The position numbers were made by a program, and so were the translations under genes. The notes beneath the pieces are model-generated. The model had not been told where the DNA came from. It saw only the letters and a program-made list of their open reading frames with translations, and made no database searches. Below are positions 1 to 64,000 of a stretch of 64,000 bases of DNA, piece by piece. This DNA comes from Coturnix japonica. Lineage: Eukaryota > Chordata > Aves > Galliformes > Phasianidae. The stretch is from the NCBI RefSeq assembly GCF_001577835.2, contig NC_029525.1, positions 18,102,731 through 18,166,730 of the forward strand. The letters are read 5' to 3'. The number at the start of each line of letters is the position of its first letter. The first letter of the stretch is position 1.

Positions 1-3000
1 CTGTTCCCATTGTCAGCACAGCAAACCCCTGTGATCACTGCACCATCCTCTCCCCTTTAGCTGCTTACAGGGTGGGTGGGATTAGCTGCCCCAAGGGCAC
101 CCTAACCCTAATCCAGCCCAACAAGGGGCGCTGAGGGTCCCATCCTGCCAGGCAGGAGCCCCACAGTGCCCCAGCAGGGAGGCTGTCTATCTCCTCCCCC
201 CCCCCAAGAAGGATCATTCAGCTGTTCCTTTTTGCTGGTTAGAAAACAACCCCATGTGCCCTCCATCAGCCAGGACCTTACCCAGCTTGCAGCCTGCCCA
301 GGCAGGGGCAGCCACCCCCAGCACCCTGCAGGGACACTCAGGCACACAGCGCCTGCAGCACAGCAGGGGGAAGCACATTGGGGCACACACTGCTTGCTCC
401 ATGTTGGGATTTGCTGTAAGGACTGCTCTGTCACACAAGGACCAGGTTTATTTTAATCAGATTAATTAAGCATCTGATGCTGACAGAGCACCACTGGGCA
501 CAGCAGCACTGGGGGACACACTGGGGGCAGTGGCTCTGGATCGCATCTGGGACAGAGCTGGGCTCTGCAGAGTGTTTTTGTGTCACTTATAGAAATAAAT
601 CAAAGGAAACTTTTGCTAACGTAGAGAAATTCTCTGGAATACAGAACATTCACCAAATGCAATTCTTGGCTGTGTGCGTTCACCAGGACAGGTGGGATTG
701 GATGGGGATTACCAGGGGGACCTCAGCCCACAGAAACCCCTACCCACCACCAAAGGGCAAACCCCAGTATATACAGCCTAAACCTGGCACAAGTGGCAGC
801 ACTTCCACTGCCCTGGGCCAGAGCTGCCAGGAAATCCCAGCAGTGCCAGAAGAACCCACACAGTGCACAAAGCACAAAGACCCCCAACCCCAGCACCAAC
901 ATTCATGCACCCCCATCCCACTGCTGCCTTCCTCCTTCCCTGGGGGGACACTGATTGCACTGCTGGACATGAAGGAGCATTTTGCCTCTATCCCAGCCCT
1001 ACTCAGAGCTCACTACAAATAACGAAACAAAGATTGCCTTTTTTTTCTTCTTTTTTTTTTTGCAGTAGGTGAATGCTGACAGCAAAATCCTCCATGAATA
1101 CTTCATCGCGCTGCCCGCCTGCCCATAGATTTTCTGTCTCTAGGAAAGCATTTCCAGCAGCCGGCTGCACATTGAAACCAGGACCGTGGGGGAACCCAAA
1201 TCAATTGCATTTGAAAGAGGGAATTTTCTGCTGAATGCTATTGCTCCCAATAGCACCGTACACCCGAGGGCGGTGGGAGCTGTGCTGCTCCCCAGGATGC
1301 AGATCCTTTGCTCCGTGGCTGTCCAACATGGGGACGTTTCAGTGGGTCTTTCCCACAGCCCCTCCTGCTCACAGGGACCCTCTGACAGCAGAGGCACCGA
1401 AGCAGAGCTGTGTGCTCAGCCCTCCCCAGCAGCACAGCTGGCACACAGGCTGCATTGGCACAGCTCACAGCACTGCGGAGCTGCTCCTGGCACACAGGGT
1501 CTGTCCCATCCCGGCCCACTGCCAGCCCCCCTCTGCCTGGCTGTGTGCTCCTCCAAATGAATGTGCCCAAATTCACCCCACCGGCATTTACATAACTCAC
1601 AGCTTCAGCAGCAATGGCTGGTTTCCCTCTAAACTGCTCTTTAAAAAGATGGAAGCACACTGAAGAAGATGTTTCCCCAGTGCACTGAGCCCCTGTGCCA
1701 GCAGCCAGCACCTCTAGGCCACCATGATACGCACAGCATTAGCACCTCGTGCAGACACATGAAGTGCTGTGATGGCTCAGCTGTGGGGGTCATGCGGGGA
1801 CACAGAGCAGAAATCCCCCCAGACAGAGCCATGGTTTCCCCTGCTCACCTCACACGTGGGGTGGTGGATCTCCCAGCTGCAGGTGCTGCTCCTGCCTGCC
1901 CAGCTGTGGGGGAGCGAGGGGAAAGCAGCACCCAACACCCCCATGGGGGTCCAAGTGTCCCTGCACGCCTGCAACCAAGGGGAGAACCAGGAGCCGGGGA
2001 TTTGGGATGGCAGCAGCACGAAAGCATCCATAGCACAGCATCACCCTGCTCCGAGGGAAATGCTTTACAGGGATGCACCGTGCAGCACACCACAGATTAT
2101 TATTATTTAGTGCCAAGCTAAACATCAAGCAACCCTATAACTGCACATGTGGTGTGTTCCAGGCACTCTGCAGCTGCACCCACAGCCGTGGCTGTGAGCA
2201 CAGCACAGAACAAAGCCAACATGTGGGTATCACAGAGCTGCCCTCACCCAGTGCCATGCAGCCACCTGGAGCTCTGCCGTTCCAGCTCCAGTTCCCTTCT
2301 TACAGCGTGGATTTGTTTTTAAGCCGCTCTGTTCACAACAGAACAGCGAATCCAGAAAGAGTGGGAACTCCTGCACAGAGGAACAGCGTGGAGAGCGCGG
2401 GCTGAAGGCAGGAGGCTTTGCCTGGCAGCCAACCCAGCTGAATGCCAGCCCTGCTGCTTTGCTGCATGCGCTGAGCCCAGGGGGCTGCCAGGATGCCACA
2501 AACCTCAGCGCTGTCTCCCTGTTCCAACCGACTCCAGCAAAAGGCACAAGTGCCTGTAAAGCGGAGCAGAACGGGCTGCACAAAGCAACGAGCTCCTCAT
2601 CATTTCAGGATTCCTCCATTTTCTCAGTTAAGGTCCTGACGACGCCATCGGGCCCCTCCCCACACACACAGCAATGAATCCTAAGAGGAAACCAGCACAG
2701 GAGAGAGGAGTTTGGTTTGGGATGGGGTGGCTGAGATGAGCTGAAGGGGCAGACGCAGCCGCGGCGCTGGGGTCGGTGCGGGGCTGGTCATCACAGCACC
2801 GTAATGCTGCGGGCGCACCGTGCCGGCACAGAGGCAGCGTGTCACGCACGGGGAGCTGGTTTATTGAGCTCATCTCCGCCACAGAAACGCGGCCACGGGG
2901 TCGGAGCGGCGCTCGGGACCGTATTTCCACGCGTTAATTTCGCAGGGGCTGTTAGAGCCGCTCACTGGCTGCTGTCGGGGAAGCGTGTTCGCAAGTTGTC

Positions 3001-3765
3001 AGAGCTGAGATCGCTGCCGAACGCGGCGCAGCGGGTGTCAATCACTGCGGAGCTGCTGGGTTTAGAAACTGGGCTGAGGGAGAAGGAGCCGCGTCTGCAA
3101 TTGGAGCATTGCGGTGTCAGAGCTCGGCGGGGTCTGGGCAGCTACAGAGCATCGTCCTACAGCGCCAATGATGGGAAGGCTGCGTGCAGTGCCTGCATCC
3201 GAGACAGCATCTCCAGAGTGGGTTACTCTTGGCCCTGCTAGAAAGCAGCTGGAGGGCTCTGTGGGCTCAGGGGGCGTCCCTGAGCCTGCAGTATGAGAAC
3301 ACAGCACAGCCAGACCCTGGAATGCGGGCACTGATGCTTTCAGGGCCTTCCTGCAATGGGTGTGTGAGGACTGGGCTGACAATAGCGGACATGGAGGGGT
3401 AGGATGGGCCAACCCAGCCCAGGCTGCAGCCACCTACATGGGAGTGCTGCTGGAACAGAGCCGTGAACCCCCTGCTGCCCACAGGGTACCCTGGCCATAA
3501 ATAAAAGAAAAAGCCACAACAACTGCCACCGAGCAGCTTCCAACCAGCAGTGGGAGCATGTTCATGGCAAACAAAAGGCCATTGAGGCACTGAGGCATTA
3601 CTGCTGGGTAGAGCAGCACAGCCATGCTGTAAAGTGGGCAGCCACAAACCAGCCCAGGGCAGCACCCCGCAGAGAAGGCACAGCTCTGTGGGGGTCCCAA
3701 ACCTGGCTGCAGTGCTGGAGGTGCTGCTGAGCGGCAGCACTGCCACTCCATCACTGAGCCCACAC
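1..3765. other. Intergenic or intronic sequence, no gene recognised
   Basis: Both strands were read. The open frames here are short, rich in Cys, Ser, Gly and Pro, and match no protein family I know, as expected for chance frames in GC-rich DNA. Visible features are a T-rich run near 1,040-1,062 and a mildly CpG-rich stretch near 2,740-3,060. In human, RASGRF1 lies beyond MIR184 on this side, but no RASGRF1 coding exon was recognised here. Confidence 0.6.
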
Positions 3766-3767
3766 AG

Positions 3768-4268
3768 CACGCAATGGGACACAGCACGCAATGGGACACA
3801 GCACGCAATGGGACACAGCATGCAATGGGACACAGCACGCAATGACAGAGCACGCAATGGACACAGCAAGCAATGGGACACAGATGCAATGGGAACACAG
3901 CATGGCAATGGGACATCTCGGCACGCCAATGGGTGGCGACTCGGACATGCTGAACCCAATGGGGACAACGGCATTGCAATGGGAGTCACAGCGATGGCAA
4001 TGGACGACGAGCACAGCAATTGGGAACACAGCACGCAATGGGACACAGCATGCAATGGGACACAGCATGCAATGGGACACAGCACGCAATGGGACACAGC
4101 ATGCAATGGGACACAGCCGCATGTTGGGACAAGACGCAGTGGGACACAGCACGCAGATGGGACCAGCACGCAATGGTACACAGCTATGACAATCGGGAGC
4201 CAAGCGACGCAAATGGGACCAGCATGGCAATGAGGACACACGGCGCACGCAATGGGACACAGCACATG
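3768..4268. repeat. 17-bp minisatellite, unit about GCAATGGGACACAGCAC
   Basis: A tandem array with a 17-bp unit (GCAATGGGACACAGCAC in one register, with a G/A-type variant giving AGCATGCAATGGG). Two nearly perfect blocks, about 3,772-3,840 and 4,026-4,120, flank a middle part where units are shortened, lengthened or scrambled. The long Cys/Val/Pro-rich frame on the minus strand across it is only the translated repeat. The middle part could be an old, decayed stretch or a long-read consensus error. Confidence 0.9.
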
Positions 4269-4379
4269 GTGCCGCTCCGCTGCCTGCACACCTTCCTGCT
4301 GCAGCCCCAAGAACAGAGCAGCAAACATAGGACCAAAAGAAATGCGGGTGTAATGAGCACCCTTCAGCACTGAGTTAGC

Positions 4380-4572
4380 AACAAAAAAAAAAGAAGCCAA
4401 AGTGGGTTTAATTAAAACTGTTGCTGGAAGAGAATTTTGATTAACTGATGTAATGCATTAAAATTGCAAATCCCAGCAGCTTAAGTGACAGATAAAATAG
4501 CGCAAACGGTTTACAAATTAATTTACTTTTTTTTTTTGAAAACAAGCACAACGCTCATTATTACAAATTAAT
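4380..4572. other. AT-rich island, candidate conserved non-coding element
   Basis: About 190 bp of AT-rich, non-repetitive sequence inside GC-rich surroundings, with several TTAATT/AATTAA-type homeodomain core sites and two poly-A/T runs. There is no coding potential. Calling it a regulatory element is inference from composition only. Confidence 0.3.
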
Positions 4573-4574
4573 TG

Positions 4575-7500
4575 GTCACGGAGGGAGGCTCCTCTCACAC
4601 CAAGAGCTGCAGAGCACTGTGTGTGTGCCCAGGGTCTCTGCTGGGGCAGCTCTGCACTGCAGGCAGGAGGAAGGGAGCAGCTCATCCCAGCAGCATCCAT
4701 ACAGGCACCGTGCACTGGTTTGTACTCTGCCAAACAGCCCCACGACAACAAAGACCCACAAAAGACTCAGCTGCCCAACAGCGGTGGGTCAGAGCACGGG
4801 GTGAGCCAAGCAGGGCACTGCTGCCCTGCCATGGGGCACAGACCCACAGAGCCCCACTGCTGCCCCATGAGCTCTGCTAATATGAGGCGCAGGGTGATGG
4901 AGCGGCGATTCCAGCTGGCTGGGTGCGTTGTTACAGATCACAGCGACATTCCCAGGAAGATGGGCTGTCAGATCTCATCTCATCACACATCCTGCTGTGT
5001 GTTGAGCACACGCTGTGGCTGCACACAAAGTGCCAGCATGGCACGGCCACGTGGAAGGGATGCTTTGTGCATCAAAGGTGGAGTGCAGCCCTGGGGCTCA
5101 CTGGGTCCCACTCCCGGTGCCGTGCAGGGGCAGCTCACACAGGTGTGTTTATGGGGGACACAGACACTGCGGTCACTCACAGCATCACTGAGCTGTGCCT
5201 CCGCCTGCACTCAGCTGCCATAACACGCTCCATTTGCAACACGCTGGGCTCTGCTTCCTCCCTAAGGCCTGAGCCATTGCCCCAGCCCTGGCAGTGGGGC
5301 AGAGGAGCAGCGCTGTGTCCTCCCACCCACGAGGACAGTGGCTGCAGCCCGTGGGTGCAGGGAGGGCACAGCTCCTGCTCTGCAGCTCAGCGACGTTGTT
5401 TTGCACAAAGAGTGGAAGGAGAAAACAGATTGGATGTGACTCGCACAGGAGGCAGCGCATGTTATTGTCTGGTTGCCACAGCACCTCCAGAGCAGAGCAG
5501 GCACCGCCGTAGCTATGAGCCAGCCTTTATTAATAGGTATTTCCAAAGAGACAGAGCCAGCCAGGACAACGCTAATGCAGCAGTTTTATGGTAGCTAACA
5601 AGGAACAGGTCAGCACTGCTGTGCAGCCCGCCCGCCCTCCCCAGGGACAGCTCTATTCATGGATGCAGCAGGAGCTGCTCAAGGGAGCTCCAGTTCTGTG
5701 CCAGGGTTTGGGCTCTGAGCAGATGGCAGCAGCACCACGGCTCTTCCTGAGCACCACTCGGGGAACCGCATTTGGGAACAGCTCATGGTGGATCTGCAGC
5801 CTGCCAGGCTCCCACCGCCACACCTCCCCAGCCTGCCCACACAGCCCTGCTGCCAGCACAGGGCTCCGGCTCCATCCATCCCCACTGCACCATCCCCAGC
5901 ACTGCTGCTGCTTCCCAGGGCACACCTGACCCCAAACTGGTACAGAAAGTGAGTGTGAAGCCAGCAGTGATGCATAGGGCTGCCTGTTGCACCAGATATG
6001 GGGCAGAGCACAGGGACCATAGGGAATGACAACCACAGGGGCACAGGGCCCCACGTCCTGCTGCCAGAAGGGTGCAGAGGGAGCCCGGCTCAGCACAGGA
6101 GCTGCAGTGCAGGACCCAGCCATGCAGAGCCTGCTCACCCATATCCAAGCTCTTCACCCAGCTATTAATAGCTCCTCTATTTGGGGAACACTTTGCTGGT
6201 ACATCACAGCTCTTCATCTCACACATGAGCACCACACACAGCTGACAACTGCTGTGGGCACTGCACCCCCTGCAGAGCCCATGGCCACAACTGCCCCACA
6301 GCACCAGCCATGCCCAGGAGCTCCCACACACTCCAGCCTCTGACACAGGGCTGGGCATCACATGGAGACAGACCTGGTCCCGGAGCACACGGGGCCAGCA
6401 ACCTCCAGGTGTTTGTTCTTTGAAGCCCACACTGTGATGGGGCTGCAGTGCTGCTGTTACTGCTGGCAGCAGACGGATCCAAAGCACCACCAGCCAGAGC
6501 CCCCCACGGCACAGACACAACAGGTGGCAGCACCCAGAAACCCACTCTCCCTCTGAGAAGCACAGGGCTGGCTTCTGTTTGCGTGGTGGGAGGTAGGCTT
6601 GTGTTGCTGTAGAACTGATTCCCATTGGCAGCTTAAAGGCTAACAAGTTATAATTAACAGAAGCACAGGCGTATGCACAGACCGAGGGCTCACACAGAGG
6701 AGCCATCACAGAGCAGTCCTGCAGGAGCACAGTGAGGGCTGCAGCCCCATCCCACCCCCACCCCAGGCACAGCACATTGCCAGCCCCACGCAGCAGGGAG
6801 CAGTGCCCCACAGCACCCTTTGGGAGCGCACACGGGTTGTGCTGGCACTGCAGGCAGCAGCACATCTTTTAATCTTAGTAAAATGTGACTAATTGCTGAC
6901 ACCTCATTTTCACGAGCCAGATGCCCTTTCCTGCTCATTGCACCCCATACTGCAATGCTGGGACCGCACACCTGCACAGCCATCCCACTGCCAGAGCAGC
7001 CAGTTGGGAGCTGCTCAGTGGGCACCAGGCAGCCCTGGGGGCACCTTGCTGGGGGAGTGGGCAGCTCCAGCACGGTGCTGCTCTGCGCAGGCAGCGGGCA
7101 GCGCTGCAGACAGTGCCTGACCCACTTTCCAAGCCTGCCTCAATCCAGTGCTGCTTTGAAAGAGAAGCATGGGGGGAGTTGGAGCAAGAAAGTACCGTGC
7201 TGCCCTATGTTGGGCACAGCTCTGTGGCACAGCCATGGAGCCCCAGGCACAGCACTGCCCACGGCTCTACTGCTGTTGGACTGCAGCACCCCAACGTGCC
7301 GAGGCCCTCAGCACCACAGAGGGTACAGGTGGTGCAGGACACAGCCCAGCTCCTGCCTCCAGCACCAGCTGTCTGCAGCCAGCCCAAAACCAAGGTACAG
7401 TTGGTGAGGGTCCGCTCTGCTTGCGCTGTGTGCAACAGGAGAAGCTGTTCTGACACATCGCTGGAGCCTCTGTGTCCTCGTTATCTGCTGCTATTGCCAG

Positions 7501-8590
7501 CTCAGCTGTGTTGTGTATAGAGGTGAAATCTCTCTGCTGGATGTGGGAGAAATTGCAGCCATGTACGAGCCTTTAAAACGGCACTTCTGCCCATGGGAGG
7601 TGATCTCTGGTGCAGATCTGAGTGCTGCCAGCTCACTCTGGGCCCAGCCTGGTGGCCACATGCTGGGCCAAGCAGTAGAGCTCAGGCAGGGAGCAAACGT
7701 GGTGCTCAGCTCAGCTGTGTGTGTGCCAAAGGCTCCCATGGGGGCACGCAGTGTGAGCTGTGCTGCACCCCACCTGGAGCCCAGTGGCACTCGGTGGTGC
7801 TGTGTGCCAGCGCTGCTCGGGCTGACAGACACAGCCTCTGCCAGGAGCTGGCTGGTGCTGCTCCATGTGTCCGTGTAGCATCATGCCCAGGCAGCAGCTC
7901 TGCTCCCAGCACCACTCTGTGTGCCCATCCCTGCAGGCTCCTGATGCTTCTGATGCTACCAGGATATGCAGCAGCTGCTGCCACGGCCCTGGTTCTCCTG
8001 GGGATCTCCTCACCTTTGCTGACCGTGTTTCCCCCATGGCGAGGATGGAGCCAACGTGGGCAGAGTGGAGGCAAACGGGTGGAAGAGCCCCATGCTCTGC
8101 TCCGGGGGTGTCTGCACACAGCGGCTGCTCTGCGGCCTCTTTGCTCATGAATAAACACAACCACTAACAGAGCGCTTCACACTGCCCCGCAGGGAGGCAG
8201 GTTTACAATTTCTTGCTGGAAACCCTTTAAATGCACCACTTCCTCCATGCCCTGGGGAGGCGCTTCCTCCAGCAGAAGCAAAGGCTCTGCTACACGTGAA
8301 CAGAACCTTTGGCTTTTTAAAGCCCCTCAGCTCTAAGAGGTGAGCAGCAGTGGCAGCACTTTGCTCACAGCACCCCCTGTCCCTCTGCTGAGCCCCATGG
8401 AGCTGCTGGGGCTGCTCGGAGCTGCAGAAGGGTTGGAGGCAGCGCTTCCTTCTGCAGCTGGGGGATCCTCAGCACAAGGTCCCCTGAGCTGCTCACAGGG
8501 CTCAGAGCTCCGAGCTCAGCTGGCTGCACCGAGGACACAGAGCAGCCTGGATCTGCAAATCACCGATCTGTCAGCCCCGTTGGTGAGCGC
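4575..8590. other. Intergenic or intronic sequence, no gene recognised
   Basis: No recognisable exon, RNA gene or repeat was seen on either strand. A short AT-rich stretch near 6,595-6,665 (containing TTATAATTAA) stands out from its surroundings. The 360-residue minus-strand frame at 5,783-6,865 has no domain and the residue bias of chance frames in this region. Confidence 0.55.
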
Positions 8591-8609
8591 TTTTTGGAAG
8601 GCCCCGCAG

Positions 8610-8880
8610 GCAGGTGCAGGTGCCACATCAATATGTCAGCGCTCTCATGACGAGTTCATAATATTTTCTGCTCGCATTCCGCTGTCTCCCCCTATTAGCG
8701 GCCAGGCTGCTCCCAGAGCTGCTCTCTGGAGCCAGGGTTGAGGATTTAATAACAAAATTGTCGTGGTAAACCATTAGGTGGTGATTCAGCATGGAAATGC
8801 CTCATTATCACTTAAGCATGTGCAGTGTGCGACTGATGAAAACCTCTGAATTATGACTAATTAAGCACAGGCCGAAAAAT
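8610..8880. promoter_or_regulatory. AT-rich candidate enhancer (conserved non-coding element)
   Basis: About 270 bp of complex, non-repetitive, AT-rich sequence with many homeodomain-type TAAT cores (for example GACTAATTAAGC near 8,856) and no open frame. It stands out sharply from the GC-rich flanks. MIR184 lies 7 kb downstream, so a role in MIR184 or ANKRD34C control is possible but unproven. Confidence 0.4.
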
Positions 8881-9589
8881 ATCCCAGATCAGAACCGTTG
8901 TCACCCACTGCAGGGAATAAAACACGTGAGGCCAATGGAGATGCTGGGAGAGGTGAGCGTCTGCATGAGGGCTTTGCACTGAAGAACACACGGAGGGCAG
9001 AAGTGAGCTCAGAAACCATCCCCCATCCCAAAGCACTGGGAAACTTAACAACATTGTCTTCTAATTAACAGTTTGGGTTTTTTTAATCTGCAGCATGCTA
9101 ATTCATTTCTACATTAATCATAAGAACTCGGAAAGCCGGCAGGTCCCACAGCTCTCCAAAACAAACCCGTGTTGCCCCACACCAGGCAGAACCACGGAGC
9201 CACACACCGCAATGTGGGGCATCAGAGTGGGGGCTGTGCCCACCTCCCCTGCACCCAGACTGTGTGTTTCCAGCAGCAGCCTCCCAGTGCTCCCAGTACA
9301 GAGCTGAGTGATTTCCCAGGTGCTGCTGTGCCCCACATGGCCGTGACACTGGCAACGCTCTGCTCCCTCTGCCTCCTGCAGGGCACGGCGTGGGAGTGAT
9401 GCTGGGACACCGGGCACAGGAGCTTAGAGGGGAGGTGATGAGGGTGTAGGGCTGTGGGGCTGTGAGGGGCAGGACCCCCAGGACCTTGTGCCTCAAGGCT
9501 TCCGGCCACACTTGCAAGCTCGTCTCTTGCAGCCAGCAGGAAGCAGGGGGGACTGAACCGCTTCTGAGCGCACCAAGAATGGGTCTAAA

Positions 9590-9715
9590 AATAAGCTCTT
9601 AATACACTCTTGTATGCTGTCAAGGCTTTAAATAGCTGTTTGGAGTTCGACTTTTTAAAACTGTTGAGCTTAAATCACTTCTGACAACTTGGGAGCCAAA
9701 AATAAGTGAGGACGC
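9590..9715. promoter_or_regulatory. AT-rich candidate non-coding element
   Basis: A compact AT-rich stretch containing TTTAAATAGC and TTTTTAAAAC in otherwise GC-rich DNA, with no coding potential. Function is inferred from composition only. Confidence 0.25.
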
Positions 9716-11194
9716 GGGAAGAGGAGGAGTGGTGCCCCTGTAGCCACAGAGCAGTGTGTGCCATGGGCAGCAGCCGTGCAGCAGGCAGGTACTGGGCCCT
9801 GCTGCTGCAGACTGTGCACTGTGAGCACTGCACCTGCTCCATGTGGGAGCCCTGGTGCTCAGCACTGCGCCCTGTGCTCCTGCACACAGCTCTGCTGGGA
9901 CGTTGTGAGGTGACACAGCAGCACCCAGCGCAGCTCAGCCATGGCCAGGAGCAGCACTGGCTGCACGCTGCGTGAAGCAGAACGGCTGCAGCTGCAGAGC
10001 AGCGTGTTTACCCCGCAGGGCAGGGTGGCAGGAGGGCTCTGCACACTGAGATAAGTCAGAATGACACTGAGCCAGGGCAGAAGAACAGCCCTGAAATGCA
10101 GAGTCACCGGGGGGATAGAGAGATTGCATCGGGTTCTCACAACCACGCTCTGCCACAAAGAGGTTCCTTTGCCATCCTACATGTAGCCCCAGCTCTGTTT
10201 GCATTAAGTGCAGGGTGCTCCCTTGTCTCCTTCTCCAAAGCAATAGATCTGCAGAACCTCTCATACATTTCCTATCCTTGTTAAAAATAGGATGAGCTCT
10301 CCTGTAAGGAGACAGAAATGAACAGCCCACCACATCCCAGCTTAAAATACATTCCTCTCTACCATCCTGCGGAGCAGCTCTGACCCTCAGAGGAAAGAAG
10401 CTGCTCTGTGCCCAGTGAGCTGTGTGGGCTGGTGGATGGGAGAGGAGGACAGAGCCATTGCTGCACATTGCAGTGTGAGGACAGCAGCGCAATGCTGTCT
10501 GTGCATCCCGCAGCCCCCAGCGGGGACTCAGAGCTGAGTGAGAGGTGGTGGAGAAAACCCCATTTCCCATCCCCTGCACCTCATGCTGCAGCACTCAGCT
10601 CTGCCCCACACTGCACTCAGTGCCTGCAGGCGGTGTCCTGCTGCAGCAGTGGATGCCCAGAGGTGCCCACATGGTGCCCAGCAGCAGCATGACCCCATGG
10701 GCACGGGCTGGTTTGCAGCACTGAAATGGATGTGCTTTGCCACCTGCTGTAGGAGGGAGGAATGAGGAGCTGCACTAAGGGACAGAACCACCCGAAGCCA
10801 CATGGTCACACCTGAGGCCGAGGGACAGAGCAGTGTTTGTATCCATCCCAGGGCATACAGACCCAACCATGGGACGATCACAGCTGGGTCAGACCTGCAG
10901 CTTCCTCGGCTCAGCTGGGCTGCATGAGTCACAGAAGGAATCCCAGCACCCTGCAGGCCCTGCTCCTCACACCTGCACCCCACAGCCCCCCCTGCAGGGT
11001 CAGGAGCTGGGGCTGCTGCACGAGGCTGGGCCTTGTGTCACCCTCCAGCAGGGAAAAGCTCCCCACGGGCATTGGGAACAGCTGAGGTGGTGCTGCCTGG
11101 CTGTGCCCAGAGCACCAGGCCCCGATAGCAGCGGTGCCATGAGCTGGGCGCTGCCTTCAGGTGCTTAACAAAGCGGCCTGTGTTCAGGAGCTGC

Positions 11195-11350
11195 ACTGAA
11201 AACAATTTTGCATACAGCTCTTTCAATTACTAATCTCAAATATTAAAAGCATGTATTCCACAACAGCAGAACAATGTGGATGTGAAAATGAAACTTAATA
11301 ATGAATAATTTGCTCTCTGGGGGGAAAAAAATGCCGAATGGAAGCGCATT
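11195..11350. promoter_or_regulatory. AT-rich candidate non-coding element beside a CpG island
   Basis: About 150 bp of unique AT-rich sequence (CAATTACTAATC, TTAATAATGAATAAT) lies just before the CpG island at 11.6 kb. The arrangement resembles an enhancer next to a promoter. This is inference only. Confidence 0.3.
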
Positions 11351-11589
11351 GTGCTCGCAGTCGTGTCATTACAGATGGAGCAATTGTGTAGTTCTTAAGC
11401 AGCCCCTCTTGAAAACAGCACCGGAGCAGCTCGCAGCCAGGGGTGCTGCCCGGCACCGAGCACACAGCCCTGAGCACCACCAGGAGCCGAACGGTAAATC
11501 CAATGTGAATGATCAACAGGAGTGGGAGGAAATAACATCCGAGAGCAGCAGAACAGAATCGAGCCTCGGGAACCGAATGTGGAGGTGTC

Positions 11590-13080
11590 AACAGCAGCTG
11601 AAGGGAGCAGCGATGTGGGAGCGGCGCAGCCGGCCGGGCTTTGCGCTGCGGTAAGAGCTGAGCAAATCCTGCGGTTGTTTGTGAGCCCCTGCGGGATGAG
11701 CGCACGGAGAAACGCGCAGGGCTGGGAGCGCCGTTCAGGGCCGCTCTGGGCAGCGCCGCAATGGGGAGGTTCCGGCCGAAGGTCAGAGCCGGGCTCGGCC
11801 CAGTTCGGTGCGGTCCGGTCCCGCCCTGCCCGGAGCTCCGTGTCTCGCGGTGCCGTCGGTGCCGTCGGTGTCGGGCCGCAGCTGGGGCGGGGGTTCAGGA
11901 CTTCGGAGCACCCCAGCGCTGTGCCGCAGCCCGGGCTGTGCTCATTGCTGGGGGCTGAGGGCAAGAGGGGCCCCTTGAGGTGCGGCCTGGGCAGCCCGAC
12001 CCGGGGGCCGTGGGGGTCAGAGCACAGCAGGGGTGGGGCTGGGGGGGTCCCTTCCATCTGAACCGTCCTGTGACTCCGCGAGCTCCGTGTGCGGGAGGTG
12101 CACGACGGCTCCTGGCGTTGGGCGCCGTGTGCCGGGCCGACGAGGCGCGGAGCGACACGCGATGCTCGGGGCAGCGCTCGGCGCGTCTCCGGCCGCGGGG
12201 CTCGGCCGCCCCCTACAGACCGCGGGCGGCGGGGCGGTGCGGTGCGGTGCGGGGCGGGTCGCTCGGTACCTCATCGAAACGCTCCGTCCGTCCGAGCGCT
12301 GCCCCCGCCGCGTTGTCACCGGGTTTTGGTGACGCGTTAAGAGCAGTGGGCGGAACGGGGCGAGCCGAGATGCAGCCCTGGGCTGTGCGCCGGGGCGGGG
12401 AGCGGCACCGCTGCCCTTAAGGGCTCTGCTATTCTCTGCTATTCTCTGCTATTCTCTGCTATTCTCTGCTATTCTCTGCTATTCTCTGTTACTCTGGGAT
12501 GTCCCAGGCCCGCTCCGTGCGGGCATCCTGCACACATGTTCCTCGCCCCCCCATTCCTGGGCTCCCCACCCGTCTGCTCTGCAGCACCGTGCGGGCGTTG
12601 CCCCCCGCTCGCAGTGGAGGGCTGAATTTCGGACATCCCTCGTGAAACTCTGTGATCAGCACTTCAAATTACACACAGCAGGGACACGAGAGCAGCGCTT
12701 TGCTCCAGACAAACAGCTGAGCAGGACACGGAGCAGAGCGGAGCCGGCCGTGTCCGTGCCGGGCAAGGCGCAGCCCCGGGGCAGGGAGGTCCGTGCACGT
12801 TCTCTGCGTCCTACTCCGGCAGCGCAGAGCGGAGCCGTGTCCGGCCTCCCGCCCGCAGCCCTGTGCCGCAGCAGCCCCGCTGTCCCTGTTTCTCGCCAAA
12901 GGGCCCCCAACACCCGGAGGTGCCGGGGCCGGTGTCCCCCAGAGCTGAGCCGCGGTCGCAGCCCACGCCGGAGCCCGGCCCGGCTCTGCTGCGGGAGGAC
13001 ACCCAGCGGCCGCGGGCTGGCGGTGCACTGAACCGTCGGTGCCGCCGTCCCTGCAACGCGCTGCTCCCCCCAGGGCCCGG
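11590..13080. promoter_or_regulatory. CpG island, candidate promoter (possibly of the primary miR-184 transcript)
   Basis: High GC content with many CpG dinucleotides, densest at 11,620-11,900, 12,060-12,360 and 12,720-13,040. No coding exon was recognised in it. It lies 3-4 kb upstream of the MIR184 hairpin on the same strand as that gene's product. A promoter for the primary microRNA or another non-coding RNA is therefore the simplest guess. Confidence 0.45.
12424..12490. repeat. 10-bp tandem repeat, unit ATTCTCTGCT
   Basis: Six to seven almost perfect copies of ATTCTCTGCT, the last one variant (ATTCTCTGTT), inside the CpG island. The clean register suggests recent expansion. Confidence 0.95.
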
Positions 13081-13084
13081 CTGC

Positions 13085-15890
13085 GGGGCACAGGGGCACG
13101 GCCGGAGCCACGGAGAGGTATTTGCAATTTCCTTCCCATCCCAGGGGATTTTCTCTCCCCTCTCTGGAGCGGTGAGGGAGAATGGTCGCTTTCCCTTCTC
13201 CCCCCCAGAGCCGCTTTAATAACAGAGGTATGCGTGGAAGGAGGTTGGTAAGCACACATAAATCAGCCTTTTGGGTGGGGGCAGCGGTGCAGCCGGAGCC
13301 CTCTCAGACCCTGAGTCCGCAGCAGCTTCCCATCCCCAGAGCTGGGGGTCGAGTTCTGCCCCTGCTTTTGGGGCATCAGCCCCACATCGCTGTTGTGAAT
13401 GAGCCGCTTCTGCAGAGTCTCATTTTGGGAGAGCGCCTTGTTTACTCTGAACCGAATGTTCACATCCCTGGGAGCTACTCAACGAAATAATCACCAAAAC
13501 CAACACGGGGCCCGGGCTGCTGCTCCCTTTGTCCGTGCCCACTGGGCGCACACACACAGCCCGGCTCCTGCGGCGCTGTCTGAGCCGCGCTGCGTTCCCA
13601 CCGCCCGCTGGAGCGCGGGGACGTGGGGAGGTTCGTCAGTGCCTGGTGCCAGCAGCATCGCTGTGGGGAAGGCTCCGTGCCGTGACAGCCCCGTTTGTCG
13701 GTATCGCAGAGGTTGCCCTCAGAGGGAGGCTGAGCAGAGGTCACCGCAGTGGTAGGTGCTCACAGACTCCAGCGCATGGATGGCTTTTGTTGCTCTGGTT
13801 TAACCTGGCCCAGACTCAGCAGTCCCCACCCCCGTTCTCCACCAAACCAACTGTGTGCTGAGCTCCTTGGGCCTGCCATGAGCCACAGTCCTCCCATGAC
13901 GACAGGCAGGACATGAGCACCACAGGAGCACACAGCAGCCAGAACTGCTGGGTGCACAGCCCAGGTGTCCCCCTGCATCCCCAGTGCCACAGCAGTGCAG
14001 CATGACGCAGCCTCGTTGCATTGCAGGGAAACAGCTGCCTGCTTTCCCTCCGTCCTCACAGATGTTCCAGACGGGGCAGTTTGTGTGGGCCAAGCATGGC
14101 ACAGGGACGGCAGCACCAGCCACGGTCCCTGGGGCTCCCCCAGCACCGCACCCTGACAGCCCCGCAGCAGCTCCGCTGCGTGGAACATTCCTGACCCAGA
14201 CTCAAAATGCAGAGGGAGGTTATAAAGCCGTGCAGGCTCCTGAGTCAGCAGGATGTGCTGTGCTTACTGAGCCGGGCAATGGACACTGGCAGCCCGGGGC
14301 AAAACTGCAGATGGAACAGGGCTTAACGCAGCACTGGGTGCTCAGCAGATGGCATTCCTGGGAGGGAGCTGGGGAAGGACGGAGTGCGCTGTGGCACAGC
14401 ATGGAACTGTGTGGCGTGGCACGATGTGTCATGGCATGGCACAGCGTGGCACAATGTGGGACAGCACAGCAGGAATGGCTGCCTTTGCTGCCATCCTGCA
14501 AAGTGCAGAGAATGGGAAGCCATGAGATGCAGCACTGACTGCCTCAGGGCTGGTGCAGCTTGTCAGGGCTGGTACCTGACCTGCCAGCCAGGTGGGAGTG
14601 AGCCTGGGTGAAGACACAGGGAGGAAAGACACGGCTGACCCAAGTGTGCTGTGCTGGACGTGCACAGGGCTGCTGGCAGCTGTGCTGCAGGAGCTCATCA
14701 GAGCCCAGCTCAGTCTGCTCCAGCAGAGGAACTAGGCAAAAGCTGTGAACCTTGGAGGCTGTTTGCACCTGAAGTGCCATCCCCTGCTCCAGCAGCATGA
14801 GCAGAGGCCTTGGTACTTCATGCTGATGGGGAGAAGTGCTTGATAGCACATGCACACCCAGCACTGCTAACCAAGCGCCCTACCCCTCCCCCGGGACAAA
14901 ACTGGAGATGACAGCAGAACCACGTCTGAGCACACAGCTCTGCACCCTGCAGGGTAGAGGCTGTTCCTGAAGTGCTGGGTCCTTGAGCAGAGAGCACCAC
15001 TCTGGAACTGACCCCTGGAGCCCTGAGAAGCTGCTGGGGTTCACCTGGCCTCTGTGAGAGGGCCTCCAGATTCATCCAAGCAACCCCTCGATGGGCACAT
15101 GCAGGATATCTCCTCTCTAATTCCTGTGCACATCGGTCTGACAGCACGGCACCAAGCCAGCACACGCCTGGGCTGCAGAGGGGGGACCACATTCCTCAGC
15201 TCCAGGCTCTGCTCAGCAGGGGTACACGGGGTGCTCGGGGCTGCCTGATGCCCCCCTCCAGTGCTCAGCCCAGTGGGCACTGGGGTCTGCTTGCACTCTG
15301 GGGTTTCCTGGGTGCACTGGCAGCTTGAGCTGCTCCCTGTGGGCAGTTGGCACAGGGACATGGGGCAGAAGGGGGCTGCCACAGGGTCTGACCTCACAGA
15401 GCAGGACTCAGTGCAGACAGGAGCAATGGCACAAAGGAAGGAGATCCCCCGAGGCATCGCTACGACCCCTCGCTCTTTGCAGGTGGGGACACCCCAGCCC
15501 CAGTTTGGGGCGGGCAGTTTTGGGGTGCACAGATGCAGCCGCCAGCACCTTTCTGCAGCGTCAGACGAATCCGCCCGGCTGCAGCCCCACAATTTGTACA
15601 GCCTAATCCTGTGGGCCGGGGGGGCCACGGGGCGTCCAATCCCACCCGCAGGGAGGGGACTGGAGGTTATGAAATTTGTGAATGGGGAGTGTCTGCAGCA
15701 CGGCAGAGCGGCAGCACTGCGGGGCAGCGGGAGGCTGGGACTGCCCCGACAGCATCGCCTGCTCCTCCAGCAGCATCCCCACACCAGAGCAGAGGGCCGC
15801 AGAGAGGAGCCGGTGACATCTTATTTCCTCCACCTGCTACCAGCTTCGTCTTCTTCCTCCACGCCAAAGTTGCAGGAGAAGTTGATCCTG
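13085..15890. other. No gene recognised; low-order repeats near 14.4 kb
   Basis: No exon was recognised. At about 14,390-14,470 there are irregular short repeats around TGGCACAGCGTGG and GGCATGGCAC. The stretch 13,395-13,500 is less GC-rich and might be a conserved element. Nothing else stands out. Confidence 0.5.
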
Positions 15891-15896
15891 CGGCTG

Positions 15897-15984
15897 CTCT
15901 CACCCCCTTATCACTTTTCCAGCCCAGCTTCTTCGCTCTGACTGTTGGACGGAGAACTGATAAGGGTGTGTGGGTGGTGTGAGC
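15897..15984 (+). ncRNA. MIR184: MIR184 microRNA precursor hairpin
   Basis: The 3p arm at 15,946-15,967 (TGGACGGAGAACTG followed by ATAAGGGT) is, as I remember it, identical to the deeply conserved animal miR-184. The 5p arm at 15,906-15,928 (CCTTATCACTTTTCCAG onward) matches the known opposite arm, and the two pair across a loop at about 15,929-15,945. The stem continues outward, with CTCAC at its base pairing with GTGAG. In mammals miR-184 is expressed mainly in lens, cornea and neural tissue, and a seed mutation causes human eye disease. In human the gene lies at 15q25.1 close to ANKRD34C and TMED3. Here it lies 9.6 kb upstream of the ANKRD34C start, so synteny supports the call. Confidence 0.97.
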
Positions 15985-16194
15985 ACCTGGACGCGCAGTG
16001 CTCTGCAGAGGTTGGCTGCACACAGGACCAGCAGCGCAGCCCACTCTGCAGCTGGAGATGTTGGGTTTCACAGAACGCGGCGGGTCACAACGCTCCGAGC
16101 TTTTCCTCTTTCTGCTTCTATAACAGGTGGCCTGCAGGTGAACATGGGGGAGGACTGGGGAATCTGCTGAATGACTGCTCATGAGAAGAAGCAG

Positions 16195-16400
16195 GCAGTG
16201 CTGACTGAGCAGCTTGCAGTTCGCTTGTGCTTTGGTGAAGTTCACTTGCTGTTGAGGCTCTTTGGGACTTTGATTAAAAAGCAATTACAAAAGTAAGAGT
16301 TGCATAAGTGCAGAATGCCTCTGTTTTCTTTGCGCTTGACATTGTTTGCATTAAAAGTAATTTATTTCGACTGTTCCCATGATTTTAAAGGTGAGTGGTG
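16195..16400. promoter_or_regulatory. AT-rich candidate non-coding element downstream of MIR184
   Basis: About 200 bp of unique, AT-rich sequence (GATTAAAAAGCAATTAC, TTGCATTAAAAGTAATTTA) begins some 210 bp after the hairpin. It has no open frame and no repeat. It may belong to the primary transcript or be an enhancer. This is inference from composition. Confidence 0.35.
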
Positions 16401-16409
16401 GCAGCGCGG

Positions 16410-17990
16410 CTCTGGCTGCAGCTGATGAAAGAAATGCTGGTAACAGAAAGGCAAATATCATCGTGAGTCATGAGGACAAAACCAGCTGGTTAGGAAGGCA
16501 AAGCAGAAGCATTAGGTAACCAGGGCTGCTTGCTTAATGCCTGCAGCCACGCTAGGCTGGCTGGAGAAAGGAGCAGGCTGTGGGACACCAGCTGGGGGCA
16601 TTCAGCCCTCCCTGAGGCCAGAGGGGCTCCAGCACCATGCAGACCTCCTACAGGGCAGGGTCATGCTAGTGTGCTGCACTGGGTGCCGCAGCTCCTTCCC
16701 AGCACCCGGGGCTGGAGCCCATTCCTGCCTGCAGCCAGGGGCACCGCAGCCTGGTTCTGTGCCACCAGCCTCACATCAGATGGGACCAGAACGCTCAGCC
16801 ACTCATCTCACACCCTGCTGCTCTGAGCCACCAGAGATCCTGCTGCACATCTCCAGCCTCCTCTACCTTCCTGGAGCCATTTCCCACTGCTCTCATCCCT
16901 TAGCCCTCTGTAACCGTCCAAGCACTTTGCACCAAGGTTCACTGGGGACAGATGAGGTTCCAGAAAGGACCAGCCCCAGCACATGGCTGGCATCCATCAG
17001 CAGAGGGAGAGCAGGGCTCCCAGCAGGTGGGTGAGCGCTTCTGCTTAAGGGTGCAGGGTGTGCACACCAGAAACTCGCCTGCTCCGTGCCCATCAGGCTG
17101 CCAACAGGTTGGTGGAGTGCATTTGAACTTCACTCATCACAAAGCATGATTAGCTGTGAAAAGGGGGCTTAGCAGGCTGGAAAACTACTGAGGCAGCTGA
17201 ATTCCCCACACAGCCTTGATGCCAGCTGAGCCAGGGGGAGAAGCAATGGGGCAAAGCCACAGCGGGGAGAGCACCACGCAGCCCCTGCCCTCCCCAAGCA
17301 CGTAGCCCTTATATTAAATCCATAAATAGGAAATTCCACTTCTTCAGAAAAAAAACCAGAATCCGGATATTTCATAAGTGTCCCAGGGGACATGAAAGCC
17401 GAATCAGGAAATTTCACTCAGCAGAGATATTAAAAGTCCTGCAGCCCTTCAGACAGCTGCAGAATCGCAGCTGCAGCCATGTGCCCGGTGCTGGGGCTGG
17501 TTGGGGGGCACACACCACACTTGGGGCATGCACCATTCTGCACCACACTCTGTCCCACTGGCTCTTCTGCAGTCAGCCAGGGAGAAGGGAGCAGAACTAC
17601 TGTGAGCCTGAGCTACTGCAACATGGGGGTGAGCAGAGGTGAAGTCAGGCATCAGCAGTGCCCCTCCTGCAGAAGGTGCTGCCTGCCCAAACAGAGCCGT
17701 GCCCACAGCCATGCACCACCCCAGCCTCAGGGCACCCAGCACCGAGCAGACAAAAGCACCCTCCCTTGCACAGCTGGAGCACAGCCAGCAATGGAAGCAC
17801 ACAGATGACCTCGTCTTCCTCCCCTGCTTACACATCAGAAGCTTTCAGAACAAAATCAGCCTGCATAATTTGCTTTCTCGCCAGAGAGGCGTTGCAGCGT
17901 TTTCCCAGCACTGCGCAGAGGGAGGAGGGATGGATAACAACACTCGTCCCCTGCACAGCAGCCATGGGAACAGCTCTGAGCACAGGTAAA
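16410..17990. other. No gene recognised
   Basis: No exon was recognised. A stretch at 17,305-17,435 is AT-rich and contains two similar short blocks (AATCCGGATATTTCAT and AATCAGGAAATTTCAC, about 42 bp apart), perhaps an old local duplication. Confidence 0.5.
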
Positions 17991-17999
17991 GGGCTGAGC

Positions 18000-18190
18000 T
18001 GCTGGCAAAGCGCTCTGCAGAGAACCTGGGTGTGCCAGTGGCCAACAGGCAGACTAGTGGGTTACCCTGGTGGCCAAGAAGGCCAATGGGACCCTGCAGT
18101 GCATTTCACAGCGCATGGCCAGGAGCGCAGGGGAGTGCTCCTCTGTTCTGCCCTGGGGAGGGCACAACCCTAACCTGGGGATCCCCAGAT
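18000..18190 (+). mobile_element. CR1 LINE fragment
   Basis: The block around GGTGGCCAAGAAGGCCAATG (18,070-18,089), followed by a CCCTGCAGTGCATT-like stretch and GCATGGCCAGGAG, matches the well-known segment near the 3' end of chicken repeat 1 (CR1), in the reverse-transcriptase to C-terminal part of its open frame. The upstream words (AACCTGGGTGTGCCAGTGG) fit less well. The copy is short, 5'-truncated and diverged, lacks the 3' terminal repeats, and is not capable of moving. Confidence 0.8.
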
Positions 18191-18234
18191 CCAGGTGGAC
18201 AGGAAGCACTCCCACAGCCCAGCAGACCCTGTGC

Positions 18235-18300
18235 CATACCCCGTGCACTGTGTGCCATGCCATGCTATGCCATGCTATTCCGTGCCATGCCAGCTTCCTC
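18235..18300. repeat. Low-order repeat of TGCCATGC/ATGCTATG words
   Basis: Irregular short repeats (GCCATGCCATGCTATGCCAT and similar) over about 60 bp. This is a small simple-sequence region with no gene. Confidence 0.7.
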
Positions 18301-18309
18301 CAGCAGCAG

Positions 18310-19355
18310 AGCCGCCCCCGCTGCACCGCTCAGAAGTAATTGTAGGTTATTACTGCACCGCTGTTGTTAAATACAGATCAATTCTCTTCCGACAAGCATG
18401 CTGTGTAATACAAACTCCAATCATCTTCCTCCTCCACCTCACACCTCTGCTCACCCGGAGCCGTGCGGTGGCACAGCCGCATAGAGGGCGCAGCATGGCA
18501 GGGATGCAGAGCCGACACCCCACAGCATCAGCTCGGGGCTGATCTTCAGTAAGTCGGCAAGTGACAAGGTAAGGATCTCACAGGACGCATTTCCAGTGCA
18601 AGGCTCATCCTGTAGGTTTTAACACGACCGTTCCTGCTGCCCCGCCTCAGTTAAGCGCACAATTGCTGTGCTGATGCATTCCTGCAGAGCTCCTGCTGCT
18701 CTCCAGCTGACGGTCTCCCCGCACAACCCGGTGCTGGCACATTGCTGCAGGGCTGCCCCAGTGCAACTGCTCATCTTCAGCTGCTGCACAGCAGTGACCC
18801 CGATGTTTGGTGACAAACGCCGCAGTAATGCCTTCATTTGCATGATTTTAAGACAAAAAACAAACAAACACCAAAAACAGCAGTTGAAAATGAGCTGTAT
18901 TTAATCTCTGTGGCTCCACCCCAGCCCAGCAGCACACAACCCAATGGAACACACAGCGATGGCGCGGAGCAGGAGGGGAGCACAGGCCCAGCAGAAGTGC
19001 CTGAGATGGGAAAGGGACGGAGGAGCCAGGCTGAGGGATGAGCTCACCTTCTGTGCTCTAAGGTTGACCACAGCAACACAGGGCAGTGCAGGCAGCGGGC
19101 AGACACACAGCACTGTGTGTGGGGTGGGGATGCCTCGTGTTCCGGGGGGGGCTGCACCAGGGACAATCCATGCAATGTGACTGAGCCATGCTGCTGTGCA
19201 CTGCCACCCATCGGCCCCCCGCGTGCAGCACGTCCCCCATCCGCAGGGATGCTGGAGCTCTGCTCGTGTTACTGCACACACCGTTACCCCGCAGGATCCA
19301 CACGGTTGGAAGTGAGGCACCATCCGGAAAGAGCTGCCATGACTTCTCAGCAGAG
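18310..19355. other. No gene recognised
   Basis: No exon was recognised. A poly-A-like stretch at 18,850-18,890 (AAAAAACAAACAAACACC) is AC/AA-rich simple sequence. Confidence 0.5.
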
Positions 19356-19359
19356 CTCG

Positions 19360-19490
19360 GGAGAAAAGGAACTTCTAAAATTAAACCGGCAAAAGGAGAG
19401 AAGGGAATATTTTTGCATTGATTTTGTTCCCATGAATATTTATACAACTTTGTTTAATAACACTAAATTAAAGAGGAAAAAAAAGAATTG
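19360..19490. promoter_or_regulatory. AT-rich candidate non-coding element
   Basis: Unique AT-rich sequence (GAATATTTATACAAC, TTTAATAACACTAAATTAAAG) in a GC-rich area with no coding potential. It could be an enhancer or part of a non-coding transcript. This is inference only. Confidence 0.3.
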
Positions 19491-22400
19491 GAGTTCTGGG
19501 TGGGAACAGCCGCCTGTCTCTCCTTCTGCCACTGCAAAGCAAACAGGAGCAAAAGCTGCAGCAGCAGCCACTGATTGTGCACAGCCTGCAGGGAGCAGGA
19601 AGGACACAGGGCTGGGAAGCACCCAGTGAAGGCTGCAGGAGGTGGTGCTGCTCTGGCAGCACACAGGCTGTGCTGGGCAGGGTGACACATGGTGTGACTC
19701 CTCGTGGCACAGCTCCGGGGTGGGCACTGCTCTGTGCCCCCAGCCCTGTGGCCAAGCAGTGCAATGTTCAGTCCAGACATTTGTCTGCTCTGATGTTAAT
19801 CAGCAAATAACTGCCATAAACAGAGCTGCCCTTCAGCTCCTCCTACACCTCCTGTTAAATGCCAGAGGTAATGGGCTCAGGTGCTGTGCAGTGCTGCTCA
19901 GCCCATTCCCATCACACCAGCCTTGCCACGTCCATGCACAGCATGATGGGGACTGGGGGATGTGGGGCTCATCTGGGTGCCTGGATCACAGCATTTCCCT
20001 CGCAGAAGCAGCCCCACACTCAGAGAAACCAGGCAGCACATGGGGCTGAGCACACCCTCATCCTGCAGCAGTGCCTGCCCTCCCTCCCTGGGCCCAAGGT
20101 TTTCCAGCCTGACACAACTGCACTTCCACACCTTAAGCCAAAGAGCCTCCACGGTTCCTCTAGGGCACAGCAGAGAGAAAAAAAATGTGGAGGTGCAAGA
20201 ATTCATAGAGAATAGAGCAAAAAGGGATGAGAGTGCAAGGAGACAAATGTTGTCAAGGCAACCACCAACTGCAGGAGTGACAGAGATGGGGAAAGAGATG
20301 GGAAGGAGAGAGAAATGAGTGCACTGCAGCTCGTGCCATTTCCACCTCTGTGTGCCCAGAGGAGCTGGGTAAGGGACAGCAGCACCAGCCCAACTCCAGG
20401 GGAGCACAGGGCTCCAGCACACAGCTCCATCCAGACCTGGCACTCAGCATCCCCACGCACTGAGGGGCAGAGGCTGAGGTTCCGGGTACAACACAGCAAT
20501 GGGGAGAGCCAGACACCAGCATAAATTGTGATGAATGTCAAGCAGTGATTAGAGATGAGCAGCATCACTGCACGGTGACACACTGAAGTGGCATTTCTGT
20601 TTCCAGGCCTCAGCACAACTTATCAGAGTCAAAGCTGCATGAATGCACAAAGCTTTTGGGTCAGCAACGGAGCATGACCCGGATTGTACCCACCCCCAAA
20701 CGTTGCTCAAACCTTCCTCAGCTCTAATGAGTGCATTACAAAGGCACTCAGTCAGCAGAAATCGAGGGCCTCGGGTGGGCGGCAGGAGCTCCAGAGCCCA
20801 GCTAATGCTGGGAGAGCCCCCAGCCCCTGTGAGCTGCACAGAACCACCCGCAGCACAGCAGCTGCACTCCATGGGTGAGCCCCCACCCTGCAAAGCAGCA
20901 CACTGGAGGAGCCCTTCCTCCAGGCCCTGACAGCTCCTAAATGCTCCTACACTATTTTTACCCCGGGGTTGCTATAGAAACATCAGACCCACTTGCAATG
21001 ATGCAGCCTCTTTCGGAAGCACTGCATCACCACCTGCCTCCTGCCTGCCAGCGCTCACAGGGCGGGGGGCCGCTATTTTGGGAGCCCCACACTCAGCACA
21101 GCCCCCCCGGCTGGAAGCAGGATGGAGAGCAGGCATGGGGAGATGGAGGGAGGGGGCATCTCAGGGCCCCAGCAGCCAATCCCCAGCCATCCCTACTGCC
21201 CCCCATCCCATCCCCATAGACAAGGAGGCTCCTGCAGCAGCACTTAAGCTGCAGCTGGTTGGGGTTTTCCCTTCCCATAGAGGCTCAGACCTGGGTCCTG
21301 CTAAAGCCAAGCAGGGAACAGCACCAGCAGCCCAACAGTTGGGGCTGTGACCATGCGATGTCCCTGCAGCACAGCTGTGCCCAGCAGAGCCCCCAGCCCT
21401 GCTGCAGCCAGGGCAGGGACAGCACAGCAGACACAGTGCTGGATGGCCATGCCAGATGGTCGCAGCAGGGCCTCTGCCACTGACAGCCATCAGGGATGTC
21501 AGCTAATTCCTTACACCACAGGAAGCTGATACTTCCTTAATGTTTCCAGCAGAAGTCAAGGTAAAAATTAATGTGGATGCAAACACACAGCATGTTCCTG
21601 CTCAGGTCTGAGGGGGAGCAGCTTTATGCAGTGAGTACCCAGTCCTCCTCACCCAAAGCACCTCCACATTCAGCACAGCTGGCACCGAACATGGGGACAC
21701 TGCAGGCACCCTCAGCAGCCCCGACACACAGTGAAGGCTTCACAGCCGCATCACCTGCCCCAAACAGAACAGGCTCTCAAGGAGCTCAGGAGTCTGGGAC
21801 AAGCCCAGCACAAGGCCACAGCGCATGTGCACACTGAGGAGTTGGTACCCACAGCCACCCATGCCACATAGGCACAGGGCTGCCCAAGGCTCTGTGCCCC
21901 ACTGACCCCTATGGGGCAGAGAGGTGCCCTATCCAGTGCAGGAGCAGCCCTTGGGGCAGAGCTGACAGTCTCCAAAACATCAGCACCAAACCTCCCCAGG
22001 ACCTGCGTCCATCCCTCCGGGTGGGTGTGTTTATAAAAAGCTGCTGTGTGGGGATGAGCTGGCAGAAATAGCTGCACAGCCGCCGCTGTGTAAGAGATGA
22101 TCACCAGCTGTTCTGCTGAGTGCCCAAAATAGTGCCAGCCGAGCACAGCTCCTGGGGAGATGGCGCACATTCAGCTGAGCCCAGCAGCAAAGCTGCCCAG
22201 CTCCCCCACACACCCTGAGCAGCCCCTGCCCCAGCTGGAGCCGGGTCCCAACAAGACACCAGCTGCACTTGCTGCTGCTCCCAAAATATCTGGGGATGGG
22301 GTGACAACGGGGAACCACAGCCCCAAGTCCTGTGCTCACAGCCTCAGCCACCATAGCCCCTGCACCACCCCCCATGGTGCACAGGCACACATTGGACACC

Positions 22401-23480
22401 CCAGTGTGGCTCCAGCTGCCCTCTCTTCCTCCAGGCCAGGCTCCAATTTTAACCAGAAAGCTGAAACGGGCAAACCAGAGCTGCCTGCAAGGTTGCTGAT
22501 GTGGCCCAAGCAGCACCCAACGTCTCTGCTGTCCTCTGAAACATCACATACTCCCCATATCCAAGATACCCCACAGGAGGAGCAGGAGAGCTCAGCTGAA
22601 GCCTCCCATATCACACAGACCACAGGCTCACTGCCCTCCTGCTGAATGGCACTGGGTTCACCACACTGTGCCCCCCAAGCAGCTCCACAGCCCGGGAGCT
22701 GTGCAACCATCACTCAGCAAACCACAATGAATAACAAACAGCACTGTTAAAAATGCAACCTGTGATGATGTGCAAGTAGGAAAGGGGTGGCACATCTCCA
22801 TTAATCACTTGTTATGGATTATTCAACTAAACAGGAAGCAGAAGGCAAACTCAGAAATGCTTTACATGGAAATGGAGTGAGCTCTGAAGAGCACCCTGAC
22901 CCCAGTCATGGGACTGCCCCTGCTGTAAGTCATGGTAGGCACCATGGGCAGCCACAGCCCAGCACACTGGTGGCCACCCAGCATGGAATGCCTGCTCTGG
23001 GCCACCAGCACACGGCCCTGCCTTCACACATCCCAGAGCCTCGCCTTCCCCACTGCCCTCTCCCCCTGTGGCCGTACCCCCACCCAGCACCAGGTGCCCA
23101 CCTGGTCAGCTTTCCCCTAACATCAACCCAGACACAGAACACTGTGACAACCACAGCTCAGGCAGCAGCATTCTCCCACATGGCAGAGCCGAACACAGTT
23201 GCCGTGCATCTACGGCCACTTCCCACCCTCTGGCTGATTATCTGCCCCCAGTGGTACCACAGCTTGCCAGCAGCCTCAGGTTAAGGAAGGCTTGATCCCT
23301 GTGATCACACTGCTGGTGTGTGGCTTCTGCCCCAGTGACAGTAGGATGCCCATGATCACTGTGCTGCTCTGCATGCACTGAGGGGAGATCTCTGCCCTAG
23401 AAAGCAGAGCGCAGCCTCTGGCTCCCTTGTACAGCAGAACACTTTGACATCTCCACTGATGCACTCAGGCCACAGGAGCA
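19490..23480. other. No gene recognised
   Basis: Open frames on both strands were inspected and none resembles a known protein. A purine-rich stretch lies at about 20,165-20,320, and a short AT-rich stretch at 22,725-22,880. No RNA gene was seen. Confidence 0.5.
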
Positions 23481-23487
23481 CAGTGTC

Positions 23488-23590
23488 ACTATTGGGAGAC
23501 AGACCTCAGGGGGTCTCCAGTCCAACCCCAGCTGTGGGCTCAGCCCAATTTGCTCAGCCTTGACAGCCTCCAATGAAGGAGGGGCCCCAG
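23488..23590 (-). mobile_element. CR1 LINE 3'-end fragment
   Basis: The plus strand reads GGGTCTCCAGTCCAACCCC, then words close to TTGCTCAGCCTTGACAGCC and CCTCCAATGAAGGAGG. This is the usual reverse-complement appearance of the CR1 3' untranslated end in birds, so the element points to the minus strand. It is an old, diverged fragment of about 100 bp. Confidence 0.8.
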
Positions 23591-23829
23591 CTCAGTGGGG
23601 GTGTACTGCAGTGCCAGGCCGCCCCCAGCAACACCTGGGCTCCATAATGGGCACTGATGGCACACACGGCCACACGTGTGGGCACAGATGGGCAGCGACA
23701 CAGACAGCCCCTGCATGCAGACACAGCACTGCGCAGCGCCTGGGCACTCACAGGTTCTCACACGGGACTGTGCTCGCACTCAGCCACCCGGCACACACTC
23801 ACACCCACGCAGACACAGCCCTGCGTGCA

Positions 23830-24560
23830 TCACCGCACAGACACGCGGAGCGCTCCGGACGTGCGCACACACACACGCTCATCCCTGGGCAGACACGGGC
23901 CGCGGCCCCGCCCCGCACACGCGGATCCAGACGTTCACCGTCCCGCCCCCGCGCGGACCCGGCTGTGCTGGACGCAGCCCCGCACCCGGCCGCCCCCTCC
24001 CCCGCCGCTCCCCGCACCCACCGGGGGCGGACGCGCCGCCCCGCGCCCTCCTCTCCGCGCAATCCCGGTGCGCACAGCGGGGCCGGTACCGGGCACCGCA
24101 CACCGCTAACGGGCACCGGCACAGCAGGTAACAGGGGCGGACCCCGGGGAGGGACCCCCGCCCCGCTGTCGCCGCACCGAGACCGGCGCAGAGGGAAGGG
24201 ACGCGGCACCACAGCACCGGTGAGAGAAGATGGAGGTGAGGCCAACTTCGGGATCGGTCCGGGGGTGTCGGGGCGCAGCGCTGCCCGGGGGGCTGGGAGC
24301 GCTCAGAGCCTTCGGGACCCCCTGGGTGTGCAGTGTCCGGGGAGCTGACGGCGGGGCGGGGGCTGCGGGAGCGGCGCATCAATGGGCGCGGGCTGGGGGG
24401 GGGGAGACGGAGGACAGGCAGAGCATCGCGCGTGTGACGTGGGGGAGAGCGGTGAGCGCAGACTGCGGAGCGCTGCGGGTGATGGAGCGGGTGGAGATGC
24501 CCCAGGGGAGGGCTGGGTACGGCGCGAGGGGACAGCGCTGCGCGGCGCTGGGCGGCAGGG
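23830..24560 (+). promoter_or_regulatory. CpG island, likely promoter and non-coding first exon of ANKRD34C
   Basis: Dense CpG from about 23,850 to 24,560. Two good splice donors read on the plus strand: CAG|GTAACA at 24,125-24,130 and GAG|GTGAGG near 24,232-24,240. The next clear acceptor is just before the ANKRD34C start codon at 25,582. A short untranslated first exon here fits the family, in which the coding sequence is a single exon. Which donor is used cannot be told. Confidence 0.6.
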
Positions 24561-24564
24561 AGCG

Positions 24565-25580
24565 ATGATGGGAGTGAGGAGCGAGCGGGTGCCTGGGATC
24601 CCGGGACATCGCACCGCTGACATCCCCGCGGTGCTGGGCCCCGTGAGCTTCCGCCTGTGCCCCGCTCATGGCTCTCAGCGGATCCCAGCGCTGCAGGCGC
24701 TGCTCCTCAGGGACACACAACCACCAGGCACTTGGTTCCCGAACGGTGCCGCCGAGCAGCACGAGGGAGCCTTGCCCGGCTGCGAGTCCCGGGGTCAGCA
24801 GAGGGGCCGGCAAAGCCCCACCGGGCTGGGCCAGGAAGCGCTTTCCAGAAGGGACGGCGTCGGCTGATCCCCGGGGCCAGCCCTGATGCAGAGCGCTGCA
24901 TGAGAACGCTGCTCTGCACAGCACTCTCCTACACAAAGACTCCCAACAGCACCATGAAGCAGCACAGGGTTACACACAGCAAAGCAGCAGCTGCTAGGAT
25001 TTCCATGTACAGCAGAGAAGTGAAGACCACAGCCCCAGCAGCACAGAAGATGCTCACAGCCTCAGCTGTGCTCTGCATTACAGAGCAAGGAGCCTCTGAG
25101 GCACAGCAGAGCCGTGCCAGCAGCAGGGCTGCTTTGATGGCTCCAGCACTGAAGGAAATCAGCTGCGTCCAGGGAAATATCAGTGTGGCCATAGGAGCAG
25201 AGGAGGAGGAGAGCAAGGCAAGGTGAACTGAGGTGTATTGTCAGGGAGCAGATAGAGCAGAGATGTCCCATGCAGGGAGGCAGAGCTGAGAACAGGGGGC
25301 AAGACTCACCTGTAGGGCAGGGACAGGCTGCTGACAGCTATGGGTTGTACAAGCAGAAATCACCAAGAGAAGGGAGACCAGTAAACTCAGGCCACAAGTG
25401 AAGTCCAACAAAGGTAATCCCACAAAGCTGGGCACAGCCTCACACACACACACACACACACACACACGTCTAACCTAAATTCAACCTCTTCCAATGTGGG
25501 AAGTGCTGCAGGGCTGTCCATGTGTGGAGGGCTCAGCGGAGGCTGCTGGCAGCCTCACCTCTCCATCCCCATTCCTCCCC
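24565..25580 (+). other. Probable ANKRD34C intron 1, with a (CA)n microsatellite
   Basis: No coding exon was recognised. A (CA)13-14 run lies at about 25,440-25,467. The stretch ends with the acceptor TTCCTCCCCAG at 25,572-25,582. Confidence 0.5.
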
Positions 25581-25591
25581 AGCTGCCGTGA

Positions 25592-27088
<1,497 letters not shown>

Positions 27089-27089
27089 T

Positions 27090-27940
27090 TCGGTGGTTCG
27101 GAGTGGGGTGGTGCTGCACTGGGAAGTGCTGGCGGCCCCCGGCGCACTGCCCCATGCACGGGAGCGGAGCAGGGGGTGCTGCGCCCATTTCCCAGTGCTG
27201 GGGGGACAGCAGGTGGCAGCGGGCACAGAACTGAGTGCATGGAGCCCTGCCGTGCCAGCTGCTTTTGGACTATTCCCCCTGCAAGCACTTCTCTGAGAAA
27301 TCCAATCCCAGCACGTTGAGGTAGAGCCGGGCGTCACACAAAGGCTCCTGGCTGCGGAGTGTTTGTTCCTGGTTATTTACGATCCGGTTTTCATCCCTCC
27401 CACTCATCCTAATGCAGAAAGCGGGCTGGGAGCCCCACGCCGGGGAGTCGGGGGCTGATGTGTGTGTGAAGTGCCTACCGGGAAGGAGCTCAACGCTGCG
27501 AGAGCCTGGAGAGCAGAAATAACCCTCCTTAGCAATTGAATGTATTTATACCCTCACTGTGCTGCAGAAGCGAGACAGTGCTCCGAGGTTCTGTGATTCC
27601 CTTTCCAAGCACTTTGCAACACAGCGCCGGATCCGCGGCTGGTGCAGGAGGGGGGCCGTGCACAGAGCCGGGTTTGGCGCACCGTGCCCGTGGGGGGGCG
27701 GCTGCCCGGCCCCACTGCGCTGTGGGACCCGAGGATGCTGCACTGCGGCTCCGCCTGCACGGGAGCGCTCTCTGGAAATGCGTTTTCAATTGAAATGTGT
27801 TGTTTAGAGTAAAGCTGGGCTTATATTTTTACAGCCGTTAAGTTTCTGCTTCCTGTTGCTCAGATGTTTTACAGGCGGGTTTTCAGGCACACTTTATCTC
27901 TAACCATGAAGTCCGTCTTCCATTTTCGGCTGAGGAATCC
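27090..27940 (+). other. ANKRD34C 3' untranslated region and spacer to TMED3
   Basis: Non-coding. No perfect AATAAA lies close behind the stop codon. An AGTAAA variant is seen near 27,808-27,815, so the exact 3' end is uncertain. AT-rich words at 27,790-27,860 fit a 3' untranslated end. Confidence 0.4.
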
Positions 27941-27959
27941 CAGATCCCAGGTTTCCATT

Positions 27960-28340
27960 CACACATATCCCGATATCTCTATTGTCGACTCTCTCACAGC
28001 GTTGGTGCAAACGCGGCTCAGCTCCTCCCTGCGCGGGGGTTGTGAGCGCGCATCGCACTGCGGAAACGCGCATCTCACTGCGCGGACGCGGGGCAGCGCC
28101 ACAGCGCAGCAGCTGCCGCTCGGTGCGCGGTGCGGGGCTGACGCCGTGTGACGGACGGCGGTTCTACATCCCCGCTCTGCCCGCAGCCTCCCGCCTCCCC
28201 CTCCGTCCCCCGGCCCCGCACGGAGCCGCCCCCGCCCGGAAGCGCCGCGGCGCCGCCACGTCAGGGGGGGGAACGGCCACGGGCGGGGCGATCGCGGGGC
28301 CGAGGGGAGCGGGACGGAGCGGTGCGGGGTGAGGGGCAGG
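27960..28340 (+). promoter_or_regulatory. CpG-island promoter of TMED3
   Basis: CpG-dense from about 28,010 through the first exon. A run of GGGGCGG-type words (GGGCGGGGCGATCGC near 28,283) suggests Sp1 sites, and no TATA box is seen. This fits a housekeeping secretory-pathway gene. Confidence 0.7.
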
Positions 28341-29605
28341 ATGCGGGGCTGGGTTCTGGCCCTGCTGCTGGGCGCGCTGCGCGCAAGCGGCACCGAGCTG
28401 ACTTTCGAGCTGCCCGACAGCGACAAGCAGTGCTTCCACCAGGAGCTGCAGCGAGGCCTCAAGTTCACGCTGGACTACCAGGTACGGCCCTGCCCCTACC
28501 TGTGTCCCCACCCGTGCCCCCCAGCCTCCGCAGAGCCCCGAGCGGGGCAACCCCCGCAGCTCGCCCCTGCGCCCCCCGTCCCCCCTGTGCTGCCCCGGGA
28601 GCTGTTCCCAGACTCGTGCCCAGCAGTGCTCACATCAGAGCCGTTTGGGACGTGCTCACAGTGGCCCCCCGTAGGGGCTGTCCCTCCGTGCATCCTGCCC
28701 GTGCCCCCCCCAGCCTGGCCCCTGCTGATGGTGGGCATAGTGGCACGGTGCCCGTGCTGCTCGGGACATGGCTGTGCGCGTGGCACGTTTTGGGGCAGCA
28801 CTGCTCCGCCCGTGGTGCCGGGTTTCATAGTTTCATAGTTTCATAGTTTCGTGCGGGTTGGGTTCTCGGGGTCCAGCAGGTGCTGCCCACATCTCCCTGT
28901 GCAGGTGATCACCGGGGGCCACTACGATGTCGACTGCTACATCGAGGACCCCAACGGCCGCGCCATCTACAGGGAGACCAAGAAGCAGTACGACAGCTTC
29001 CCGCACCACACTGAGCTCGCGGGGATCTACACCTTCTGCTTCAGCAATGAGTTTTCCACGTTCTCCCACAAAACCGTCTACTTCAACCTCCAGGTGGGCG
29101 ACGAGCCTCCCATCCTGCCCGACATGGGCACCCGCGTCACCGCTCTGACTCAGGTGCGTTGCAGCATGTGGCCAAACGGCACAGCCCCGTGCACAGCGCT
29201 CGCTCCCTTCCCCTGTGCTGCATGCAGAAGTGCCGCCATCCTCCTGGTGGCAGAGCGGAGCCGCGGTGCCAGGCTGGGGCACGGAACCCTCGCTGAGCCG
29301 CAGGGTGTCCCGCTGCCCCCCCGCCCCAGCCGTGCCCCGTGGGTAACACTTCGTGCCTGTCCCCCCAGATGGAGTCCGCCTGCGTCACCATCCACGAGGC
29401 GCTGAACGCAGTGATCGACTCCCAGACTCATTACCGCCTGCGGGAAGCGCAGGACCGCAGCCGGGCTGAGGAGCTCAACGGGCGAGTCTCGTATTGGTCG
29501 GTTGGGGAAACCGTCATCCTGTTCGTGGTCAGCGTTGGGCAAGTGATGCTGCTCAAAAGTTTCTTCACGGAGAAGAGGCCGGGCAGCAGCGCAGCTGGCA
29601 CCTAA
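28341..29605 (+). CDS. TMED3: Transmembrane p24 trafficking protein 3 (three exons)
   Basis: Exons 28,341-28,481, 28,905-29,153 and 29,369-29,605, all joined in phase 0 with GT-AG borders, give 208 residues (human 217). The protein starts with a signal peptide (about residues 1-17, [10 protein letters not shown]), followed by the GOLD domain: [51 protein letters not shown] and [21 protein letters not shown] short coiled coil follows, then a single membrane span ([18 protein letters not shown]) and a short cytosolic tail, [10 protein letters not shown], with the FF motif of p24 proteins that bind coat proteins. p24 proteins cycle between ER and Golgi as cargo receptors in COPI/COPII vesicles. 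The start is the ATG in GCAGGATGCGG. Confidence 0.98.
28821..28885 (-). mobile_element. CR1 3'-terminal remnant in TMED3 intron 1
   Basis: Three tandem copies of the 8-bp word TTTCATAG, followed by GGGTTGGG and GGGTCC words. This is the reverse-complement look of the 3' end of a CR1 element, whose tail is a short 8-bp tandem repeat. It is a minimal, 5'-truncated piece that ends only about 20 bp before the exon 2 acceptor. Confidence 0.55.
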
Positions 29606-30169
29606 TGCCACGGCTGTGCCCGTCCCAAACTGCAGGAGGGGCCGGGGTCTCATGGTGCTGCAGCAGGGACGTGGCTGGGGATGGAACGGGGAGAGCTGGC
29701 GTTGCTCACCCGGTGGAGAACAGCTGCCGAGCACCAACATCCCCACATCCATCCTCCCCAGCAGCAGCCCCCGGGATGTCACCTGCCCCCACCGGTGCCA
29801 GGCCACCTCTGGGCTACGTGCTGCCAGCACAGCTCAGCCCCTCACATGCAGGGCTAGAATCCAGCCGCGTGCACACAGCTCCCTGCTGTTTCTGCAGTGG
29901 GCAGGTTGTCCCCCGAGCACACACAGCATCTCCCACGTTGGAGTTTCAGCAGGGGCTCTTGGCTTGTTTATTTCATCTGCTTCTCCCTGTGCCACATTTC
30001 CTAGGCCACAGGAGTAAGCAGCATGTTCCACAGAGGATATTTTTGTACTTGCCCGAGTCCATGCCAGAGCCCCATCCCCTCCCCTTAGTCCCAGCCCCCA
30101 GGGGCAGTTCACTGCAGCACCCGGCCTGTTCCAGCAGCACCACTTTGTCCTTCCACTTTGCCACTTCAA

Positions 30170-30175
30170 AATAAA
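30170..30175 (+). terminator. TMED3 polyadenylation signal AATAAA
   Basis: AATAAA at 30,170-30,175, about 565 bp after the TMED3 stop codon, in TTCAAAATAAACCC. It would end a 3' untranslated region of about 0.58 kb. Confidence 0.7.
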
Positions 30176-30179
30176 CCCA

Positions 30180-31180
30180 CATGACTCTGTTCCTGCTGCT
30201 GTTATTGGACACTGCTCCCAGCACGGCATGGCAAGCTCCTGCCCCATTGTGTCCCCAGTGCTGTCAGCACCTTTGCATGGCCACTGCCCTCCCGGGTGTC
30301 CAGCATGATGCTGCTCCCTGTGTATGGCTGCCCCTGCAGCGCCATGCCATGCGGTCATGGTGTGGGATCAGGGCATCAGCACCATCCTTCGGCCCTGCCA
30401 TCACCACCCTGCAGGGACTGTAACTCTGCTCAGCTCTCCCTGCTCCCTGCAGCTACTGTGAGGCTCTTGTGGTGCCCCCAGAGCCCAGTCTGCCCTGGGC
30501 CGTGTCCAGCCCTGCTGCAGAACAAGGTGCAGGGGTGGGTGCCCAAAGCTCACTGTGCCCATCCTGCCCATGCACCTTCTGGAGTGATGCCAGACTCCTC
30601 CTGCAGCCCTCTGTCCAAGGGGATGAATTTTGGCAGCTCCAGATTCCTCCCATCACCACTGCCCACTTGTGCTCTGTGCCAGGTCCAGCTTCAGGATCTA
30701 TCAAATGCACTTACGGCACAACTCCATGTGCCAGATCCAGGGAACCCCACTGAGGAGTGGCTCTCGCTGCCCACTCCCCCACCAGCAGCTCCCACACTTG
30801 TAGGCGTCCCACCCACAGCCCACCGTGGGCCAGAGCTGCAGCCCCCACAGTAGCCGAGCAGCACAGCTGTGTGCCTGGCCCTGGCAGCACTGCTGGCCTT
30901 GGAGCAGCTGCTGTGCTGCTGGGTGCTGCCGGTCCCGCACCTCGCAACGACCTTCAGCAGCAGCCCAGCTCCTGTTCCCAGCAGCAGCCGAGTGCAGGGC
31001 TGGCACAGGACCAGAAGGACTGCAGGCCCTGTGCTGTGCAGCCCCCAGCAGTGCTGTGGGGATGGCAGCACCACCCTGGCCTTGGGGACAACTGCCAGCA
31101 ACAGCTCCCTGTACGACCCATCCCCAGCCCCTGTGCTGCCCACATCCAGGGATGCAGGCAGCACATGAAATGGCCACAGG
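30180..31180. other. Spacer between convergent TMED3 and the GnRH receptor gene
   Basis: No exon was recognised on either strand. This is the junction between sequence matching human 15q25.1 and sequence matching 15q26.1. Confidence 0.5.
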
Positions 31181-31184
31181 ATGC

Positions 31185-31190
31185 TTTATT
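31185..31190 (-). terminator. Polyadenylation signal of the GnRH receptor gene
   Basis: TTTATT on the plus strand (AATAAA on the minus strand), about 185 bp beyond the receptor stop codon. It lies in GCAGCAATAAAGCATCC as read on the minus strand, a good context. Confidence 0.7.
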
Positions 31191-31373
31191 GCTGCAGTGT
31201 GCTCCAGGATGTAATATAAATGGGTGCAGAGAGGGAAGAAGGATGGTTCACACCCACCTGGCTGTAGGAGCAGCTCTGCTCTACCACTTACAGAGGGAAT
31301 TTGGAGCGGAGCCCCCACCGCCTGCCCTCACTGCTCACAGAGTGCCATCCTCATGGCATCAGGCTGCCCCGGC

Positions 31374-32936
31374 TCACAACGCGCTGCTCTGGCAGGAACC
31401 AGCCCCAGTGGGAACCCCCAGCTCCATGGGTGGCTGTGGCTCCTCTGTGCCCCCTATACACTGCCTGCCCCGCAGGGATGAGGCTGAACAGGAGAAGGAA
31501 CCCGTGGCTGGGGAGGGTGGCTCAGGCTCCGAGCTGCGCCCACAGGGACAGCCGCAGCGCCTCTGGAAGGGGATGGTGAAGAGCCCATAGGTGATGGGGT
31601 CCAGGCAGGCATTGAAGAGGCCAAAGATGAAGAGGATGTGGGAGAGGGACGGTGGGACCTTCTGCTGCATGACCCGTGGGCAGAACCAATACCACAGCCC
31701 CAGCAGATAGTAGGGGGTCCAGCAGAGGATGAAGGAGGAGACGATGACCAGGCTCATCTTCAGCGTGCGTAGCCGTGCCCGTGGGATGTTGTTCCCGGAG
31801 CACCGCAGTGCCACGTCCCTGGAGGAGACTGAAACGTGGCAATGGGACCAGTGAGCAGAGGGCTCGGCCACATAGGCAGGATGGGAACTCCCTCCCAAGG
31901 AGGGAGCGAGGACCTCCACCATCCTGGCCAAGGCTGCACACTGGTCTACCTGCAGCCCCCCCTGCCAGCCCCACTCACAGAGACTGGAGCCCATGCGCCG
32001 GGAGATCTCCAGCAGGATGCGCGTGTAGCAGCACACCATGATGAGCAGCGGCAGCAGGAAGAGGCAGGTGAAGCTCAGCATGTTGTAGAGGGTCTCGTGC
32101 CAGGGCTGCGGGAAGCTGCCGCGCGTGGTGCACTGCGTGAAGTTGTGCGGGGCGTGCAGGGTGACGGTGTGGAACAGGAACAGCTGGAAGCAAAGCAGAG
32201 GTGGGGAGGGGCTGAGACGGAGCTCCCCAGGGCGGCACCCAGGGGTCTCGGGTCTCACCAGAGCTGCACTGCCACCCCCGAGGAGTCCCTGGGCCCCCCC
32301 AGGAGCGCAGGGTGTGCGGGGCAGGGCAGGGCAGGGCAGGGCAGGCACCTGCGGCACAGCGAGCGCAGCGCTGAGCATCCACGCGGCACGGAGCATGGCG
32401 CGGATCCTGCGCCGAGCACGGGCGATGGCCAACGGGCGCAGGATGGCGGCCTGCCGGTCCAGGCTGATGACCACGGTGACGAAGGCGGAGGCGTACATGG
32501 CCAGCAGGCGCAGGTACATGAGGAGGCGGCAGGCCAGGTCACCCGCCCGCCACTGCAGCGTGATGTTCCAGATGGCGTCCAGCGGCATCACCACCACCGT
32601 CACCAGCAGGTCGGCCGCAGCCAGGTGCCGCAGCAGCAGGCGGATGTGGGAGCGCCCGCCGCCCCCCCGGCCCCCCGCCGCCCGCAGCACCGCCACGTTG
32701 CAGCCGGCCGAGAGCACAAAGAGCACGAGGGTGGCTGCCACGCGGGCCTGAGCGGCGGGCGAGAAGGTGGGGAGCAGCAGCGGCTCCTCGGCGCCCTCGG
32801 GACGGGGGCTCCAGGCACAGCCCTGCTTGGGGTGGGACACGCTGCTGGAGGGCTCCGTGCTGACGTTCCCCACCGCGGGGCCTGGGTCCAGCCAGCCCCC
32901 TCCTGCTGTGACAGGCAGATGGACAGAGCGACCCAT
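31374..32936 (-). CDS. GNRHR: Gonadotropin-releasing hormone receptor, tail-bearing non-mammalian type (three exons)
   Basis: Exons 32,936-32,349, 32,183-31,979 and 31,828-31,374 (phases 0 and 1) give 415 residues. It is a seven-span receptor. There is a glycosylation site N24-V-S and span 1 with N80. Asp109 in span 2 and Asp in the span 7 motif LDPITY give the Asp/Asp pair typical of non-mammalian GnRH receptors; mammalian type I has Asn/Asp. C136 starts span 3, and LDRQ at 159-162 is the DRY equivalent. NNIPRARLRTLKMSLVIVSS and FILCWTPYYLLGLWYWFCP are family hallmarks. A Ser/Pro-rich cytosolic tail of about 75 residues follows span 7; mammalian type I receptors lack such a tail, which allows desensitisation. 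The receptor binds GnRH on pituitary cells and signals through Gq. The start ATG is the first in frame. An exact paralog name (I or III) cannot be settled here. Confidence 0.95.
   Translation of the reverse strand: MGRSVHLPVTAGGGWLDPGPAVGNVSTEPSSSVSHPKQGCAWSPRPEGAEEPLLLPTFSPAAQARVAATLVLFVLSAGCNVAVLRAAGGRGGGGRSHIRLLLRHLAAADLLVTVVVMPLDAIWNITLQWRAGDLACRLLMYLRLLAMYASAFVTVVISLDRQAAILRPLAIARARRRIRAMLRAAWMLSAALAVPQVPALPCPALPRTPCAPGGAQGLLGGGSAALVRPETPGCRPGELRLSPSPPLLCFQLFLFHTVTLHAPHNFTQCTTRGSFPQPWHETLYNMLSFTCLFLLPLLIMVCCYTRILLEISRRMGSSLCEWGWQGGLQVDQCAALARMVEVLAPSLGGSSHPAYVAEPSAHWSHCHVSVSSRDVALRCSGNNIPRARLRTLKMSLVIVSSFILCWTPYYLLGLWYWFCPRVMQQKVPPSLSHILFIFGLFNACLDPITYGLFTIPFQRRCGCPCGRSSEPEPPSPATGSFSCSASSLRGRQCIGGTEEPQPPMELGVPTGAGSCQSSAL
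32319..32345. repeat. (GGGCA)n microsatellite in GNRHR intron 1
   Basis: Five copies of GGGCA in tandem immediately inside the intron next to the exon 1 donor. Confidence 0.9.
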
Positions 32937-32939
32937 GCA

Positions 32940-34385
32940 GGGCTGGGGGTACTCAGGGGACAGGGAGACCTACTGACCCACCCAGGAGCCCATGTCAGCT
33001 CACGGCATTCCCATCTGCAGCCCCCACACCCCGTAGAGCTACGGGATTCCGGCATCTCAGATAAGCACAGGAAAGTGGTCTCAGCCTTCCTTAGCCCCCC
33101 GCCTGCCCCAGGCCATTAATGCCACCCTGTCCACTCCACCCCAGAGCATCCCTCGTGGTCCTCCTACTCAGGGATAAGGGCGCCCCCCAGTGCGGGAGCC
33201 CCCAGGTGCAGCACCCCACGCACCCCTCACACCTCACCTGCAGCCGCCGCATCCTGCCCCGCTCCCGCGCCGAGCCGGGCCATGTCGGGGCTGTTCAAAC
33301 ACCACCCGCTCAGCGCTCCCACATTGGCACCAGCCGCATCCAGCCGGGACACACGCAGCAGGGCCGGCACTGCAGCACTCTGCTGCCTGCAGCCACCTCC
33401 GCTCCCGGCCGGCGCTCCGCCAGCCGCTGCCCGCGGGACGCCCTTGGCAGCTCAGGTTGCTCCTTGACGTAGCCAACCTGCGTGGAACGACTCCGTCCTT
33501 TATCCTGCATCACCCACACAGAGATGAGCGTGAGCAGCCTCATGCATACAGAGACATGTGCACACACACATACAGTGTATCTCCAGCCCGTGCCTGCACC
33601 CAGGAGCTGAGGGGTGCCCGGAGCTGGGACTACCGCTGCGGGGCGGCGTGTGGGGGGCACAGTGCTCGTTGTTTTGGGGCGTATCGTTCGTGGGGACTCA
33701 AAGATCCACAGATCCCATCCCCGCCTCTCAGCTGCTCCGCAGGATCACGGCTGCAGGCTGGGGGAGGGGAGCGCGGCTCTTTTGCATCTCAAAGGCTGCG
33801 TCTCCCAGGCGGAGGGCATTACCGTAATTAGCAAGTCACCTCAGTCATTTCACAGATAAGTGGGGCTCATTAGCCCTGCAGACCTCCTGCCCCAGGGATC
33901 CCGGTGCGCATTAGCATCTGCCCGCCAGCCCCGGGATGGGGCTCTGCACCGCTCGACACCCCGAGTCGCGGGGATCCCTTACGGCCCCGTACCCGCCCTC
34001 CAACCGGCACCCGCGGGGTCTCCACCCGGCCGAGTGCAGCCCCCAGGTGACCCTGCGACGTGGGGCCCTCCCAGGCTCCGGGCACGGGCTGCGGGCATCG
34101 CTCAGCTGTCACTGAGCCGCACCTGGGCAGAGCTGGTGAGCTCCATTCCCAGAGCTGGAGGTGTCTGTCCTGATACCTCCCGGCAATTGCTTTCCCAGAT
34201 GCCGTCCCCAGCCGCATGGTGCCGGCTCAGGGTCCCGCAGAGATGCTGGCTCTGTGTGACAGCCCTGGTGCGGTTTCCCCAGCTCTGCTGTCCTCTCAGC
34301 CCCACCGTGTTGACTGTGTACGTTGCACCCATCCCGCGCCCAGCAGCTGCTGCAGAAATGGCCACGTGATGATACTCAGAGTGAG
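32940..34385. other. GNRHR 5' flank and spacer to MESP1
   Basis: No coding exon was recognised. The receptor's promoter should lie at the left end of this stretch, but no convincing TATA box was found. Confidence 0.45.
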
Positions 34386-34393
34386 CAAAAGGG

Positions 34394-34399
34394 TTTATT
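34394..34399 (-). terminator. MESP1 polyadenylation signal
   Basis: TTTATT on the plus strand (AATAAA on the minus strand) within TATATAAATAAACCC, about 150 bp beyond the MESP1 stop codon. Confidence 0.75.
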
Positions 34400-34545
34400 T
34401 ATATACAGTCACAGTATATTATGTACAGTCACGGCCAGCATGGATCCAGGCTCCAAGCACCTCGTCTACACCACCCCCCAGCTGTCCGAGGGGGGGACAC
34501 GTCTCGGTGGGTCCTGCAAGTCATGGACATCCGATGGTGCATCGC

Positions 34546-35820
34546 TCAGTGCTGGAGCTGAGGTGGGAGCAGAGCTTCCAACAGGGAGAGCAGATCTGCT
34601 GAGATGTCCTATGGGGAAGAGAGAGTTGGTGAGGAAAGTACGGCCAAGGCAGGGATGTAGGGCAGGGCTGTGTGCGGGACAGCAGCATTTGGGGTTGGCA
34701 GAGCCCACCATCATGAGGGCACCAGCAGGATTCTGTGCCAGCTGACGGGAGCCCAACTGATGCACCGGGGAAGGTGGCAGCAGCTGAAGGCTCCAAGCAC
34801 CCCACATACATGTGCCACAGGATAGATGGGGGTCCTCTCCACTCCCAATCCCAGATCACATCACTGTGACCCCAACCCTACTTCCACACCACCACAGGAG
34901 CACTCCGAGCCCACCAGAGAGATTGTGCTCAGCCCCACATTAGTATCCCAGCTCCACGGCCGCACACATACCTGGGTGACCATCTCTGCATCCACAGAGT
35001 CTGGCAGCAGCAGCCCCCCGTCCAGGATGGGGTCACCGGGATGGTCCGGAGAGGTCCCTGCCACTGCGCAGTGAGGAGGGGATGGCCAGGAGGACACGCT
35101 GGAGGCCGGAGCACCGTGCAGTGCTGGGGGACTCCCCGCGGTGGGGCTGTAGGAGGGTGATGACCAGAGCCCCATCTCCATGTCAGGAACCCCGTGCAGC
35201 TCCGGGCAGGTCTCCATCACGGGGCCAGTAGAGAGCGGCCCCCAGGTCCCCATCCCCGCATCCAAAGCCCCGTGCAGATCCGGGGGGCTCCCCCAACCCT
35301 CCGAGCTGGGGGGCGAAGCGTCCCACGGGGCCGGGGGGCACAGCCGGGGGTGCGGGGGCTGGCAGCAGCCCAGGCCCTGGGGGCAGAGCGGGCAGTGGCG
35401 GGGGGCCGCCCCCCGGCGCAGCAGCAGCACCTCCTCGCTGAGGCCCAGCAGCGCCGAGAGGTGGGCGATGTAGCGGGTGGCGAGGCGCAGGGTCTCGATC
35501 TTGGTGAGGCTCTGCCCGGCGGGCGCCAGCGCGGGCGGCAGGTAGTGCCGCAGCCGGTGCATGGCCTGCGCCAGCCGCCGCATCCGCAGCTTCTCCCTCT
35601 CGCTGGCGCTCTGCCGTGGGCCCCCGGCCACCCCTGAGCCCCTCCTGCCCGCGGGACCGCGGCGCGGTGCCCTGGCAGGGGGTGAGAGGCCGCAGGAATC
35701 GGGTGACGGTGCCGGCGAGCTGCTGCTGTAGCCCTCGGGCTCGGGGACTGCGGGGAGACCCCAGTCGAGCGGTGGAGACGCGGTGCGCAGCGCGAGGCTG
35801 GGAGCTGCCGGGTGGGCCAT
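34546..35820 (-). CDS. MESP1: Mesoderm posterior bHLH transcription factor, minus-strand copy (two exons)
   Basis: Exon 1 35,820-34,972 and exon 2 34,608-34,546, phase 0, give 303 residues. The basic helix-loop-helix domain is at about residues 69-126 (RQSASEREKLRMRRLAQAMH, then LRHYLPPAL, LTKIETLRLATRYIAHLSAL). C143-P-L-C-P147 is the CPXCP motif unique to the MESP family. Exon 2 adds only DISADLLSLLEALLPPQLQH, acidic and hydrophobic, perhaps an activation motif. MESP factors act in early mesoderm, heart precursors and somite borders (chick cMeso genes). The symbol is given by position: as in human, the copy away from ANPEP on the minus strand is MESP1. The bHLH half has been homogenised with the other copy, so sequence cannot decide. 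A TATA-like CATAAAG lies 38-44 bp upstream of the ATG. Confidence 0.93.
35117..35658 (-). repeat. 542-bp inverted copy shared by the two MESP genes, arm A
   Basis: Aligns without gaps, in inverse orientation, to 38,548-39,089. I count about six differences in 542 bp, near 99% identity. The block covers the bHLH domain, the CPLCP motif and the following Pro-rich part, and ends abruptly on both sides. Third codon positions are as conserved as the others. Confidence 0.97.
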
Positions 35821-35857
35821 GGCTGAGGGCTGGGAGCCGCCGGCCCCGGAGCCCCGG

Positions 35858-35990
35858 CTTTATGCTGGGCCGGAGGTGTGAAGTGGCACCTCCATGGCCG
35901 GCGTCGGCAGCACTTCAAAGGCGGGGGCCGAGGGCAGCCATCCTTTGAACAGGAGGGTGAGGATTTTTACCCCGGCGGTGTGAGGCTGCT
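35858..35990 (-). promoter_or_regulatory. MESP1 promoter with TATA-like, T-box and TCF/LEF-like sites
   Basis: Reading toward MESP1: CATAAAG at 35,864-35,858; a near-palindromic pair of T-box half sites, AGGTGTGA (35,874-35,881) facing GGCACCT (35,885-35,891); TTCAAAG (35,914-35,920) and CTTTGAA (35,943-35,949), matching TCF/LEF cores; and another GGTGTGA (35,977-35,983). Tbx6 and Wnt/Notch inputs are known to control mouse Mesp2. The sites are seen directly, while their use is inferred. Confidence 0.6.
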
Positions 35991-35999
35991 CCGTGCTGC

Positions 36000-38240
36000 C
36001 CACCCCCCAGCACTGCCCGCACCCCAGCAGCAGTGCTGGCACAGGGCAGGAGGAGCCCCCCCCAGCAGCGATGCACACGGGGTGTCTGCAGTGCGGTCAG
36101 CTGCTGGGCCGGCAGCGGGCTGAGCACGGCGAGCTCTGCGCTGCAATGCATGCTGCAGACACTGGGGCTGGCGCATTTCTCTGTCTGCACCACGTCCCCA
36201 GTGCAGCAGTCCCAGAGCCCAGCTCTGCACTGTCCCGCCCCATCCTGATCCCCAGTGTGACCCGCAGGGCCAGGCTGTGTCCAGCACCATGCCCCCATCC
36301 CCGTCCTCAGCCGGGCAACGGGCTTTGCCCAGCTCCCCCCCACCCCCCGCAGTCCCGCTAATGGCATTTCACATGCTGGTACTAACGAGCCCTGACGCCT
36401 GCGGAGCCGCCTGGCTCTGCCTGCACCCGGTGCCCAAAGTCCGCTGCTGTGACTGACATCTCCCGCGCTGCAGCCCCGACTCCCACCTGCCCCCATTTTC
36501 CCCTCAGCTCTGACCCTATAACCCCGATCCCGATCTCCAGTCCCTGCAGCGGCACCCACGGGTGGCGCAGCGCCGCAGCCCCGGCCCCTCCTGGCACGCA
36601 CGGACCCGTCCCCACTGCAGGGGCTGGGAGGGGGCTGGGATGGGGCCCCCCGCCGCGTTCCCAGGCCCCGCACAGGAGTCGCGCGCTGCGGGTGTAAAGG
36701 TTTCCAGGGAAACCCGGCACCGCGAGGGAAGGAAAATAGATCAGGGAGATCCAGGAAGGCCGGGGGTGGAGCATCCCCGTAACAGCGCGGCCCCGCTGTG
36801 TGCTGGGACTCAGCCCCGCACGGCACGGGGTGAAGCACCGCTCACGGGGCGCAGAGCCGGGCCCAGGGCACGGAGCAGGACGTGGGGCGCGGAGCCGGCT
36901 GCAGTCACGGGGCGCTGCTCCCCGGGAAGTGCTGACCGTGGGGCTGCGTGAGCCACCCCTGCGTCAGCAACATCACATGGAAGTCATTCGGTTTTCCCCT
37001 CACACGCTGTGACACGGAGGTGGTGAAATCAGCCCTGACTACAGGTCACCCCCAGTGGGGCCGTGGCTCATCTGCGCTGCTCTCCACACGGGGCAGTGCC
37101 GGTACCGGACCTCCATCCCTGAGAAGTCACATCGCATGGATGTCGCTGAGCACTCAGCAGTGCCAACAAACAGGGCCCCCCCTGCGCACCTCCTGGCTGC
37201 CATTGAGCTCACGCTGTTCCCAGCACTGACGGAGCCACACACAGCCCGGGGCGCCCCGTGCTGGCAGGGCACATCGCTGCAGGGCACCCCAGCACCCAGC
37301 ACCAGCTCCCAGCTGTCTGCCACCACCCGCACTGCCCAGCTGGATGTCACAAGGACACCAGCCGCCATTTCCCACCCTGCGGATGCTACAGACACAGCAG
37401 ATATGCTGATGATTTCACAGAGGAAGAAGTGCCCCTGTGCTGTCCCACCCAAGGTCTGAGATCATTGGAACACTGTACAGCACTGTGCTCGGGCTCCTGA
37501 CGTCACCTGCGCACCCACAGGGCTGGAGCTGCAGGGGGACATGGGGATCTGCAGAGGATCCAGCCCAGAGGTGCTGTTTAGGGGTGCTCAGAGGGAGCTC
37601 TGCACCCACAGGTACAGCCCTGGGCACGGCCCCTTCCCCACATGTCCCCTTGTGCAGCTCCGGCGCTGCCTCCCCCCCCGTTCCCAGACCCCCTCCTGTG
37701 TCTCATTAGCTGACGAGCTCCCGGGTAATGAGTTTTGCGGCCCTGCTGGGCAGCCACTTCCCACCTCCCTCTGTGTTTAGACAAGTGCTGGAGTGCGGCC
37801 AGGGCCGGGGTCAGAGCAGAGCAGAGCCTGCAGCCCCCTGTCGGGGAGCCGGGATCCTCCACTCCCTCCAGGCTGCGCTATTGGAGTGCAGTGCAGGGCA
37901 CTGCGGTGAGGGTGCAGGGCCTGGGGTCTGCAGCAGCTGGGCAAGAAGCATGGCTCAGTGTACGTCCACACCCACACAGTGTGCCCAGCTGCACATAAGC
38001 ACCTCAGGGACACACAGCAGCATCCCACAGAGCCAGGGAGACCAAAGCAGGGGCACACAAAGGGCAGAGTGGTGTGGGGATGCCAGGATTGCTGGCAATG
38101 GAAGGTCAAGGCCTCGCTGCCCCATAGCGCCGTGCCACAGTGCAGGTGCTGGCAGGGCTGCTCAACACGTTAGCATCTCTCATGACCGTGTGAATTGGTC
38201 CTTGCACACTTCCCAGCACCGGGCAGTGCCAATTAAGGGC
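36000..38240. other. Shared intergenic region of the divergent MESP pair
   Basis: No exon was recognised. GC-rich with a CpG-dense core at about 36,550-36,950. Further T-box-like cores occur (GGTGTAAAG near 36,689, CCTCACACGC near 36,999, GTGACACGG near 37,009), together with GGGAAA words near 36,706. Enhancers controlling both genes are expected here, but none can be proven. Confidence 0.45.
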
Positions 38241-38255
38241 TGGAGGAGTCAGAAC

Positions 38256-38380
38256 TGACACCTCCGCAAATGGGTCCAGCTTTCCCAGGCTCCCGGCCCA
38301 GTTGCAGCCCACGCCATGTAGGTTTTGACACCTCCAGGTGGCCACAGAAGTGTCACCTCGCACCTCGGGCCCACATAAAG
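38256..38380 (+). promoter_or_regulatory. MESP2 promoter with T-box half sites and TATA-like box
   Basis: TGACACCT at 38,256-38,263 and again at 38,326-38,333, TGTCACCT at 38,351-38,358 and CGCACCT at 38,359-38,365 are T-box half-site variants. CATAAAG at 38,374-38,380 lies about 55 bp before the ATG and equals the box at the MESP1 promoter. Apart from these words the two promoters are not alike, so the shared sites are kept rather than copied. Confidence 0.6.
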
Positions 38381-38433
38381 CCAGGGCTGCCAAAGGACCC
38401 CCGGACGTGAGCAGCCCCAGAGCAGAACCCACC

Positions 38434-39621
38434 ATGGCCGGGTCCCCACTGCCGCCCCACGGCCTCCAGGCCCCAACAGCCGCCTCCCTGACCCCACCTG
38501 GGGAGCTCTGCAGGCCCGGCAGCGGGGCTGGGCTGAGGCGGTGCAGGGGTCCCACGGGCAGGAGGGGCTCAGGGGTGGCCGGGGGCCCACGGCAGAGCGC
38601 CAGCGAGAGGGAGAAGCTGCGGATGCGGCGGCTGGCGCAGGCCATGCACCGGCTGCGGCACTACCTGCCGCCCGCGCTGGCGCCCGCCGGGCAGAGCCTC
38701 ACCAAGATCGAGACCCTGCGCCTCGCCACCCGCTACATCGCCCACCTCTCGGCGCTGCTGGGCCTCAGCGAGGAGGTGCTGCTGCTGCGCCGGGGGGCGG
38801 CCCCCCGCCACTGCCCGCTCTGCCCCCAGGGCCTGGGCTGCTGCCAGCCCCCGCACCCCCGGCTGCGCCCCCCGGCCCCGAGGGACGCTTCGCCCCCCAG
38901 CTCGGAGGGTTGGGGGAGCCCCCCAGATCTGCACGGGGCTTTGGATGCAGGGATGGGGACGTGGGGGCCGCTCTCTACTGGCCCCGTGATGGAGACCTGC
39001 CCGGAGCTGCACGGGGTTCCTGACATGGAGATGGGGCTCTGGTCATCACCCTCCTACAGCCCCACCGCGGGGAGTCCCCCAGCACTGCATGGGACACCGG
39101 GCTCCATGTCACAGCCCTCACCATCATCGCTGTGCAGCATCAGAGCAGAGACCCCACTGGAGCCCCTCCAGAGATACATGACAGCCAAAGGCACCGGGAC
39201 AGAGCCCTCCTGCTGCATGGAGCCTGCAGTTCCTTCCCTGCATCCTGGGGTGAGAGCAAAGGCCATGGAACCCTCAGGACTCCCCACATGTGGCTCTCAG
39301 GTACACATGGGTGCATGTGGGCTGGCGGTAGAGTCTGGGATGTGGTGGAGTGGGATGGAGGATGCTCTTGCTGTGCACATGTGTGCCATGATGAGGGTGA
39401 CTGCATGGGGCGGGGGAACAGCACAAAGCACATGGAGCTGCAGGGCCAGCCCAGGATGCATGCACAGGGCCACAGCCCTGTCCCACACAGCCACCTGACA
39501 CGCAGCCTTTCTGCAGATCGGCAGCCCCCTGGACCTGGACATGTTCATCTCCTCCGACGTCCACGCGACCCCTGTCCTGCCTGGCTGCAGCCCCGCACGG
39601 TGCTGGGGGTGGTGGAGCTGA
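38434..39621 (+). CDS. MESP2: Mesoderm posterior bHLH transcription factor, plus-strand copy (two exons)
   Basis: Exon 1 38,434-39,300 and exon 2 39,517-39,621, phase 0, give 323 residues. The start is ACCATGG, a strong Kozak context. A short Pro-rich N-terminus of about 38 residues is unlike the other copy. The bHLH domain (about 52-109) and C127-P-L-C-P131 motif are identical in sequence to those of the minus-strand copy. Beyond the shared block the C-terminus differs fully and ends GCSPARCWGWWS in exon 2. MESP2 sets anterior somite identity and boundaries in mouse and human (spondylocostal dysostosis gene). The symbol is by position, next to ANPEP and on the plus strand as in human. Splice donor CAG|GTACAC and acceptor TTTCTGCAG are good. 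Confidence 0.93.
38548..39089 (+). repeat. 542-bp inverted copy shared by the two MESP genes, arm B
   Basis: Partner of 35,117-35,658. Only a few changes are visible, among them Arg/Cys and Arg/Trp replacements in the Pro-rich part after the CPLCP motif and one silent Pro codon change. Confidence 0.97.
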
Positions 39622-39696
39622 TGTGCTGCCTGCAGCTGATGACACAGCATGGGGACAGTGCCAAGGGGCACTGCAGGACACTGGGAGGGGCTCCCC

Positions 39697-39702
39697 ATTA
39701 AA
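39697..39702 (+). terminator. MESP2 polyadenylation signal ATTAAA
   Basis: ATTAAA in CCCCATTAAAGCTGC, 76 bp after the MESP2 stop codon. A GTGTTGATG-type GT-rich stretch follows, as expected downstream of a cleavage site. Confidence 0.7.
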
Positions 39703-39704
39703 GC

Positions 39705-40205
39705 TGCTGCGTGTTGATGCACTTTGCCTCGTTATTGCTGGGCTCCTGCTCGCTGCGCCCCGACACGGGAAGGGGCCCTGGGAGGGGGGGGGGGCGTGGG
39801 AGGGCAATGCTCAGCCTTCACCCCCACCTTACACACCTCGATGTGCTGCCCCCAGATTCGGGGCTCATCCCGGTGCATCCCACAGCCCAGAGATGTCCCC
39901 AGGGCTGGGGTAACAGAGAAGCCCCACCTCTGGGCTCCCGCAGCCCTCCACCTGGGCGCCCCCTCGCCTTTCTGCATCCACGAGTGTTTGGGGTTGGGGC
40001 TGGAGGCGCTGTGCCATCCCCCCGCAGCGCCGCGGTCGAGCTCACACGCAGCCGTCAGACGGAGGGGCCGAGCGCTGGCGTCGGCGCAGCCCCCGGAGCC
40101 ACTTAGCACCGGGCTCCTAACAGCCTGGGTCTGCCTCCGCTCCGGCCATTTCCTGCCCCGGCCCCGCTCAGCCCCACAGCCACGGCCACACCGCGCTCCC
40201 GTGCC
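39705..40205. other. Spacer between convergent MESP2 and ANPEP 3' ends
   Basis: No gene was recognised. It includes a run of ten or more G at about 39,785-39,794. Confidence 0.5.
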
Positions 40206-40209
40206 CCTC

Positions 40210-40215
40210 TTTATT
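40210..40215 (-). terminator. ANPEP polyadenylation signal
   Basis: TTTATT on the plus strand (AATAAA on the minus strand) about 195 bp beyond the ANPEP stop codon, in TTGTAAATAAAGAGG as read on the minus strand. Confidence 0.75.
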
Positions 40216-40407
40216 TACAAGACCCCACGTCTGGCACGAGCCCTCGCTGTGCCCGGCCCCGTGCCCCCCCCGCCCATCATCCAGGCGCCGGGCGCTTCCC
40301 GTCACGAGCAGCGAAGGGCTCAGCGGGGCCGGGCCGGGGTGGGCGCGGGACGGCGACGGAGCGGACGAGAGACCGGGCCGGCTGCGGGGAGCGGCAGCGG
40401 AGCAGGG

Positions 40408-45525
<5,118 letters not shown>

Positions 45526-45570
45526 GGCGGGGCCGAGGAGCGGCGCGCGGAGGAGCTGTGCTGGGCTGGC

Positions 45571-45640
45571 ACGGCTTTTAGCCTCTTGCTCCCGTGGGGT
45601 TTATTAGTCCAAGTTAATGGGTGAACGATTAAACGACCAT
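45571..45640 (-). promoter_or_regulatory. Proximal promoter region of ANPEP
   Basis: On the minus strand a TATA-like GCTAAAAGCC (45,580-45,571) lies about 50 bp before the ATG. Farther out are TAATAAACC and two HNF1-like half sites (GTTAAT at 45,613-45,618 on the plus strand and GATTAAAC at about 45,627-45,634). HNF1 is a known activator of mammalian intestinal ANPEP. The half sites are spaced wider than the classical palindrome, so this is tentative. Confidence 0.35.
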
Positions 45641-45644
45641 GAGG

Positions 45645-48600
45645 CTCAGGGTGGCGACGGACCCCTGCGAGGAGCTTTCCGTCCGCCCACCTCCCCGCCC
45701 CGCAGCAGCGCTAATCCCGAGTGCTGGGGCAGGACGGGAGCTCAGTGTTGCACCACCGGGGCTGGGCAGCACGGCAGTAGGCACGGCTTCGGGCCAGGGC
45801 TGCTGGCATCCCTCCAGGGCCCCGGTGTAGCCCTGCAAAAGGAGGGACAGAGCGGGGTCACAGCCAGCAGCCACGTCCCCTCTGCACCATCGGGTAGGCG
45901 GTGCAGCAGGGTGGGTGCTGGCCCCCAGCATGGGCACATCCAGGGCCCCCTGTGCAGGCAGGGAGAGCATGGCATCGCAGCTGGGGGTCCTCAGGGCCAG
46001 GGAAGAGCTCCCCTGCCAGCAGCCCTCTCAGAGTGCAGGGCTGCATTACCAGCTGTGCGCCGGGAGTTCAAACTCCAGCACTAACGAACCCTGCACAGTC
46101 TGGCACATGCCCAGCAGCCCGTGTACCCCCTGAGCTGGGGGTCCCGACCTGCACAGCACACAGCTGGGAGAACGCTGGTGGGCCTGGGGGGCTCAGCTTG
46201 GCCTGCACACCCCAGCTGGGAGCTGAGCAAAGGCACCGGGCCCGATGCACTGCACCTGGCACGTGGGGCGGGACACGGTTTCCCTGTGCACCTGCCAACA
46301 TGGGAGAGCAGCCCCAGCCCCACCGGGCCGAGCCCCCTTGAGCTCTGCCCAGGGCTGCCGTGGGCACGGCCAAAGACAGTGGAGCAAAGTCCCCATGCAG
46401 GGCAGGGTGGGGAAGAGGAAACATTCTGTGCACCTCGGCCTGGGACTAGAAACTCATTTTCCCAAGGTCTGATACCTCCAGCAGTGTAACCCAGGCTGGT
46501 ACTGCTGGCAGTGGTACAGGAGCAAAGGGCAAAGCTGGGCAGAGGCTGAGCGGTGTCCTCAGGGCACTGCAGTTCCCAGGTGTGCTCAGCACTGTGCCCT
46601 GTGCCCAGCAGCTCCCAGGTGCCCATCTCTGAGGCTGAGGAGCAGTTCTACTTGCCCACACATCCCCTGCCTTGCATGGCTCCACCATATACACTGCCCT
46701 ACAAAGGCGCTGTGTCAGGGAACACCATACCCCGAATCACGGCTGGGGGTGCTGCCTGGAGCCCGGGGGTGCAGCTGTGCCCCCCACGCAGACCTATCGG
46801 CGCCGCACTCCGGGCATTCGATCCCACTCCTCCCACCGCTGCCAGCTGCCCCCAGCCCCGCCTGCCCCCAGCCCGCAAACATCGCCCCGCAGGCGGGCAC
46901 GGAATCGACACCTCCGGCCCCGGGGCACGCAGACAGGGGCTCACCCCACAGACCCCTCCCCCGCCCCCCCCAAACACACACACCCCATTGCCCTCCGGAG
47001 CTGCTCTCTCGCTCCGTCTCCCAGTGCCCCTCCCGGAGCCCTCGCTCACACCGCGCTCCATTCCCCCATGCAGCCGCAGCCCCCGCCCTCCCGCCCGGCC
47101 CGCGGAGCCCCGGCAGACCCCGGCCCCAGCCCCATCCGTGCCCCACTCACCGCCCCGCTCTCAGCCGCGGTGAAACGCGGCCCCCCCGGCTCCCGTCGGG
47201 GCGCCGACCGCCGCTCACCGCTCCGCTCCGCTGCCCCGTTAGCTCGGGCGGCAGAGGGAGGAAAGTTTCCTCCCCGAGCTCCAAGGGAAGTAACCTGAAC
47301 CGCTGCTCGGCACCTTAACCCCTGGGCTGCTGACTGAGGGGCGGGCAGAGGGGGTCCCGGAACGGACACCGTGTGTCCAGCACAAGGCCGGGGCCCGGCA
47401 CAGGGCAGGCACCCCAGGTCTGGGCATAGGAGACGTCCCAGATGCACCACTGCCCTGCCTGGGAGGCACTGCTCGGAGGCACCAGCCTTTACCAGCACTC
47501 AACCTCAGAAGTGTCAGGGAAAGGAACAGGGCAGCGCTCAACAGCAATACCACCGGGCTGTGCCCACCCAGCACCCAGGCAGCCTGCAAACCATCCCTGA
47601 TTGGGAGTGCCACACCACTCAGCCCCTGCCCAGCACCCCATGTCCCACCAGGAACCCCACATCCCTCCCAGCTCCATGAGTCCCACCTGGCGCTGCCTGT
47701 CCCTGCTGCAAGCAGCCTACAGGGCCGGGTGGATGTGGATCGATTTGCAGTTCCAAGGAAGCAGGGCTGGAGTGTTTCTCCCCTGGGACTGAGTGTTCTC
47801 GCCCAGTCCTTGGCAGGGTGAGGGCAAACACTTTGGCTTGGGGTGTGCAGGTGCCCACAGAGGGGCTGGGCACATGCCAGGTTCCTTTTGTCCACATCCC
47901 CCACCTCACCAGTAGTGAGGGATGTGAAAGATGGGGGAGATCCCAAAAGCAAACCAAGCTCAGAGGAACCCTGCACCCATGGGTGCCAAGCACAGCCCAG
48001 CCCAGGACAGGGCAGCACCTGACAGCCATTCAGGGCCAGGATGGGGCCCCAGCACCAGCTCTTGCTTCCCCAGTCCAGGCAGCTGGGGAGCACAGTGTTG
48101 GGTGTCCCTGCTGGGCTCAGGGCTTCAGCGCTCCTGGGTTGGGGACAGGGACAGGGGCTCAGCCCATCCCATTCTCCCTGCCCCGTCCTGTATGTGCCAA
48201 GGCCAGGGGTGCAACAGGGAGCAGCAGAGGGACTTACCCAGCTCTGTGCTTCCCAGCTCCAGCATGACACAGGAAAGGGTGGTGGGGATGCAGCCAGTAC
48301 CGGAGGTGCCAGAACATCTCCTCGTCATGTGCAGTGAGGCACGTCCTGCACCAGTGACCGCCACGGCACTGCCCACTGCAGCCAGGATCCCCCCAGCCCC
48401 ACTCCCCAAGTCCCCCCACATTCCGGACCTGGGCAGGAGCACCACACCGAGTCCCTCCTGCCCCGACCCCTCAGACCCCCACAATCACCAGAACCCGTCC
48501 CCTCCCCCCCGACTCGTATCTCTGCACTGCCCACAGCTCCCACCACCGCATGGCAGCCATGCGGCAGCAGCAGGAGGGCGGGCAGCAATGAAGAGGTGTC

Positions 48601-49070
48601 TCGGCCCAGTGACCCCCGTGGCCAGCTGGGGAAGGGTTAAGTGGTGGGGAGGGGAGAGCAGAAAAATTCCTTCCAAGCAGAGTCACTGTTTCCCTGCCAG
48701 GGGAAGTGGAGGCAGAGCCCGCGGGAGCGCAGCTGGAGGGAGGGAAACGGCGCAGGAAGAGGCCCCTGCGCCCAGGGCAGGATGGTGGCCAGGAGGGGCC
48801 GAGGGGCACCTCCATTCTGAGATAGGGCTGCCCAGCCCTGCACTCACTGGCTGTTGGCCCCAGGCACTGATGGGAGCAATGAGGACAGGAGATAACAGGC
48901 TTCCACACCCCAGCAGGAGGCAATGACCTGCCCCCAGCAGCAGGCTGGCAGGCACCTTGCCGCAGAGCCACACTGCCACAACCCCACAGGCAGCACCCAC
49001 GGCCCCATTTCCCCCCCACCGGCCAGACCCACAGCCCCATCCCAGCAGCACACACCACAGACAGGTTCAC
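45645..49070. other. ANPEP upstream region and AP3S2 downstream flank, with a CpG island
   Basis: No coding exon was recognised. A CpG-rich stretch at about 46,770-47,300 may be a distal ANPEP promoter, since human ANPEP has an upstream myeloid promoter, or an unrelated non-coding start. The 343-residue minus-strand frame at 47,239-48,270 shows no domain. Confidence 0.4.
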
Positions 49071-49077
49071 ACAGTGG

Positions 49078-49083
49078 TTTATT
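49078..49083 (-). terminator. AP3S2 polyadenylation signal
   Basis: TTTATT on the plus strand (AATAAA on the minus strand) about 325 bp beyond the AP3S2 stop codon. Confidence 0.7.
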
Positions 49084-49407
49084 TGGAGAAGGACACGCTC
49101 ACTGCTCACATGCACGTGTTCCTGGCACGGCACAGCATGCTGGCAGCTCTCAGCAGCTCACACCCCTCTGCCCTGCCCCATGACGTCAGTGCCAACCTCA
49201 CAGGGCCCCAGCAGGAGCAGGGTGGGCAGGGGGACACAGGGGGACAGTCTGTGGGTGGGCAGGGGGACACAGGCAGGCAGAGAGAGCTCCGCACTAGGAG
49301 GGTGGAGGAGCAGCACCACCGCGTCTCCACCACGGCCACGGGCACATTTCTGCACTGAGGAATCCCAAGAGGAGTCAGCCCCAGATCCGGCCCCCACAGC
49401 AGGACAC

Positions 49408-49538
49408 TCACATGAACTGTGACAGGTTGGGCACTTTGATGCCGATGTCCCCGATGTTGATGTTACGTGGGATCTCCGGCAGGTTGATGTTCTTCATGGC
49501 TGAGACGGTGCAGGATGGCGCAGCCGAGAGCCCCCCCC
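49408..49538 (-). CDS. AP3S2: AP3S2 last coding exon
   Basis: Acceptor TGCTCCCCAG is followed by a G-run and CTCTCGGCTGCGCCATCC. The frame GGLSAAPSCTVSAMKN aligns with human GGLSAAPARAVSAVKN. The start within the G-run is uncertain because of its length. Confidence 0.85.
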
Positions 49539-52500
49539 CTGGGGAGCAGTGTGTGCTGTGCCAGCCCCACACCCACATCCCAGCCCTGCTGGCAGTGCAC
49601 GCTGCATCCTCACCATGACAGCACCAACAGGCCAGAAAGGTTTCACTGTGTGCTATTAACCTTGACAGCGCAGCAACACCCACGTGCTGGTTGCTCCCTG
49701 AACCCCTCGATGGGGAGCACCCACCCTGCGCTCCCTCCCTGGGGACATGCAGGCTGAGAGCACCTGGGGAGGCCCCACTGCCCACAGCTCACTGGCTCCT
49801 GCAAGGCACCCGGAGCCCACCCTGCCCTGTACCCACACCTGGGCACCAAACCCCACATGCTGCCGCTCACCTCCGCCTTCTCCAGTTTGCTCTGTGCCTC
49901 CATCTGTGCCACGATCTCATTCATGCTGGTTTCCAGCACCATTCCACCAATCACCAGCTCCTGCAGGATATAGTGCATCTGCAAGGAGAGAGCAGCATGT
50001 GGCCCCAGCGTGCCACAGGGCAAACCTGGCCACTGCCCCATACCAGCCCCACACCTCCCCTGCACCCCAGGATGGAACAGAGACAGCACTGAGCAGCAAG
50101 CTGCCCCCCAGCACACACAGACACGGCCCTGGATGGGGTCTGGAACATGAGAACCAGAGTGCAGGTGGCTGTGCCACGCCACTGCAACACACCTTTGGTC
50201 ATGGCAGCAACACAGCACAGCTCTCTGCTGAGCCAGCATTTTCCAACAGCGCCCCTGCACAGATAACTGATTTATGGGTTTCTGGTTGCTTCCATGATAA
50301 AGGTTGTTACTGGAAGATGGTTGTTACGATATCGGTTTATGGCCCATGATAGCTGACTGTGCTTGTAAATACTGCACGACAAACATCACCAGAGCAATGC
50401 AGTGAGAAATAAAACGGTGCCACGAACCTCTCCCTGAGCAGGGGAAAACCCAGCAGTGAGCTCAGCGCCCGCCCCGCGCTGCCCATCAGGGATGCAGGAA
50501 ACCGGGCTCCTTTTGGACCTGGCATCAGCCCAGCTTGGACCCGACCCAGCCGGGCAGCGGTCCCGAGAAACCTTTGTTTTGCAAGGAACAATCCGTGTCC
50601 TCTCTGGGACCCTGCAGCTGCTGAGCAAAACACGCTGCGCTCTGAGGCAGAGCCACGGGACGGCACCCAGCAGCGCGCACTGCGCGGGGCACAGCACGGC
50701 CACACATCATGGCTGTGGGGCTGGGTGTGAGCACTGCATGTATGAGAGCCGGGGGGCTGAGCCGGGAGTCAACCCAGCACAAACCCTCCTTTCTCCCTCC
50801 TCTGGGTCTCCGAATCCTCACCAACACAGAGCAGAGGAGGGCGGCTCACGCTGCTCACAGCGCCAGGTCCCGGCCCCATAGGAGCACACTGTGCCCGATG
50901 CACAGCAGCAGACAGGGCTGTCACCCCCACCCCCACGTGTTCCTCCTTCCTCACCGCTCTCCCCCCTCCTTTCCCTTCCTTTGATAAGAGCACTTTTCCT
51001 GACAAGATAACCGGCCTGGCGACATCTCTGCAGCTGGGAGCCAACCCAACGGCACGGTCAGAGTAACCAGGTTTGAGCGGCCTGAGCTGCCCTGAGCACT
51101 GGAGCAAACCTCCACGTCCATTTCTCTGTCCCAGAGCTCAGAAGTTGGGATCCAAAACAGGAAGGGAACGTTTCCAGCACCGCTGATTTTCCCCCTTGCT
51201 TTTTGCTGGCAGCAGCTCCTTATCGCCCTGCACTGCACTGTGCACAGCCCCGCTATGTGCAGCTCCACCCGGGACATCAAAGCAGGATGTTTCCTGCCCC
51301 AGGTTCTGTCCCCCCAAGAGGAAGCGCAGCGGCTGCGCTCAAACCAAAGTTTATCAAACACCGTGTTCCAAACGCTTCCATTGTTCCTGTTTATTTCCCC
51401 CTTTAACTCCATGTTGTGCTGCGCTGCAGCGAGGGGCAAAGCGCTCACACAGAAACATGGAGCTGCATCCAAGCTCAGAGCCAGGAGCTGCTCCCAGGGC
51501 TCAGGTGGGGAACAGCGCGGGATGAGGAGCGTGATGCACAGCTCGCGCTGGGACGAGCCCACGCGGAACACGGATCGCACAGACCGTGCCGCAGTGCCGG
51601 TACAATGAGAGGCTCGTAGTGCCGTACATGGCCGCAGTGCCGGTACATGGGCCGCACGCTCCGCCGGTGACATTGAGCTGTAGTGGCCGTACATGAAGCT
51701 GCTAGTGCCGGTGACAGTGGAGCCGTAGTAACCGGTACATGTGAGGCCATAGTGCCGGGTGACACTTGAGCCGTAGTGCCGGTACATGAGCCGTAGTGCC
51801 GGTACATGAACGCGTAGTGCGTACCATGGGCCGCGGAGTCCGGTATCAGTGGCCGCAGTGCCGGTACATTGGGCGCAGTGCCGTACATGAGCTGTAGTGC
51901 CGGACAATGAGCCGTAGTACCCCGGTACCTGAGCATAGTGCCGGTACATGAGCCGTAGTGCCGGTACATGAGCCGTAGTGCCGGTACATGAGCCGTAGTG
52001 CCGGTACATGAGCCGTAGTGCCGGTACATGAGCGTAGTACCGAGGTGACTAGTGAGGCCGTAGTGGCGGGTTACATGAGCCGTTAGTGCCGGTACATGAG
52101 TCCGCAGTGCCGTACATGATGCTGTAGTGGCCCGGTACATGAGGCCAGTAGTAGCCGGTAACATGAGCCGCAAAGTGCTGGTTTACATGAGCCGTAGTGC
52201 CTGGTAGCATGAGCTGTAAGTGCCGGCTACAGTGAGCTCATAGTGCCGGTAATGAGGCTGTAGTGCGGTACATTGAGGCCGTAAGAGCTGGCTACATTGA
52301 GCCGCAGTGCCGGGTAAACATGAGCTGTAGTTGGCGCGTAACATTGAGCTTGTAGTGCCGGTACAATGAAGCCGCAGTGCCGGTACATGAGCCGCACAGA
52401 CTGCGTGGTACAGTGAAGCCGCAGTGCTGTAAACATGAGCCGTAAGTGCCGGTGACATTGAGCTGTAGTGCCGGTACAAATGACCCATAGTGCCGGTAAC

Positions 52501-53401
52501 AACTGAGGCTGTAGTGCGCGGTACATGAGCCGTAGAGCTTGGTACATGAAAGTGCCGGCAGTGGCGGTACATGAGCTGTAGTGGTACCGGTACAGTGAGC
52601 TGTAGTGCCGGTACATGAAGCCGCAGTGCGGTACAAGAAGCCGAGTGCCGTACATGAGGCCCGCAGTGCTGGTACATGAGCGTAGTGCTGGTAGATGAGC
52701 GTGTAGTGCCGGTAACATGAGCAATAGTGCCGGTACAACATGAGCTGTAGTGCCGGTAACATGAGCCGTAAGAAGCTGGTACATGCAAGCGTCAGGTGCC
52801 GGTAAATGAGCTGTAGTGCCGTGTACATAGTGAGCTGTAGTTGCGGTAACTGAAGGCCGCAGTGCCGGTACAGTGAGCGCAAGTTGCCGGTACATGGAGC
52901 CGCAGTGCTGGGTACAATGAGGCCGTAGCTGCGTAGCATGAGCGTAGTGCCGGGTATCATGAGCTGTATAGTGCCGGTACATGAGCCCGTAGTGGGCCGG
53001 TACATTGTAAACACTCTAATGCGTAAGTTATTCTATTGACCCTGAGCCCCGTAGTGCGGTACATGAGCTGTAGTATGGCCGGTACATGAGCTGTTAGGTG
53101 CGGTACATAGCCGCGCGCTCGTGTGCCCACACACACACACACACACCTGCCGCTTTTACCATACGCCCGCGGGGTGCGGTTCAGGCCCGCACAGCTCACA
53201 GACCCCCCCGCACCGCCGGGAGCTGCGGACCCGCCCGTGGCGCGTGGAACGTGTCGCGCAGGATCCGCCGCTGCGTCTCTCGGTCCTGCGGGCACCGAAC
53301 GGACCCGGCCCCGCGCAGCCCCCGACCTGCACCAGGTGCCGGTAGCAGCGGACGAGCCGCGTGTTGCCGTGGTTGTTGAACACCGGGACGGCGCTGATCA
53401 T
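49408..53401 (-). CDS. AP3S2: Adaptor-related protein complex 3 sigma-2 subunit; only first and last two exons found
   Basis: First exon 53,401 down to 53,327 (or 53,333) encodes MISAVPVFNNHGNTRLVRCY and a few more residues. The penultimate exon, 49,978-49,871, encodes MHYILQELVIGGMVLETSMN and EIVAQMEAQSKLEKAE. The last exon, about 49,538-49,408, encodes GGLSAAPSCTVSAMKN, then INLPEIPRNINIGDIGIKVP and NLSQFM. These match human AP3S2, a 193-residue sigma subunit of the AP-3 coat that carries cargo from endosomes to lysosomes and related organelles. About 80 central residues (roughly 24-103) have no recognisable exon in the 3.3 kb between. The first exon is unusually diverged for this conserved family. 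At the start of the last exon the run of nine G (plus strand 49,531-49,539) leaves the wrong frame after the AG acceptor, where seven or ten would fit, so a homopolymer length error is likely. Confidence 0.85.
49871..49978 (-). CDS. AP3S2: AP3S2 penultimate coding exon
   Basis: 108 bp, phase 0 on both sides, with acceptor TCTCCTTGCAG and donor GAG|GTGAGC. It encodes 36 residues from MHYILQEL to KLEKAE, 29 of which equal human AP3S2. Confidence 0.95.
49985..51590 (-). other. AP3S2 intron sequence, no exon recognised
   Basis: Searched by eye on the minus strand for the conserved words NFLEGG, IYRHYATLYFVF, CVDSSESELG and ETLDKCFENVCELDLIFH. None is present. The sequence is ordinary GC-rich DNA. 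Confidence 0.6.
51600..53110. repeat. 20-bp minisatellite, unit GTGCCGGTACATGAGCCGTA, about 1.5 kb
   Basis: About 70 or more tandem copies. A clean block of four to five perfect units lies at about 51,938-52,030. Outside it most copies carry one-base insertions or losses (GCCGGTAACATGAG, GCCGGGTACAATG), as left by noisy long-read consensus, or reflect real divergence. On the minus strand the unit reads CTCATGTACCGGCACTACGG, i.e. L-M-Y-R-H-Y-G in one frame. Since 20 is not a multiple of three, the frame rotates and the array cannot encode a simple repeat protein. Confidence 0.95.
53128..53151. repeat. (CA)n microsatellite
   Basis: About eleven to twelve CA units immediately right of the minisatellite and 180 bp from AP3S2 exon 1. 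Confidence 0.9.
53327..53401 (-). CDS. AP3S2: AP3S2 first coding exon
   Basis: ATG at 53,401-53,399. It encodes 23-25 residues with the sigma-subunit hallmark VFNNHG and LVR-Y. Two possible donors exist: CAG|GTCGGG (exon end 53,327) and CTG|GTGCAG (exon end 53,333). The second would equal the usual 69-bp exon of the family, while the first is the better splice signal. Confidence 0.85.
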
Positions 53402-53611
53402 CGCGGCGGCTGCACGACGCGCTCGGAACCGGAACCGGAACCGGGGCGCGGCGGACTCATTCTCCCCCCACCCCCGCGAAGCCCCCGCCCCACCCGGAGA
53501 CGCGCCGGGACGAAGCGGCTGCTGCTCCGCCAGGGGGCGACACAGCGCAGCGGGACCGGGGCGGGCGGCGCTCACGGCGGACACGCGCACACACGTACGC
53601 GGCCTGGGGAG

Positions 53612-54395
53612 CCAATGGCTGCGCGGGGACTCCCGGCCCGGCGAGCCGATTGGCTGCAGGTGTCACCGCCGCCGATCGCCATTGGCTGAGGCTGCGGCCG
53701 GGATCGCGTCCGCACGCTCTGATTGGCTGCGGCCGGGAGGCGGCAGGGGGGAGCGGCCGCCGCCGTCCGTTGGGTCCGGCCCGACGACCGCGGGGATCCT
53801 TCCGTCAGCTCCGATTGGCTGCGGCCGCGAATCAAATACCGCCTCTGAGCCGGTGCGCGCGCTGTGATTGGCTGCGGCCGCTGCGTTACTAAAAGCGCCG
53901 CGTCCGTTGGCTGAGGGTGCTGCAGGAGTCGAATCTGATTGGCTGAGTCTCGTGTGCTGCTGGGAGGATCGTGTCCGCGCGCTCCGATTGGCCGAGGCCG
54001 CTGGGCTGAGTCCGCCCGTTACCGGCTGCCGGGCGCAGCGGGACCGTGTCGGTGTCGGTCCGGGCGGGTGGGGACGGGGAGCGATAAGGGGCGATAAGGA
54101 GGAGCCGCGCCCCGTCACAGCGCCCCGTGCCCGCGGGATGCGGCTGTCGGAGCTGCCGCCCCATGGCAGCCTTACCCCCCGTCCTTCCCGCTCCACGGGC
54201 CGGTACCGGCGCGGTTTGTGCTGCCGGGCTGTTCCCGTTCCCGCCGTTCCCGCCGTTCCCGGTAACGGAACGTGCCGCTCGTTTCCTCCCCCACGCGCCG
54301 CCGCGGGGCCGGAGCTCGGGGCTCCGCGGGGATCCGGGCCGCGCGCCGCCATTGGCTGCTTGGCGGAGGGTCCGCTCAGCGCGCACGCCGATTGG
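53612..54395. promoter_or_regulatory. Array of at least ten CCAAT boxes (NF-Y type sites)
   Basis: CCAAT at 53,612, then ATTGG at 53,649, 53,681, 53,722, 53,814, 53,867, 53,938, 53,987, 54,351 and 54,391. Two near-matches are GTTGG (53,906) and GTTGGG (53,769). Most sit in a longer word, CGATTGGCTGCGGCCG or ATTGGCTGAGG. All but the first have the same orientation, pointing to AP3S2. Spacing is mostly 30-90 bp. Confidence 0.9.
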
Positions 54396-55295
54396 CTGAC
54401 GGCCGATCCCCCCGGGCGGCCCGAGCTGACCGCCGCCCCGAGCCCGTCCCCGCCGCCCGAACCGGCCGCAGCCCCGGGGGGACAAGGCCACGACCCGCCC
54501 CATCGCCCCGTCCCGGGTCACCGGGCCGCCCTGCACACGGCGGCGGACGCTCACGGTGACGGCTGTGCTCGGTCACACCGTCCATGTACCGGCGGTGCCG
54601 GTTTCACATCACAATGCGGAAACCGGAGCGCGAACGGGCCGCGTGTGCGAACAAAGCGCCGCGTTCCAGACACCCCCGAGCGGCGGCGTCAGCCCGGCCC
54701 CGCGCTGCCGTGGCGATGAGCTCGGTCCGGTACCCCCGCACCCATCGCACCCCGATCCTCACCCCCCCCGCCCTCCTCCCCACTCCGCCCGGCGCCCCCG
54801 ACGGCGCCCCCCCGGCACGGGCACCGCTCTGCGGAGTCCAGGGAGGGGGGAAGTTCCGCCCGGCCGGGCTCGTTCCGTGCGGAGCAGCCGCTCCCCTCGC
54901 GCTGCCCGTGGCTCCGCTCGGCGGGGCCGTGGCTCCGGGTGGGGCCGGCAGCAGCCCCGCGCCGCGCCCCCTCGTGCCGCCGCCCCCGGAGCGACCCGCG
55001 CGTCCCCGCCGGGCGGGCGGCCTCGGGGCCGGGGCTGCGGGCGGGGGCCGCTCCCGACCCGCGGCTACGGGTGGTGGCGGCGGCCCGGGCCCGGCGGGGC
55101 GGGGAGGGTCTCGATGGCCGCCCCCGCTCCGGGCAGCGCCGCGCCCCGCAGCTTTGTTCCGCGGTGCCGGGAGCGGGGCCGGGCTCCGGGCAACTGCCGG
55201 CGGCCGGAGCGGGCCGGGGGGGCGGGCGCGGGGCCGCTCCGAGCCCGGAAAACTTGTCCGGGCGCGGCGGGGGGGACGCGGGGGCCACGGCGGCG

Positions 55296-55478
55296 AGATA
55301 AAGGGCCCCGGCGCCGCCGCGCTCGTCGCTCCCGGCCGAGTTAGGAGGAGCTGTTTTGCATCCCTTCACGTCAGCCTGCCTCATTCCCTCCTTCCTTCCT
55401 TCCTGCGCGCCCAGCGCCGGGCCCACGGCCCGCAGCCGCCGTCACCCCGCGCCCTGCGGAGCCGCCGCGGGACGCACG
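55296..55478 (+). promoter_or_regulatory. Candidate core promoter and non-coding first exon of a plus-strand gene (ZNF710 by synteny)
   Basis: TATA-like GATAAAGG at 55,296-55,303. About 25-30 bp on, a presumed exon runs through a CCTTCCTTCCTT stretch to a strong donor ACG|GTGAGTCC at 55,478/55,479. No ATG is seen in the presumed exon. In human, ZNF710 lies on the plus strand beyond AP3S2 and ARPIN and has non-coding first exons. No ZNF710 zinc-finger exon falls in the window, so identity rests on order alone. Confidence 0.4.
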
Positions 55479-56279
55479 GTGAGTCCCCGCCGCTCCCCGG
55501 GGCCGCAGCCCCCGCCCGGGGCCCCGCGCGTCGCCGCCCGCCCGGCCGCCTCCCCGCGCCGGGCCGGGAGAGATGGCGGCGGGAGACACGGTGCGGGGCG
55601 GAGGCGGCGGCGGCGGCGCCCGGGTCCGCACGTGGGTCCGCCCGCCCCGCTCCGCAGCCCCAAGTTTCCCCACCGCAGCCTCGCAAAGTTTCTCCGCGGC
55701 CGCGGGGTCGAAGTTGCGGGTCGGGCCGGGCCGGGCTGCGGGGCGTGGGGTCGGGACCTGTTGCGGGGCAGCAGCCGGGTACGGGAACGCTCCCACGGCG
55801 GCACCGGGCCCCGAGCGCGGCGTTGGGGCGGGGGCTGCGGGGACGGTGCGGGGTACGGCGGGCGGAGCGAGGGGCGGGGGGGTCGCCGGGGTCGCGCTTT
55901 AAATGGGGACGCGCTGCAGGGCGGGGAGCGACGCCAGAGGGGTCGGGGTCGTCCGCGCCGTCCGTGTGTCCCCGTCATCCGGCCGGTACCCGCTGCTCAC
56001 GCGGAGCTTCTCGTGCGAGGCGTGGGACGGCAGCGGGGCCACCCAGGTGCGAGGGAGCGCGGGGCGGCGGGGCCGGGCCGGGCGTAGGACGGAGCCGAAC
56101 GGCCGCACCGGGCTCGGGGGTCGGGGAGCGTCCAGAGAGACGGGAAAGGCCCCGGGGCGGGGGGTGACACCGCCGCGATCCCCGGGAGCCGCCCCGCCAG
56201 GTCCAGGGTTCGGCTCCTTTTGTCCACCGGGAGCTGCGGGAGGGGCTGGCCCGGCCGGGGCCCGGCTGTGCTGGGTCGT

Positions 56280-58910
56280 GCTTTGGGGTGAGAACTGCGC
56301 TCGGAACTTCCTACAGCCCTTTGGAGGCTCCCTGATAACCGGCAGGATGTGCTGGGTTACAATTAGTAACTAAGTCAATCATGAGTAGTTCCTTTGTCGG
56401 CATTCGGTGTGGCAGGAGGGGCAGGATGCGCCAGCAGCGCCTTCACCCCCCTCAGTGCCCGGGGTGCCCGTGGGAGCTGCCCCCGCAGCCCAGGCTCGTG
56501 GGCTCCCAGCTGTCACTGATCCCGAGCAGCACAACACACACGTGGCAGCTCCGTACTCACGGCTGCAGTGGGGCCCGGCTGCTGGTCACACTGTTACGAG
56601 CACAGCTCAGGTGTGTGCCAGACCCTCAGCCCACGGCTCTCCCGGGGAAGCTTCAGGGAGGCAGCTGAATATTCCGTACATTTATGGGACTTTCGTGGTG
56701 CAATAAGTGCAAAACGGAGCAGCAATGCACGTTGTTTTGGAAACACAGACTGCAGGCAGCTCGGGCAGCCCTTGTTGCCAAAGCAAAAGGAAAATGCGTT
56801 TGGATAAAAGCAGCCTGTTGGTCAAGGTACAAGGATGCAGGATGTTTATAAAGGCTGCTACAGTGAAGGTGTTCCCAGAGCTGTGTGTGATAGTTGAGCA
56901 TCCAGCCCAGTGCCCTCAGCTGTGCACATCTCCAGGTGCTGCCCTGGGAAGCAGCTGAGGAGCACTGAGATGTGCTGGTGGGCTCCTCCTCCCCGCATTG
57001 CTGCTCTCTGCACTATTACCTCGGGGTTGGTTTCACCGTGGGCAGACTTTGCCAGGCCTCCCCAGCTTTTAATGCATGGAGCTGCTGCACTGCTGTGCTC
57101 TTCTGTGCTGACACCATGGGCACCTGCAGCTCCCCGTGCAGCCGTTCCCATGCAGGTCTGCAGGCAGACACAGTGCAGAGCCAAATGCAGCTCTGGTGTG
57201 AAATTTCAGCCGTTGCAGGCTGCCAGGCCGGGGGCACTCAGCACAGCAGCACACAGAGCCTCACAAGCACAGACCCAAAGCTCTCTGTGCTGAAACACAC
57301 TCGCTCTGTTCCCTCAGTGCTGTGGCTCAGGGCTGAGATGGGCAGCAGGCGGCACTGAGCCCCAGCACCAGCCCTGGGAGGGCTCTGGGAGGAGGAGGTC
57401 CCTGTATGTGCATGTAGGTGTTTGCCAACGTGTTCCTGAGCTTTGATGAATTGCAAGCAGTGTGTGTTGGTCATGCTGCTCACATCAGGGCAGGGCTGTG
57501 CAGGGATGGTGCATGGTGAGCAGCATGCAGTGCAGGCACTGAGGAGCATTGGCAGCAGCTCTGGAGCTTTGGGAGAGCTCTGGGCAGACCCACATCACTG
57601 CCCCACACCCTATTGCTTCCACTCTGTGGGTCACTGGGAAGAAGCAGAAGTAAGAGCCAAAGCACAGTAGTGGTGGTTGCAGTTCAGGGGCCGCTTCCCA
57701 GCCGGCCATTGTTCACCATGTGGAAGGGCTGGGCTGTCGGCAGCGCCGGCTCTTGCTCACAAACCAGCCCTGCTGTGGGCTGCAGGGAGGCAGCACCAGG
57801 CCCAGCACTGCCCTGCATGGCCGAGCTCTGTGCTGGGACGCAGAGGCAGAATTTGGTTGTGAGGAAAATGGCAGCACATGATGAGAGTGTGGCGTTGCCT
57901 TCGTGCTGTGTTGCCTCACTCAGCGCTGGCTCCATAGCACAGCAGAGCACACTGTGCTGTTGGGCAGGATGTGTTCCACGCTGTAACGTTTGGCTGCTCC
58001 CTCTTGCAGTCACATCCAGGCAGCACCGCAGCACCTGGTGGCTCCGTCCTGCAGAGCTGGGTGTGAAGTTTTGCTGCTGTTGCGCTTCCCCCCTTGGCTC
58101 AGGCCACGTGCAGGTCCCGCTCCGGTAGAGCAGCAGCGTCCTCCTCACTGCCCCACTTCCAGCATCCTCTCCTCCCTACACTCAGGTTCTCCCTTTATCT
58201 CATGCTACTTCACCTCCCCACACCGCACTTTTTCGCTCTACACGGAGCTCCGTATCGGTGCTGCAGGCACTGCACAGCCCCAGCACCCAGCCCAATGCTG
58301 CCAGCAGTGCTGCACAGCCCACACTCGGCGCAGGGGCACTGCGGCCCCATAGCACCTGCCCCACACCCTCAGAGCGCCCCACGTGCCCTCGGAGCAGTGC
58401 TGGGATCCCGGCCCTGTGCTCTGCCTGCCTCCCACAGCCTCCCTTCCCGGCGAGGTTTGCTTCTTGACCCACATCTCCAGCTCGGATCGCCTCTCATGGC
58501 TGCTCGGTTTTGTTTTCTGTTTGCTGCTTTTTTTCAGCAGGGAAGGAAGGGAGGTTCCTCGGAGGCCCTCGGTGGAGCCGGACCCTCCTGCAGGATCCCA
58601 GCGTGCAGAATTCCGCTGACTTTTCCACGTATCTGCATGTGTGATTAGCAGAGAAGTACGTTTAAAGTGGCTCGGTGTCTCTTTCAGGGAGTTAGAAGGG
58701 AGCAGATTTATTCTCCGCTGCGCTGAGAATTAACTCGCTTTTCTTCCTTTTCCCGCTGCCCCCACTGGAAAGAGAGAGAATGTAAAAAAAGAAGAAAGGA
58801 TTTACATTGTGGTGGTGATTGGCACAGTCTGTGAATGAGAGGTCATTTCATGTGGCTGTTTCTTTTCAAGCGCCCTTTTTTTCATGCACACTGTATTCAG
58901 GCTGGGAGCA
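56280..58910 (+). other. Presumed first intron of the plus-strand gene, no exon recognised
   Basis: Ordinary sequence with no protein match on either strand and no RNA gene or dispersed repeat recognised. Confidence 0.4.
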
Positions 58911-58911
58911 T

Positions 58912-59097
58912 TCTTTCTTTTCAAAGCTTCTCTGTCTGTCTCTCTCTTCCCCCTCCTTTATTTTTCATCCCTTTTCTTTACTTTTGCTGTCTTTTCATTC
59001 TGTTTTTCTCCTCCCCCTTGGGGCTCCATTTTTTTCTTTCCTCTTTCCTCTATTCAGTTCCTTTTTTCTTTTCGCGTCTTTTTTGAATAGCTCTTCT
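58912..59097. repeat. Long pyrimidine-rich tract
   Basis: About 185 bp, overwhelmingly C and T on the plus strand (TTCTTTTCAAAG, TCTGTCTGTCTCTCTC, TTTTTTTCTTTCCTC and so on), ending GAATAG. This is low-complexity sequence, not coding. Confidence 0.85.
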
Positions 59098-59192
59098 ATT
59101 TTGGGAGAGGGAAGGGACCGAGCAGAAGAGAAGTCGTTGCGGCAGCAGGAACTTGAAAGTCGCTCTTCCCCTGTTTATTTCACTTAAAAGCA

Positions 59193-59216
59193 AAAACAAC
59201 AACAACAACAACCCCC
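59193..59216. repeat. (CAA)n microsatellite
   Basis: A short run of CAA units (AACAACAACAACAACAAC) just before the internal CpG island. Confidence 0.85.
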
Positions 59217-59227
59217 CTGTTTTGCAG

Positions 59228-59850
59228 GGAGGAGGGACTGAGTGCCGCAGACCCCGCGCGGTGCGGGCAGCCCCGGCCGGGCAGGAGGGACCCGCTCCGT
59301 GTGCCGGTATCGCCGCGCTGCGCTGAGGGGCGGGCGAGTGGGGACATCCCGGGGCACGGCAGAGGGGCCGCATCTCTGCTGCGCAGGTGGGGGCGAGGCG
59401 CGGCAGGGGGGGCTCGGTGTGGAAGAGGAGCAATGCGGTGACCCCAGTGCCGTGCTGGGGCCGCGGGGCTGAGCCTGAGCGCTGTGGGCTCGGGCACTTC
59501 CTGAGCGGGGCCGTGGGTTCGCCGTGGGTCGCGGTGCCGCCGGGCAGGACGGCTCCAAAGCTCCGCGGGGCTGCGCCGTGCCGTGGCAAAGGGCGCTGAG
59601 AGCGGCTGGGAGCGGCCGGACCTCGTGGGGGTGGCACCCAGCGCCCACAGAGCGAACCGGCCTCCCCGAGCGCCGCCGCTTCCCCTTGGCTGTTGTGTCC
59701 CTGCCTGCTCGGAGCCGGAGCAGAAGCTGAGCGCCGTCGGAGCGCGGCTCGGGGCCGCTGGTTCTTGGTTCTCCGTCGGTGTCGGAGGGGCAGAAGGACG
59801 CGGTGCGGGGACGCTCCGTCCCAGCTGCAATGCACCTGGTGAAGGCGAAG
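59228..59850 (+). promoter_or_regulatory. Internal CpG island, candidate alternative promoter
   Basis: A CpG-dense stretch of about 0.6 kb lies 4 kb downstream of the large island. A possible donor CGCAG|GTGGGG lies at about 59,382-59,390. It could start an alternative non-coding first exon of the plus-strand gene. No coding sequence was recognised. Confidence 0.45.
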
Positions 59851-60104
59851 AGGGAACGCAAACTGCAGCACTGCACGGAACGTGGGCAGCATGTGGGTCA
59901 GCTCTGACTGCCCGATCCTGGCTGACGCCGCGCTCTGCCTTTGTCTGCGGGGCTGGGGAAGCGCTCAGCTTCAGCACTGCTCCCAGCACGGCCGGGCGCT
60001 CGGGGAGACGTGGGGTCCCAGGCAGCACAGGGGACATGGCCGGTCATGGAGAGGATTCTTTTCTTTGTGAGATTCAAATAATTGTAACCCAGAGATAGAG
60101 GAGA

Positions 60105-60455
60105 CATGGGAGGAGATGAAAAGCAAGAGAGAAAGCAAGCAAGCAAAGGACAGAGGTTTGGAATACAGAGGGAGATTAGGAGATAGATGAAAGAGAAAGG
60201 AGAGAGATAAGAGGGAGGCAGAGGACAGATCCACAGCGCCCAGATAGGGGTTGCCAGGGAAACGGGAAGGATGAGAGTGGCGGAGAGAAGAAGAGAGAGA
60301 AGAGAGGAGGAGAAGAGAGGAGGAGAAGAGAGGAGGAGAAGAGAGGAGGAGAAGAGAGGAGGAGAAGAGAGGAGGAGAAGAGAGGAGAGGAGAGGAGAGG
60401 AGGAGAGGAGAGGAGAGGAGAGGAGAGAGAGAGGAAGAGGAGAGGAGAGGGTGTG
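60105..60455. repeat. Purine-rich tract with (GGAGAAGAGA)n tandem repeat
   Basis: From 60,105 the plus strand is mostly A and G. At about 60,302-60,375 a 15-bp unit, AGGAGGAGAAGAGAG in one register, repeats about five times, followed by GGAGAGGAGAGGAG repeats to about 60,450. It is a low-complexity homopurine tract. Its Ser/Leu-rich minus-strand translation is not a gene. Confidence 0.9.
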
Positions 60456-60459
60456 CTGG

Positions 60460-63400
60460 GGGGGAAGGGGCGCCAGGTGGGTGCTCAGGGCTGGGCTGAG
60501 GGTCCCAGCAGGGGCTGTCCCAGGGCAGTATGTGCAGCCCTGCTCCCTGCAGGCCAGTCTGTGGCAGCCCTGTGCTGTGCTCACCCCGTCCTGTCATTAT
60601 TTGGGAATCATCCTCCTTCCCCTCCACCCGTGTGACCAGGAGCCCACTGGCTATGAGCCCATCACTGTTTGCTTTCCCCTCTGGCTGTGAGGGTGGCAGT
60701 GAGACTGCAGGCAGGATCCCCAGGTATTGATGATCCACGTGTTTTTAACACGGCCTGATGAGCAGAAGGCCGTTCCCTCCCTGATGCAGTTCCACACAGA
60801 CACACCGTCACTGTTTTCCCCAGCCTGGCTGTGCCACCAGACACGGTGCTTCATCACGGTGCAGGCTGGGGCTGCCCTTGGCTCTGGAATGTGGGTCCCC
60901 AAGGGGAGCCCTCCATGCCCTCTATAACTCCTTGCAGTGGATCAGCGTGTGCTGAGTGCTGTTCTCTTTTCTCTATAGAACCCGCTAATGGTTTCCCTGA
61001 ATGAGCTGAGTTAGGTGCACTCAGCTTGGAGGCACTGATGGAGGGAATTGAAATGTTGGTTTCATTTCTCTAGGAAGGCCAAGTTTACTTTGTCAGCAGC
61101 AATCCAGCCGGACTGCTGTGCTCTATGGGCAGAGAGCAGAACCCCCCCAGGACTCTACTGCTCATTGCACAGCTCAGACCGTGGGCACCTCACAGACCCC
61201 CCGGCCCCAGGCAGAGCAGTATCCGGTCGGTGCTGTGAATCATTGCGGTGATTCCTTGTGATTTTCAGGGGGAAAAATGCATTTTATTCTGCTTAAAATT
61301 TGTATGGATGCTGTAAGCAGCTTTATGGAAGAACTGCACACAGACTGAAAGATGAAAGGCTGATTTTTTTCCTTTATCAAACCTGATGGAAAGCTCTTCT
61401 GGAAGAGAAAGAAAATAAGCCCAGAAGTGCTCATGCAGATATTCAAGATGCAGCAATCAGCTGCTTGCTGTAGATGATGTGCACAGCCCGACGCCCCCAG
61501 CACATGCAGGGTCTTGTGCGTATGGGGCTGCCCCAGGTGCTGGAGCAGCACGGAGGGGATGGGGAGCCCAGCAGGCACAGCAGCTCAGGGCAAGGCAAAG
61601 AGCTCAGCTCGGGCTGCGGTGCTGCTGGCACTGCCTGCAGCTCTGTATCAGGAACTGATCCCTGCATGGCACACAGCAGAAGCAGGTGCCCCCAGAGCAC
61701 CACAGCCACAGTGCCAGATGGGGAGTGTGGATGTGGGTCTCCCTCCTGAGCGACCCCAATGCTGCAACTGGTGTGCTGAGGGGAGATGTGGACAAGTGGG
61801 TATAGTGGGGGATTTTTGCACAGAGAGATTTCCTGGAAGAGAGATGGCTTTGCTGGAAAATGGAGTGATGAAATTTGTGCAGCTGTTTGTTGGTGCTCAG
61901 GGAGTGACGGGCTGGGAGCAGAGCTGGGGCTCTGTGCTGCAATGGGGCAGTAATGAGGGTGTGAGAAGTGGTCAGGGGTGCGTTGGTGCAGAGCTGTTCT
62001 GGATCAGGCCGCAGGGAGTGAGTGCACTGTGCAGGGTATGAGAACATCTGCCTGGTGCTGCTTTCCTGCCCACAGTGGGCACTACTGCAGCTGTTTGTCC
62101 CCCTGCAGGGTGTGCCACACACCCCTTCCATGGAACGTTGGGGTTCAACCATTTGGTCCTTCCTGTGCCTGCCTGGTGCTGGCCTGGAGCAGTGCTAGGA
62201 TGGGTGTTGTGACCATGGGACCACCCCCCTCCCCAGCTCTCAGCACTGCAGTGTGGCTCTGCAACTAGAGAGCCCCGAGTGTGTGCACATGGAGCTGGGG
62301 GTGCTGCTCCCAGCCCAGCTGGTGTGCTGGGAAGCGGCTCTCCTGGCCCATGAGAGCCATGGGGAAGTGTGAGGGGGAAGTGAAACAGCAGCTTCCCTCT
62401 GGCTGCCGCTTCTCCCCAGTGTGGTGTTGTGTAGCTGCACCAGCAGCTTTGTGGCTGCTGCACCCATGCTCTGTTCTGAGCAGCAAAGCTCACTCACATA
62501 CAAGAGCTTCAATGTTTGACAAAGTGCAAATGGTCCTGTGTGCCACGGGCCTGTATTTAGTGCTGGGAGCTCAGAGAGCAGCCCTCACCCCCTTGTTCAG
62601 AGTGCTGCAGAGTAGGATCTGTCACTGAATTCTTCTGAAAGCCTCTGCTTATCAGCAGCATTTGGTTGTTTGCTTTTCTCAGGCACGTGAGTACTGGGAG
62701 CTGTGTGTTTGCAGCCGCTCCCCGTCACAGTGCTGTTCCATGGAGGAGCAGAGCTGTCCCCACTGCTGCTCCAGCTCTGCACCCCACACCAGGACCCGTC
62801 CTGCCCCGCTGGCTGCGGGGAGCAGAGCCACTGTCCCGGGTAATCAATGGGGTATGATATGTGGGTTTGGAGAAATCAGCCCTTGGATACGGTGTGATCA
62901 GACGGTCTGGGACAGGCATCCACGTGAGAAGTAGTAATTGCTGCCTCAAAATGAGGAAGAGAGCAAAATCCCAACCGGATCCGAGCAGCTTTTCCTGCTT
63001 TCCGTCTCCTCCCGCCTGCACAGACAGAGGGGACCCGGCCTTCCTCCCCAGGGAGCTCCTGTTGTGTGCAGCTTCCTCCCTGCAGCACGAATGGCACGAC
63101 TCTGGGGGCTGTGTTCCTTCCGGGAAGCTGCAGCCCGCTGTGAGACGCTCCGACCCCCAGCGCTGCGCTTCCCATCGCAGCCTCCGCACCGCTGTGTGCC
63201 CGGCCCTGCTCCGCCTGCAGCTCTGCGGGATGGATGCTGAGAGCCCGGTCTGGGGGCTCCTCTGTTCTGAGGGGGGTGATACTCAGCCCTCGGTTGCTGC
63301 TCTCCAGGCTCGTGGATGCTCCTGGGACTGCAGCAGCATCTGGCTTAGGGTGTATTCGTGTTTCACCTCCCCCATAGGACTCCTCTTTGTTGCAGCTGCA

Positions 63401-64000
63401 GAAATAATTCCGTTGAGCAAGATTGTCCCTTCCTTGCCCCCCCCGCCCCCACCCAGGAGGAAGCTGCAGCCTCCTGCTCACCCGGGGCTGCTGTTCCATT
63501 GCTGCCCCGCCTGCCCCAAGGATGGGCCCTGCTGGGGGCTGTGATCCCACACAGCAGAACACCCCATATGTTCCCACACAGTGGCTGTGTTCCCCACCAG
63601 CACACTGCTCCCACCGCAGACTGCCTGCTGCTTTAAGCAGCTCTCCCACTTCTCTCTCCCACTTTCTCTTTTGCTTTGTCTGTGATCCTCCCTCCGCTGT
63701 TTCCCATCACTGCTTCTCACAGCCAGGACCATCAGTGTGGGTCAGCTGCGGGGCTCTGGGTGCTCCCTGCCCCTTCCTTCTTGCAGGGCTGCTCCCGGTG
63801 CTTTGGCCCCCAGCAGCACAGAACCACCGCCTGGGAAGGAGCAGGTTCTGCTGTGTGGGCTCCCCGGGGCTCCTTGGGGCAGCGTGTGGTGAGGAGTGAG
63901 CACACAAGGCTGTTCCTGTGCCAGGGATGCTCGGCAGCAGTGGGAACTGATTGGAGATGCTTTGGGGCACAGCTCTGCAGTGCTGGCAGTGATCGCTGCT
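60460..64000 (+). other. Presumed intron sequence to the window end, no gene recognised
   Basis: No exon, RNA gene or dispersed repeat was recognised. A modestly CpG-rich stretch lies near 63,050-63,250, and an AT-richer stretch at 61,260-61,460 could be a conserved element. Confidence 0.4.

Follow-up and report, generated by a model that had tools for sequence, protein, structure and literature searches.

The window, a 64,000-nucleotide stretch of the Coturnix japonica genome, contains two complete MESP-type genes, each of two exons, which are divergently transcribed with the left gene on the minus strand and the right gene on the plus strand. Coding exon 1 of the left gene (34972-35820) includes an HLH domain (Pfam PF00010, E 1.3e-12) and is joined through a GT-AG intron to coding exon 2 (34546-34608), which ends DISADLLSLLEALLPPQLQH; the complete frame encodes 303 aa, with an AATAAA signal, also on the minus strand, starting downstream at 34399. 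The right gene has a frame of 323 aa, with coding exon 1 at 38434-39300 (HLH domain PF00010, E 1.7e-12), coding exon 2 at 39517-39621, and a downstream ATTAAA at 39697.

Neighbors and identity of the two MESP genes

Four genes near the pair were recognized by Pfam matches: an ankyrin-repeat gene at 25.6-27.1 kb, read as ANKRD34C from its sequence and position; a p24/GOLD gene at 28.2-29.6 kb, read as TMED3; a rhodopsin-type receptor gene on the minus strand (31377-32969), read as a GnRH receptor; and, on the minus strand, a peptidase M1 gene (40.4-45.6 kb), read as ANPEP. The ANPEP frame is similar to chicken aminopeptidase N, though seemingly not the same, as would suit a relative of the chicken. 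The left MESP gene (minus), the right MESP gene (plus) and the peptidase M1 gene (minus) follow one another in this order, so that a head-to-head MESP pair lies beside ANPEP. The therian gene order is MESP1, MESP2, ANPEP (PMC10445033), and the human and mouse MESP pairs are also head to head (PMC4506290, PMC8791502), with a spacing of approximately 25 kb in human and 16 kb in mouse (PMC4506290). The receptor gene adjoins the left MESP gene where therians carry WDR93. In a second type of gene order the right-hand neighbors of WDR93 are MINAR1, MTHFS, and BCL2A1 (PMC10445033), and the placement of the receptor gene beside the left MESP gene is consistent with these published alternative neighbors.

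Position suggests that the left gene is MESP1 and the right gene MESP2, at least in their 3' halves. The last exon agrees weakly with this assignment: similarity to mouse MESP1 is seen at the left C-terminus (SADLLSLLEALLPPQ / SSDMLALLETWTPPQ, z 4.3; against human MESP1, z 0.5) and is to be taken as a lead, the mammalian reference sequences being provisional. The right C-terminus resembles none of the mammalian MESP C-termini with which it was compared. For the N-termini, the left gene against human MESP1 gives z 3.4, and the remaining comparisons with mammalian proteins are near chance, a result that favors neither an inverted nor an uninverted loop between the genes. A crossover between the near-identical arms described below would swap the 5' halves of the genes and leave the 3' halves in place; position and last exon therefore inform on the 3' halves alone.

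The pair is judged to be old from therian synteny together with the divergence of the promoters, N-termini, and last exons of the two genes; the same evidence indicates, indirectly, that the duplication is older than the similarity of the arms. The age of the pair had been asserted in a preliminary description of this DNA, and the location of the right copy beside ANPEP and the mammalian head-to-head pairs bear it out. That description also held that trees built from the bHLH domain cannot tell which copy is MESP1. A published survey of chicken bHLH proteins agrees, in that neither Mesp1 nor Mesp2 shares a clade with just one human sequence and both are marked n/m (PMC2862960), as expected if the domain has been homogenized within lineages; the statement goes too far, however, if it is taken to leave the copies without identity, since synteny and, weakly, the C-terminal exon still suggest one.

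The near-identical inverted block and its flanks

The two genes share a block of 542 bp, in which 35,117-35,658 (left arm, within exon 1 of the minus-strand gene and covering the bHLH domain with the adjoining downstream part) aligns without gaps to the reverse complement of 38,548-39,089 (right arm, within exon 1 of the plus-strand gene). Exactly six of the 542 positions differ (98.9% identity), at 35245, 35257, 35281, 35325, 35340, and 35652 of the left arm, and the block is 75% GC. The arms are in a common reading frame, at offsets from the start codons of 162 (left) and 114 (right). Three of the differences are synonymous (codons at 35283, 35259, and 35247 of the left arm) and three are nonsynonymous (A/T, C/R, and W/R), corresponding to a dS of 0.021 and a dN of 0.008 by NG86. 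The longest run free of differences, 311 bp, spans the bHLH domain and is the same in both genes; identity also continues through the Pro/Ser/Gly-rich part downstream of the domain. The arms are inverted and separated by a loop of 2,889 bp (35659-38547), which holds both promoters and both of the unrelated N-terminal coding parts. These measurements confirm two features of the preliminary description, a gapless inverted block of 542 bp with approximately 99% identity and about six differences, and an inverted repeat with a 2.9-kb loop.

Outside the 542-bp core the similarity falls away differently on the two sides. In ungapped 50-bp steps, identity is 92-100% within the block; 5' of it the values are 10-34%, and 3' of it they decay over a short distance. 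At the 5' border identity rises from at most 17 of 50 to 49-50 of 50, and at the 3' border it declines from 46 through 24 and 20 to 10 of 50. The BLAST match is longer than the core, extending over 35,100-35,658 and 38,548-39,106 (559 bp, 11 differences, E = 0.0); the additional edge (35100-35116, minus strand; counterpart 39090-39106), which lies 3' of the core in the left gene, differs at 5 of 17 positions. A repeat search of the window reports the MESP inverted repeat as 564 bp at 98%, and BLAST within the 64-kb window finds no second inverted match to the block region. Copies of the bHLH region are absent from the bacterial and archaeal genome contigs and the viral contigs that were searched. 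Other repeats in the window are a large degenerate minisatellite at 51588-53005 (unit of approximately 20 bp, GCCGTAGTGCCGGTACATGA; about 65 copies), a tandem repeat of 17 bp at 3762-4265 (about 28 degenerate copies, ACACAGCACGCAATGGG), and a purine-rich tandem repeat at 60274-60450 (GGAGA/AGAGAGGAGGAGA).

The flanks had been described as unrelated between the two genes. This holds for the N-terminal coding parts (z -0.2) and for exon 2 with the 3' UTR (z 1.1), while exon 1 downstream of the block retains weak similarity (z 2.7), but it does not hold for the promoters. The 200 bp upstream of the start codons give z 8.6, with none of 300 shuffles scoring as high, and the 400 bp upstream give z 7.4; the proximal promoters are thus homologous over approximately 180 bp upstream of the start codons, yet diverged. 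Both carry the motif CCCA(G)CATAAAGCC(G/A)GGGCT, with the TATA-like CATAAAGCC box within 35850-35869 in the left promoter (35821-36001, minus strand) and within 38369-38388 in the right promoter (38237-38413, plus strand). The left promoter also has a T-box-like site, AGGTGTGAA, at 35874-35882, the only exact occurrence in the window, and the right promoter has a one-mismatch copy, AGGTGTCAA, at 38325-38333. Mouse Mesp2 is under the control of TBX6 according to work cited in PMC4221472; one-mismatch sites are barely more common across the window than chance would give (20 against 14.3), so a function for the T-box-like site here is a guess. As homologous DNA of the pair that escaped recent overwriting, the promoters serve as an internal yardstick and show that such DNA has drifted far.

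Over 62 aa of the bHLH domain the two copies in the window are 100% identical to each other and 76-81% identical to provisional mammalian MESP reference sequences; by these figures the copies are closer to each other than to any mammalian orthologue. The mouse pair of this provisional set is 91.9% identical over the same 62 aa, against a published figure of 93%. Human MESP1 shares 93.5% of residues with mouse MESP1 and 95.2% with mouse MESP2. The mammalian set is without clear clustering by species, so recurrent conversion in mammals is no more than a possibility. No printed MESP peptide sequences were found in the papers searched.

Origin of the block

Near-identity that includes synonymous sites and is bounded by diverged sequence is the pattern expected of gene conversion, and ectopic (interlocus) conversion between MESP1 and MESP2 is the most likely explanation of the block. 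The strongest evidence comes from the four-fold degenerate sites, 116 of 119 of which are identical where a fraction of 0.39 is expected at saturation, as computed from the base composition of the four-fold sites of the block (P about 5e-43); even a four-fold distance as low as 0.1 gives P 0.004. Without exchange, an old pair would have saturated its synonymous sites, so purifying selection at the protein level is insufficient to account for this identity. Base composition has to be considered in the bHLH half (35341-35658 and 38548-38865), where GC3 is 0.97 (103 of 106 codons in each gene) and slows visible divergence, an effect that the saturation test takes into account through the base composition of the block.

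GC3 of the block also exceeds that of the remainder of each gene (left, 0.906 against 0.726, Fisher p 7e-5; right, 0.894 against 0.743, p 6e-4), as has been reported for converted mammalian gene pairs (PMC2720389). This sign of conversion is nonspecific, since first exons in CpG islands are GC-rich too; CpG-island-like stretches at 35301-35950 and 38501-38900 overlap the arms, and the raised GC3 could stem from such first-exon composition instead of biased conversion.

The main competitor of conversion is an artefact of assembly or polishing, in which the block of one copy overwrote that of the other or reads of both were merged. A repeat of 542 bp with 98.9% identity and 75% GC exceeds short-read length and is hard to sequence, and short-read polishing can homogenize the copies of such a repeat. 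Against this, the copies differ at six positions, three of them protein-changing, neither gene is truncated or out of frame, each has its splice and polyA signals, and the window contains no N; the unique flanks and the six differences speak against a plain collapse, and the bHLH domains of the mouse pair are likewise almost identical (93%; PMC4506290). An artefact is improbable on this evidence. Still less credit attaches to a recent partial duplication, by which one of the genes would be young and consist of an inverted duplicate of the block joined to other sequence. The single inverted match and its sharp borders are what such an event would leave, but promoter, N-terminus, intron, and last exon are particular to each gene, an older similarity connects the two promoters, and therians have the same head-to-head pair beside ANPEP; an in-frame, in-place replacement within an older pair would in effect be conversion. 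Preservation of the bHLH half by purifying selection alone, with no exchange, draws on the strong conservation of the domain and the coincidence of the 311-bp run with it, and is rejected because the four-fold sites contradict it and identity persists in the Pro/Ser/Gly-rich part past the domain, barring an unsuspected constraint on the DNA itself.

If conversion is accepted, the block can be dated roughly. The 3 synonymous differences in 147 sites correspond to a Ks of about 0.02 (Poisson interval 0.004-0.060). Under assumed rates of 1.2-2.0e-9 substitutions per site per year, conversion would have taken place some 5-8 million years ago, with an interval of about 1-25 million years. The overwriting had been called very recent; synonymous near-identity in an otherwise diverged old pair fits conversion, and the time is better given as a few million years with a wide interval.

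The conversion would have copied approximately 540-560 bp of exon 1, comprising the bHLH domain and the part following it, from one gene so as to overwrite its counterpart in the other, probably a few million years ago. Repair of a double-strand break within or close to one exon 1 may have taken the inverted copy, 2.9 kb distant, as template and given no crossover. Held similar by protein constraint, the bHLH exon would have provided sufficient homology, and the unrelated N-termini and introns would have offered too little, which would set the borders of the block. Birds lack PRDM9, and their recombination is concentrated at CpG islands; both arms here overlap stretches of CpG-island-like composition. 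In zebra finch, CpG islands are rich in non-crossovers, as the lack of PRDM9 would predict, and the mean non-crossover tract is approximately 32 bp, with a rare one exceeding 4 kb and GC favored in 59% (PMC12047795); in flycatcher, crossovers are densest in promoters and CpG islands (PMC4878770).

The six differences show some clustering (p 0.04 for the largest gap; p 0.02 for five of the six within 96 bp), which might point to several events but is too weak to be relied on and is confounded by bHLH constraint. Given the average avian tract of approximately 32 bp and the five differences within 96 bp, several partly overlapping conversion events are as likely as one. A bolder proposal, possible though on balance doubtful, is that MESP bHLH halves have been homogenized repeatedly, in birds and in mammals independently of each other, so that conversion keeps these halves alike as the promoters, N-termini, and C-termini drift apart, and that here the promoter-bearing loop may flip between the C-terminal halves.

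MESP1 and MESP2 function in early heart mesoderm and in the formation of somite boundaries; that they are partly redundant is well studied. Should conversion keep their DNA-binding halves alike, trees of that region mislead on orthology, and part of the redundancy would be upheld by recombination and not by selection alone. Probes, primers, guide RNAs, and short-read counts that target the block would not distinguish the two genes.

Comparable gene pairs

One comparison is with the same genes in mouse and human, which are head to head with almost identical bHLH domains (93% of amino acids in mouse) and differ in their other parts (PMC4506290, PMC8791502); those pairs are about 16-25 kb apart, whereas 2.9 kb separates the arms here. 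Mesp2 is largely replaceable by the Mesp1 coding sequence (PMC4506290, PMC8791502). Gene conversion in mouse or human Mesp is not reported in the papers found, and no report of MESP gene conversion or concerted evolution was met in the literature searched, whose reach excluded most subscription journals; the sole searched paper that contains both MESP names and "gene conversion" deals with the loss of WDR93 (PMC10445033).

For one inverted pair of developmental regulators, the Dlx genes of the annelid Capitella teleta, conversion limited to the DNA-binding part has already been published, and the MESP case appears to be unreported in the searched literature. The Capitella Dlx genes are, like MESP, closely linked inverted developmental regulators with near-identity confined to the DNA-binding region and the rest diverged, for which conversion has been invoked (PMC3199776). 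They differ from the present pair in being tail to tail, in the domain (a homeobox), in a tract of approximately 150 bp, in belonging to an invertebrate, and in having been tested with GENECONV against related species (PMC3199776). The same paper also names engrailed/invected and inverted pairs such as Hsp70 (PMC3199776).

Among mammals, BMP8A/B, DDX19A/B, and TUBG1/2 resemble the MESP genes as linked two-copy pairs with raised GC3, not significantly so for BMP8A/B (Carson and Scherer, 2009; PMC2720389), and have evolved in concert, in a mosaic fashion, for more than 100 million years (PMC2720389). BMP8A/B are inverted, as are the MESP genes here (PMC2720389). MESP does not appear in the text of Carson and Scherer (2009; PMC2720389); their screen demanded a similar intron between paralogues, so we infer that a conversion confined to exon 1, as in MESP, would escape it. 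The Drosophila Hsp70 genes are, like the MESP pair, inverted, closely linked copies homogenized by conversion (Bettencourt and Feder, 2002, as cited in PMC2871787 and PMC3199776); as represented in those citations, Hsp70 conversion involves the entire transcribed sequence, whereas the MESP block makes up about half of the coding sequence.
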